Shown piece by piece: positions 1 to 64,000 of a DNA stretch of 64,000 nucleotides. Numbering within the stretch: the stretch's first letter is position 1; each line of letters starts with the position of its first letter. The position numbers were made by a program, and so were the translations under genes. The stretch is from Hydnum rufescens UP504. Taxonomy: Eukaryota > Basidiomycota > Agaricomycetes > Cantharellales > Hydnaceae. The stretch covers positions 50,523 through 114,522 of the forward strand of contig MU129098.1 in the NCBI GenBank assembly GCA_014904985.1, written 5' to 3'. The notes below the pieces were generated by a model that searched no databases, had not been told where the DNA came from, and saw nothing but the letters and a program-made list of their open reading frames with translations.

Positions 1-1777
1 CTGTCAGTATGCTGTGTTGATGTCACCAACTGCTTCCATTGTCCCCTCTGGACATGTTGCAATCTGTGCCCAATTCTGATTGTCAGTTGACTGTATTTAC
101 ACTTGGTTACATGTCCCAAATGGAAGGTTCTGAGTTTGTGGCTATGAGTCGTACTCAGAGAGTCATCGACCCATACCATTGCCTGCTGGCACTCCTACTT
201 GGCACCACCCATGCTCTACGAGTCACTGGGCATTGTGCTGCTGGGAAATTTTTCCCCCGTGGCCTGGTCAGTCCACACTCATTGAGCTGTGGAACCTCAC
301 AGCCTGAGAGAGTCCTGCCAAAGGCCCGGACACCCTCTTGTTGGGTCTGCACGTAGTTCTGGGGTGGACAGTCCTGACAGGCACTGCTGCACCCTCTGTG
401 CTCTGATGATAGCTGGTGGGAGAGGGGGGAGAAGGGGGGGACTCACAAAATTGGCTACTGATTCTGTGCCATCCCACACTGTGGGGTAATCATTTGGGTC
501 GAGCAGATCATTGACGGCAATCCCTTGGGCATCTCATGCTGAACAGTTGATGATGAGGCACCATTTGGTGACTGAGGCTGGCTGCCCTGGGACTCATGGC
601 TTTTCTACTACATTGAGGGGCAAGCAAGAGAAATGGCCATAGGTTTTGATGACTTTGTCCAAAGTGAAAGGTCCAACAAGTCTTCCTTTTGTGACCTCAT
701 TGGCGATGTATTTGTTGACAAAATTTTCCTGTAATTTAGCTCCAGTTCAATTATTGGGGGGAATGAATGGGATAATGAAGGGAGTGGGTTCAAGAGAGAG
801 AGAGGGAATCCATTCCTGAGCCAGCTAGTGATGTTAGGATGCCGTTCTGATAGATTGTGATGAAGAAGGGCAGCCTCAAAATGATCAGCATGATATTTTG
901 TTACAATACATGCGGATGACCTTCCTGCTTGCTGAGCATGAGCAGACCAGGCTTCCTGTTGTTGTGTCAATTGATTTGCAATCTGGGGCTCTGTGGCCCA
1001 CCCTTCCGCAACACCAGCAATGAGCCTCAGGGCTGGCATGCTCATTGCTGCCTTGAAAGGGCTTTGTGTCTTGGTGTTGTAGAGCATACTTGGTGTGTGA
1101 TGTGCTGTGGTCTGCAGGCTGCACCAGGGGGTTGAAGCGATTTGAGGACAGTCACTCCTTTGGTGCGCAGAACTGGGAAATCAAGGTCTGATCTGGATCT
1201 TGTGCCCCTATGCTCTGGGCTAAGATCTGGAACCTTTCCTGGTTGTATGCCACTTGTGCATTCTGAACTTTGCACTCTAGGTTTGCATCTTGGAAGGAAA
1301 ATGGGCTGGTGAAGAATTTCCTCTGAAGCATATGCTCTGCCTGGGCAAGTACTGGAAAATTGAAATCCCACAGTGTGTGACTCTTGATGAAATTGTGGAG
1401 CTGGTGGAAGTTCTCGATTGTTGTGTCATCGGCCACACCTTCCATCTTGAGAAGTTGGGCAAAACATGTCTGCACCTCCAACCATTCATGTTTGGGAAGG
1501 TTATGGTCTTGTGCATTGCTATTTGTGTCATCTACATATTCAGCTTCAACGAGTCCAGTACTGGTCTCTACTGTGCGTGTGATCTTCTTGATGGTCACAT
1601 CATTGAGGGCGTAGTCACAATACTTCGTGGCAGTGAGGTGAGCGAAGGGAATGAAAAAGCCTTCTGGGCTGTCCTCAACATGATCTCTGGGATTATTCCT
1701 GAGTGCTTGACTGCTTCTGCAGACACATAGTTGGCTGCTGAGAGTGCATGCTTCTTGTTGGTCTTGGTTGGTGGCAT
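1..1777 (-). mobile_element. Decayed retroelement: gag-like zinc knuckle followed by reverse-transcriptase fragments
   Basis: Read on the minus strand, an ORF at 1598-1152 gives a gag-like acidic/helical segment. The next frame (1124-885) carries a CCHC zinc knuckle, CWCCGRVGHRAPDC (C-x2-C-x4-H-x4-C). Downstream, in broken frames around 840-470, come segments typical of the N-terminal part of a reverse transcriptase, such as ITSWLRNGFPL, NEVTKGRLVGPFTLDKV and DLLDPNDYPTVWDG. Stops and frame changes interrupt every one of these, so the copy is dead. The rest of the polymerase would lie left of base 1. The strings resemble the Ty3/DIRS-like retroelements common in Agaricomycetes, but I cannot assign the clade without the catalytic core or the ends. 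No LTR was recognised. Confidence 0.6.
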
Positions 1778-2439
1778 GTTTGCAGTGAGTGATGCAAGTG
1801 CTGCTGCTGTAGCAGTGGCAATTGATTCTGCAGCAATTCAGGTCAGCAGTGTTGTAATAACGCGGCTCTCAACTTCGAGGAGCTGCAGTATTCATTGTCA
1901 TTAGACAAGGTGGATTCGACATATCTGTGAATAGAAGAGAAAGGATAATCCAACCATTCTAAGCACTGGCTTCAAACAGGAGGACCACAAACAAAGCTAG
2001 GCACTGGCTTCACTTCAGGCGTGGGAGAAACGAGAGGAGAGGAGGGGATTAGGGAAGGGGAGGTGGTAGTAACTGGCCAAGGGGCTCAGTTACTATCTAA
2101 GGATGAAGTGGCGGGTTAGTTAAGATCCTAGAAGATGGCACTCACTTAGTAGAGTCGCGCTCATATGCAACTCTCCTTATCTGTCTCTGCCCCATGCTCT
2201 ATGGTGATGGATCGCATGTCTTGATGTGTTAGAGATGTTACACGACTCAGTTGTGGGGTTGCGGTGTGGCTGTGTTGGTTTCATGGTTCAAGCATGAGCT
2301 ACAAGGTCCAGGCAAAAAGGTAATTTGATTCTCCCACCATGGGGACTTAGAATCCTCAGTGGCCATGCTCTTACATAATATACATGGAGTACGGATGGTA
2401 GATAATGTAATGCAATATTACAGTGCCCCCAGCATGGTG

Positions 2440-4552
2440 TTAGGATTCCTTCAGCAGGATGCCCATGTCCTCGAGGTTGAGGTTGTCCAGCATGATTTCA
2501 TAATGCTCAAACCATCCATTCCAACAGAATTGCTCACCTGTGTAGGTGCCACAAGCTGTGAGAGACATGGGATCAACTTTGGGGGTGGATTGAGCCAGCC
2601 ATTCCAGCGTAGTCTGGTGCAAACTGGTGAAGGGTATCTGGATGTTGAATTTGACAGGCTCTTGGTATGATGAGTGCCTTCTTATCAGAGAATCCAGTTT
2701 CTGTGTAGCTTCGAGTAGTTCCCGGGTGCTGAACACCATGAGTAGGCATAAGTATTCGATCCATTTCTCTAGGAGAGTGATGAGGTTGTGGGAAGTGAGG
2801 AGGTATCTGGACATTAAGCTCTGCAAGAGTCCCTGAACTTGTGGAGGACTGTTCGGGTGGAGGAGTTTAACCAGGTCCATGGACTTGAAGGTCATGCCAG
2901 GGGGGTGAGTGAGGCTGCCTTTTATTAAGGTAGCTGGAGGGATTGGACATAGCTCTAGCCTCCTATGGCTTTGTTCGATCAGCACCTCCACTATCCATGC
3001 GGAAGCCTTGGGACCCCAGGGTTGGTAAAGGCTGGCCTCATACTGTCGAGCATATGCTGAAGGCTTGGAAGGATAGAACTTCACGGCCAGCTTTTGGCTT
3101 TCCAGTGCCCAACATGCCCAATCCCTTTCGGTGAAGATGAGGGTGAGACAGGGCTCTTCGTAGAGCCATTGTTTGACCCTGAGCTGTATCTTTCCAGCAA
3201 TTCCTCCTCCAAGTGTGCCTCAGGTCTCAAGTACATGAATGGATAAAATTCCACTGGGAACTGATCCGTCTGGTCATCTGTAGGACCCCATACCTCGTTG
3301 GGATCTGACTCCTTGGGGGTTTCCTCTATGGCCTGGGGGTCTCGAGTTGTGGGGCTGACGTCTTCAGGCAGGGTGAAGTCAGTGGTCGGCAAGGTGTTAT
3401 TGTCATCTTCGTAGGGCGTGAGTTCCTCCTCCAGATACATGGGGGCAGCTGTGTGCGGCCTGGTACGCCATTCTTGTGGCAATTCGGAGTGGGGACATCT
3501 CATAGATCCTGAGGCAGCAGTGACATAAAGATTGTAGTCCTCCATACAGGTGAGCAAGGAGGGAGGGGCGCCATGGGAGCACAAAGATGGATTTTGGGGA
3601 GTGACTCAGGCTGTCGCCAATCGAATCCTTGACACTCTAGCCACTCCTGACACAATGGGTAGTTCTGCAACAACAGCGATGGGGGAGGACTAGTGTCTTC
3701 ATGATCAGCCCACCGGGACAGCAGCAACGTATCCTTGCCGAGACATTCCTGTAGTTCCTGTAGGATTGGCCAGTAGCCACTTTCCTGGGCTTGTGATAGC
3801 CAGCATACAAGGCCTTCTAAATAGTTTTCGTTCAGAGGGCCTTGCAGGGAGCGGAAGTAGGAGGGGTGATGGCAATAGTAGGGGCCTGTCATTTTAGTTT
3901 CTCATGGGTGGCCTTTCTCTGTTACCCAGATCTCCTCCAGGGGGTTCATAAGCCACTGGTGGCCCTGCTCTGCTAGTCACTTCTCAAATGATTTGCAGAT
4001 CAGCTTTTGTGCATATGCATCATGCAAGTCCCAGTGGGGGTGCCTTGTCTTTATTTCCTTCTCAGCATCCGTCCAGAGGGGTGAATACTGGGTGGTACCG
4101 TGAGGGTAGAGTTTGAGGCTGGGGGTCTCGTTCTCAATGGCCATCGACCATATGGGAGCTCCCAGCTCAGCGAGCCCCCTTCCAATAAGGATGGAATGGC
4201 AGTCATGGCTAGAGACTATTAAGCCTGTAAGACATGTTGTAGTCCTGAATTGAGGAGGTCTGAGGCATTCCTTGAAGCAGAGCAGGTAGAGTATGACTCG
4301 GAAAGCCAAGGTTATGAAGCCTGTGGCCTCGAGTATGCGCCTCCGTAGCTCTTGAGCAACATGAGCGGCTTTCCACACAGGGGCTGGAGTTGTTCCCTGT
4401 TGGAGGAGGTACAGCCACGACAGCCCAAAGTGCCAGTCTGGGTCATAACTGGATGGGAGAAGGAGGTGGAAATGAGCTGTTACTTGGTCTATGCACCTTA
4501 TGCAGCGCAGCATGGTGGTGCCAGCTGCACAGACTTCACTGAGGAACTTCAA
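2440..4552 (-). pseudogene. Cluster of unidentified minus-strand ORFs, probably part of a transposable element
   Basis: Four consecutive minus-strand ORFs (4552-3977, 3892-3500, 3584-3081, 3084-2440; 191, 130, 167 and 214 aa) follow one another with small overlaps or gaps. They are rich in W, H, L and P and look like one ancestral reading frame broken by frameshifts. I recognise no domain. They lie upstream, in the same orientation, of the gag-like zinc-knuckle segment, so they may be the 5' coding part of the same retroelement or sequence captured by it. Introns cannot be excluded as the reason for the frame changes. The gaps 1778-2439 and 4553-5098 hold nothing further I can name. Confidence 0.35.
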
Positions 4553-5098
4553 TGAGAGGGAATGTAGGTTCGGGTTTGGGCCGCATGCCTGTAGGAGGTG
4601 GACGCAGGGGTCGAAGTTGAATTGCAGGACATTGAGAGGAATGAATGCTCAGTGCAGGGGGAAGGGGTAATTCTTGGGGAGCAGTTGAGTTTGGTACATC
4701 CACTCAAACTTCCCTAGGCATCCCCATTCATCCAGATGTTCCCATCGATAGCCGTAGGGGTTGCTGGAGAAGGGAGGCAGCCCTTGAACTCAAGGGTACA
4801 GTCCCACTAGGTTCAGCACAGTGAAGCAGTATATGAAGAAGTGGGCACAGCATTGGGTCGAGAGATACTCAGCTGGGCATCGTTCTGGGTTATCTTCCTC
4901 ATCCCCATATTGTGCGTAGTGAAGATCCATAGGGTCTGTATTGTCCCCAGGCATTGTGTAGCGGCATCTGCATCTGATGCCTCTGTGCTTACAGGTTCCT
5001 GGTTGCTCCATCGGGCTTATTCACAGTGAGGTGGGATCGGACTGTGGAGATGATGAAGCTGAGGGGCATGCTCATACAAGAGAGAAGGGAGGAAAGGG

Positions 5099-5159
5099 TG
5101 AGAGAGAGAGAGAGGGAGAGAGAGAGAGAAAAAGAGAGAGAGAGAAGAGAGAAGAAGAG
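5099..5159. repeat. GA-rich purine microsatellite
   Basis: About 60 nt of nearly pure GA dinucleotides with a few GGG and AAAA interruptions. Short ORFs made of E/R or S/L runs across it are artefacts of the repeat. Confidence 0.9.
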
Positions 5160-5539
5160 TGGGAAGGAGGGGGCTCCACAGTTGCCTTGTGGGGTCTGCG
5201 AGTATGTCAAGCATGTTCCTTCAGGGACCCCCAGTACTCCCTGAGCCTGGAAAATGTGTTTCGTAGTCCCCCTTCAGGCTCGAACATATCGTTTTTGGGT
5301 CCATATCCTTGCCATCTCACAAGATACTCTCTTTGTTGCTTCTGTGGGTTATACCTATGCCCAACTATTTTCTCCACTTTGTATTCTTCCTCTGTGGATA
5401 GTTCCCTTAGTTCCGGGAGCTTCCCTCACCTCCCACTTTGCTCATCCCAGTAGTACTTCGTTAAATGCTGGATGTTTATTACTGGGTGCATCTTATACTC
5501 AGGTGGCAGCTGAAGGCGATAAACCACCAGGTTGATTTC

Positions 5540-7110
5540 ACTATATACCATACCTCTAACCCCCAAATTGAATAGATCTAGAATATTTCTTGAATAACTC
5601 AATCAATATTGCATGGGATGTTCTGAAATTTGAATCATACACTGTTACATACTACTACTACAGATAGCAACAACTTTCATACAGATTGGATCACTGAGTG
5701 AAGCAGGGGGAGGGGAGGATCTTGGTCATGTGACCAATGTCAAAAGTGCTTAGAATGGGCTAAAATTTTGGGCCTGAGCCTCAAATGGTGGCCGGGTGAA
5801 AAAATGGGAGTGATTGGAGCTCTGGAAGTGCCCCAATTGGAGGGGGTATGTCAGTGAAACTTGAAAATATTATGGAAACTCTCACACTGGAGTCATGAAT
5901 CTGAAATTTTGGGGGATGTTATAAATGTATTTGGATGACCAAAGGGTGAATTTTCAGGGCCATTGCATGGATGGAAGACTCTGGGGGGGAAATTGTTGTT
6001 TTGGGGGGAGGGCTGTGGAGCAGTGCCTAAATGGAGTCCAGTTAGGCTGATATTTGGTATATGAACTCCCTATATATGTGCTAGACTAGTTGTATAATAT
6101 CAGAGCCACCCCAGCTCTACATTTGATGTAATTCCCTTTTGACCTTCCTCCCCCTCCCCCTCAATTTCAGGCACTTCCACACATCCAATTCATTTTATTT
6201 TTGGATATAGTCAGGGTCATACTAATCAAAGCTTATTCCACCTAGTTTAGGCCTGAGGTGGAGTGGCTCACATTCATGGTAGGGTTTTGTTCCCATTTTT
6301 CCTGCCAAGGGAGTGGCATGCCTAAAAGTAAACCAAAAAAGCTGATTTTTGGCACATATGTAGTTCATCATATGGCCATACCCCATGTAAAATTTCAAGT
6401 TCATATCCTGTCTGTAGGGGGAGTAAATTAATTTTCAATGTTCAAACTTGTTTGGCCCATAACTCCATAACTAGTGGATGGGTATGGCTGAAATTTTGAT
6501 ATGATTTTCGCCTAAGAAGCTTCTAATCATGTGCCAATTTTCAGAGCGATCTGCACAGTGGTTCTTTTTTGGAAATTTCCGGTGGTTCTGGTACCCCCTG
6601 TCCAGTTCACTGCCTTAACCTGGATGGATTGGGATAATTTTTGGCACATAATTAGTACACTATATTTTATGCTCCCTGTAAATTTTCAAGTCCCCAGCTA
6701 TTCTATGGGAGGAGAAAATCAATTTTCAATATCCAAACTTGTTTGCCTCATATCTCAATAACTAATGCATGGATTTGGCTGAAATTTTAATATGGTTTGC
6801 GGCCAGATGGTCTCTAGTCATGTGCCAAACTTCAGATTGATCTGATCAGCGCTTAGATTCCGGCAACTTCCGGTGGTCCAGAGCTGTTCTTCCTGCCCTC
6901 ATTGTTTCAGGGATTAACCATTGGCCCTGGGCCTAATTTTTTCACTTTATCAGGGTCCCCAGGGGTCCATCCATCCATCCCAGGCACCTCCCCCTGGTCC
7001 TGGGCCCCCATTGGGCTGGATGCCTAAATATTCTTTGGATGTACTTCATTTAATTTCCGCATTTTGGCATTTTTTTAAGATAGGATACATGTATTATGTA
7101 ACTGGATACC
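5540..7110. repeat. Old diverged repeat copy related to the core of the 9.5-14 kb palindrome
   Basis: By eye this stretch aligns in the same orientation with the right arm of the palindrome from 11700 to about 12795 (and inverted to the left arm). Shared landmarks include CCCCAAATTGAAT followed by GATCTAGAAT, the string CATACTACTACTACA, GAAGCAGGGGGAGG, CTTCCACACATCCAATTCAT and TTTTTGGATATAGTCAGGG. It carries many substitutions and extra sequence relative to the arm. Part of the extra length is an internal duplication: the segment near 6410-6560 recurs near 6700-6850 (TTTTCAATGTTCAAACTTG versus TTTTCAATATCCAAACTTG). It has no coding potential, is AT-rich and CpG-poor, and looks like an old inactivated transposon body. 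Confidence 0.8.
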
Positions 7111-7160
7111 ATTTAGGAATAATTACATAATATTTGTACTAAACTCAGTCCCAAGTTACC

Positions 7161-7390
7161 TGCCTAGACACCTAGACATGCCTAGACATGCCCAGACATG
7201 CCTAGACACCTAGACACCTAGACATGCCTAGATATGCCTAGACATGCCTAGACACCTAGACATGCCTAGACATGCCTAGACATGCCTAGACACCTAGACA
7301 TGCCTAGACATGCCTAGACATGCCTAGACACCTAGACATGCCCAGACAAGCTTAGACACCCCTAGACATGCTTAGACTTGCTTAGGCACA
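7161..7390. repeat. Decamer minisatellite (CCTAGACATG)n
   Basis: About 230 bp of tandem units of roughly 10 bp, consensus CCTAGACATG, mixed with a shorter variant CCTAGACAC and point variants such as CCCAGACATG. Units degrade toward 7390 into AGACTTGCTTAGG. Isolated CTAGACAT strings persist to about 7830. Units abut with no spacers, so this is a minisatellite and not a CRISPR-like array. Confidence 0.9.
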
Positions 7391-7886
7391 CAATTAGACA
7401 CCTCCTGGTGATGGTCAACCTGTTCTAATTTATCCACTAGTAGACACACTGCATACTAAGCCTCATGGACACACCAGGAAACTCTAATGAGATATAGCAA
7501 GCTAGACATGACTAGCCTAAATCAACTGCAGGGTGTCCATCAAGTCATTGTAAAACCCCTGGAGCAGCACCTGACTCTACACATCACTAGACATCACTGA
7601 TTTAGGCATGTCTAAATCAACCCTGGATAGGCCTCTTCAATTCAAAGTCAATAATTAAGCTCTAGACATCATTAGACACAACTGATTTAGGCATGCCTAA
7701 ATCAACCCCAGAATGCCTATCAAATAGTTAAAAAGCCTGGGAGTGGCACCTGCAGTGGGCACAGATAGGCGTGCCTATTATAGGGACTTGGAAATTTTTC
7801 ATCTTTTGAACACCTTTAGACACCGCCTAGACATGCCTATATAAAAACCACCTCTTAGGTCAAATGCCAATGCAACCGGAACCCAC

Positions 7887-8189
7887 CTAAGAGGTACCTT
7901 TTTGAGGGTGTGTTAGGTGCAACCTAGCCTCCAAGGCCACAATACTCCCATTCAGTGTCTCTCTCTCACGTTGGAATGCCTGTTCGGATTTCACATGGTC
8001 CATTTGGAATTTCCTCAGTTGGGCTTCCAACTGCTGAATGCACTCCTCCACTGTATCTCCACTGCTGTTCTCACTCTGGTCTCCCTGGGACTCATTCATC
8101 ATTCCAGAGTTCAGACCAGGGGGAGTCGGCAGAGGTGGTATGGATGGGATGCTAGTCTGCATGTTGGCTTTAACAATTCCGCCTGTCAT
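7887..8189 (-). CDS. Possible 100-aa coiled-coil ORF in transposon region
   Basis: A minus-strand ORF of 100 aa has a low-complexity Pro/Ser start (SIPSIPPLPTPPG) followed by a heptad-like stretch containing EECIQQLEAQLRKFQMDHVK. This suggests a short coiled coil. It has the same orientation as the retroelement fragments to its left and could be the start of a gag-type protein. I do not recognise the family and it may not be a gene. Confidence 0.25.
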   Translation of the reverse strand: MTGGIVKANMQTSIPSIPPLPTPPGLNSGMMNESQGDQSENSSGDTVEECIQQLEAQLRKFQMDHVKSEQAFQRERETLNGSIVALEARLHLTHPQKGTS

Positions 8190-9140
8190 ATTCTGTCTAG
8201 TTCTCCAAGGACAAGGATAGTGTGAAAGAGTCTAGTTGTTGACAGACACTCTTGCTTGATGCATAATGGAAGAAAGAAGGTTGGGAGGCTTATCCTTGAT
8301 GATGCAAACATCCCCCTTTGTCAAAGTGCTCAGACCCCGGAAGCTAATCCAGCTTCAGCCGACTCATTCACTTCTCATTCACTAGCCCTTCCTCTGTGTC
8401 ATCATGCCTTTGGACTAAGAGGATTATAATTATATGCAATCTATCTGAGATCTATTCAATTTTTGACAAAGACAGATTCAACAAGTTGACTTCTATCAAT
8501 CTTCATGACAGCCAGTGTTCCCAATCTGTCCCTGTCAAGAATTGAATACTGAACACTGGCTTCTGTCAGCATCAGCAGATTGATTGTACTTCAGAGGCTC
8601 CAAAGCCTTCCGGCTTCCCCTGCTTTGAAAACCTTGGGGTGTGTAAACCTCAATTTAATCAAGTTGCACCACGTCTTGTTACATTGGTTTTTCTACCATG
8701 AGGACTCCTGAAAAAGGTCATTGAATTGATAGGGAATCATTATTTTATTGAGATTTGAGCTTCTAAGATTTTCCTGAGAATTGAATTAGCTTGTGACCTG
8801 TGTTCTGGGTCTCACGCAAGTTGCCGGCGAGTGTGCGGCATATTTAGGATATTCCCTTCATCACAAAATGGTCGGGGAAGATGACATTGCTGTCCGTCAA
8901 CTCACAAAAAGAGGCATTTGATCATCTGGGGCATGTTGGCTGGGCCCAAGATGGGAGGCGGCATTGTTCAGCATCTTAGTATGACATCACGGACTCCGGA
9001 CTGTCACAAATCATGAAATCCCCTGTTGATTCGATTACCCACAGATTCAGCCTTGGGCCTCCAAGACTTGGAGGTACCTCAATTGTCCAACAAGCCCCAA
9101 ATTACTGCAGGGGTTCTGGGCCACTTGGAATCATGAGGCC
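8190..9140. other. Non-coding repeat-rich spacer
   Basis: No supported gene. There is one imperfect inverted pair, GACAGCCAGTGTTC near 8509 and GAACACTGGCTTCTGTC near 8551. From about 9047 the sequence begins to resemble a diverged copy of the tandem unit that follows (strings GGAGGTACCTCAATTG and CAAGCCCCAAATTA). Confidence 0.5.
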
Positions 9141-9410
9141 AATACCCCCAACCTACTGTACCTTCTGCATTTGTCCACTCTACATTTGCCTCAGCTGGGA
9201 TCCACATGTTTTCCATGAATGAGACTGAGAAGCTACTGAGAATATTACTTCTCCAGGCAGCCACAGGGTAATTTTGAATGGAACATATGCCACTGAGCTG
9301 TGGATCCGTGGCTACTTGAATATATTACAATGCTAATGATGCAGATTCACGGTGGTGTACTGACTCCCCCACCGAGGTGCCTCAACATCCGGCAGGAGCC
9401 CAAATTGGTC
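9141..9410. repeat. First unit of a ~270-bp tandem duplication
   Basis: This unit starts at AATACCCCCA and recurs as 9411-9465 joined to 13969-14190, with the palindromic element inserted in the second copy. Shared strings include TTTGCCTCAGCTGGGATCC, GCTACTGAGAATATTACTTC, TCCAGGCAGCCACAGGGTAA and TGCAGATTCACGG. The two copies differ by scattered substitutions. No coding function is evident. Confidence 0.8.
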
Positions 9411-9457
9411 AATACCCCCATCTTACCATAATCTCCACCTTCTGCATTTTTCCACTT

Positions 9458-9465
9458 CACATTTG
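9458..9465. repeat. 8-bp target site duplication, left copy
   Basis: CACATTTG immediately precedes the left end of the palindromic element and is repeated exactly at 13961-13968. Eight-bp duplications are the hallmark of hAT-superfamily insertion. The unoccupied unit 1 has TACATTTG at the equivalent position (around 9182-9189), followed by the same CCTCAGCTGGG as in the right flank, which supports a clean insertion. Confidence 0.85.
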
Positions 9466-11693
9466 CACCTCAGGCCCCCCATTTTGGCAACCTCCTTAGG
9501 TTGACTTCGTCCTGTGCGGATGTCAACCTAACAAGGTAGGACTGAATGTGTACCTTTGTGGAGCTACAGTCAGAATGTTCCATATAAATAAGTGTAGCTA
9601 CACAACCTGAAGTGTAGCACCACTGGGGGTCTGGGGGCGGAGCCCCCAGGAGCTCAGGGGTAGTGTTGCTACATTTTTGAATTAGACTATTAGTGGAGCT
9701 ACAGTTGTGTGCCTCAGGGTAGTGATGTAGCTACACCCTATAGAGTCCTTCAAATAGTGTAGCTACATCTATGGGCGAGTATTGAATGAATCAGTGTAGC
9801 TACACATAGCCAGATTTGCCTTCAAAAAAAATGCAATGACAGCCTTGGCCATAAGGTAAATTTATTACATAATTAATACTACCTAATGAACACATTATAT
9901 AACTACCTACTAATCTATTACCTAATTATTTTACTACCTAATTGATTGTATAATTATATCATTTAGATTGCATAACCGGCACCTCTGGCACTGGTTATGC
10001 AAAGAGAGGGGTCAGCCCACCCCACCCCATCAACTAGAGGGGTGGAGGCTGCGCAGATACCCAGAAACGATGCTTCCAGGACCCCCTTGTGTGGCATGGG
10101 GGAGGTAGCATGAACAACGCCGGCCCTTAGGCCAGCTCTGTTCATGCTACCTCCCCCATGCCACACAAGGGGGCCCTGGGAGGTGCTGGAGGGGGTGGAG
10201 GCCCCTGGGGAGTGGGGAGGACCTGGGGGATTCTATAATGGGAAGATGGCGGGTTAGTGAAAAAATCAAGAGGAGTGCAAAAAGAGTAGCCAGAGGCTGC
10301 TCTTTTTGCACTAAAGTAGCTATAAAAATAGCAACATACCTAAGCACCACACCCCAGTCTATACTGGGGTGTGGTGACTGCTCCTGGGCTCTCGGTAGAT
10401 GGTGGTGGTGGTGTCGCACGAAACGAAAACTTTCCGGCAATTGCTGGTAAATTGAACCTGGGACTCAATGCCGGCAATTGCCCAGTTTCAAAGGCAAGCC
10501 ACCTGCTGCTATGAAAAAGCCTAAATGCAGTAACTAGATAGACCCATATAATAGGGTAGATTAGATAATACTGCATAATAACTTTGGATCATTTCTCATT
10601 ACATAATACAGTGATTCCTATTTAAAAAAGCCTAAATGCAGAAATTGGATAAAGTACATCCAAACAAGGGGTGAGCAGACCATTCTGAAATTTGGTACAT
10701 CATTAGAAAATATTTCTACACAGATTATATCAAAATTTCAGCCAAATTGGTCCAGGGGTTATGGAGATATAAGGCAAACAAGTCTGGACATTGATAATTT
10801 ATTTCCTCCCTTTGCAGAATAGCTAGAGACTTTAAAATTGGCAAAAACTTAGACAATATAATTTCCTAACCATGTGCCAAAAATCAGCCCAATCCATGCA
10901 CTTTAAGGGAATGAACTCCCTTTTCAGGCAAAAAGAGAACAACAAGCTACCATGAATGTTAAACACTTCAAATTACACCTAAAATAGGTGTAATAGGCTC
11001 ATAATAGTATATCCCTGACTATATCCAAAAATATAATGAATTGGATGTGTGGAAGTAGCTGAAATTGAGGGGGAGGGGGGAAAAGATCAAAAGTGAATTA
11101 CATAAGATGTACAGCAGGGGTGGCTCTTATATTACACCACTGAGTTAATACATATATGGGGAGTGTACATGCCAGATATCAGCCCAACTGGACTCCATTT
11201 AGGCAGTACTCCACAGGCCTCCCCCCTAAACAACAATTTCCTCCCCAGAGCCTTCCATCCATGCAATTTCCTTGGAAATGCACACTTAGTTCATCCAAAT
11301 ACATTTATAGCATCCCTCAAATTTTCAGATTCATAACTCCAGTGCCAGAGTCTCCATAATATTTTCAAGTTTCACTGAAATACACCCTCCAGTTGGGACA
11401 CTTCTAGAGCTCCAATTACTCTGATTTTTTGTAGGCCACACCTCCTCACTATTTGAGGCTCAGCCCTAAAATTTCAGCCCATTCTGAGGACTTTTGAAAT
11501 CTGTCACATGACCAAGATCTTCTCCTCCCCCTGCTTCACTCAGTCCTCTAATTTGTATGGACTTTGTTGCCATTTGTAGTAGTAGTATGTGACAGTGTAT
11601 GATTTAAATTTCAAAATATTCCATGCAATATTCATGGAGTTATTCAAGAAACATTCTAGATCAATTCAATTTGGGGTCAGAACAGCGGTATTT
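9466..11693 (+). repeat. Left arm of palindromic element
   Basis: The outer half (9466 to about 10560) contains four TGTAGCTACA motifs (9593, 9726, 9758, 9795), a GC-rich stretch with a row of perfect hairpins (9968-10376) and the short ORFs. The inner half (about 10600-11693) is AT-rich, lacks CpG and is the inverted homologue of the old repeat at 5540-7110. Confidence 0.9.
9968..10376. repeat. Row of perfect hairpins inside the left arm (mirrored in the right arm)
   Basis: Four perfect inverted repeats follow one another. 9968-9977/9993-10002: TTGCATAACC stem, extended to 12 bp in the right arm. 10082-10116/10139-10173: 35-bp perfect stem with a 22-nt loop, beginning CCCCCTTGTGTGG. 10274-10286/10300-10312: AGTGCAAAAAGAG stem whose loop again pairs (AGCC/GGCT). 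10345-10358/10363-10376: CACCACACCCCAGT stem with a 4-nt loop. A further 9-bp stem (TAGGTTGAC) lies at 9497-9530. The right arm carries all of them inverted at about 13050-13430. Confidence 0.85.
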
Positions 11694-11698
11694 CCACT
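11694..11698. other. 5-nt spacer at centre of the palindrome
   Basis: The sequence CCACT separates AGCGGTATTT on the left from AAATACCGCT on the right. The related old repeat near 5535-5560 contains TTCACTATATACC at the homologous place, so the spacer itself appears to be inherited. Confidence 0.85.
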
Positions 11699-13960
11699 AA
11701 ATACCGCTGTTCTGACCCCAAATTGAATTGATCTAGAATGTTTCTTGAATAACTCCATGAATATTGCATGGAATATTTTGAAATTTAAATCATACACTGT
11801 CACATACTACTACTACAAATGGCAACAAAGTCCATACAAATTAGAGGACTGAGTGAAGCAGGGGGAGGAGAAGATCTTGGTCATGTGACAGATTTCAAAA
11901 GTCCTCAGAATGGGCTGAAATTTTAGGGCTGAGCCTCAAATAGTGAGGAGGTGTGGCCTACAAAAAATCAGAGTAATTGGAGCTCTAGAAGTGTCCCAAC
12001 TGGAGGGTGTATTTCAGTGAAACTTGAAAATATTATGGAGACTCTGGCACTGGAGTTATGAATCTGAAAATTTGAGGGATGCTATAAATGTATTTGGATG
12101 AACTAAGTGTGCATTTCCAAGGAAATTGCATGGATGGAAGGCTCTGGGGAGGAAATTGTTGTTTAGGGGGGAGGCCTGTGGAGTACTGCCTAAATGGAGT
12201 CCAGTTGGGCTGATATCTGGCATGTACACTCCCCATATATGTATTAACTCAGTGGTGTAATATAAGAGCCACCCCTGCTGTACATCTTATGTAATTCACT
12301 TTTGATCTTTTCCCCCCTCCCCCTCAATTTCAGCTACTTCCACACATCCAATTCATTATATTTTTGGATATAGTCAGGGATATACTATTATGAGCCTATT
12401 ACACCTATTTTAGGTGTAATTTGAAGTGTTTAACATTCATGGTAGCTTGTTGTTCTCTTTTTGCCTGAAAAGGGAGTTCATTCCCTTAAAGTGCATGGAT
12501 TGGGCTGATTTTTGGCACATGGTTAGGAAATTATATTGTCTAAGTTTTTGCCAATTTTAAAGTCTCTAGCTATTCTGCAAAGGGAGGAAATAAATTATCA
12601 ATGTCCAGACTTGTTTGCCTTATATCTCCATAACCCCTGGACCAATTTGGCTGAAATTTTGATATAATCTGTGTAGAAATATTTTCTAATGATGTACCAA
12701 ATTTCAGAATGGTCTGCTCACCCCTTGTTTGGATGTACTTTATCCAATTTCTGCATTTAGGCTTTTTTAAATAGGAATCACTGTATTATGTAATGAGAAA
12801 TGATCCAAAGTTATTATGCAGTATTATCTAATCTACCCTATTATATGGGTCTATCTAGTTACTGCATTTAGGCTTTTTCATAGCAGCAGGTGGCTTGCCT
12901 TTGAAACTGGGCAATTGCCGGCATTGAGTCCCAGGTTCAATTTACCAGCAATTGCCGGAAAGTTTTCGTTTCGCACGACACCACCACCACCATCTACTGA
13001 GAGCCCAGGAGCAGTCACCACACCCCAGTATAGACTGGGGTGTGGTGCTTAGGTATGTTGCTATTTTTATAGCTACTTTAGTGCAAAAAGAGCAGCCTCT
13101 GGCTACTCTTTTTGCACTCCTCTTGATTTTTTCACTAACCCGCCATCTTCCCATTATAGAATCCCCCCAGGTCCTCCCCACTCCCCAGGGGCCTCCACCC
13201 CCTCCAGCACCTCCCAGGGCCCCCTTGTGTGGCATGGGGGAGGTAGCATGAACAGAGCTGGCCTAAGGGCCGGCGTTGTTCATGCTACCTCCCCCATGCC
13301 ACACAAGGGGGTCCTGGAAGCATCGTTTCTGGGTATCTGCGCAGCCTCCACCCCTCTAGTTGATGGGGTGGGGTGGGCTGACCCCTCTCTTTGCATAACC
13401 GGTGCCAGAGGTGCCGGTTATGCAATCTAAATTATATAATTATACAATCAATTAGGTAGTAAAATAATTAGGTAATAGATTAGTAGGTAGTTATATAATG
13501 TGTTCATTAGGTAGTATTAATTATGTAATAAATTTACCTTATGGCCAAGGCTGTCATTGCATTTTTTTTGAAGGCAAATCTGGCTATGTGTAGCTACACT
13601 GATTCATTCAATACTCGCCCATAGATGTAGCTACACTAAATAAATCAGGTAGAAACCATGTAGCTACACTATTTGAAGGACTCTATAGGGTGTAGCTACA
13701 TCACTACCCTGAGGCACACAACTGTAGCTCCACTAATAGTCTAATTCAAAAATGTAGCAACACTACCCCTGAGCTCCCGGGGGCTCTGCCCCCGGACCCC
13801 CAGTGGTGCTACACTTCAGGTTGTGTAGCTACACTTATTTATATGGAACATTCTGACTGTAGCTCCACAAAGGTACACATTCAGTCCTACCTTGTTAGGT
13901 TGACATCCGCACAGGACGAAGTCAACCTAAGGAGGTTGCCGAAATGGGGGGCCTGAGGTG
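11699..13960 (-). repeat. Right arm of palindromic element
   Basis: Inverted copy of the left arm. It has a fifth TGTAGCTACA motif, because a 33-nt segment bounded by TGTAGCTACACT at 13626 and 13659 is present here and absent on the left. One extra G in the G-run (C-run on the plus strand near 13165) accounts for the last nucleotide of length difference. Confidence 0.9.
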
Positions 13961-13968
13961 CACATTTG
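13961..13968. repeat. 8-bp target site duplication, right copy
   Basis: CACATTTG directly follows the right terminal repeat GGCCTGAGGTG and matches 9458-9465 exactly. Confidence 0.85.
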
Positions 13969-14190
13969 CCTCAGCTGGGATCCACCTGTCTTCCATGAAC
14001 GAGGCCGAGAAGCTACTGAGAATATTACTTCTCCAGGCAGCCACAGGGTAAGTTTGAACTCAACATGTGCCACTGAGCTAGCCGTGGATCTGTGGCTACT
14101 TGAATATATGACAATGCCAACTATGCAGATTCACGGCGGTGTACTGACTCCTCCACCGAGGAGCCTCAACATCCAACGAGGCCCAATTTG
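13969..14190. repeat. Remainder of second tandem unit
   Basis: Continuation of the ~270-bp unit that begins at 9411 and is interrupted by the palindromic element. It ends where the small retro-insertion begins. Confidence 0.75.
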
Positions 14191-14202
14191 TGTTCTGAGG
14201 TG

Positions 14203-14245
14203 TAGTTGCAGGTAAAATATCGAGATATTCATCATCATCATCATC
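14203..14245 (+). mobile_element. 43-bp retro-insertion with (ATC)n tail and 13-bp target duplication
   Basis: The insert reads TAGTTGCAGGTAAAATATCG, then AGATATTC and (ATC)n. GTGTTCTGAGGTG occurs directly before (14190-14202) and directly after (14246-14258). An almost identical core with its own target duplication occurs at 25722-25780. A 3' microsatellite tail plus variable-length target duplications is what target-primed reverse transcription leaves, so this looks like the extreme 3' end of a non-LTR retroelement (LINE or SINE), heavily 5'-truncated. Confidence 0.8.
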
Positions 14246-14289
14246 GTGTTCTGAGGTGCTTGGATCACTGGATCAGCTCCCCATATTAC

Positions 14290-14296
14290 TATAAAA
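14290..14296 (+). promoter_or_regulatory. TATA-like box of the 14345 gene
   Basis: TATAAAA lies 55 nt upstream of the start codon at 14345, followed by a pyrimidine-rich leader (ACCTCCCTCTTCC), the usual layout of a strong basidiomycete promoter. Confidence 0.5.
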
Positions 14297-14344
14297 CCAA
14301 CTTGCGCTCATCCAATCTACATTCACCTCCCTCTTCCACAAGCA

Positions 14345-14923
14345 ATGCCGCCCTACATCATCCTCAGCAGAGTGCTCTCGGCCAATGGTGAAGAGCTTGC
14401 AGTTCAATACAATGCTGCCGGGAATTTTACCCTGGCAGCTTTCAACATGATCAATATCCCTGATGCCCAGCATGTAGGAGTCCATGTTACTGCTGTAGTG
14501 TATCTTACATATGCATCATTTCATTGTAGTGGGTATTAAACCTGAATCCGGTTCCCATTGGCGACACCCCCATGATTCCTGTTCCTGCTGTGGACCGCCA
14601 AGCTGCTCCAGGTGGCGCTGGTGGCACCTTTATTCAGGGGCCTCAACTGATCCATCCCCACCCCTGGACATTCGACGTTCCCGGTGCCTTGGACCTATCC
14701 TGGTATGTTTTCATTGCATTCTCAACACTTGAACAAATGAACCAAGAGCTCCATTTCCTTAATATTTCAGGATTCAGGGGCCCGATGGCAATGTCTGGGG
14801 TTCAGGAGCCGCGGAGCCCAGCGAGGCCGTGAGCCTCACAGATTTCCTTGTTCGCAGGTCACTCTTGGAGCCGAAGGCCCCAACACCGCAGGACAGAGAT
14901 GGACTCTGTGGCAGGCTTGGTAG
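14345..14923 (+). CDS. Small beta-trefoil-like protein (141 aa), lectin or protease-inhibitor type
   Basis: Four exons join in frame: 14345-14473, 14530-14702, 14771-14828, 14858-14923, giving 141 aa. Introns 1 and 2 (56 and 68 nt) are GTAGG...GTAG and GTATG...TTTCAG. Intron 3 (GTGAGC...TCGCAG) is only 29 nt, and without it the frame runs on past 14923 into an unlikely tail. The product begins MPPYIILSRVLSANG and has spaced hydrophobic repeats with tryptophans: AQHWVLNLNP, WTFDVPGALDLSWIQG and the terminal GPNTAGQRWTLWQAW. The QxW-type pattern recalls the beta-trefoil fold of fungal ricin-B-like lectins and small protease inhibitors. No signal peptide is evident, as usual for cytoplasmic mushroom defence proteins. 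Family assignment is inference. The gene sits just beyond the transposon cluster. Confidence 0.6.
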
Positions 14924-15048
14924 CACCCACCGGCCTGAATGTGCTGTGTCGAAATATGTCGCTTCTTGAAATTTCAGTTTGCAATCAATGTACAAGTATC
15001 ACTGTGCCAAATGATGATGTTTGACCTTTGAAATCTCATCCCAGCGTT

Positions 15049-15073
15049 TGGTGGTGGTGGTGGTGGTGGTGGA
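15049..15073 (+). repeat. (TGG)n microsatellite
   Basis: About eight TGG/GGT units inside the 14924-15681 spacer. I find no gene in that spacer. Its last 200 nt probably hold the MTQ2 promoter. Confidence 0.85.
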
Positions 15074-15681
15074 GATCTCTCTTATATACCGTGTTGGGCT
15101 GCCTACAGGTAGCTATAAGGCGCCTAGGGCGGTCCTCTTACATCTGTCATTATGTAAGGGGAATAAATACTGTACCCACTCGAAGTCTAGCAGTTTGTCA
15201 TGTCACAAGCTGGAAAAAGCTGCTAGAACCGATAGCAATCATGTCACATTGCAGTCATGGCACTGCTAGCTACCGTGGGGTGTCACGGGCACTCAGGAAA
15301 TCAGCCAGTCACTGGGATAGAGGCTCTGGGATGATACACACCGCAGAAACTAAATTTTTACTCTGGACAAGGTACTTTGGCAAAAAAAAAAACGGCCAAA
15401 GTGAACAGGTGAATACTCAAATGGTCTAACGAACAATAGAATGAGGGGGTGGTTGAACAAATGAGAGAGCGAGCAAAGTCATATATAAAAAAAGATTGGA
15501 ATGGGGATTAGGCAAATGGGTTTCGGCTGGGAGGATTAAAGAATCAAGTCACACTCAGGGCCCTTTCACTGCTATGTCACACTGCTGGACACCCCCTGCT
15601 GCTACGGGAGATAGCACAATTGTCACGTCACAAAAAAATTCCGACTCAATTCAGTTGAGCCAGTCGCGGCAACACTACTTC

Positions 15682-16724
15682 ATGATACCTACTCCCGATC
15701 TTTCCCATTTGACTCCCGAAGATTTCGAGGAAGTGTACGATCCTGCAGGTCTATTTGATCCAAAGCCTGGCGCTTGCAGCGAATTGATCGGCATTCTGCA
15801 GAGGATACATTTCTTCTCCTTGACGCACTAGAACACGATGTAGGAACACTGAAAGGACTCTGTCCGCGACTCTGCATAGAAATAGGGTTTGTATCGATTC
15901 GTCTTGTGGACAGGCTGCGCTGATCCGGGAAACCCCCCAGCTAGTTCTGGCTCCGGATGCGTGTCCTCATTCTTGGCTGGCATACTGGGTCCGTCGCATG
16001 CTTGTGGGTTCAGTCTGACATGATTGAGGAGTCTTGTTCTCATATGCACGGATAGTATATTTATGTACAGATATAAATGCGCGTGCGGCTCTCTGCACGG
16101 CCCGTACTGGGGCGCAAAATAATGTGCGTAAACTTGAACGCTATATCGTCGCTGCATCTTCCATGTTTAACGTCTTTTTCCTCATTTCGGTTAAGACGCC
16201 CCTCGATCCGGTCGTTACATCTTTCGCATCCCCTCTCATGGAGCGTCTCAAACACAGCGTCGACATTCTCCTTTTCAATCCCCCTTATGTTCCTACTTCC
16301 ATTTCAGAAGCATCTGCTGCGCAAGACGTTAGTGACGGCGTGGGCATAGCCAGTGCTTGGGCCGGCGGGATGGATGGCATGGAAGTCACCAACCAGTTCC
16401 TCGCGTTCGTAGATGTAACATTCCTCTCTCCTTCTACGACCTTCTCGGGATTGTTGACTTACGGAATCATTTACAAGGACCTGCTGGCTCCCCGGGGGCT
16501 TTTTTATCTTGTTGCTGTCGCACCGAACAATATTTCGGACATCACCACACGAATGAAGGATTCATATGGACTGAAAAGCCATGTGAGATACTTTCATGAC
16601 GATCAAACTCCATGTGTATGAATGGAATTCGCTCATCCCCTCATTATCGCAGATTGTACTAGAGAGGCGCGCGGGGAGAGAACATTTATTCGTGATCAAG
16701 TTCGCCCGACCAGAGTCCGCCTGA
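15682..16724 (+). CDS. MTQ2: eRF1 (class I release factor) glutamine methyltransferase, HemK2/Mtq2 family
   Basis: Mtq2, with its partner Trm112, methylates the glutamine of the GGQ motif in release factor eRF1. Seven exons can be joined. The start MIPTPDLSHLTPEDFEEVYD is typical of the family. It is followed by AEDTFLLLDALE-like sequence, the SAM-binding glycine motif IGSGSGCV, the ALYLCTDINARAA strand, the catalytic motif FNPPYVPT, DLLAPRGLFYLV and the C-terminal ERRAGREHLFVIKFAR. The first intron is 15749-15801; later ones use donors GTTTGT, GTGGGT, GTGCGT, GTAACA and GTGAGA. The start is the only in-frame ATG before the conserved N-terminus. Length is about 225 aa, as expected for the family. 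The gene looks intact and functional. Confidence 0.92.
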
Positions 16725-16739
16725 ATAAAGAGACACGGC

Positions 16740-17185
16740 CGGGAAAAATCGATTTCTATGATATCCAAGAAGATCAATCTGGGGCTATCCCAGCCTGTCT
16801 CGATCCACTTCGCCCATATAGCTTCTATCCGCTCCATTGCGAACTGTGCCACCCTCGGGGTATCCGCCCAACCACCGTCGTCGCCTGTGGCTCCTCCCCC
16901 CATTGCCACTTCGCATTTGCACTCATCAAGAACTAGAGTCGTGAGGTGCGTGGGATGCCCGTAATGAAGATAGGCCGCGGAGGCCACGGTCGCTCCAAGA
17001 GTACCTCCCTCCTCTTCCACGTCAATTAGTTCTTGCCCTGTATACACTATTGATTGCGAACCACAAGAGTTGGAACAATCGCGTCTACGTCCCAGGACGC
17101 TCAGTCCATCAGCAATTGAGCTATCCACCCCGGCGACAGGCCCGAACGGGCCCGCGTTTGCCAAGCGAAGCTGTTGCAATGACAT
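16740..17185 (-). CDS. Uncertain minus-strand ORF downstream of MTQ2
   Basis: A minus-strand ORF runs from an ATG at 17185 across the MTQ2 3' end (to 16562). The part beyond MTQ2 contains plausible protein-like sequence (GQELIDVEEEGGTLGATVAS, AQFAMERIEAIWAKW), but I recognise no domain and no matching splice sites. It could be one exon of a convergent gene or noise. The stretch 17186-17622 shows nothing else. Confidence 0.2.
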
Positions 17186-17622
17186 CTGAGTCCAGCGCTA
17201 AAGTGAGTGAATGACCCGTAGTGTAGTGGGTCAAATGTCTAAGGCGGTGTTTGGCTAACCCTAGCCTGTTGTGAAGAAATGCACTTTGCCACTTGTCATC
17301 AGAACCGTGTACACGCTAAGACTCTGAAATCACAAAAACCGAAAAAAAATTCCAGTATTGACCACTTCATGCTGTCAGATGCACTGTGCCATGGGTATAT
17401 TTTATGATCGCCGATGACAAGACTAACTCGAGGTTCCCTTGCCTAGCACGAGTTTCGAGTCCTGAATCTGCTCCTGTCGCCCTCTCCACTGAATAGGGGA
17501 TTGGCATAGGCTCTAGACCGCTGGATGCGGATTCGACTTTATAGGGAGGTACGATCACACGAAGCACATCTATAGTAGAGGGGCGATAATACAGTAACGC
17601 AACTACGAAGCGACCGACTCTT

Positions 17623-20600
17623 TCAAGACGAGTATTTTGGCCTGGAAAAAGTCCCTGCCGTTGGCAGTCCCCTGTCGATAGGAGCACTTCGAGCCACATG
17701 AGCAGTATGGGCCTGGGACGTTGACTGCCTGGCCTGCCGCATCTCTTGCGCTTGCTGATACCAATCAAAAGGCGCCCGCTCGTCGAGGAATCCGCTTGCC
17801 TCCCTGTGCAGCCTAGCCTCCTCGGGATCAGGCCGCCGATTACAATCGCTCATCATACCTTTACGGAACATGATCAGCTGGATTACCGCTTCAGGAACAA
17901 GCACGTCCATGGTATACTGAAGTGAATGAGACCGTAAGATCGAAGTAGTATGAAATAGATGCGACACATACCTGGCTTCTCAAACTCACGTCCAAGCCTT
18001 CATACTCTGCACACCCTTTTGGTCGGGGAGGATCATTGAGAGTCTTATATACCTCTGCATTCCCGAATCTGTATTAGCTGGATTTCACAACGTTATTTGA
18101 GGCTGACCAGGATCTTCCTGACGATCCTGTCGATGCAAAAGCACTGTGAGCCAAAGACACAAAGGGGTCGATCGAAGGGAATCAAAAAAACCTCAACACT
18201 CTCGTCCTCGGAGATGGCCCCTACATTGAATTCGCTTGATTGCGAAGCCACAACAGTCACCTATCATTGATGCAAAATTAAGAGTGATAGCGACACTGAA
18301 GGTGTCCTCAAACTTGCCGCGGAGGACGCAGGGAAGGCGTAAGGCTGGTCCGAAAAGACATCGATGTCGAGCTTCATAAAGCAAGCATCGTGGAATACAG
18401 GACTAGCCTTACCTCGTCAATTGGGCGATTCAGATCGTCCGCTCGAGGCCCCGGATTATCCACATGACTTTCTTCTCCCGTATCTTGCACCAAATCACGC
18501 TCGCTTCGGAGGAAACAGCGGAGGACCTCATACACGAGCTCTTCGGGTGCAGCTCTATATGGCCCATAGTTCACTTGTTTTTGCAGAGCTGCCCGCTGCA
18601 TCCCGCCTTCGTAGAACATATCACTACGTGTGCGCGCAGGCGAATAGTCGTTCATAATGATGCGCTGCAAGATGGAGCGGACGTAGCGGACCTGCTCGCG
18701 AATGGGGAGCATCTCGAACTTGGGACCCGTGGGGCCAGGGACGGATGGAGGAGGCGACCGTGCCCGGGGACGAGGCGATTGCCTCCTTTGAAGGGCGTCC
18801 TCATGGTCTTTTATTTTTCTCCGATTGAATAACTTCAATCGCCCAAACTATGGGCGGAGTTATGAAGGCACTGAGCGAATTCGGACACGCGCCCAGGAGG
18901 TAAAAAGTACGTACATCGCATGTATAAAACCCATCTTCCTTGGTCGTGAAGAACCGCGATTGGGGCAATTTACACTTTGTCTGGTCGAAGAGTACGATTT
19001 CAAACATGGGGATTTTGCTTCTTGGCTTTGGGGGAAGGACAGATATAATTTTCCCCGGCCAGTGATCCCGACGGCCTGGCATCTGTTGTGCCATGACAAG
19101 CTCATATACTCTAACGGTGATCGTGCTATGAAGTGAGGTTGAACCACTTCTCGAACATGATTCAACTCACAAAAGCTGGGCCTGCTCATAGCGCAACTCG
19201 GCGTCTGCCTTGTCCCATTCGGTCCAATCAATATCCTTAGAAGGCGGAGGCTCGTCCTCTTCGGACACTGTGCTCGAGTTACTCAGGAGATCCCAATCGT
19301 CATCGTCAGCATCAAGGGCCTTCACCGCATGATGCCATTGCTTATGATAGACCACTCTAAATGAGGCGAGGGCGTAGGTCGAAGGAGAGAATCGAGGTTC
19401 ATGGAGAGCATTTCGATATGTTAGTATGGTTGCTTCATCAGGATTTTCAACCTCACGGAGCGTGGAATCAACTGTGGGTCTGAAATGGAGAACAGAGACC
19501 TGGAGGGGGTCTGCGCTGGTGACCTAAGATCATGGAAACTATCTATGAGTAATCGCCAAGAAACACAGCAAGGAAATCGATTGACGAACTTGGGAAGGCC
19601 ACCAAAGTACTCCATTTTTGCTCACGTCACCCTCGGTTGTCAAACGGACCCAGACAGGTGTCCCAACTTTTTGGATTTCCGATAAATCCCATGAGTCGGG
19701 GGAATAGGCTCTAGGTGGTGAGGCAATACCCAGAGAACGGAGGAAGCTGGGGGTCTTCCCCTGGGACCTAGGCGTGGTGGGAGTCAACTGAGGGAGGGGT
19801 GTTGCGGGGGTGCTCGCCACGCCTCCAGTACGAGGGCGTTTCGATGGCGATGGTAGCAACGCTGTTTGACTCGCGGGGGCTAAGCCAGCATCATCCGAAT
19901 CTGAAGTGCGCTTTCGTGGCTGCGTGGGCGGCGTTGAGTACTCCCCCTTGATTTTTTGACGAGCCCGAGACGAAGAGTCAGGAGATCCTGCCCCGGAAGT
20001 GCGGGACAGGGATGGACGTCCACGTTTAGCAGATGCGTGGCCTTTGCCTTTCCTCTTACCCTTGGGTTTTGAGGCAGCCTTAGATTGGTGCTCCTGGAAT
20101 TCATCAAAGCCGTCATCGTCGTCATCTGAAGGGTTCTCTGCGGCTTTGCGCTTGTCCTCGCCTTGGCGGGCCGCGCCACGTTGGGGACGCTAAGGAGGGC
20201 GCGTTAATCGCGAGAATTAAAAGACCGATGAGAAATTCCATACAATATAGGACAAGAGAGTGGCAGTGGGATCTCCTCCCTCAGGTGCTTCGGTAGTGGT
20301 CGCCGCGGTTGGGTTGACAACCTTTGCCGTCATGCCAGGTTGGAATGTGCTCGAAGTACCACTGCGCAGCTATGGTAAGTGACTCGTATATGGTACACTC
20401 ACATATTGGACATCCTACAAGGGGGACGTCTTGATGTCGAACGCGAGCAATAGGGATGTCTGGTGTGAGGCAGTGAGCCGGGAGCAAATCGCGCTCGCTA
20501 CCTGCCGACAAGATAGCATGCTTCCGGAATCACCACCTTGGGTCATAATTTTTGCTTGGGGATTACCAAAGAAAATGCAGCAATGTCTGCTTTCCCATTC

Positions 20601-20684
20601 GACACGCATGCTTCCCTGAGTATGGAGGTGATCTATGAATCTCTGCATGCTCTGAAAAGCATTCCTCTCACTTTCTGCCATGTA
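17623..20684 (-). CDS. Large nuclear protein with zinc-finger-like N-terminus and PWWP/Tudor-like segments
   Basis: A chain of minus-strand exons can be followed, though not all joins are certain. The first exon has a start at 20684 (MAESERNAFQSM). Around 20400-20320, VGCPIC, a GT...AG intron and then WYFEHIPTWHDGKGC give a CPxC...H...C arrangement close to a UBZ4/Rad18-type zinc finger. A long basic, low-complexity part follows (20180-19700) with KPKGKRKGKGH and KRPRTGG. GTPVWVRLTTEGD ending in LWWPSQ (19700-19600) and later HWPGKIISVLPPKPRSK, FEIVLFDQ and LPQSRFFTT (19060-18930) look like PWWP/Tudor-type chromatin-binding strands. An acidic DDDDWD linker lies between them. The C-terminus (EAVIQLIMFRKGMM, stop at 17623) is unrecognised. 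I infer a chromatin or DNA-repair factor. Confidence 0.55.
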
Positions 20685-22005
20685 GGCTGAATTTATTATA
20701 TTTCAAAACCGACCAGGACTACGGCTATCCCCGACCAAGCTCTGTGTGTGATTGGCCATATCGGAACCGCGTACGAAAAAATCCCCATTCACTGCGTTCA
20801 GACCCCCGGACTTTTCAATATTGCAACCAGACCCTCTTTTATTAAGAGCGTCTGGGTGAGACTAATATTAATATTGTCTTCTTTCGCCACAGTGAAACCC
20901 ATAGTTGGCGAGGTCATTTTCGAGTCAACAACTCGCCTGAACTCGACTCGGCGTGATTCAGTTGGGTCGAATTGCGGTGACATCGAGATATACGGGTAGT
21001 GGATCCTAACATAGCCAATGATGGCGGTTCTATTAATCAACCTCGGCACAAATAGGTGCATTAAACATTTTCCCCATGTTTGTATTCCCATTGCTGGGAA
21101 CAAGTTAACGATTAGGCAAGTGGTTTTTGTATCTAGCGTGGCTGAGTCGCTTCTGGCATTGCCTTGTTGCCAACCCACGATCTGTCGGCAGAATGGGTGC
21201 CGATTCTGGGCGGCTGCCGTTGCATATATTATGTAACAAATTAAAATCGGCACAAACCAACCACCTTTCGAGTTTCGACACAATCACCGTTATCTTTGCT
21301 CATGCCTCTCGCTTGGTGCATTTCTCATTTACAATCCGAGTGTGAATGTCTATCATTATGGCTTAGCGTTAGTTTGGTGTTCATCAGCCAGCCCACGCTA
21401 ATAATCGGTGCTCGAGAAGCTCAAATGTACCATGCTCGTGCCTACGTATTGCCGACCTTCATAGGCATCTGCCCACATGCAAACCTAGCGATCCCCGGGG
21501 GTATCGGGACGAAGAATTAACTTGACTTCCAGGGGAAGTCCAGAGCAGCCCTAGCATAGATAGAGTTTGTTGCTCTTATTCTATGGATGGCATTCAATGC
21601 CAGAGAAGTAGTACAGCCTGGGTGTATAGCTGGCGGCAAAACGAGGAAGAGACCCAAATTGATCATGAAGGCACATACCGTGGAACCTATATTGAAGACC
21701 ATATTTGGCAGTATAATTTCACAGCCTGTAGAGCCATCAATGACCCAGCTGTCAACGGCCCACTGCTGTGCTGTCGTGGCGAGGCTGTCCATACTGTTAC
21801 ATGGTACTATGGTATCGGGACTTATAGGGACTGGCGATCGAACACGACCGGTCTCATGCCCCGGCATACATTTCATTTCTAACTATAAAACCTCGAAATA
21901 CGCGCGGATTTCACTATTTCCAATCTCCTCGCATGTGGGGTTTCACCCCCCTCTCTATGCTAGTGGCCACCGCCGTTGAGGTGAATTATTTTTGTGGCTC
22001 ACAGA
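20685..22005. other. Long spacer without a supported gene
   Basis: Several short ORFs on both strands show no family features. Around 20920-20960 the string ACTCGCCTGAACTCGACTCGG resembles the GACTCG-rich subterminal repeats of the hAT element at 62 kb, so part of this spacer may be an old hAT remnant. Upstream exons of the b561-like gene may also be hidden here. Confidence 0.4.
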
Positions 22006-22826
22006 GGTCGCCCTGCTCAGCAACTTCCGACTAATCAGACGAGTGGCAGCATCGAGGCTCGTCAGTTCAGGCAGATACAGGTCCCCTCCAAGCATCTAAT
22101 CATCGGCCATGCTACCACCATTTCCATCGGATTCCTCATTCTGCTGCCCATCGGTACGTAACTCTCCATAGTTGACATTGCAGTACTGGGTCAACAACGT
22201 CTCTATCCCACAGGCGCCTTAGTCGCTCGATACCGCACCCTGAATCCATTCTGGTTCAACATCCACTATTTTATCCAAACCTTGGCCGCTCTCCTCATTA
22301 TCATTGGGTTTGCCCTGGGTGTTAGAAGCAAAAAAGATGCATACGATCCCGGGAGAGGGAATAGCAATATCCACAATGTACGGACCCACCCCCTGCTCTA
22401 TCCTTGTATGCCTTTAGTTTCTCACACCGAACTGACTCGTAGGGTCTTGGAATCGCACTCTTCGTGATATACATCGTCCAATTCGGTCTCGGCCTCGTCA
22501 TCCACTACATCAAACCCTCGGCCCCACCGAACGCACGATACCACAGGCCTTTACAAAACTACGCCCACGGATTCGTGGGCATTGTCATCATAGGGCTCGC
22601 GTTCTACCAAGTCCGCACTGGGTACAAGATCGAGTGGCCCATGTGGACGGGGACGCTCGCCCCGAATGGAGTACAGATCGCATGGGGCGTGTTCCTCGGC
22701 GTCTCTTGCGCACTATATGCTGTAGGGCTGGTGCTCCTCCCGAGACAGTGGAGAAACGAAAACCTACCCAAGGACGCCGCGACTGAAATGCCCCTGATGC
22801 AGGTGAACGAGCGGGCATCCGCATAG
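22006..22826 (+). CDS. Cytochrome b561-like membrane protein (5' end unresolved)
   Basis: Exons join as about 22006-22152, 22214-22378 and from about 22444 to the stop at 22826. The frame contains at least five hydrophobic spans: HLIIGHATTISIGFLILLPI, FNIHYFIQTLAALLIIIGF, IALFVIYIVQFGLGLVIHYI, NYAHGFVGIVIIGLAFYQV and VFLGVSCALYAVGLVLLP. One histidine sits in each of four of them (IGHAT, NIHYF, VIHYI, NYAHG), the spacing of the two-heme cytochrome b561 core that moves electrons across membranes. In fungi this core often follows a DOMON domain. I could not find one upstream, and no start codon is certain, so the annotated start is an exon boundary. The tail TEMPLMQVNERASA is cytosolic. Confidence 0.7.
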
Positions 22827-23198
22827 GATGGTCCATGCGGTCGCTACTGAAAAATTCACCCTATCTATTCTTTCGTATAAAATGAAGGACGAGACTAGTA
22901 TAATGGATTGCAATGCTGTGGCACGCACCCAGGTGTTGCGGCTGTGCCCTTAACACTGTGACCAAAAGCTCATCGTCGTGCTTCCACCAACCACTTCGTG
23001 GCGGTCGTGCGTATGGCCTGTATGGTACCTGGACCCAGGAGGGTCTCATTCTTATTGTAATATCAATATTATCTCCCATCAACCACAGTACCGTCGAAAA
23101 GCAATGATAGATCATGCAATCATGTAGTCTCGGGGCTGGTGTTCGGGCGTGGCGGGTTCGGAAATTACCGATGTGCCTACACGCCGCCGTCATAAGAT
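22827..23198. other. Intergenic, RSA4 promoter region
   Basis: 372 nt between the b561-like stop and the RSA4 start. No gene or repeat seen. Confidence 0.5.
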
Positions 23199-25340
23199 AT
23201 GGCAACTCTTCTGCCACCACCCAAGCGTGCAAAAATCTATCATGAGAACTCCCAGATACAGGCACCGTTGACGCCACCAGTTCAATCGGCCCCGATGATC
23301 GTGGTTCAGTTTGTGTCGGAAGATGAAGAAACGCTCCTTGGGCCCGCTGTAAATCTGCCTGCCGATTTCTCTCGTGAAGGGTTAGAGGCTCTGGCAAATA
23401 AACAATCTGGACAGGTAAAGCACTCTTTTCTAATGATTCCCGCGGGCAGCCTCACAACCACTCGCACCCATGTGCAAAAAAACCCGTTATAGGAAGATGA
23501 ACCCGTGCCATTTCAATTCCACGTGCGCCTGCCAGAATCCGCCACCGACGACAAGCACTCTGGGGCTCCCACCCGCCTCGTCGTGTCCACCTCTTTGCTG
23601 CAGGACGTGCTTGCGCACCCCAGCAAGGCATTTACGCCCGAAGACGTCCTGAAGGTATACTGTTCGCCGCAGTCCGTATTCCGCGTGCGTCCCGCAACGC
23701 GTTGTTCGTCAACACTCGCGGGGCATGGTGCCTCGATACTTTGTGCAGCATTCTCGCCTACGGGGCGTCTGCTGGCAACGGGCTCGGGCGACACCACTGC
23801 GCGTTTGTGGGATTTGAATACAGAATTGCCATCCCACACTCTCGCCGGGCATAAGGGCTGGGTGCTGTGTGTTGAGTGGGAGGCAAGGGAACGGAAACTG
23901 GCGACTGGTGGACACGACGGACAGGTGCGACATCACCCTCCGCTACGTCCCCTTGCTGATTAAATTATCCCCTGACGAGCTGTTCTCTTCTCTCAGGTAC
24001 GCATCTGGGATCCCAAGTCCGGGAAGCCTTTGGGCGATGCTCTGAAAGGTCATACCAAGTGGATAACGTCGCTTGCCTGGGAACCGATCCACATGTATGT
24101 AGAAATCATTATCAATTTTCTATCTCGATTTATTGTGAACGTGTCATTGCTTGTTTTGATATGAGAAATGAACTGTTTTATATCCAGAAATGCGAAGAAT
24201 CCTCGAGTGGCGTCGTCGTCAAAGGATAACACCGTGCGCGTTTGGTCGACAGTCACGCGACTATCGGAATTCGTGCTTGGGGGCCATACCGCGAGTGTTA
24301 ACATCGTCCGATGGGGCGGTGGCGGGCCTGGAAAGAACGGGGTATTGTATACTGCAAGCAGCGACCGCTCTGTTCGAGTATGGGACGCCGACAATGTAAG
24401 CTAGTTGATTCTATAACTTGGATTGGCGGCGCCGACCGTCATAATCACCATTATTTCAGGGGAAGGTGGTATATATCCTAAAAGACCATGCGCATTGGGT
24501 CACCACTCTCGCTCTGAACACTGACTTCGTCCTGCGTACCGGTCCGTATGACCACATGGGTAAGGAGCCCACATCAGACGAGGAAGGCAAGTTATCGCAT
24601 CCCTGATTTATTCCTCCCAGTCCAAGCGTCTCACACATGCAGGGGTTCCGATTTACAGCCCTTGCTCTTGCCCTTGCGCGGTACGAAAGCATTACGGCTT
24701 CAACACCCGAGCTGCTCATCTCCGGCTCGGACGATCACACCCTCTTCCTCTGGTCTGTTTTCGGGGTCGAGACGGCGACGGGTCAGCCGAAACCGTCCGC
24801 AAGACTCACGGGGCATCAGAGACAGGTGAGCCACGTTGGTTTCAGTCCTGATGGACGGTGGGCCGCCAGTGCGGGATTCGATAACTGTCTGCGAGTGTGG
24901 GATGGGCGGACGGGAAAGTGGGTGTTTCTGTCTCTCTGCATCCATTGGCTGATGCATTCACAGATACGTCGCAACACTGCGAGGGCACGTCGCACCAGTA
25001 TATAGACTGGCATGGTCTGCCGATTCACGATTATTGGTTAGCGCGAGCAAGGATAGTACGGTGAAGGTGATTGTTTCAATCCTTCCTCATTCTCCCAATC
25101 ACCGTTGGGTAATATTGATATTCGGGGTTCCCATCTAGATATGGAACTTGAAGACATACAAACTGCATACGGATTTACCAGGCCACAGTGATGAAGTATA
25201 CTGTGTAGACTTTGTTGCTGATAAGATTGTGAGTGGTGGACGCGATCAGACCGTGAAAATGTGCGTAACGCCCTTCGAAGGGTACCTTGATTCATGGAAT
25301 TCCACTCATCATTTTATGCAACGGTAGATGGAAAAACTAG
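23199..25340 (+). CDS. RSA4: Ribosome assembly protein Rsa4 / Notchless (NLE + WD40)
   Basis: Rsa4 binds the AAA-ATPase Rea1 through its NLE domain and drives release of assembly factors from pre-60S ribosomes. The start MATLLPPPKRAK is followed by the NLE domain (IVVQFVSEDEE through HVRLPES) and then eight WD40 blades. Examples are FSPTGRLLATGSGDTTARLW, VASSSKDNTVRVW, LLISGSDDHTLFLW and VSGGRDQTVKIW. Introns include 23415-23492, 23925-23996 and a GC-AG intron at 24587-24658. The last intron splits KI|W, and the protein ends KIWKN with the stop at 25338-25340, the usual Rsa4 end. About 510 aa, the family size. Intact. Confidence 0.95.
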
Positions 25341-26119
25341 ATCGGAGTTGATATCGTGGGCTTTGAATGGTATTGCAATATTGTGCTTTTCGCCCCAACT
25401 GCGGATGATAATCGAATGCACAATTCGCGTCACCCACTCCCGCGAACAGGAGCACGCCAACTTTTGCTGCTCTAGGAATTTTCTTAGTATTGAAAAGCTC
25501 TTAATTAATAAATGAATTACAGCTATGTATTCCTCATGAAGTAAGTCATCACCCAGAAGTGAGAAACACATGATCATTGTAACGTACACCCTCGCTAATT
25601 TTGGTGCGAGAATAACTGTGATAATATCCCTCTAGTTGTTGAAGCATTGAAGACACCATCACAAAAGATCCTTTGGCAACGCCACCAATTGGAAATCGTG
25701 TGTTATTCCATTTGATCAGCTTCGGGAGCAGCCGGTAGTTGCAGGTAAAATATCGAGATATTCATCATCATCATCATCATCCATTTGATCAGCTGTAGCG
25801 CACCTTGGGTGGTAGGCCCTGGTCTCAAAGCAAAACACCCGTCTGGAATCTCTCCAAACGACTTAGCAATCTGTATGAGTGAATCTTCATGTGGACCTGG
25901 GCTATTGTTGTGGTGTTCGATTTGTGGTCTACGAGATTTATGTCATAATACGGGAAAATCCGTAGCTCTCGAAAACGTATCTCCAGACGCTCACCTTCGC
26001 CACCGGGTTGAATCCGTCGCCACGAGAAGCGACCCTGCTCGCATTAACTGTAGCGATTTGGCACGGCTTTGCGCGTCCTTGGGCTGTCCCACCCAGACCA
26101 GCCGCAAACCTAAGAGAGC
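25341..26119. other. Intergenic spacer with small retro-insertion
   Basis: No gene supported. It contains the 59-bp insertion at 25722-25780 described separately. Confidence 0.6.
25722..25780 (+). mobile_element. 59-bp retro-insertion with (ATC)n tail and 14-bp target duplication
   Basis: The insert begins TCGGGAGCAGCCGG, then repeats the 14203-14245 core (TAGTTGCAGGTAAAATATCG and onward) and ends in (ATC)n/(CAT)n. CCATTTGATCAGCT lies directly before (25708-25721) and directly after (25781-25794). It extends 16 nt further 5' than the 14.2-kb copy, as expected for independent 5' truncations of one retroelement family. Confidence 0.85.
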
Positions 26120-28625
26120 ATGCCGCCTCCGCTCTCCGATCCTTGGTTGGCCTCTCGTCGCTTTGGCCTTGTCATCGACGCTGGATCATCTGGCTCAAGG
26201 CTACAGATATACAGTTGGAAAGATGCTCGCGATCTCAGACGCCATACCAACGAAAATGACCCAATTTTGGAAGCTCTCCCCCGCGTTGAGAAGGGTACAC
26301 AACTTCCAGATGGCTGGCTGCGTAAGGTAGAGCCAGGTCCGTGATTCCCTACTTGTCTCCATAATGTACTCGTGGAACTGGGGCTCAACTTCGAACCGGT
26401 GGTGGTGCAATGGCAGGGATCTCAAGCTTCGCTCGCGAACCAGCATCAGTGGGCGCATACCTTAGTCCTTTGTTAATGCATGCAATGGAGACCATCCCCC
26501 CGTCGCTACACTCGGAAACCCCGATATTTCTGTTGGCCACTGCTGGGATGCGCCTATTATCTCCGACGCAGCAAACCAGGATTATTGAGGCCACATGCTC
26601 GTACATTCGTCTCAATTCCGCATTTCGACTAGATAAAGCCTCGGACCAAGGCCCATGTGGCTCTAGCGTACGAATAATCACTGGTGAAGAGGAGGGCCTT
26701 TATGGGTGGATTGCCGTCAACTATCTCATGGATGGGTTCGCTGGGCATGAAGATAATCATCGCGCGACTTACGGATTCCTTGATATGGGTGGCGCTTCGA
26801 CCCAAATTGCATTCGAACCTAGCGCATCTGAACGAGAGAGAATGTCCCCATCTGCGAAAGACACTCTTGTCGAAGTTCGTCTACGGCTCCTGGGTGGTGA
26901 AGAGATTCGTCACCAGGTCTTCGTTACGACTTGGCTCGGTTACGGGACCAATCAGGCACGAGAACGCTACGTGGCCCTCGAGATGAAGGAATGGGGGGCT
27001 CATTCCAGTTTTGCGGCAGAAAAACCTATTCCTGATCCATGTCTTCCCAGAGATTTGGAACTGTCCGAGGCTCCAGCTAATTGGGATGCTGCGCATGACT
27101 CTCATATGCGGACAGCCCACACATTTCTCGGAACTGGTTCCTTTCCTGACTGCTTGGCGCGGACCGCACCGTTATTAAACAAAGCTGTCCCATGCCCGGA
27201 CACGTCCTGTTTGCTTAACGGTGTCCCAGCACCTGCCATCGACTTCTCGCTTTCAAAGTTTATCGGTGTCTCTGAGTATTGGTACTCCTCGGAGCATGTT
27301 TTCGGACTTGGAGGCGCGTACGACTTCGTACAATATGAACGTGCGGCGACCGAATTTTGCTCCGTGAGTGGAGTGATATCATGCGGGAGCATACCGAGAG
27401 CCGGGAAGGTGTCACCGGCTCCAAGGGCAAGTGGGGAACGGTAGTTGGAATTGGGAGATTGCGTATGCAATGCTTCAAGGCTGCGTGGATCGTTAATGTG
27501 TTGCACGAAGGCATCGGAATGCCACGTATTGTAGACTCGGGGGGAAACACCACGACGAATGAAGTGGACTCTGCAGCACAGAAGGCGACAGATAAAGGCC
27601 TTGGAGCTACTGCTGGCCCACCTACTTTCCAAAGTGTGGACACTATCGGAGACACAGCAATCAGTTGGACACTTGGAAAGATGGTGCTCGAAGCCAGTAA
27701 GGAAGTGCCTCCACTTTCCTCATCTATCCCTCCCCTTCTCGATCCTGCTATCCCTCATCACGGAACATCATGGTCAGTCCCCTTAGACCCACCATTGGGA
27801 GACCATATAAAGCATATTCAATCGCAATTGTTCTCGCCTGCTGTTGTCCCTGTCTATCTCCTTTTTTCCCTCGTTTCTGCTTATGTCCTCTACCGACTAC
27901 GACGACGGATAAGGGGATCATCTTCGCGCCGTCGCCGTCGACGAGATGGTGAACCAGCGGCGTTATTCGATTACTTCAGCATGGAAGAATCAGGCGGTAA
28001 CATCTCATCTTCATCGTCATCACCACCCGTGTCTCCTGGACCATCTGGAAAATCCGAAACTAGACTGATCAGATCTTTTCGTTGGATTTTCCGCGCGTGG
28101 AGTCCTCCTAGACTTCGTCCATCATCGTCGCGAATCCCAGGCAGTGTGGAACGACCCAGTCTTCGGCGTACTCGGACGTCGCCTGCTATGTTTACCACCC
28201 CTCCGACCCCAAACTCTTCATGGAACGCCTCTCAGGTGCCACCTGTATCTTCGATCAGATCCCCCTCTTCAATCATCATCCCCAATGGATACAACCATAA
28301 CATTCGCATATCCGGCTCACGCCCGCCTTCTCTGCGTTCTCCATCCAAGCCTCCTTCCGAATACGAGAGCGAAGGTGGAAGCAATGGCGACGATGAACAT
28401 GAGCTCGAGTACGATTATTCGTACGATTCTGAAAGTAGCGGACGGAATTTGAGCGTCCCGACATCTCGGCAGTACCAGTCAAAATCGTCCTCACCGCTTG
28501 CATTTCCGTCGCCTTATGGAAACCGCTCGCGGAATTCATCTCAGGTCAACCTCACCAGCGCGGTGCCACGGACAACAAGTGTTTCACGTCTCGGTTTTAC
28601 ATCTAATTTGCATCATGGGACATAG
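26120..28625 (+). CDS. YND1: Golgi apyrase (GDA1/CD39 nucleoside diphosphatase, Ynd1 type) with apparent frameshift
   Basis: Ynd1-type apyrases hydrolyse nucleoside di- and triphosphates in the Golgi lumen, supporting glycosylation. The protein shows apyrase region 1 (GLVIDAGSSGSRLQIYSW), FLLATAGMRLL, ITGEEEGLYGWIAVNYL, region 4 (GFLDMGGASTQIAFEP) and one C-terminal membrane span (VPVYLLFSLVSAYVLYRL) before a Ser/Pro-rich cytosolic tail. An intron occupies 26337-26416. At 27361-27363 the frame breaks: ATEFCS is in one frame and EWSDIMREH, the expected continuation, is in another, as if one C were missing from TGCTCC(C)GTGAG. A 62-nt GTGAGT...CCAAG intron at 27364-27425 could also bridge the frames but would delete this coding-like stretch. 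Otherwise intact. Confidence 0.88.
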
Positions 28626-28870
28626 AATCCTAGTATTCTCTCTTCATTGTGTGGTACAATGGTTTTCAGGGAACAATGAACTATTTCTATTTCCGCGGAC
28701 ATTCATGTATTGATTGTTTTGTTTGTTTATTACCACGCCCTTCACTCGCCGATTATTTCGAGTTCACAGGTTCTCCTGTCAACTTTCATTACCTTCGCAT
28801 TATCTTTACACTTGCTAGACGTGAATTATTATTAGCCAGATATTTGATGTTGGCTGGAGCAGCCGTTACA

Positions 28871-29690
28871 TGTCCGAACTAGTAAGTATACCCATTGACT
28901 GGTGGCCTTCGGATACTGACACAGGTTACAGGCCCCGCTTATACACCTTCTTCAATGACAAGGAGGTACTTGTGGTCGGGCGAAACTTCGTCAAGGAGGC
29001 CAAGGAGCCTCCGTGTCCTGTTCACAGAGTTTTGTCCTCTGCACTATGACATCCCCCGGCCTCGCCTTCCTGTCCCAGTAGTCGAATGGCATGGATATCG
29101 TGACCAGCTGACAAGGCCATGATATTGTACTTGTCTTCGCGTCCTGGATACAATATATCATGTTCTTACGGAATCGGGATGCTTCTGCTGCCCTCCCCAG
29201 TGAGATTCCTATACATGATATTAAGAATCTACTCTCTGAGAGTTTTGATACACTTAATTTCTGCTCCGTACCCACTCGTTATGTCAGGATTCCGGCCCGC
29301 ACTCGCATGCTCTTACTGTGAAGTTCCTGAGTATGCGCAGAGACCAAACGACGAGGGCTATATGGAGATAACGGCGCAATTCCCCACTAAGAAGCACATC
29401 GTCAAAGGAGTCGGTACACTGGAGGATATCTTACAACATCTATGTACAGCCATACTCTATCTTGCGCTGCTCACAGGATTTCAGCAACGCAACGCTTCCC
29501 ACCCCATTTTACCCCCCCCCAAAAGGGGAGGTCCACCATAGTCGATGTCTATGATCAGCCCAAGCCAAGACTCCAACAATATCGAGAGCACAAGCGTCTG
29601 GCTCTTCAGGTAGCGAGGATGGAACGGCAGAAGGGTGATCGAGTAAGATATCCTGGGCTGCTTATTCCTCAATTATTATCCTCGCTTTGT
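28871..29690 (+). CDS. Possible small multi-exon gene, unresolved
   Basis: Coding-like segments appear on the plus strand but in different frames: MSEL, then after a GTAAGT intron VTGPAYTPSSM...; PRPRLPVPVVEWHG; HDIVLVFASWIQYIMFLRNR (about 29118-29180); GYMEITAQFPTKKHIVKG (about 29360-29410); and IVDVYDQPKPRLQQYREH (about 29540-29600). They could be exons of one gene converging on the cyclophilin gene, but I could not find a consistent splice path and recognise no family. The 3' end would overlap the cyclophilin terminator region. Confidence 0.3.
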
Positions 29691-30448
29691 GTATCTTTAC
29701 ATCCTCTCTGGGCCTGGTTCGCGGTTCCCCCAAGCATGAGAAAAACGAAGACACAAAGAGTCCTTCAAAATACATACCGATCCTGTGCGTCGGTCGCAAC
29801 GGCGCCAAGCCGCTGAACGACACGCATCCCGGCGCTTACACGCCCAAAAATAGTGTGCTTGTTATCAAGGAATGGAGTCGGAGCGAGGGTGATAAAAAAC
29901 TGGGAACCTTCGTTTTAATTAGATTGTATAAGTATACCAACACATTTGAGCATGGCACGCTTATGGGTATACCATTGGTATTTGGACCAGCGTTGGCCAT
30001 GGCAAGAATCCCGGCACCAACGAATCGGAGATCAGGATGGATCTCATCCTCACTATGGTGATCTTCGTTGGCACGCAGCAAGGATAGAGTTTGGGGATCG
30101 AGGGTACGCACAAATTCTTCCCGTAAATACTAGTTCCACCTCGACCTGTTCCTGTCGGATCTCCACTTTGTGCCATAAAGTCCTACAGTAATTTTGTAAA
30201 AAAAAAAAAAGGCCTCTGTGTGTCAACCACGTTACTCACCGCTATTATTCGGTGAAAGACCACGCCGTTATAAAAGCCTCGTTTGGTTAATTCCGCAAAG
30301 TTCTTGCATGTCTGGAGGAAAGAAATCGGAAAAAAAAAGGACAATGATCCCTCGAGTGAGGGCAACTAACCTTAGGAGCATGGTCCCAATAAAGCTCGAG
30401 GGTGACCTCTCCCATGGACGTCTCCAAAACCACCTGAGTCGTGTTCAT
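29662..30448 (-). CDS. Cyclophilin-type peptidyl-prolyl cis-trans isomerase (PPIL1-like)
   Basis: The product catalyses cis-trans isomerisation of prolyl bonds. PPIL1-type cyclophilins are single-domain proteins that associate with the spliceosome. The minus-strand start (30448) gives [20 protein letters not shown]. Exons then supply [20 protein letters not shown] (with the catalytic R in FHRII), [58 protein letters not shown] and the end [18 protein letters not shown], stop at 29662. Active-site residues R, F, Q and the GSQFF and HTIFG motifs are all present. The poly-A/T tract near 30200 is intronic. About 160 aa, as for the family. It is head-to-head with PGS1, 52 bp between start codons. 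Confidence 0.92.
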
Positions 30449-30500
30449 TGTGTTCGGTAGAAACCGACGATTTTCTCACGGTCGCTTTTCGAGTTCTTCA
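30449..30500. promoter_or_regulatory. 52-bp divergent promoter interval (cyclophilin / PGS1)
   Basis: Only 52 bp separate the two opposite ATG codons. Both 5' UTRs and promoters must overlap here or extend into each other's coding DNA. No TATA box is visible. Confidence 0.6.
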
Positions 30501-32366
30501 ATGCAAATAGGCTTGAGGCCGTTGTTCTCGAGGTTTACCTGCCGCTCTCTGTCAACGAACGCAAACTCAGGCGCCTTTATAGCTGGATCACAGCCTCGGT
30601 TCACTACACCGGCCACCTCGATTCATGTCCTGCAGCAACCCACTGAGTTCTATAATGCATTGCTTGTGCGATATTGGTTTAGCTCTTCTACGGCATTACT
30701 ACTCATGCATCGATAATAGTCCATGATACGGCGCGCGAAAACGCGTTTAATAATTTCATCTTTGTATGTCGGAACTGAAGAAACTGAACTGGTACATACA
30801 CCGCCAGACTGCTATACAATGCATGACCCTGATATTTATTTAGTTAGGGGCATTGCATGATGCACTTTCGTTTAATCCCATGCTCACAGTACACATGCAA
30901 CTCGATTTCAATCGGTCAACGCGGGAAGGACCAGGCCAGTTTCGTTCCACGGCACATATGCTCGTCCCTCTCGTCGAGAAATTCCCAGATAGGGTCTCGA
31001 TATCGTTGTATCGAACGCCAAAATTAAAGGGCATAATGTCCAGAATTGTCCCAGCTCGATATAATGAGGGATGGGGCACTTGGCATGCCAAAATATACGC
31101 TGCTGACGATGAGGTACTTCTCAGTGGGTGCGTCTTCCTCTTATTGCTCCTATATGTTTTCCTGCTAAAGCCCGAGTTAGCGCAAATCTAAGTTCGTCGT
31201 ATTTTACAAACCGACAAGATCGCTATTTTCATCTGGTTGACCAACGACACTTGGTCGACTACTTTTCCGCTTTCCTTCGCACATTCAGCCTGTTTGCATA
31301 CTCCCTACTCCCACCATCCTTATCTACCGCCAGCTCATCAAATAATTCGTATTCTTCCTCGGATTCTCAGTATCATCTCTCCTGGAGACATCCAACGGCG
31401 CATCCCCGAAATTTCGAAATTGCAGCTGAAACTGCGATTAAAGCCTTGCAAGACTCACATACGAAACCCAATCCTAGAATAGTTTCACCCTCGGTAGTAA
31501 TCCCGGAAAGCGACCCTGCCGACGTTGAGCATGACACAGAAATATACCCTTTAATACAATCCGGCGTGCTCGGGATTCGAGAAGAAGAATGTGTTCTGAC
31601 GAGGTTGTTCGACCATCACCTGGAGTCCTCATCCCAGCCTAGAGCATCGGATTCAGGGCGGAAGAAGACGATGATCGACCTCACCAGTGGGTATTTTGCA
31701 CTGTACGAGCCATACCAGCGCCGTGCCTTGTGTCCCGGCCCGCACTGGCGCATCATTGCTGCTAGTCCCAAGGTAAGTTTTTGTGTGCCTTATTTCAACC
31801 GTCCACCATCCCACCTCACCCATCTATATCCCAGGCGAATGGGTTTTATGGTTCCAAGGGACTCTCGGGGCGGATTCCGGAGGGCTACACCATGTTGGAA
31901 CAACGCTTTTGGAATCGCGTCGTCAAAGCGGGTCGGGAATGGGGAGGTGGGGAGGATCAAGCTGGTGGTGTGGAGCTGGGCGAATGGGAACGTGAGGGAT
32001 GGACCTATCACGCCAAAGGTGCGAGCCATAGATGAAAACACCACCCTGATCACAATGTTCAAACCTTCCTGCGTAGGAATATGGATATCCCCTTATGGGG
32101 AGAGTTCTTCCTCAGTCGGTCCGTCGACCACCCTGTTTGGCTCGACGAATCTCAACGCGCGATCGGCAAACTTGGACACTGAACTTTCCTTCCTTTTGCG
32201 CACGAGGTCCCGTGAATTGCAGGCCAGGCTGGGTGAGGAAGTGGACTGGCTCCGCAGAGATGCCAAGCGCGTTGGAGAAAAAGAGTGGGAGGCATCAGGG
32301 CGGAAGATTGGTGGCACTTCGTTGGGGACGAGAGCTATCATGGCGCTTGTATGGCGGATGCTATGA
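30501..32366 (+). CDS. PGS1: Phosphatidylglycerophosphate synthase (CDP-DAG:glycerol-3-P phosphatidyltransferase), mitochondrial
   Basis: Pgs1 makes phosphatidylglycerol phosphate, the first step of cardiolipin synthesis, in the mitochondrial inner membrane. The N-terminus MQIGLRPLFSRFTCRSLSTN is a basic amphipathic presequence. Conserved blocks follow: MIRRAKTRLIISSLYVGTEE, the first HKD motif in GTWHAKIYAADDEV, GANLSSSYFTNRQDRYF, IIAASPKANGFYGSKG, SGRIPEGYTMLEQRFW, the second HxK motif in GWTYHAKGIW, and TLFGSTNLNARSANLDTELS. Introns include 30666-30719 and one splitting SG|AN. The coding frame after the intron near 31190 runs to TGA at 32366. Length and motifs fit the family, and there is no sign of damage. 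Confidence 0.95.
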
Positions 32367-32943
32367 ATCCCGGAGGGGAGGGGGGGGGAGTTTGGACGTT
32401 GGCCAGCGGCCTATTTTAGAAGTCCTTTATAAGTACTTTTGTGAAAGTCTCTCCCGAGAGAAAAGTCATGTAAAGACTACGGGCAACTTCGTGACCCCCA
32501 TAATGGCTCTGACCATTTCTCTCAAGTCTCTTCGTTTACAGAGCTCTGGTAGCAAGGAACCCCATAGACGCTGTATATATGACCGCCCCTCTGAACAGGC
32601 AATTGGATGGTTTTTTTAGACAACCCCTTATTAGGAATGCCGTTCCATGGGGTGCCAGCGCTAACATGCTGTTATGTCATGATCAAACCTTTGGACACTG
32701 GCAGAAATAGTAATATTGATGGTCCGTTGTGTATATACATACGTATCTTGGTAGACAACTATTTATGAGCATTTAAAAATAGGAAGAATTACAAGTCCAT
32801 TGCGAGAGTGTCTGGTTGCTAACGTGAATTAAACAAAGTATAAATGTTCCTCATTGTCGAGGGTAATGGTGCCTCGTTTAAGTTTCTGTGAAAAATAATA
32901 TTAAATCAGTGTAAATTACGGTCCGATCGCGGGGGCATCGAAT

Positions 32944-34623
32944 TCATCCGTTCCGGAGAACGAGGACTTTCGGGCCTTCCTCGCTATCGAATCGACCCCG
33001 CTCCCGATCACTTCCAGTAGTCATTGAGAGTCGGCTCTCGACAATTCGGGCATCGCGAGCGAGGGCAGCAATTTCCTCCAATACCGAGTCGGGTGGAGAT
33101 GGTGGCTGTGGCTCCCTCGGGGTGCGTTCAGCGGAAGCACGTGATGCAGGAGGGGAGGTTCGTCGGGAGGCAGGCGTTGGTCCCACAGCCTTTCCTTTTC
33201 GTCGCGCTTGAGAATCGTCCCCATCATCGGCGCCAGTTGATGATGAGCTGACATCGGTGGGTCCCAGATTGGAGAAGGAGAATGCGGAAGGTGGGGGCAT
33301 TGCAGATCCGCCAGATCGAGGTCGTTGGTCATAAACCCTTTGGGGATGATGACCGCGAGAAACAAGGGTGCCACTAGTGTCTCCTCCCGTCGATAGCGAA
33401 CGCTGAAGGTTGCTACGAGAAGACCTGGAGGATACCTGGAAAGACGTTGGAGCGTGCCCCTCGTCAGAGCGTGATCGTCTATCCCTATGGGTGGAATATG
33501 ACGGGCGGCGATCCCAAGGGCGGGGATAGGTTCTCAAGGGCGATGGCAAAGGTGGTGGCAGGGAGACGTGGCGATCTCTGATTTCCCTTGGAGGAGTATT
33601 CAACACCCCACTGTTCGAATGCCTAGAGCCCAACCCCGAGTACGCGGATCCCGATACCGACCCATACCCGAATTCGGAAGGAATGTGTTGCATTGTAGGT
33701 TCGGCTTGGTTCCTCGGTTGCATCGTCAAGGGGGGGTTACTAGAACTAAGTGACCCCTGACCGACATTTGACGGCAAATAGGACGTGATTGGGGATGTGG
33801 GAGAGGTGGGTGTGTCTGACGAAACATAAGACAATGCTTAGCACCTGGGGAAGAGGCGGAAGGACCACACCAACAAACCTTGATTTAAATATTGAATCAA
33901 TGCAGCAGTCAGACTGTCAGATGTGGGGTCAGGGCGCCATCCCGGTTCTCCATGTCCCTGACCGCCAATAAACGGATAGTTCCCAGGAGACGGGGCTAGC
34001 GTAGAGACTGAGGGCCGCCTTGATCCAACCACTCCGTATTGGTATGGTGCTGGCCTGACATCATTTGGTTCATCCGTAGACCCGCGTCTCCACAAGTTCG
34101 ATGGGCGACCCCTTCCTGACGAGATGGGGGGAGGTCTTGAGGACGGAGAACGGGAGTGCACCATTGGGATGTTTTTCGGCACTGTCTGCCCATTCATGGA
34201 GAAGGGGAGCGAAGGACGTCTATGCGGAGGCGAAGACACTAGCCCATTTTTGCTTGCTTTAGATTCCTTTCTGCGCACTTGGCCCTGCTTGGATCGGAGA
34301 CCTAGACATGATAGTCCAAAAAATGATTCGGGCTCCCTCGTCTGATCAACAGTGCCAGCCGGCATCACTTCGCCTCGGGATACCCTGCTCCCGTTAAGTC
34401 TTCGCCGACAAAGCCAATACACCAGGATAAATACGAGGAAACACCCAAGAAAGCCCCCGATCACACTACCAGCTATGATGGCTTTGATATCGGACGAGCT
34501 ACCGGGCACAGAAGCTGTTGTCGATGACGGGGGCTCGCGTGTTATAGTGGTGATGGCTAAGGGTGAGTGCAATGGTTGGACAAAGGCAGAAGAAGGATAG
34601 GCTGGAAGGGGATGGCTCATCAA
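32944..34623 (-). CDS. Single-pass membrane protein with long low-complexity cytosolic tail
   Basis: Two exons (34623-33879 and 33815-32944) join across a 63-nt GTTTGT...GTCAG intron with codon G|AC restored. A Ser/Thr/Pro-rich outer segment of about 45 residues precedes one membrane span (IIAGSVIGGFLGCFLVFILV) with a positive stop CRRR. About 480 residues of Ser/Pro/Arg-rich tail follow, ending near EEIAALARDARIVESRLSMT. Architecture resembles fungal mid2-like or SKG6-like sensors, but no specific family motif is seen. No cleavable signal peptide is apparent, so an upstream exon may be missing. Confidence 0.65.
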
Positions 34624-36494
34624 GCGAGCAGGACGCTCTCAGCTCGACGCGTATATAATACTCTAGATGAGGATATGTGGGTGCAACGAGAGACTGGTGG
34701 TAGGGAAGGGGGAGATACGCGGTCTGGGACAGGATTCGCGGCTAACTTGATAAATTGGAATTGCCTGTCAAATCGGCCATGTTCGGATGAATTCCTCAGA
34801 TCACTAGATCTGCAGGAACAAAAGCAGATAAGGTGACCACGGACGACGTCCCAGGTTCTCTCGTTCACGCGGGGGACTATCGACCCAGGGCGTCCCAGCC
34901 ATTGTCAAACTCGAGGAATGGTACATGAAACTAGATAAGCTTTAGAGTATTGATTCTTGCATCCGCCGGCAAATCCCGGGGTAAACCTATATAGATCTGA
35001 AATTTGTGTCCGAGTTCCTTGTGCGGCTGCGCTGTTATAATCAGTTTCCCAATGTTGCTCGACCTTGCTACTTCATTGTTGTCTACGCGGGTTTTGAGCG
35101 TCAAACAGCGCCCAGACAAATGCAGGACGTTCTCAGAACCCAATACCTCCTCTTCATAACGTCTCCGTTGGGAGGTGGGTCGGTGGTCCCCAACATTCTT
35201 TCAAGTTCATCCCTGTAATCTCTGTGTATGTCATAACTCAATACAATGATGCTGTTCGTGTGCTCTGCACCCTCTTTACTCGGCGGGCTGAGTTCTGAAG
35301 ATCTTGAAGGCACCTCCACTGACTAGGTACAGTCGCTTCACCCCTTTTTTTCCGCTCCCGTATTTGAACAGTGCAATGACTGGGCAAAGTCTCAAGCGTG
35401 CTAGTTTTGCTTCTTTTATCCCCGCCGTTACCTTGCCAGGAAGGTTCATTCTATTTTGACGTCTACATTCGCGTAAGAATCGTTACACGCCCCCTAACCC
35501 ATCTAGGACAATAGACCGTGGCTTAAGGCTTCACAAGCCTGGCGTTCGGTTCACAGAGATCTACCTCATGACGGCTCGATGGTTCTGAGGACTAGTTCGA
35601 GATACTGTAAGTTAGATGGGTTGGTCGCCATAACAGGTATGTGAGGCGTGACACACCCATCCGGAACCTAATTTGAGGTACAAAGCATTTCCACATTCCT
35701 CCTCGCAATTTGGTCCGGACCCCCTTTCGGATTCGTTCACGGCCTCGCCTGCAATGAGAGTTGGTAGGCAGGAAGGAGCCTCGATCGCGAACTTGGCGTG
35801 GCTAATTGTAACATAATTTTGGGACTGAGTGACAGTCAACTTAGAACTGAGATAATATACCCCTTGGTTTCTGAGCTACTGTATGAGGAGGGTGTTGTCA
35901 GGATCGTAAGGGAAAACCGCGAGAGATTACCTTTGGTGTTCCAGGATGTTCTCATGGTGCTGTGGTGCTATCTGACACACCTTGGTGACCCCTATGTCAT
36001 TTCTCTCACCATGCCAGGCATCTTCATCCAATTGTGGTAATGGGATGTTTGGGAGGCGGGGAGGGGATGGAAGCATGGATTCTGATGATAATTGTGATGT
36101 GGATTCCGGTGGATTAGGGGACGGAGACTGCAGTAGCTGGGGCCTTGACGGTGCAGAGGAGTCAGAGTCAGCGAAGCATGAAAGGGGTCTTGGAATTGCC
36201 ATTGGAATTTGGTTGTCAGCTGAAGGGGAACGTCCTTTATATTTATCAGGCACTCCGTGGCAGTTCAGTGGCCAAGCGCCACGAATTGGCTACCAAGGGG
36301 CTTTCTGGTCGGAACATAGAGTATAGAGCGCCTAGAACTGTTCCTCCGAGGCCTCCCATACGCAGTGAAAATCGATATCCCCGTACACCCCGTAAGAACA
36401 CCTTTAATGCATTTGGTTGGGGGCCAACGGGGTTTGCCGACCGTCTGATGGCAGTGCCCGAGGTTCAGCATTCTCCAAAACATAATTATCCAAA
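34624..36494. other. 1.9-kb spacer without a supported gene
   Basis: Short ORFs on both strands (for example minus 36253-35927, Ser/Pro-rich, and plus 36145-36537) show no domain and no convincing splice sites. The last 200 nt should contain the promoter of the first F-box gene. Confidence 0.4.
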
Positions 36495-38080
36495 ATGTCG
36501 GACGGCCGCCGGGGGACTCAGAGGCTACTTACTTTGATTCGGGACTCTCTGGACGCTCTCTCCCCCTTGATGAAAGAGGATCGCGGACGTATAACCCCAG
36601 GACACATTCCAGATATTGCAACTTCCAGTCGCCTCCGCCGCGATCCTGCCATAATTCATGAACTTGAGCGGTTCGACGCGGACCTAAAAATTATGGATGA
36701 GATAGACGCGGCTCTGCACACATTGCGCCGACGCCTTCTAGCCCACAACCACGAATACCGGACTCAACTCGCCCCCATATCCTTACTCCCAGTCGAAATT
36801 CTTTGTTCCATCTTTGTGCATGTAATGACATCAGAAATCGGCTCTCCTGGGTTCGTGCGAGACACCCCCAAATATGTTGCCTCCATTACCCACGTCTGTC
36901 GACGATGGCGGACGATCGCACTGGAGCAAGCCCAGCTTTGGACACACATCAATGCCAACTGGCCACCCGATCAAATTGCCACATGGCTCTCCCGTGGTAC
37001 TCTTCCGCTTTGTGCGACTTACGTCCCCACGGGAATCCGACGAGCCCACCACGGGATCCCTAACGATATTCCCCTGACTACGGAGGATAGAATACGGGTC
37101 ATGATTTCACTGGTGTCACATTCACACCGATGGAGTGCCGCAAAGTTGTGTTTCAATGTAGGATTCTGGGATGTGATGCATCGAATCTTGAATGAATCGG
37201 ATTTTGGACAGCTCCGCACGTTGTCACTCCATGGCCGTAATCGGTTGTCCAACTCCCAGCCTTCTGCCGTCATCGACGTGAGAGCCTTTCCCAGGCTGCA
37301 CTCCCTCGAATTGTTTCGTGCCCGCATTAAAAATCTCGTCACACTCTGCCCCCAGCTTGTACGCCTCGTTGTCGGCCATACCCCCCATCTCGAGCTGGAA
37401 GAATGGGCGGCAGTGCTGCCGTCTTGCAATGTCTTGGAATACCTAGAGATTGGATGGTTGGGTCCTGATGAGTTGCGCCCTTCCACTATATCCCTGCCGC
37501 CCATCCCCATGGCGAAGCTGAGGACGTTGATTGTGCGTAATGTTTCCCTACGGACATTCACAGATCTCCTAGGGCGGCTGCGCACCCCGTGCCTCAGTAC
37601 TTTTAGCTTGGGCTCGGGGAACCGGTTAGGTGCGGATGACTCATGGGAGAGAAGTTTACAGGAGTTTGTAGGTCATCTTTCAATCGTTCTTCCTCTTTGA
37701 CATTCAATCTTCGATGATGCTTTTAGTTGGCTTCGCACGAGACCTTGACAACTATGGATGTTAGTACAGTATCGGACGATGTCCGCGTGGTCATTCGGTC
37801 ACTTTGGGAAGCAGGAAGCACTTTGGCCAGGGACACAATCCAAGCTCGGAGGCCGCTGCTCCCCTCTCTTCACGTCCTTTCCCTCCGTCTCAGTGAAGGG
37901 CGTATCTGCGAAGTGCCCGAGGCGGACCTCGCGAATTTGGCGGCTTTATATGCGGCTCGTGGGTTAAATATTTGCGTCCCGCCGTGCGACAATGAGGATG
38001 AGCTCTGGTTGCGAAGGGTATTCCCAAATGTTGAAGTGGGAACGAAGGTGTGGGGCAAGATTGATAGTACCAAAGATTAA
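36495..38080 (+). CDS. F-box-like/LRR protein, tandem copy A
   Basis: Two exons (36495-37667, 37727-38080) join across a 59-nt intron GTAGGTC...TTTTAG (QEF|LASHETL). A predicted coiled-coil N-terminus (ELERFDADLKIMDEIDAALH) leads into an F-box-like motif, PISLLPVEILCSIFVHV, and VCRRWRTIALEQAQLW. Leucine-rich segments follow (FPRLHSLELFRARIKNL, LEYLEIGWLG). Such proteins usually recruit targets to an SCF ubiquitin ligase; large F-box-like families are typical of Agaricomycetes. Copy B at 39058 is a close paralog with the same intron position and length. About 508 aa. Substrate unknown. Confidence 0.85.
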
Positions 38081-39057
38081 CTGCGTTCATCTTCATCTTC
38101 ACCATGAATTAATCTACCATGGATCTTACGTCACTCTCGAATCTGTATAGAATCCTTTAGAATTTTGCAGATATGTCGATAAGTACACTTTCTGTGTACC
38201 CACCAGGCTTGAGCCCTATCAGAGTAGAGGAACAGGATTGTGCCACCAAATTATTCACTTTGCAGCAATGAATAGGAGTGGGTGCCTTTGATATTTAGAG
38301 GAATATTTTCCGGGGCATTTCTCTTGACCTACCTCTCCCCCCTCTCCTATGGTTGGAATATTTGACTAGGACACCCTAGTTGAACGGGAATCCGGTTTAT
38401 CCGTGAAAGTCCACCAGAATATCGAAATTTTTGACCCAATTTGTGGCCTCTAGGTCCCCCAAACCCTTCATATTGCTCCCAAATCCTCCTCAACGCTTGA
38501 AAATCACCCCCTGAATCATCCATCAGGTTTTAACTATCTCATACCCTCAACTCCCCAACTCCCAGACAGAGAGCACAATGGTGCCGATGAGTGGTTATAC
38601 TGCGGATCTGCGTACGTTTGGATCCCAGAATTTGGCATATGATTTGGAAAAATACCGGAACTGATACCGCTTCAGCTAGGGTATAGTCTTGTTCGGCTGC
38701 ACTCCTGGTCCAAGTGAACCTGATATCTCACTGTAAGAGATAAGGGACGGGAATTCAGTCACGTGATTGGCCGAGCTCAATTCAGTCGGTAAAGAATAAA
38801 ACATTTCACCACACAAGAGCGCGGGTTCCAGAGCTTGGTTGAGAACCTGCCTAACCAGGACCGATAGTAGGAATAATCAGTTGGGCCGGAGCGCGCCCCG
38901 CCATTTAACGGAACTCCCCATTTCCCCGGACGCTCTGATGGGAAGGTGGGTCAATATTACATGATAAGCTCTGCTTGCGGATTAACCCCTCCCTGTTCCT
39001 CAAAATCGGCCCTGGTTTTTCGCCTAGCATTCGACTGGAAGATACAACCCTCGAATT
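38081..39057. other. Spacer between the tandem F-box genes
   Basis: 977 nt. No gene is seen. It contains the 3' end of copy A and the promoter of copy B. Confidence 0.5.
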
Positions 39058-40661
39058 ATGCGTGCAGTATTGGACGGCCGCCAGGGGACTCAGAGGCTGC
39101 TTAATTCGATTCGGGACTCCTTGGTCGCCCTCGGCCCCGTGATAGAAGAAGATAGCAATCGTATAACCCTAGGGCCCATCACAGACATTGCCACTTCCAA
39201 TCGTCTCCGGCGAGATCCCGCCATACTCCATGAATTTTCGCAGTTCGATGCGGATTTAAAAACCATGGAAGAGATAGACGGGATCCTGCACACGCTACAG
39301 CGACGCCTTCTAGCCCAGCGAAACGAATACCAGACTCAACTCGCCCCCATATCCATAATCCCCGTTGAAATCCTACGTTCCATCTTTGTGTATGTAATGA
39401 CATCAGAAATCGGCTCTCCTGGATTCGTGCGAGACACGCCCAAATATGTTGCCTCCATTACCCACGTCTGTCGACGATGGCGGACGATCGCACTGGAGCA
39501 AGCCCAACTTTGGACACACATCAATGCCAACTGGCCCCCCGATCAAATTACCACATGGCTCTCTCGTGGTACTCTTCCACTTCGCGTGACTTACGTCCAC
39601 AACCCCAAGGCAAACCCACCAACTTACCCCGGGCTCTCCAGTCGGCAGACGGTGACTACGGAGGATGAAATGCGGGCGGTCAACACACTGGTGTCCCATT
39701 CGCACCGATGGAGAGCCGCAAAGTTGACTTTCAATATTGGATTCTTCGGCGTAATGCATCGTGTCCTGAGTGAATCCGATTTTGGCCAGCTCCGTACTTT
39801 GTTACTCCATGGCCACCCTGGTACATTCACCGAGCAGCATTCTGCCAACATCGACGCGGGTGCCTTTCCCAGGCTGCATTCCCTCGAATTGTTTCGCGCC
39901 CACATCAGGAATCTCACCACGCTCTGCCCTCAGCTTGTGCACCTCGTTGTCAGTCCCACTCGTCTCGAGCTGGAAGAATGGGCGGCAGTGCTGCCATCTT
40001 GCCATTTCTTGGAATATCTAGAGATTGGATGGCTGGGTTCTGATAGGTTACGCCCTTCTGCGATTGCCCTACCGCCCATTCCCATGGCGAAGCTGAAGAC
40101 GTTCACTGTGCGTAATGTTTCCCTGCGGACATTCACGGATCTCGTAGGCCGGGTGCGCAGCCCATGTCTCACTACTTTCAGCATGGGTTCAATTGCTCGG
40201 CTAGGCGGGGATAACTTGTGGGGGAGAAGTTTACAGGAGTTTGTCAGTCATCTTTCAGTCATTCTTCGCCTTTGGTGTTCACGCTTAAATGCTGGTTTTA
40301 GCTGGCTTCTCACGAGACGTTAACAACAATGGATGTTAGCGCAGTAGCGGATAATGTCCGCGTTGTCATTCGGTCGCTTTGGGGAGCAGGAAGCACGTTG
40401 GCCAGGGACACAATGCAGCCTCGAAGGCTGCTCCCTTCTCTCCATGTACTTTCCATCCGACTCAGTGAAGGGCGTATCTGTGAAGTGCCCGAGGCGGACC
40501 TCATGAATTTGGCGACTTTATATTCGGCTCAGGGGAACACGCCCTTCAAGCTTTGCGTCCCGCGGTGCGATAATGCAGATGAGCTCTGGTTACGAAGGAT
40601 GTTCTCAAAAGTTGAAGTGGGAACGAAGATGTGGGGCAAGATTGATAGTGGGACACATTAA
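39058..40661 (+). CDS. F-box-like/LRR protein, tandem copy B
   Basis: Paralog of copy A: exons 39058-40242 and 40302-40661, intron again 59 nt at the same codon boundary. The stretch TSEIGSPGFVRDTPKYVASI through VCRRWRTIALEQAQLWTHIN is nearly identical in both copies, whereas the segment after GTLPL diverges (VTYVHNPKANPPTYPG here, ATYVPTGIRRAHHG in A) and the LRR part is moderately diverged. The F-box-like motif reads PISIIPVEILRSIFVYV. About 514 aa. Both copies have open frames, so both are probably expressed. Confidence 0.85.
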
Positions 40662-40838
40662 CTACGTTCATCTTCGTCGTCGTAGATTAATATATTCTCT
40701 CTACCATGGATCTTGCTTTGCCAATTAGTTAGAGTTTTGGGGATTGACACACCGCAGAAGGATTACTAGATAATGCTCAGTGATGCGGTTCTGTGATGCG
40801 AAATTGCGACACCGCACTTACGTAATCAAAGGATTCTC

Positions 40839-41715
40839 ATGCGAGCAGTCGCCCAACGTGTCGTTTCCGCATCGGTAACAGGTGCGAAGAGTGCAGTGCC
40901 GAGCCAAGCATGTCCTCACCCAGTGTTCTATGGCTATAGTCGATCACGAAGTGATATCGTCCATTGGAAGGGGCCTGCTTGTTCTTGTTGGCATCGGAGC
41001 TGGTAAGAAAGATTCCGTTCGGTTCAATGGTTCACCTGCCTTTCTGATGTCAACTTATGGGTGTGTGATGGAAGCACAGATGATGTGCAAGCCGATATTG
41101 ATGTGCTGACGAAAAAAATGTATGTGCCACTTGCGGTCATCGCCTCGACTCACTAATGTGCAATAGCTTAACACTCCGGATGTGGCCTGATCCGGCCACG
41201 GATTCGGCTTGGAAGTTGAATGTAAAGGATATCGGAGGGGAAATCCTCTGCGTGTCGCAATTCACATTGATGGCGAATACTACCAAAGGGAACAAGCCTG
41301 ATTTCCATCGCGCAATGGTGAAGAGACCTTCACCTTCGTCAAGTTCTAACGGTTGACAGAAATGGGGTTTTTTTTTTTCATCGGTATAGGGCCCTGAATC
41401 TTCTCGCGTAATGTATGAATCTGTGCTGGATAAATTGAGGGCGTTGTATGATCCTGCGAAGATCAAAGGTGAGCCGTTTGTGCAGAAGGTGGTGCTGCGA
41501 GCTTGAAATAAATCTTCAAAAAATGATAGACGGAAGGTTTGGCGCGATGATGAACGTTTCCCTGACGAACGATGTGAGGTGCTCTGGTCATCGTCACCCG
41601 TGACCTTGCTCACAGAACATTGCAGGGTCCTGTTACGTTTACGCTTGATTCTCGCAAGGCGGAGTCTGCGCCGCCTGAGAATCCTACCGCGCTTCCAGAT
41701 GCTGGGCAACCTTAG
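40839..41715 (+). CDS. DTD1: D-aminoacyl-tRNA deacylase
   Basis: DTD removes D-amino acids mischarged on tRNAs. The start [14 protein letters not shown] is canonical. Seven exons join: [40 protein letters not shown]...[13 protein letters not shown], the signature [51 protein letters not shown] and GPVTFTLDS. Both active-site motifs, SQFTL and the N-x-GPVT cross-subunit Gly-cisPro motif, are present. Introns are small GT-AG (donors GTGCGA, GTAAGA, GTATGT, GTGAAG, GTGAGC, GTGAGG). The stop is at 41713-41715. It looks intact; expected size about 170 aa. Confidence 0.93.
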
Positions 41716-41824
41716 TTATTCGGAATGATGATGTTAGAGGAATGTTGTTGATATTTGTTTGGTCGTTCCGCACAACCGTGTTGATTCCGTGCGCAAACAA
41801 CCACCAAACACCGGCTTGTAAGCC

Positions 41825-44800
41825 ATGTCGTCGGAGAACATTCTCCAAAACTCTCCTGCTCTCCACTCCCTCAAACGAGCACAGCTCGTCAGGTTATGCC
41901 GGAACCATGGTCTAAAGTTCAAAGCCACTGAAAAAGTCTGTTGTCGCTCTCAACAATCTCAAGTGTCTCATCCCTGATGTCGTAGTACACACGAATAGAA
42001 TATAGATCTCATTCGACGACTCCAAGAATACGGTAGAAACCCTCCACGTCGCTCTGGATCAGATGATGAAAGTGAGGACGACGAGGAACCTGGCATGGAT
42101 ACAGATCCACAACCAGCACCGCGACCGAGCGAGGCGTGGTCTTTGGTGGACGAGCCTTCCGTTGAGTTTACCCCTCGATTTTCTTCCACTCTACCCACCA
42201 TACAAGAGTTTGGCGGTAGTGATTCCATTAAATGTGCGCATACCTTCATCTCCGCTGAACAAATACTCAGCAAGGACCTCCCGTCCCCTCAGCCTCTACT
42301 AGTGTCAGTTCTTCGTTCAAGGCGCTTGCGAATTCATTGTTCCACACGGGATCCTCGTCGTCCAAAACCAAGGTCCCCGACCCAGTGGAACCCAGCGTTC
42401 CAACACCAAATGAGCCAGAAAATGACGCCGCTTCTGAATACTCCGCGGATCCAGAACCAGAACTAAACACCTCCATCTCCACCATTTATCGTCAGGATCC
42501 TGCCGCATCTACAGTTAGGCTTGTTTCCACCGCTCAGAATCGACGGTCTTCCTCCCCAGAATATGCCAATCCTTCACCCTTTCGCGGAAAGTCTATTATT
42601 GCGGTTCCTAGCCCATGTGCAACTGGATCGCTGTATCCTCGTATCCCGTCTCCATTCACGCCTCCGCATTACGGAACCCCCGAAACAGGGTCCAGCTACG
42701 ATATTTCTCAGCTGCCTGGGGCATTTCCACCTCCACCCCCTTTTAGATTCCCCGAATATGCGGGTTCGTCCTCTGGAATGGCGCCTGAATTCACTTTCCG
42801 ATCCCCCATCCCATCGTCATCTGGGGCTGCAACAAGCGCAAAGGACGCCGTTTTAGAGGAGATGAATCGTAGGATGCGGTTAACGTCGGGGGATAACGGC
42901 GCGGTTGGTCTAGATAGTCTCCATTTGGATACTACTCGAACGAAGAAGAGGTCGAGAGAGGAAGATGAAGATGAAGAACAGTCGTTGACCAAATCGGATC
43001 CACTCTCGATGGTTAGGTTTGAGAAGCTCCATCAGAAGCAATTCGAGAAGTTCGTCGTTTTATCATGTCACATTCTTTCTCTTTGCGGCAAGGCTCACTC
43101 CTATACTTCAAGGATGCCATCCATTACAGATCACTATGCTGCCAGGCGAGGTTCCCCACGCAAGTCGTCAATGACTCGTACTTCTATGGTCGACGTGGTC
43201 GAAATAGCCGGCCTTCTGTCGTCGGTGCTGCTCAGCGTAAATCCTCTGCTCGTACACGACCGTCCTTGTTGAAACAAGCACATGTGCCGGTGAAAGACGA
43301 TGACGAAAGGAAACGTGCGGCAAAGCGGATTCGCACATCGGAGGCTGGTTCCTCTGACGGTTATGTCGCGGTCCCTGTTTTGCAAACCGCTGATTTCCAA
43401 GCGCAGATTTCAGCGACCACGGCCCCGGATGCGGGCATGGACGTGGTGACTCTGACTGCAGATGTGAAAAGGAAGGTAGATAAGGCCAAGGCGAGACGGA
43501 AGTCCCGAAGTAGCATGGCGCGACAAAGCATGGGTAGGAATACAGTTCTTGGGACTAGTGAGTTTTTTTCAAGCTTGTGCCATCGAATTGACCCCATTTT
43601 TGTTGTTTGCGAGGGTTTCGATGCATGGATAATGCACTGACGACTACATCATCTTATTTCTGCAGGTAAAGCCAAAGGCTTTGGAAGCAGGTTCGGTTTC
43701 CTGAAAACGTCGGCCAAACTCGTGCGCAGCGTGTATACGGCGGTTGTCGGCGGGGAGCAGCATCAACTTCCTGCCGATGGCAAGAAGAGCGACGATACAA
43801 CGACTCTGCTACCTGTCCCTGTAGCCACAGCTAAGAAGACTTCAGGACCACCAACTTCCATCCAGGTGGAGAAAAAGTCAGTTCGCCCCAGTCCGTCTTC
43901 GATCCTGACGAAACCACCACCGCCGGATCGGCAGAACCCGGGCAGCAGTAAGGCGGGAAAACCAGACGCGAGATCTTCTAGCCAGCTTGCGGCTCCGCTC
44001 ACAACAAAGATAGGACATAACAACCCGGAGTGTGGAGGGTCTACGTCTTCTCGTGATACGAAGGTATCCATGCCAGGAGCTGCATCTCGTTTGCCAGCAC
44101 CGGGGTGGAGCACTTCGACAAAGGGGAAGAGTGTGACGTCAACCTCGTCTTCTCGAATTTCCCGTGGATCAAGCTTGCTCTCAAGTATGAATACAACGTC
44201 ACGCTCTGATGCGCCATCTTCTTTGGGGTCTTCATCGACCCTGGTCTCGTCCCTTGGTTTGAGAAGGCCTACGACAGGTAGTGGTGGGACCACCATGACG
44301 TCGACCCTGTATGCACCAACCGTATCCTCTCTTGCACGAATGCGACCCCCATCGATCGTCAACAGCAGCAAGGGGCGTCAAAGTCACATGAAAGGGTTTC
44401 TTTCGAGCATGGCCGAGCCACCGAAGCTGCCGGCTGATGCTCATACCTATGCTGCAGTGTCGCCATCCTTACAGGGTCCCCCAAACAAGTTTGGGTTTAG
44501 GGGAACGGCGTCGCCCACTGCATCGTCTGCCTCTCTGAGAGCCGTGGCTTCTCGATTCATCCTGCCACCACAATTTCAAATGACGAATGGGATCGGTGCT
44601 GTGACATCTCCGACGGGGAGAAGTCCGGGGATGACCCTTAATAACGGAGTTTCACCCGCAGCTGCTGGTGCTTCCAAGAGCCCTGTGACGCAACCGTTTT
44701 CATTCTTGCGGGCCGACTTTCGGGACATAATTAGTCCGGCATCCGAAGCAAAGGCTGCCGTCCTTGACGCAATGGAGAACATGGACACGACGTCTAGAGA

Positions 44801-45218
44801 AATACGTGTTGGTCCACAAGCCGCTAAGGCCTCTGCACCTCTCCTTCCCCGCACTCCATCTGGCTCTGTCCCTCACCGAAGACCGCGGATTTCCCGGTCG
44901 AAAGTGATAGCCAAACTAGGGGAGAAACGGGCCGCCGCGGCCGCGTCATCAGGTGTCGACCGGCAGTCAGATATTGGTGTGGTTGGCGAGACAAAGCCCA
45001 CAATAGAGACGCCACGGCGCCCTAAAGTGCGAAGTTCACTGCATACGCGTACGCGTCGTTCGATTGCGGCACCAGGGAGCAGTGGGAAAGAAAGGGCTAT
45101 TTTGGAAAGTTATCACCGTGGACAGCGAAAGAGTGAAGCCGCTGTTCGAAGACAGAGTCGATTTAAGGCCACGGCCCGGATCTCTTCTCCTGCACGGAAG
45201 ATGGGCGACATTGTATAG
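41825..45218 (+). CDS. SAP-motif, Ser/Pro-rich basic protein, NuSAP-like
   Basis: Several exons join into a roughly 1000-aa protein. The N-terminus (MSSENILQNSPALHSLKRAQ, then LVRLCRNHGLKFKATEK | NIDLIRRLQEYG) is a helix-extended-loop-helix of SAP type. A long disordered part follows. At about 43020-43140 the segment FEKLHQKQFEKMPSITDHYA appears, resembling the H-x3-F-x-KM-x-SI-x2-Y block of nucleolar/spindle-associated proteins (NuSAP). The C-terminal half (43660-45218) is basic and Ser-rich, starting GFGSRFGFLKTSAKLVRSVY. Introns: after ATEK, after QEFG, after QFEK, after GSPR and within LGTS. I infer a microtubule or chromatin binding mitotic protein; this rests on two short motifs. Confidence 0.6.
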
Positions 45219-45454
45219 GAACGTGTGTGTGCAAATAACTATTATAACTACTTCTTGGAGTCACGAGATAGCTGGGAATGTCGCTTGTCTCAGTCTCAAT
45301 TATAGGGGGTGAAGGCGGCCGCGCGTACAGCCGGATGAATTAAACCATACCTCTTTGCTTGTCTGTGCCTTTTAAAATGGATATCTTTGATTCAGACTCT
45401 TGCCGTCAGGAACCACCCCCACAGATCACCTCTGATGCTCACTTCGTTTCCCCA

Positions 45455-46502
45455 GTGTTGGGGCCACCGTGGCGCAAGTGTGCGTGCCATCTGCTTTCTA
45501 TTCCCTCGTAAGCCCCGGCAGCCAAGCGGGTTGTTTCATACAGCTTGATTATCCAGAAAATACGATATCTTCGTTCGAATCTGCCGCACGCTCTGTACGC
45601 TTGCAATTGCTGCATCCCCCATTCGTATACGCTCGTGAATTGACCTTTGTTGTGCATTGTTTTGAATTCTTACAAAAAGGGATCTGAAGGCATCGAAACC
45701 GGTGCGTAGAGTGCTGACTTTAATTCAGAGATGACGAGTCCTCACAAGGATGATCCGCTTGGCAGATGTACATATTACTTCAGATGACTATATTCTCATG
45801 TTCCACGACCATAATCTCGGCCGAACGACGCGCACTGGCACCGGCAGCATCAAATCTCAGCCGTATGCCGATAACATAGAGCATTTCCGCACGACGAAGC
45901 TTCCGGAACAGAAGATACCCACGTTTGACGAGACGTTGGAATGGTTGTCGAGGGCGGAGAACAGCCATATGATAATTCACGTGAGCATTGTTTTTCCTTC
46001 GATGAATGGATTCAAGGTTGGGGGGGATACGCTGCATATATATAACGCACCATATGTTTATTCTCAGTTGGATATTAAGCCTTCGAATGATCCTGTGCAT
46101 CTGTTCACTCTCATGCGGAAAGCGCTCGAGCGATATCCGGCTTGGGAAGAATCTATCGCACCACGAATGGTACTTGGCCTGTGGCACCCCAAATTTGTCG
46201 ACCCTGCGCTTTCGATCTTGCCATCTCTTCGGCGGTGTTTCATCGGGGTACACCTTGGCCTTGCTCAAGCGCCAGTATTTTGGGACACGTGCGATGCATT
46301 CAGCATTGCGTTTCCCTTGCTGACGATAGGAGAGGGGCCAGCGTTTCGTGCCAGGTGCAAGAGTGCGGGGAAGAAGGTGTACGCGTGGACGATGAACAGG
46401 CCAGAAGAATGGGCCCTTGGTATTGAGTGGGGCCTCGATGTGATCATGACGGATACGCCCAATGCGTACATTGCTTTTCGGAAACGGATGCAAGGTGAAT
46501 AG
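45455..46502 (+). CDS. Glycerophosphodiester phosphodiesterase (GDPD domain), 5' end uncertain
   Basis: The enzyme splits glycerophosphodiesters into glycerol-3-phosphate and an alcohol. Exons supply CWGHRGAS | LDYPENTISSFESAAR | GSEGIETDVHITSDDYILMF, HDHNLGRTTRTGTGS, IPTFDETLEWLSRAE, LDIKPSNDPVHLF, MVLGLWHPKFVDPAL, KKVYAWTMNRPEEW and DVIMTDTPNAYIAF. The catalytic HR (GHRG), metal ligands E and D (IETD) and H (FHDH) are all there. The region 45981-46070 stays open but has a GTGAGC...CTCAG intron shape and interrupts the conserved block before DIKP, so it is likely spliced out. The initiating ATG (perhaps near 45377) could not be joined with confidence; 45455 is an exon boundary. Confidence 0.85.
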
Positions 46503-47694
46503 CTTTTTTCTTTCTTGGGAGGGGCGGATATCCTTTACCGGTGTTTTTGTCCCCCTTCCACCGCCGGTTGTTCAAATCTCCTCGTTTGCTTCAGAATCGG
46601 TTGCACCAGTCCCTTTGGCAGATCCCTGGTTCGCGTGGAAAGACTTGAGGCGAGTCTTGAAGACGAATTTCAGGTTTTCTGTTTCCAAGTCTGACTTGAT
46701 ACCTTTTAGGTATTATTCAGTGGTGCATGTCGTCATAAGGGTGGTAATGTATTGTGTTTTGGAGAAAGTTGGTGGTCGGACAGCACCCTACTTGAAGATT
46801 CCACCTCGTCGACCTCGCACGATGGGGGAAAAGGGGTAGAGGCATTCTGGACCCTCCCGTGGCGAGAGAGTATGTACCTATGTGGCTTTGGCCACGTGAT
46901 GCTTGTCCTCTACATCGATCGAAGAGAGGACTGAAATGAACATGTGGTAGAAATACCCTTAAAGTCAACCTCATTACATTACTCGGCGTTTCAACGTCAT
47001 GATATTCTGAAATGACTAGGCACTGTTAGTCATCGCTCTTGTTGCCACTGGCTTCCGGTGAGCGCCTACACACCCAAATGCATGACATCAAAGAAAATCG
47101 CCCTTGAGCTCTTCGACCTCGGCATGCCACTGGCTCAGATATTGCTGTGAAAATATTGTGTGTAAATCCCTTGGGCCCTGCTGAGGAATGGATTTGGCTG
47201 CCGGGATGAGTTATATCACACTGCCAAAGCATCAGGCAGACCTGGAGACCCAGCCACTTAGGTCGTCCCGGGAGTGTGGGGATAACAAATGCTTGCACCG
47301 GATTCATGGGGCAGTGTCAAGATCCATCTGGGGCTGTTCCTCGGTGAGCACTGCATTCGAAGCTCGCTGTCATAGTGATTAGATGAAAGTAATCGGACGG
47401 TTGAACTGCTTCCGTGGGTAGGCAACAGCAACGCAAGGCTAGTCGACCCACTGGGTGCATATATCAGTCTCCTACTCTCTCTTGTGTTTCTTGTTGCAAC
47501 ATGAGTCCTGTGCCTGGCCTATTGTGGCACCGGGGGTAGCCGGTGGCTGGGCCGATTGTGAACCCGCTTATGTACGGTTTGTTTTGGCTCAGGTAATCCT
47601 CCGCTACCCACACCCATCCTCCCTCTTCCCCTCTTTCCCTGGCGATGGCACCAAAGTCCCAAAAGTCGGGGGCTTTTCTGCCGCTTACGCTCGT
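46503..47694. other. Intergenic spacer
   Basis: Nearly 1.2 kb with only short unrelated ORFs. No repeat, RNA gene or conserved coding segment was recognised. Confidence 0.5.
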
Positions 47695-50600
47695 ATGGCA
47701 GACTTCGACATCACTACCCTCTTCGCTCGTGCTCCTCCACCCAAAACCTCAAGATCCATTTACATTCAGCAAGATCTCCCGGACGCTTTTTATGACATCA
47801 AGAAGAACGGAAAGCACAAGATTAAGAAAGACCATGTCTATAACTCGAATCAGGTCGTCACGTCAAAGTATACTGTCTTCACATTCGTCCCACGCAACCT
47901 TCTTGAGCAGTTTCGCCGTGTTGCAAATATGTAATGCTCTCCCTTGTATCCATCGGGCCTATCTTTCCTGACTTTCCCCTAGGTTCTTCTTAGGCATCGC
48001 CATCCTTCAGTTCTTCCCGAAGTTCTCTACCATCTCCCCCGGCCTCGTCATCTTGCCTCTCATCGCTGTCTTAGCGATCACTGCCCTCAAGGATGGGTAT
48101 GAGGATGTCAAGCGGCACCAGTCCGACAGACGTGTAAATCACACCCAAACTTGGAGACTTGCAGGTGGCGAATGGCGAAATTCAAATATCATGGGCCCGA
48201 AGAGCAAGACGTTCACGGCCGGTGTGCCGAAGGCTTTCAAGCGCACAAAGACCTCTGTTAACCCTGAAGAACTAAGCTTTCCCGACCAAAATGGGAGTCC
48301 CGCGGATCCCGCAACGGGTCTTCAACATGTCCCACTTCCGTCAGATGATCCACCACCTCCCCTTCTTCGTTCGCCTACACAAGCTCAGGCGCCCGAGACC
48401 TACGAGGCGGATCCCGCAATTCCTCATTGGGAGTCCGTATTGTGGGAAGATGTCGCCGTCGGAGACTTCATTTTGTTGCACAATGGCGACCCCGTTCCTG
48501 CTGACGTTGTCATATGCGCCACTTCCGAACCGGAGAATATTGCCTTCATCGAGACGAAGAATCTCGACGGAGAGACCAATCTCAAGTCTCGACGCGCCGT
48601 TCCCGAACTGACGGAGCTTGACACACCACAAAACATTGTCAAGTTGACCCGACCAGGACCCACCTCGTTCAGGATCGATGCGGAGGCACCTGATGTTACC
48701 ATGTACAAGCTTAATGCTGCCGTCGTATCGAATAACGGAGATCAACATCCTATCGATATCCAGACCGTCTTGTTACGGGGCACTGTGCTCAGGAATACCG
48801 CATGGGTCATCGGTGTCGTCATGTACACTGGCGGGGACACCAAGATCGTCCTTAATTCCGGTCAAACTCCCAGTAAGCGGAGCAAGGTAGAACGTGAAAT
48901 GAACCCAATGGTGTGAGTACCGCTGATCTCATTGCTATTCTGCGACTCGTTACTGAGCTGGGCCACAGATTCATCAATCTCGCGTTGCTTGCAGCAATGG
49001 CCATGGTGTGTGCTATCGTTGATTCCATTCTTGAGCATCGCGGTGTCAATAAGGATGAGTACTGGCTGTACAACGATAACCTTTCAGTCGACAATCCCAA
49101 TGTCAACGGTATCGTCACCTTTGCGAACGCTCTCATCACGTTCCAGAACGTCGTCCCAATCTCACTCTACATTTCCATCGAATTCGTACGGACCTGCCAA
49201 GCCGCGTTCATTTACTTTGACTATGAAATGTATTATGTAAAGCCAGGTCAACCCCCAGAGTCTGGGCAACCCACTCTCGCCCGTTCGTGGAATTTGTCCG
49301 ACGACCTCGGTCAAATAGAATATGTGTTCTCTGATAAAACCGGCACTCTCACTCAGGTATGTAAATTGACTGGCAATCCCTTAAGTTGCTCATCTCTGCC
49401 ACCGCAGAACTCTATGGTCTTCCACCAATGTTCTATTGGAGGAAAAGTATACGCCGGTGAAGCCCTCGTTGATCCAAAGACTCGTAGCAGTGATTCTACG
49501 CCCCCCATTGCATCTCGCTCCGATTCGAGTGATTCTTCTGTCCAAGGCGGGATGGCGGGTGTAGTCGATCCTGTGGATAGCCTGAAGATTGCAGAGCAAT
49601 CCAAAGACCAGATCCCTCACTTTTTCGACAATCAACTTACAGACGACATAAACGGGGCATCTGGACCGGTACAATCAAAAGTCATTAATGACTTCTTTAC
49701 CGCTCTGGCATTGTGCCATACGGTACTGGCTGGAAAGGACGTGAATGGAGGTATATCCTACAAGGCTCAGTCGCCCGACGAGGCCGCGCTGGTTCAGGCC
49801 GCAGCTGACGTCGGATACGTGTTCCTCGGTCGGAAGCCGTCAACGCAAATCCTCCGCCTTCAGACACCACGTTCTCCTGAACCCGAGAGCTACGAACTTC
49901 TCAATATACTAGATTTCACAAGCGCACGGAAGCGGATGAGTGTCATCCTTCGAAGGCTCAGCGACAGGCAGCTGCTGTTGATCTGCAAAGGTGCAGATCA
50001 AGTGATTTTTGACCGCCTCGCGCCCGGTGCTGGTGAGCAGTACAAGGACAAGACGGGTAAGGATCTTGACTTGTTCGCGACTGAGGGTCTCAGGACGCTA
50101 TGCCTCGCGCATAAGACGCTTTCTGGTGAGTCGCTTGCCCTCGATCTGGATATTGAATATGATATACTTTAATTCCTTTTCTAGAGGAAGAATATATCGC
50201 ATGGGATGCTCGCTACCGGCAGGCTACGACTCAACTTCAAAATCGGGATGAACACATCGAAATCGTTTCCAGCGAGATCGAGACCAATTTGTACGTATTG
50301 GGTGCCACCGCTATTGAGGATAAATTACAAGATGGTGTCCCCGAAACCATCGCCGACCTCAAGCGTGCAGGGATCAAGATCTGGGTCGCGACTGGTGATA
50401 AGCCAGAGACTGCCGTTGGTAGGATCCTCCTTGGTTCTGTAAATACTGCTACAGCCCTGACCGTTTTCGATTTCCAGCGATTGGTTATACCACCAACCTC
50501 ATTTCCAGGCAGGCGAATCTCATACCCGTGCGGGGTGAGTCGGCGACCCAGCGCTCTGCCTATTCACAGATGTCAGCGGCGGTGGAGCGATACTTCCCCC

Positions 50601-52731
50601 AGTCTGGCCTATTGAAAAACGAGGATGTTCTGCCATTAAAGACCGGTGAAGGTCTTACCGGAGGGAACACCAATCGCTTGGCCCGAGCCTTTACCGGCAT
50701 CGCGGATATCGTGGGTACTGAAAATGGACAACGGCCCGGGGGATTCGTCTTGGTTATCGATGGCTTGGGACTGGAGCAAGTGCGTCGTCGAGTTGATTTA
50801 TGGATGTGCTAAACGAACCTTGACCTCTTGCCCGTGTTATAGGTATTCCAAGAAGCCTATAGTAAAGATCTTTTCCTGCAGCTCGCCACGCGGTGCGAGG
50901 CGGTCATTTGCTGCCGGGTCTCGCCCCTTCAAAAGGCTTTGATCGTACACCTTGTCAAGGATGGCCTCGGCGTCATGACTCTCGCTATCGGTGATGGTGC
51001 GAACGATGTTAGCATGATTCAAGTATGTATTTTGTCTTCTTTCCTTCAAGGCTAAACGCCAGTGCCGTCTGATGTACACCTCTTTGTAGGCTGCGGATGT
51101 GGGAATAGGAATATCTGGGGAGGAAGGTTTGCAAGCCGTCAACGCCTCAGACTACGCCATCGGCCAGTTCCGTTACTTGAAACGCCTGCTTCTGGTTCAC
51201 GGGCAGTGGTCATATGCGCGCAACGCGAACATGTGGGTGCCGATCGCACGGATTGACTAAAATGACCTACGTGACCTTCGCTTCAACTTTTAGGATCGTC
51301 AACTTTTTCTACAAGAATATTCTGGGTATTGGCGTTCTCTGGTGGTTCCAAATCTACTGTGGCTGGAGTACGACTTAGTGGGTTCTATCTTGATTCTTCG
51401 TACGCCCGTAGCACTCCCTCCTGACGGTCTGCTGATCAGTGTATTTGAATACACGTACCTCCTGTTCTGGAATGTGTTCTGGTCCCTTGCTCCTGTGATC
51501 GCCATTGGAATATTCGACCGCAACATTGGTATATATCGCACCGCACTCTTGGGAATCCTTGACTAATCATTATCTTTCCTTTCCAGACGATGTCGTATTA
51601 ATGGCACTACCAGAACTGTACAATTATGGTCGTCGTCAAGAATGGTTCGGTAACATCATTTTCATCATTTATATGCTTGAGGGCGCATATCAAGTTAGTC
51701 CAATCATCTTGGTGTCCTCGAAAGTCCATCCTGATGATTTGCGACAGAGTGCCGTCATATTCTTCCTCGGTATGTTTTCTTATATGACAACTACTACGCG
51801 GACGGATGGTTATGATGTGTATATGTATGAATTTTCTACGGTGCGTTTTGTCTTTCATCCTTATATCTCGAGGCGCATGTGAGCTTAGATATTTGGGCAG
51901 ACTATGGTCATCGCTTCGGTGATGGTGGTGAATGCGTTCCATGGTATATCGACTTCAGCATGGACAGGATGGGTAATCTTTGCTATTTCCATTGGAGTTG
52001 TGTTGGTCTGGGTTTATACGGTGAGTAAATACCTTTACTTCATGGTTGCTCTTCCTAACCAGACTCTGGAAGGCGGTGTATTCCATTTTCCCTCCCGCGA
52101 TCTTTGCTGTTCCAGTATAGTAAGTGTACGCAAGGTAGATAAGTGTCCGTACTAAACCATTCTTTTTAGTGGGAACGATCACTACCTCTTCCGATCTGCA
52201 TATTATTGGTTTGGAATAATCCTGATGTTTTTCGTCGCCATGCTTCCTCGGTACATCTCGAAAGCATACAGGGTCACATACTATCCCAACGACATCGACA
52301 TCTTGCGCATTGTGCACAAGGTGGATCCCCATCGCGATATTGAGCACGACCCTCTCATCGGGGGCCGCTTCACCGAGGACGGAGTCCTGCGGCCGTTGGA
52401 TCCTGATTTGTTCGAACGCGCCGAACCACACAGCCATCCTTTGCAGCGCCGTGGAACCCACCCTCATAGGAGCCCTACGTCATTGCCAGCCGGAACCCGA
52501 ATGGAGATGTCGACTGGATTAGAGCTTGCGCCGAGTCGAGGATTCGACTTCTCTACGGAGGAAGGGGGCGTGGAAATACGGCGGATACAGACTGGGTTGT
52601 CTGAGCGAAATGGGAAGATGTCGGTTCCCACTCCCCCCCAGAAACGGAGTATACGGCTCTTCCCTTCGAGGATTCGTCGTTCGATTTTGAAATCCCCCAA
52701 GGTGCAACGAAATAGTGCTGAAGAGAGCTGA
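47695..52731 (+). CDS. P4-type ATPase, phospholipid flippase (Dnf/Drs2 family)
   Basis: P4-ATPases flip aminophospholipids to the cytosolic leaflet of plasma, Golgi and endosomal membranes, with a Cdc50-type subunit. About ten exons join. They carry [18 protein letters not shown], the [11 protein letters not shown] actuator loop, the P4-specific PISL in membrane helix 4 ([13 protein letters not shown]), the phosphorylation motif [28 protein letters not shown], the ATP-binding [17 protein letters not shown], the hinge [13 protein letters not shown], and [20 protein letters not shown]. The membrane segments LWWFQIYC...[15 protein letters not shown] and following are intact once introns are removed (51380-51437 is spliced so that TA|T encodes Tyr). 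The C-terminal tail ends RNSAEES at 52731. About 1330 aa. Start chosen at [17 protein letters not shown] 47645 is in another frame. Confidence 0.93.
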
Positions 52732-52932
52732 ATTGTTCTTGTTTTCTTTGCCTTTTGCTTCCTCTCATTTTATCCCGATCGCAATGTGACTCGTTTGCTC
52801 TCGGTCTGCGGTGACCTATTTTCTTTTTTCTGGTGATATGTTTATGTGCTTAACCCACCAACCCCATTCATGACCCCCCCGCTACATATAATTAATACTT
52901 GCTACCCCATCTATAGCCCAATGGAACTACAA

Positions 52933-53672
52933 TTATTCTCTTTTTCTATCGAACCGTTTCATCAAGAACTTCTGGAGGGCACATAGTCGCTCCATGTCGA
53001 GTACAGACGTGGTGCTTTGCGCGCGAAGGCATTTCCATTCTAGAGGTTTCGTGATGACTAGAAGCACGGTGAGGAGGAAGTGGTCGTCCCCGGATACGGA
53101 TGCGAGACTACCCGACGTGTACGAGGGAGATGTGGGGAGGTGCAAGTCGAGAGTGATACGGGGTGCAGCGCGACAGCGGAAGAGGGAAGAAAAGATGGAG
53201 TGCGAGCGGTGGTGAACGGTTACGGACGATCTGAAGGGGTTTCGGACGATGTATATTGCTGAAGAGTGGGAGAGACGGAATTTATCCCAGGAACGCTTCG
53301 TTCTGGATGCGTGGTAGTGTCGGGGGCTAAGAAAGATGATTTGTTTCGTCAGATTGTGGGTTTTGAATGGCTGTGGCATTTGCAAGGAAGAGAGAAAAGG
53401 GGGAAAAGAGGCGCGCACCTTGTCTCGTCCCATGCAGCGAAGTCGGTTACGAGTGGGTTCCCGCCCTTGTCTTCTTCCGACCAGTCGATGGTGAATAATT
53501 GGGAGAACGACCCAGTTGATTCGTCCAATCGATATAAAGTGGTAAAGCTCTGAATGGTACGTGTGAGGTATACGATTTGGCCATCGAGGGGGTTTACGAA
53601 GACAGCGTCAAGGAGCGACTGCGCGGTGACAACCAGGTGATATTCTGATCCAGTTTGTTGGCCAACGAGCAT
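52933..53672 (-). CDS. Possible two-exon minus-strand gene
   Basis: One strong minus-strand exon candidate starts at 53672 (MLVGQQTGSEYHLVVTAQ) and continues through YRLDESTGSFSQLFTIDWSE to AAWDETR, followed by a GTGCGC donor. A second open stretch at 53320-52933 contains SRTKRSWDKFRLSH and KPLEWKCL. The first exon resembles small beta-rich basidiomycete proteins of unknown function, but I cannot name the family. The exon join and the 3' end are guesses. Confidence 0.35.
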
Positions 53673-54096
53673 TCTTTGCCCTTGAATTATGTGTGTTGGA
53701 CCAACTCATGTGAAGCCATAGGTGTTTATACTCTTTGGAATCACCGAGCGCGGGGCGAGATGTGCTTTGAATTTCATACGCAACACAATAGTAGGGAGGC
53801 GCACCGAGACGCAGTCAGGCACAAGCTAAGGGGCGGCAGCCCTGCTTTTTTGTTTTTTTCTGGCTACTTGACAGTCACAACCGCAGAACATAGGACATAA
53901 ATATCGAATAGCAAAGGATCTGTCTGAAGAAAGCTGGGAGGCAATCACCAATTGCAATCGCATGCAAGCAGGGATGGGAAATCAGAGCAATCCTGTTTAA
54001 GGGACAGGCCGCATGATAGGCCTCATGGGGAATTTCAAGCGGAGCCTCGGAGTTTTCCGCTTTGAACCTACTTGTTATTTCTGACGGGGACCATCC
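53673..54096. other. Spacer and CDC10 promoter region
   Basis: 424 nt. No gene recognised. A T-rich tract (TTTTTTGTTTTTTT) lies at 53846-53860, about 240 nt upstream of CDC10. Confidence 0.5.
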
Positions 54097-55340
54097 ATGG
54101 CTACTGTTGAAGAAATCCGTGCTGCGAGCTATGTCGGGTTCGACTCCATTACCCGCCAGATTGAGCACAAGCTGCTCAAGCGCGGCTTTCAGTTCAATGT
54201 TATCGTCGTTGGTCAGACTGGGCTGGGCAAGAGCACGCTCATCAACACGATTTTCGCCTCGCACCTGATTGATTCCAAGGGCCGTCTGGAGCACGACGAG
54301 CCCATTCGTCAGACGACAGAGATTCAGGCCGTGTCTCACGGTCAGAAGCGCGGTTTTACGTTACTTGTTTGTGATTGGAATAATTGACTGGCTATCTTCT
54401 TCAGTCATTTCCGAGAATGGCGTGAAACTGAGGTTGAATATTGTTGATACACCTGGTTATGGCGATCAAATCAACAATGAGGGCTGGTGAGTGGGCGTCT
54501 ATACTATTTGAATGTCATTTTCAAAAAAACGCCCTTAGCTGGGACCCCATTGTCAAATACATCAAGGTTTGTTTTTGGAAGCGTTTGGTGCTCAACTCGA
54601 AGGGCATACACCCTAATGCTTCTTTCCTGCAGGATCAACATTCAGCCTACCTCCGGAAAGAGTTGACTGCTCAGCGAGACCGTTATATCCAAGACACCCG
54701 CATTCATTGCTGTCTTTTCTTCATCAATCCCACTGGCCATTCACTCCGTCCCATTGACGTTATCGTGATGAAGAAACTCAGCGAGGTCGTCAACGTTGTT
54801 CCAGTCATCGCCAAGGCGGACTCGCTCACGTTCGATGAGCGCCTCAACTTCAAGGAACGAATTCGCGCCGAGTTGTTGTACCACAACATTCGACTTTACC
54901 CTTTTGATACTGACGAGTACGACGAGGAGGAAACACAACTCAATGAACGTATTCGGGTACGTACATCACATCACCCGGCCCGGCGCCCCATCACAGGATA
55001 TTAATTTTTGCATTCCAACAGGACATCATCCCATTTGCGGTAGTTGGCTCTGAGCGGAATGTGATCATTGACGGAAAAGCCGTCCGTGGTCGGAAGAACC
55101 GCTGGGGTGTGATCAATGTTGAGGACGAAAACCACTGCGAGTTTGTGTACCTGCGAAACTTCCTGACACGGTAAGAAAAGGTATTTCGCAGGATTTTGCA
55201 TGATATCGATGGCTTTGTCCGTGTGTAGGACCCACCTTCAAGATCTGATTGAGACGACGGCGCAGATCCACTACGAAGCATTCCGGTCGAAACAATTGTT
55301 GGCGCTTAAGGACCAAGCTGCCACGCGGACTGCCTCGTGA
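54097..55340 (+). CDS. CDC10: Septin Cdc10
   Basis: Cdc10-type septins occupy the centre of the septin rod and polymerise into rings at the bud neck or septum. The protein begins [20 protein letters not shown]. It has the polybasic KLLKRGFQF, the P-loop [15 protein letters not shown]3 in [12 protein letters not shown]4 in VIAKADSLT, and the septin unique element ending [37 protein letters not shown]. Introns follow IQAVSH, INNE, VKYIK, NERIR and NFLTR. It lacks a long C-terminal coiled coil, as is characteristic of Cdc10. Stop TGA at 55338-55340. Intact; about 325 aa. Confidence 0.95.
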
Positions 55341-55610
55341 TAGACTTGTTAGTTATCTCTTCCCTATTTTGTATCGCTGACCTAGATTGATGAACCAACA
55401 CCCTCCAGGATACCCTATATGTTATTCAAAAAGCGTCGGAACGCTCCCAAGGTAGCGAGAGGATATTTCCGTGATGTTCCCACTGCTCTTTCTTCAAATT
55501 TCCTAACCCATTGGTATGGGTTGCCTTCCATTCCTTCGCCATTTTGTTTGCACCGAACTACCACGATTCTAATTATATGATCTATACTGTCTCGCTGCAA
55601 GATGTGTACA

Positions 55611-56272
55611 CTACATGGTGATGTCATGCGCGTCGAATACCATGTCGCGACCGTTTGCACGAACGGAGCGCCGGTTAGGATCGCGGGAGAGTGGCTTGCG
55701 CATGTCTAAGCGCATGATTAGCGATGTTGCCGCAGTTTTCTTCATAGGAAAAAGGCAGGGCACTTACCAAATGCGTCTTCGTCATCTCTACCACCACCAA
55801 CCAGGCCCGCATAATATTGTCGTATCCTCCGAAAAACAGAATAATCCATGCCCTCGTACATTCTTATAGCGACCAAATTGCTGCATCGAACAAAGAGGTC
55901 GACGAAGAACCCTTTATATACTTCATCTGAGATGCGCTCCAAAAGGTTCATCATGTTGCGAGCGAGGGAGAGGCGTCGGTATTCCGGGGCAACTGTGATA
56001 GCCGTAACATGGCCATGCCAGTCATAATGGGTCCCCTCTGCTTTCCCTAAAACATAGGCCATGGCACGACCGTTCGGGGCTTCCTGCAAATAACAGAGGT
56101 CTGGCCATCGCGAAAGATAGCTCAAGTAGAAAGTGATCGAGTATGTCTCCGTCCACACATCGAGGTTGCTAGAGAGCGCACACTGAGTACCTGTGTATAT
56201 GGTGATTTCAGGCACCTACATGTTGTTGAAGGCGAAGAGATCTGTGGCTCGGAATGGTCGCAAAACACTCAT
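55611..56272 (-). CDS. NAT3: N-terminal acetyltransferase NatB catalytic subunit
   Basis: Naa20/Nat3 acetylates proteins starting Met-Asp, Met-Glu, Met-Asn or Met-Gln. Three minus-strand exons join: MSVLRPFRATDLFAFNN | INLDVWTETYSITFYLSYLS ... DEDAFG | DMRKPLSRDPNRRSVRANGR, ending at 55611. The acetyl-CoA motif region reads VTAITVAPEYRRLSLARNM. YKGFFVDLFVRCSN and AIRMYEGMDYSVFRR are family blocks. Introns are GTAGGT...CTCTAG and GTAAGT...GCTTAG. About 180 aa, close to the family length. The start codon is 44 bp from the opposite start of the AT-hook gene. Confidence 0.94.
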
Positions 56273-56316
56273 TAGTATTTGCAGATGGAAAATTTGCATC
56301 CGCCTTTGCAGCGCTG
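56273..56316. promoter_or_regulatory. 44-bp divergent promoter interval (NAT3 / AT-hook gene)
   Basis: The opposite start codons are only 44 bp apart. An ATG at 56254 in frame with the plus-strand gene would even overlap NAT3, so the downstream ATG at 56317 is preferred. Confidence 0.5.
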
Positions 56317-57462
56317 ATGGCCTCTACATCGACAAGTCAAGCACCAGTGCAACTGGGCCAGCCAGGGCAACAAACCGACATATCAAGCCAATCGAGACAG
56401 AATTCTGGAGACTGGACTCAATCTCTGCTGCAGCTTGCTACAACAGCACAATTAAAGTGAATTTTCTGATCGTATTATCCACAACATCGTGTTCATTCTT
56501 TCCTAGAAAACATGCATTCAACTTGCAGTTCCAGACTGCACATGTCTTGGCGGCTCATCAGTCTCTCCAAGAAAAATCTTCAACAATAGAAGATATCAAG
56601 GCGCAGAAAAATTGGTTAGAGAGGTATGTCAACATGGCCACAACATTCCATCAATTCTCTTACGAGACCTTCAGCGAACGCTTGAGTTTGCTCAATCAGC
56701 TTCGCCTTGTCAACGAAGACAGAGAAAAGGTTTGAGATCGAGCAGAAACCTTTCAATCCTGGACTGAAACACTTTTAACATGATAGGCGGATGCTCTTGA
56801 AGCAGATATCCAAAAAGAGTGTGTCCACCGTATGCATACTAGTCCCGATCTGAAGTTTTCCCTCTTAGATGTGACCATTACCGTGCGAAGATCCAAATGA
56901 TCACCGATGGAGAGTACGCCGAAGCGAAGAAACAAGTGGACGCCCTCCGTGCCCAACTTGGCATGCCTCCGATGCGCACCTTGCAGTCCGTACTGGATGA
57001 AGCCTCTGCTACGTAATTGTCCTTTCCTCCGTTAGTTGTTTGATCTGCCTCATAATTAGGTTTGGTCTCAGATATTTGCAACAGCGACGGCTTGCGCACG
57101 CATTGCGACCCGCAGTGGACAACACATCGGCCTCTTCTCGCCCCTCCGCCCCCTCCGACGCTCCTGTTGCCTCTCAGTCAGCATTTGCTCCAGGGTCCTC
57201 GATACCCAGAAAACGTCCTCCCAAACATGGTCGTCCTGGGGACGAGGGTAATTTACGGAATGATGAGCCGCCCAAAAAAAAGCGTGGTCGTCCGAAGGGC
57301 AGTAGGAATAAGTCAACAATCGCGGCGATCCAAGGCACTAAACCTGTGAACAACACTGCTCCTGCCTCAACTTCTGCCGGTGCTGTATCAGCGTCCGCTG
57401 AGAATTCCGCGGAAATCCATGCGCAGGCGAATGATCCCTCAGTCCCAGACGCCGCAGCATGA
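56317..57462 (+). CDS. AT-hook nuclear protein with coiled coil
   Basis: Exons give MASTSTSQAPVQLGQPGQQ ... LATTAQLK | KHAFNLQFQTAHVLAAHQSL ... LSLLNQLRLVNEDREK | ADALEADIQKE | CDHYRAKIQ ... LQSVLDEASAT | YLQQRRLAHALRP. The central part is helical, probably coiled coil. The C-terminal part is disordered with an AT-hook, PPKKKRGRPKGSRNKS (57270-57315), which binds the minor groove of AT-rich DNA, and a second weaker basic patch RKRPPKHGRPG. Stop TGA at 57460-57462. About 290 aa. Likely a chromatin-associated factor; no family name recognised. Confidence 0.7.
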
Positions 57463-58033
57463 TAGTTATGTTTGTTTTACTACATTGTGGCACGTGGTTT
57501 TGTTTGCCCTTGTTGTCGCTTAGAGCCCCTTGGGGCATCGCTGGAAATCTACGGCCATAGCTCGGGTGATTGGCATCCGTTTCTTGTTTTACGTTGCTCT
57601 CTGTTTCTGTTCTCAGGCGACGCGCATTGTCTGTTGTCAACTGTGGGGCCGAAAGGGGCTACTTCTCACTAACAATAACATTTTTTACAGCGCAGTTACG
57701 TTCTAGGCAACAATATCCCCTGTCTTCTCCGAGATGTTTTGCTTTATCAACCTATCTTCACTTCTCGTTAATCGCTCTCTCTCCCTGTCAGTGGCCAAAT
57801 GTCCCTTCCTACCGCCCCTTTCATCCATCCCCCTATCTAACTCTCCTTGAACCGTCGGACTGCACACACCTCATTGGAGTGCCTTTCCTGAGCTTGTCGC
57901 AGCAGAGTTCGTGTCATACGCCCAACTTCTTCCAGTCTCCCGTCCTTCCATTCCATCTTATATCGTTCAAGATCGGGATTCATTCTACCATTTCTCGCCT
58001 TCTTGAACCTCTTTTGGCATTCGGTGCTTGTAT
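57463..58033. other. Pyrimidine-rich promoter/leader of the cyclin gene
   Basis: 571 nt between genes, with long CT-rich stretches at 57700-58000 (for example CTCTCTCTCCCTG), typical of the transcription start region of highly expressed fungal genes. No coding evidence. Confidence 0.5.
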
Positions 58034-59771
58034 ATGACGTCCTCGCCGCTTGCTGCACCCCCTGTAATCGTGCCCCGACCTACGTCTCCCTCCTCCGCGT
58101 CTGGCGCATACTCTTACAGTTTGATCCCCAAGACATCCCACCCAAGAGCCATCATCGCGGCCGTTGAGGCGCCCCTGACCTCCGACATTGTTGGTGAGTT
58201 CGTGAGCCTTCCACCCCTATCGTACACTGCGCTCATCTCAAGGCTGGATTAGCTCATATAGCGACATGCGTCCGAGATGTCGTCCCAGAACCTGCCGTTC
58301 ATGGTGATGTACACAGCTTCAAACCGTGTATCACACATGCTAGCCACCCGCCTTGTTGTCCTACGCTAGAATCATTCATCACTACCACAATATTGTGTTC
58401 TGGAGTCCAGATCCCGACTCTCCTGGGCATGCTTGTCCTCCTCCAGCGCGTGAAGAATGCTCTTCCCATCGGTGTTCGCGGTACGTGTCTCATTCTCCCA
58501 CGTGCCACCAATTACACATGTTTTATTTTGTTTCAAACTAATAACCCCTTTCTCGGCCCCCCTAATTAGCGCAGAGCTATTGTACATTCCATCGATTGTT
58601 TATCACGACCCTCATGTTGGCATCCAAATCTTTCAATGATCGCAGTCCTTCGAACGATCTCTGGTCTAATTTCTCTGGGTCAGTCTTCACACCGGCGGAG
58701 CTTCTTGCGATGGAGCGCGAGATGTTGTATCGATTGGATTATGCAGTCACTATTAGGGATGAGGTTGCACTCTTACTAAGTGCGATGGATCTCGGGGCTG
58801 CACTTGGGGCAGATATACCTCAGAGTGAACTTCACCGAACTTCGTCCGAGGGGGAACAGCAAGATCGGGACGCCGTTGAAATACAATATTCTCGTGATGG
58901 TGCTATCGTTTCGGGCCGGGTTGCAGCCCCTGTTCACCCTCTACATGCCCAATTTGTTCTACCTGGCCAGAGCGACGACGCTATCACGTTCTCGGTCCCC
59001 GAGACTCCTCCACTGGTTTCGTCCGATTCCTCGTGCACTGGATCCTCGTCTTCGGGCTCGCAGGCCTCTGAGTCATCTGGAGGACGATCAGTGCCATCGA
59101 CTCTGGGGGTAAAGAGGTCCCTGTCCTCGAGTGCATCGGCCCCAGATCTCGCATCCCTTCGTCGACCTCCCTTCTCCAGACGTATGGGTGGCATGGGTGT
59201 GAGGCACCGAGTCCCACCTAGCACTGTCGCTATTGAGCTGTGCAAGACTGAGGGAGCGGAAGACCGTTTGGGTTACCGCCTCATGTCGTCTCATGAAACT
59301 CTTGGTGCATCCTGTTCAGAGCGAGATGACGAATCCCGTATGACTGTGAACCCCAGTGCTTCCCTCTCCTACTCTCCTCTGCTAGTGCCATCCCCGGCTT
59401 CAGCTTCGGCTTCGATCGTAGGATCGAGTTGGTCTTCTTCGTCGCGGTCATCGTCCTCCGTGTCCCCGGCCTCACCGGCCCTGATATCCACGCATGTGGG
59501 CATAGAAGCAAAGATATATCAACAGCCAGAGTCCGCGCTGTCGCCGCGCCATGATTCCCCCGTGGAACATACGAAACCATCGGCATCACATCCTGACGAG
59601 CTGGGAATTCCAACCACCAGCATCCCCAGTAGCGACTCGTCACTACATCGGTCAATACCACATATATCATTAATGGACCAGGTTTTGCACAGGCAGCGAA
59701 GTCGTCTACGCCAGGCGAACGATGGTTCTTCCCAACGCTTCCGCGGCCCACGTGCTGCCATACATCTGTGA
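58034..59771 (+). CDS. PHO85-type (PCL) cyclin
   Basis: PCL cyclins bind and direct the Pho85/Cdk5-type kinase. Three exons join: MTSSPLAAPPVIVPRPTSPS ... TSDIV | AHIATCVRDVVPEPAVHGD, TLESFITTTILCSGVQIPTL, LGMLVLLQRVKNALPIGVR | AQSYCTFHRLFITTLMLASK, SFNDRSPSNDLWSNFSG, FTPAELLAMEREMLYRLDYA. The blocks LxxLVLLxRVK and TTLMLASKSFNDRSPSN are the PCL cyclin box. A Ser-rich unstructured C-terminus (from about 58800) follows. The preceding in-frame ATG at 58028 is 6 nt upstream and equally possible. About 510 aa. Confidence 0.85.
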
Positions 59772-60442
59772 GCCCTGTGTATTGCCTCATCACGCGAGGG
59801 CTGTGCTTGGAGAAACAGGGGCACAATGATAATTTCAACCTCCCAACACCCTTTGTTTTCGCTTCTCGATTGGTTGTTCGCTTTCGCATCACCTATCACC
59901 CGTAGACCTTCAATTCGAGCCCCCGTTCTCCCCTCCCATGATCACGAGGTTTGGATATCAGATATAATCCCTTGTTGCCCTTGTTGCCTTGTTCGGGTAT
60001 GAGTTATATTTCTAGGGGCGCCGCATTGTCCTTCAAACGCGGAATTTTCTAGAGCTTATTGTTTCTAATGTCGATATGAAGGTTAATGTGTATAGTCCTA
60101 GCTTGGCCCGTGTTATTCTCCAAATTTCACTCAGCAAAGACAAAAATAGCCCTAAACGTATCAGTTCTCCCACAGAGCCGAAGTGGAATTGAGCAACCCT
60201 ATATCTATCCCAGTCAGCTCAGTGTATCAGATTTTCCATTAAACTTGGTTCAAATATCCAAGTCTGCAGTGTTGGAAAGGCTGCTGGTGTGTGAGGGTGA
60301 TTGAATGGACAACACTTTCAAAGGTCATGATAGAATTGTCTCATTTTTCCTCCAAATTGCCAGGTTCCCGGCCTTCTCAGAACATGCCCCGATGTAGGGT
60401 GCTCAGCCATATATTGTCAAGAAAGTATCAAAGGACGCTTGG
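59772..60442. other. Intergenic, converging 3' ends
   Basis: 671 nt between the convergent cyclin gene and the minus-strand gene. No coding evidence or repeat was recognised. Confidence 0.5.
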
Positions 60443-61703
60443 TCATACAGTCATCCCTTGCAGCCAGTGCTCTAATCTCGCCGCACGGCGCTCCTCCACC
60501 TCTTGTCTCTCCTCTTGTTCCGCTACCAAATACTTTACCAACACCTTTGCCCACGATGGATGGCTGCGACCTAGTAAGATAAGCTGATCCCTTGGAGTAC
60601 AATCCTCGTCCTGCGCGTCTTCATCAACACCTTCGAGGATTAGGGGTTCACCAGATGACAAGTTGTGCACGAGTTGCTCCACCTCAGCCTCCAGTGTTCG
60701 TTTTTGCACCCCGCCACCTGCCCAGCTTACTCCCGTCGATTCAGGAACGTTTCCGGAAGCCGCTTGTCCTCCATCACCCTGTCTGAGAGCGACATTCCCT
60801 CGTCCATCATCCTTCCTTAATCCACCTTCAGGTGGGACTTCATCGTGACGATCTCCAAGATCGGGAGCTACCAAGCTTGCTCGCAAGGCATTGTACCAAA
60901 CGTCAACCCGCCGCATCTCGAAGGGATTCATGGAGACAGGAGGAATCATTCTTTTGAACTGGATCCACCAAATCTCAAAAATCTGCCCGAGTGGGTGCAA
61001 ATCAAACAAAACCCACTGGTCTTGTCCAAGGCATTACAAACCTGTGCGGGACAGTGTATAGCCATGCGTCTCTACTATTTGACCAACCTCCGACGACAAG
61101 CGGGTCTCCAAAACGTTCAGGCGTAGGGTAACGGTGCGACAAGGGAGGGAGTGGGATCAGAGCTGCTCGGCCAGTATCATCCGTTTGATTGTATCCAATT
61201 AGGGCCCCCCCGCTTCGGGAGAGAGGGAGCTGTGGGTAGACTTCGAGCTGGTAAGATCCATCTAACAGCGGATATACTGAGCGAATGAAGGCAAAGTGTT
61301 GAGGACTGCTGCCCTTGGAGGTAGGCAGAAGCTCGGATTCAGCAGCCGACCCGGTGGCTGTGTTTCCCCCTAACTTGATCTCGATAGGTATTCTGATGAG
61401 AACGTACTCACCCACTGCAAAAATAGGGGCCCCTTCGGCGAGAGATTGAGAGGGTCCTAGCTGATATTCTAGTTGGGTAGAATCATTATTTCCTGCCATC
61501 AGAACGTTGTACTGCACGTCGTTTCGGAGTCTCGAAGCTAACCGGGCGAACGGAAATTGCCGATTCCGTCCCATGCACCCTCTGGGCGTGTCTTCCGGAC
61601 AAGCCTCAAACTGACTACGGATGAAACCGTAGTGCGCACCATGTCTAGGGTCACGAATTCTGCTCGTTTCCAAGGATTTGATGTGAAGTCTATTGCCGGA
61701 CAA
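60443..61703 (-). CDS. Unrecognised protein, about 410 aa
   Basis: The minus-strand frame from 61703 (MSGNRLHIKSLETSRIRDPR) continues through RLASRLRNDVQYNVLMAGN and IFAVGEYVLIRIPIEI to DAWLYTVPHR near 61040. A second frame then carries WVLFDLHPLGQIFEIWWIQF, VDVWYNALRASLV and EEVERRAARLEHW-like sequence to a stop at 60443. The frames meet near 61010-61040. An intron or a 1-2 nt frameshift must join them, and I could not settle the splice sites. No domain is recognised. The N-terminal half looks beta-rich and the C-terminal half acidic and helical. Confidence 0.6.
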
Positions 61704-61742
61704 TCGGGATGACTAGTCTGGGACCCCTTTGAATAGACGGAG

Positions 61743-62002
61743 GTACCAAATTGTATTGTTCGTTAAGGCACCAAATAAATCACGTGATTTGTGAGGATGA
61801 GGTCGTAGGGAGATGGAAATGACTGGGGTGAAGACTGACTATCCCAAACATCACCCTATGGTAGAAAGAATATGAAAAACATCCAGAGCCAGTTCTTCAC
61901 TGCCACTTTTCCGTCACCACGGCCCAATCGGGTTACCCGTAAGAATCACGTGATTTATTTGGGACATACATTTGGACGGCAATAGCCAATATAATTGGGT
62001 AC
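61743..62002. mobile_element. 260-bp MITE-like inverted repeat
   Basis: The ends GTACCAAATTGTATTG (61743-61758) and CAATATAATTGGGTAC (61987-62002) are inverted repeats matching 14 of 16. A second, inner pair is perfect: CCAAATAAATCACGTGATT (61771-61789) and AATCACGTGATTTATTTGG (about 61935-61953). There is no coding capacity. A target duplication could not be recognised. It lies between the minus-strand gene and the hAT end, so it may also act as that gene's upstream region. Confidence 0.5.
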
Positions 62003-62013
62003 TATGTTACGTC

Positions 62014-64000
62014 TAGTGTTGCCGCGACTCGGCTCCGCTCGGCTTCTGCTCGACTTCATTCGACTTCCAGCGGTTTCCATCGGCTTTGACTTTGAATCCG
62101 AGAGTCGAGCTCAAGTGGAGTCATGAAGTCGACTCGAGTCGACTCAAGCTGCGTTGTATTATGTAATAGCTGCAAATAATGCTCTAGTCGTCACTGAGAA
62201 TTGATACCATGATCCTGTCCAACTCTGATGCCTCGACATCAAGGGATTTCCCCAGAAGTAATTCCTTGTCCTCTTCTAGGACATCCATCTCCGAGGGATC
62301 CACCTTCCAGCCATTCATAAAATCAAGTCGGTCCTTCTTCAACATGAACTTCAACATTTGTAGTGCTTCCATCAGATCTGGCTGCATGCGGGTGCATCTT
62401 TTGGTGAGTGTCTCGGAGCTTGAAGAAAATACATGCTCGCAAGGGACGGATGTCGCCTGAATAGGCAGATAATCCATGGCAGCACAAAACCATGTGGGAA
62501 AGGTAGTTTTGTGTTCCTGGGGTTGTTGTGTCAGCCAACAGGTTTCCAATCAGCCATATCAAGCAGAACCTTGAAGTACTCGCCTGCCAATATGCTAGTA
62601 TGTCCTTTGAGCTACTAGCTCACCTTTCTGAGATATAGAGAGTGCACTCAGTGTCTAAGTCTGTTTCGTTATCCTCTTCATCATCGGACTTGAGTCCAAG
62701 CCTAGAATGGGGGCATGCTGCTTTTTTTCTAGAACTGGAGGTTGTCAATTTGGAAGCCTCCCTAGCGCGATATGTGGCAAGCTTGGAAATTATGCATGTA
62801 GGTCAATCTAGAAGTGAATGCAACTTCAATGGACGTACCTCTGCCTTGATCCAATCCATTGCTGTCTCCTGCTCAATTGGGGACCAATATTTCATGATAA
62901 AAGAAAATTTTATAGAAGGGTTCAAGACTAGGAAAGAGATTGGAGGGCCATTAGTGCATACTAGATGCGTGAATGGCAGAAATTGGGCGCGTACCCATAG
63001 CCATAACATATGCGGGTGTCTTTCTGGCTTTCTCATGGTACTTATTGAGCCATTCCATAGCCGCTAGGATGTAGTGTTTCTGCGTCGGTGCTATTGTTGA
63101 GAGAAGCACTTCCCATCGATTTTGAAGGCCCTGGAATGTGGGGAGGACACCTGTTAGAGATGGAGTAGCCTCACCTGACATCAATTGCTGAATATCATGT
63201 GGATACTCAAGGGGTAATGTTAGTTACAAAGTAAAGAGCAACACCATGCTTTATCCATGCTTACCGAAAGGATCCCGACCACATCCCCGAGAATTTTCCA
63301 TTTGGCATCTGTCAAATTCTTGGCTGTGGAGTCTCGATACTTGTGAAGAGCAAAAAAATCTTCAATTGCCTATGCCATGCTCAAGCTCAGCAAATAGTCT
63401 ACAAGGCATATTTGAATATACTCACCGGATGTGTTTCCAAGGCTCTCTCACCCATACTGTAGGCAGAATCCCACTGTGTATCAATGTCATGGAGGAGTTC
63501 CAATTCTGGAACAGGTCGAGTGAAAGTACCAGTTTTGTTTCCTTCCTTTATGACGTCCTTGAATGTCGCACGTTGCTCCCCGGATGCTTGGATATAGTGA
63601 ACAAGATTCCGGACTCATCCAAGAATGTCACCATTTGGATCGTCCTTCAGTAGTTTAAGTAAATGCTGAACAGCGATGTTGATTACATGTGCAAAACAGC
63701 TGAGGAGTCCGAGCTCTAGTCAGTAATATGCAGTTGTTCAGAGGATCTCAATAAACTAACCGGACTTGATTGTTGTCTTTTGAAAACTGTAGATGCCTCG
63801 CTTTCAAGGCTTTCTCTAATTCCAGCATAAAAGTGTTGTTATTTGATGCATTGTCGAGTGTCCACCACCCGACCTGTTTAGAGTTTAGTATCGTCTCATG
63901 TGAAATCTGTTAGTAATCAAGAATAGAGGTTACCATATATGGTATTTCCTTTCTAGTACAGACCGCTCCTGCTGTATAGATCCTCGGGCGTTCCCGAATG
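62014..64000 (-). mobile_element. hAT-superfamily transposon, 3' end, running off the window
   Basis: The presumed right-hand terminus starts TAGTGTTGCCGCGACTCGG at 62014 and is followed by GACTCG-type subterminal repeats (GAAGTCGACTCGAGTCGACT at about 62124). The transposase gene reads inward on the minus strand and its 5' part lies beyond base 64000. Element extent and the opposite terminus are therefore unknown. Confidence 0.75.
62184..64000 (-). pseudogene. hAT transposase (C-terminal two thirds), one internal stop
   Basis: Minus-strand exons read in family order: GWWTLDNASNNNTFMLELEK, a GTTAGT...CTCAG intron, CFAHVINIAVQHLLKLLKDD, QWDSAYSMGERALE, IEDFFALHKYRDSTAKNL, TFQGLQNRWEVLL, YILAAMEWLNKYHEKARKTP, FIMKYWSPIEQETAMDWIKA, and the dimerisation domain FPTWFCAAMDYLPIQATSVP, CEHVFSSSSETLTKRC. 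The stop is at 62184. The introns keep frame, but an in-frame TGA at 63615-63617 follows NGDILG where the family usually has Arg or Lys (CGA to TGA would explain it). So this is a young, recently inactivated copy, or one mutation away from function. A single spliced-out stop cannot be excluded. Confidence 0.8.

Follow-up and report, generated by a model that had tools for sequence, protein, structure and literature searches.

A near-perfect palindrome with KDZ transposon ends in Hydnum rufescens, best read as a gene-less foldback-type element

Here, the window denotes the whole stretch of 64,000 nucleotides analyzed from Hydnum rufescens UP504 (contig MU129098.1, positions 50,523 to 114,522), an ectomycorrhizal mushroom (PMC7550596). 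It contains a near-perfect palindromic element that is best read as a gene-less, foldback-type derivative of a KDZ (Kyakuja-Dileera-Zisupton) transposon and not as a hAT element. The element adds a foldback form with KDZ ends to the KDZ transposons. The model that we favor with good confidence as a whole describes a gene-less foldback-type DNA transposon with KDZ ends that is moved by a KDZ transposase, is copied as a palindrome, and has its arms sometimes overwritten.

The features of the element and its surroundings are collected in Table 1. In the alignment of the two arms, 2219 columns match, 9 are mismatched and 34 contain a gap, the latter stemming from two indels of 33 nt and 1 nt. Over their inner 1275 nt, the arms do not differ at all; the nine mismatches and both indels lie farther out. 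The earlier note had described two inverted copies around a spacer of 5 nt, bordered by an exact 8-bp duplication; its coordinates, spacer, termini and duplication were all borne out. The long inverted arms constitute almost the whole element, which ends CA..TG. When 597 nt around the centre were folded as one strand, a z-score of -66 was obtained against 100 shuffles, and 33 other loci share this centre; the palindrome exceeds chance.

Table 1. Features of the palindromic element and related sequences; positions refer to the window.
Feature	Position	Strand	Remark
Old one-armed relative, 70-87% to arm in ungapped blocks, not palindromic	5530..6870	-	limits by eye
Paralogous unoccupied target unit	9160..9390	+	joined-flank comparison
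Left 8-bp target-site duplication CACATTTG	9458..9465	.	
Left arm, 2228 nt	9466..11693	+	
Left-arm outer stretch common to KDZ transposon ends (C143, C189)	9466..9828	+	92-99% in aligned pieces
Motif GTAGCTAC, four copies	9594..9803	+	starts 9594, 9727, 9759, 9796, each within TGTAGCTACA
Nested hairpin in left arm	10073..10182	.	own arms 53 nt, 91%
Palindromic core common to sister family with other termini	10189..13203	.	arm positions ~724-2228 on both sides
Central spacer CCACT, 5 nt	11694..11698	.	
Right arm, 2262 nt	11699..13960	-	
Nested hairpin in right arm	13211..13320	.	same as left-arm hairpin
Right-arm outer stretch common to KDZ transposon ends	13565..13960	-	98% to C143, 94% to C189
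Motif GTAGCTAC, five copies	13590..13832	-	starts 13590, 13627, 13660, 13692, 13825
Right 8-bp target-site duplication CACATTTG	13961..13968	.	

The element has no visible coding content: the ORF scan revealed no ORF above 99 aa inside it. Hence, it does not itself encode a KDZ transposase and is classed as a derivative rather than as an autonomous member. No Rfam family reached its gathering score between 5400 and 14300. All nine copies of GTAGCTAC in the window are located inside the element, and it is possible that they represent candidate transposase-binding repeats. An empty counterpart of the insertion site had been proposed at 9141-9410. When joined, the flanks match the neighboring unit at 210 of 235 positions (89%) over approximately 9160-9390, and this unit therefore represents a paralogous site without the insertion.

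Further repeats and genes were observed in the window. In the one-armed relative, the centre is recognizable by eye at ~5530-5547, while the other arm is gone, as if removed beside the centre. A tandem array with the units CCTAGACATG and CCTAGACA occupies 7163-7350, and an exact 44-nt repeat is present at 14202-14245 and 25735-25778, 11.5 kb apart. Two adjacent F-box genes are arranged in tandem (36495-37700 and 39058-40323). The gene at 36495-37700 shares 90% identity with the F-box protein BS47DRAFT_378947 of Hydnum rufescens UP504 across 81% of its length, and a window-encoded protein with 73% identity to the first F-box protein presumably represents the second gene.

The assignment to KDZ is deduced from the ends. 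The first 175 nt of the arm retrieved at least 39 termini starting within 3 nt of the end (best 40 of 49 candidates scored). Ten are those of palindromic or long-TIR elements and ten those of KDZ copies; 19 were assigned to neither, which counts against the KDZ reading. At C143, a gene whose product contains a KDZ domain (Pfam scan, E 3.7e-18) comes after about 400 nt resembling the outer part of the arm. With this gene region as query, 11 full or partial copies were found in the genome, nine of which (C143, C134, C2, C189, C56, C30, C363, C48, and C92) carry a window-type terminus 311-736 bp beyond the match; the remaining two, C367 and C147, are cut short and do not reach the terminal side of the query. 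At C189:52933-66512, 13,580 bp lie between two window-type ends, the DNA in between having been read only in part. Its right end resembles the C143 end at 94% over about 500 nt, and its duplication GAGAGGAG/GGGAGGAG agrees in 7 of 8 positions. Altogether, the genome contains at least 154 KDZ matches (best 150 of 584 candidates scored). No domain was recognized by Pfam in eight more reading frames, taken from the KDZ copies C2 and C189. For P0001, a transposase-like protein of the same strain, the best genome stretches reach 95% and 91% with no identical match, for which intron-bearing gene models may be the reason. The window element thus shows an 8-bp duplication together with ends that are common to elements encoding a KDZ transposase.

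The earlier note had described the movement of the palindrome as hAT-like, and the 8-bp duplication would fit such an element. This part of the proposal was not supported, as a KDZ transposase is encoded by the full-length relatives that have these long ends. KDZ is another superfamily with 8-bp duplications. The genes linked to window-type ends are KDZ or DDE_3-like, and the nine reading frames scanned by Pfam (two of C52, seven of C143) contained neither a hAT nor a Mutator-type transposase domain. We consider a hAT origin extremely improbable.

A second candidate for the mover is the DDE_3-like protein of C52. The C52 element comprises 6267 bp with TIRs of 1558 bp, which are 99.7% alike and ~92-95% identical to the window arm, and its duplication agrees in 7 of 8 positions. 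It encloses a DDE_3-like gene (E 0.11 only) and not a KDZ gene, which counts against the KDZ reading; therefore, another transposase could serve. Along this line, a gene of the same type is located ~1.6-1.8 kb inside a terminus of the sister family described below (one END2, at C63), and a weak DDE_3-like match lies ~7 kb inside a window-type terminus at C213. Yet among the 39 DDE_3-like matches listed, only those of C52 sit between two listed window-type termini, whereas 9 of the 11 KDZ gene copies adjoin such a terminus. Moreover, one residue in the presumed catalytic centre of the C52 protein departs from 14 of the 16 relatives with a recognizable motif. The Pfam family that the protein faintly resembles, DDE_3, presumably belongs to the Tc1/IS630-type enzymes, which argues against it as well; Tc1/IS630-type enzymes make TA duplications. 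Taken together, we regard a DDE_3-like mover as quite unlikely. As for the C52 locus itself, C52:270964-277230 represents a long-TIR member of the same family around a DDE_3-like transposase gene, and relatives of the protein occur in Hydnum, Mycena, Rhizopogon, and Favolaschia.

Since the ends of the palindrome are those of KDZ transposons of the 8-bp-duplication type, a KDZ transposase remains the preferred mover. The non-autonomous element would consist of two inverted arms and no gene, and the KDZ transposase of the 13.6-kb relatives would most likely cut and paste it, as the common ends suggest.

A search of the genome with the left arm gave at least 203 matches (best 40 of 603 candidates scored). 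Both sides of the palindrome centre are present in 34 of the 39 fetched regions, the window included, and with the same 40 best candidates behind it this number is a lower bound. The spacer has exactly 5 nt in 28 of the 34 related centres and 6 nt in one; the centre is slightly altered in four (C10, C447, C5a, and C76b) and interrupted by an insertion of 856 nt in C197. This insertion (region L024, ~2520-3375) ends TGTCAGG...CCTGACA and is perhaps a solo LTR. Across the genome, the arms of the elements range from identical to about 9-10% apart.

The earlier note had also proposed that the palindrome moved or was inserted as a unit, and had suggested searching for palindromic copies with other duplications. 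This was confirmed: copies elsewhere are palindromic, end at CACCTCAGG, and carry other 8-bp duplications, as exemplified by C266 with its own exact TCACAGTG. In C177, both termini are present with no 8-bp duplication. As the centre is common to 34 loci, fresh formation of the palindrome at each insertion was ruled out. It also follows that the palindrome is not remade but copied in its existing form, around a fixed centre.

The palindromic core is shared with a sister family of approximately 4.1-4.2 kb, whose members end at CAGCCTGGTCAGCC and CACCTTGGTCAGCC and whose outer flanks, unlike each other, were named END1 and END2. An exact 8-bp duplication is present in seven of the nine sister elements with both ends in the fetched DNA and missing in the other two, C40 and C78. 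C248 carries END1 at both of its ends and lacks a duplication. The lack of an 8-bp duplication in C177, C248, C40, and C78 counts against the KDZ reading. At least 41 END2 matches were found, and a comparison of coordinates placed none of them near a KDZ match among those listed. At C7:505440-519251, two END2 termini point towards each other across 13.8 kb, which is close to the size of the C189 KDZ element.

A tree of 62 core arms over 775 nt reveals different relationships between the arms of one element. In C113, C38, C5b, C260, C136, and C239a, among others, they are sisters, while in C28, C40, and C97 the END1-side and END2-side arms tend to separate. In seven elements (C10, C447, C5a, C239b, C55, C66, and C92), the arms fall into separate clades and are 7.5-9.2% apart; these lineages give no sign of conversion in the tree and persist as imperfect palindromes. 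C266 is a hybrid palindrome (L005/L004) with its left core inside the sister-family clade, and the left core of C177 forms a long branch. The arm differences of C266 are mainly found 0-500 nt (48) and 1750-2000 nt (27) from the centre.

Among the 27 elements with both cores, nine have arms that are strictly each other's nearest; 500 shuffles gave 0.28 such elements on average and never more than 3. The 18 elements in which the arms are not, as judged from the 775-nt core, count against the favored model. For 15 sister elements with labelled sides, the arms within an element are 0.73% apart, compared with 1.75% (END1) and 1.83% (END2) between elements, and all of 2000 random pairings gave higher values. 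Private variants occur on both arms in 48 cases and on one arm in 112.

Further information comes from 45 sites diagnostic for END1 or END2, located 1075-1328 nt from the centre. They were defined by C28, C40, C76b, and C97, which were picked for their many arm differences in this stretch and fit by construction. In ten of the other 11 sister elements, the letters are of the END2 type outside and of the END1 type inside a single switch located between 1260 and 1237 nt, apart from stray exceptions at single sites; C136 has a switch of its own between 1193 and 1173 nt from the centre. The ten common boundaries may go back to one ancestral event, and therefore only two events are counted: the diagnostic sites show two conversions in the sister family, both of END1 onto END2. 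In this process, one arm was overwritten from the other in tracts ending ~1.2 kb from the centre, and the arms are thereby kept alike.

The spacer, read with END1 at left, is AGTGG in nine elements (C5b with one extra base), turned to CCACT in C136, C323, and C260, and CAGTG in C113 and C38; a clean spacer is absent from C76b. Crossing-over between the arms would give such a reversal, and misassembly might do so too. In C248, none of the 10 substitutions is more than 136 nt away from the centre, and 1-nt indels are present at 22 and 578. This element was nonetheless set aside as a proof of conversion, since its two END1 flanks and missing duplication may mean that it is a recombinant or a misassembly.

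The similarity of the arms might also be a product of the assembly, with a real centre and true arm differences lost by collapse from ~150 nt to 1 kb away from it. The genomes of the project go back either to Illumina assemblies (ALLPATHS-LG), patched with PacBio data or not, or to PacBio assemblies, the available part of the source leaving the route for H. rufescens unspecified (PMC7550596). N runs are present in 5 of the 39 fetched regions, and the arms of the sister family still differ in the innermost 150 nt, where single reads could separate them. These points speak for collapse. On the other hand, ten elements have one and the same boundary, located in a stretch where the unconverted arms differ at 29 diagnostic sites in ~160 nt and should be resolved easily. 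The seven elements with strongly diverged arms came out of the assembly as such, and exact 8-bp duplications bracket most of the scorable sister elements. We consider collapse unlikely, though less so than the rival transposases discussed above.

The perfection of the arms probably reflects inheritance and, in addition, occasional renewal by arm-to-arm conversion, the tracts being those of the sister family. The window element displays no conversion tract of its own: its arms do not differ over the inner 1275 nt, and its nine mismatches lie outside. Recent conversion and read collapse could equally have caused this pattern.

In the sister elements, the ratio of within- to between-element arm difference is 0.80 up to 150 nt from the centre but drops to 0.22 at 150-1050 nt, a gap of 0.35 to 0.80 by bootstrap over 13 elements; the zone limits were set after viewing a finer profile, and C40 and C76b, whose centres contain indels, were omitted. 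Thus, the innermost 150 nt seem to escape homogenization in these elements, although the same pattern could arise from a short-read collapse in which just the innermost stretch is resolved. The window element does not show a spared centre, its arms being free of differences there. Purely centre-outward conversion was rejected, as the two boundaries agree with it and the innermost 150 nt do not.

It is conceivable, if on balance doubtful, that the palindromic family persists since arm-to-arm conversion keeps the arms alike while being unable to reach the innermost ~150 bp. A spared centre would be expected from an exchange of duplex arms because short duplex DNA resists folding back. If true, the ~150-bp limit would be close to the length at which stiff duplex DNA no longer folds back on itself. 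It would point to an exchange between two double-stranded arms and not to hairpin or cruciform repair, and recombination between inverted repeats would thereby gain a natural ruler.

Hairpin-forming inverted repeats have been called a threat to chromosomal integrity (PMC3855049), and long perfect palindromes are thought hard to keep. Here, at least 34 loci with one centre exist in one genome, many of them inside transposons with defined ends. How palindromes are tolerated and how their arms become homogenized can consequently be tested in one organism.

Among known systems, Zisupton and Dileera produce 8-bp duplications, and Kyakuja is described with 7-bp duplications and CA..TG ends without TIRs (PMC12730594). 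The KDZ elements of Cryptococcus measure about 9-11 kb with TIRs of 139-241 bp and mostly 8-bp duplications: KDZ1 is mobile, with ~11 kb, 241-bp TIRs and 8-bp duplications, while KDZ2 and KDZ3 have ~9-10 kb and duplications of 4-8 bp (PMC12810828). The Hydnum element resembles these by its 8-bp duplications and by the ~400-500 nt of end sequence shared with full-length relatives that encode a KDZ transposase. It differs in being gene-less and a near-perfect palindrome with arms far longer than the Cryptococcus TIRs reported there. Despite its CA..TG ends, its 8-bp duplications and long TIRs set it apart from Kyakuja as described. A literature search that included work on zisupton and on palindromes, through the accessible parts of the sources and with thin coverage of subscription journals, found no palindromic KDZ element.

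With the foldback elements FB/FB4 of Drosophila and Tetris, it shares long inverted arms that make up most of the element, many of these elements being gene-less as well, and Tetris TIRs reach up to 1735 bp (PMC4079207, PMC4022104). FB-type elements, however, have a central loop or middle domain and are mostly placed in Mutator (PMC4079207), whereas the loop here has 5 nt and the ends are of KDZ type. Galileo, a member of the P superfamily in Drosophila, likewise has long, structurally dynamic TIRs and duplications of 7 or 8 bp (PMC4168063), but its transposase comes from another superfamily. Finally, the palindromes of sex chromosomes are also palindromic repeats kept through gene conversion (PMC7023750), though they are chromosomal structures and not transposons.
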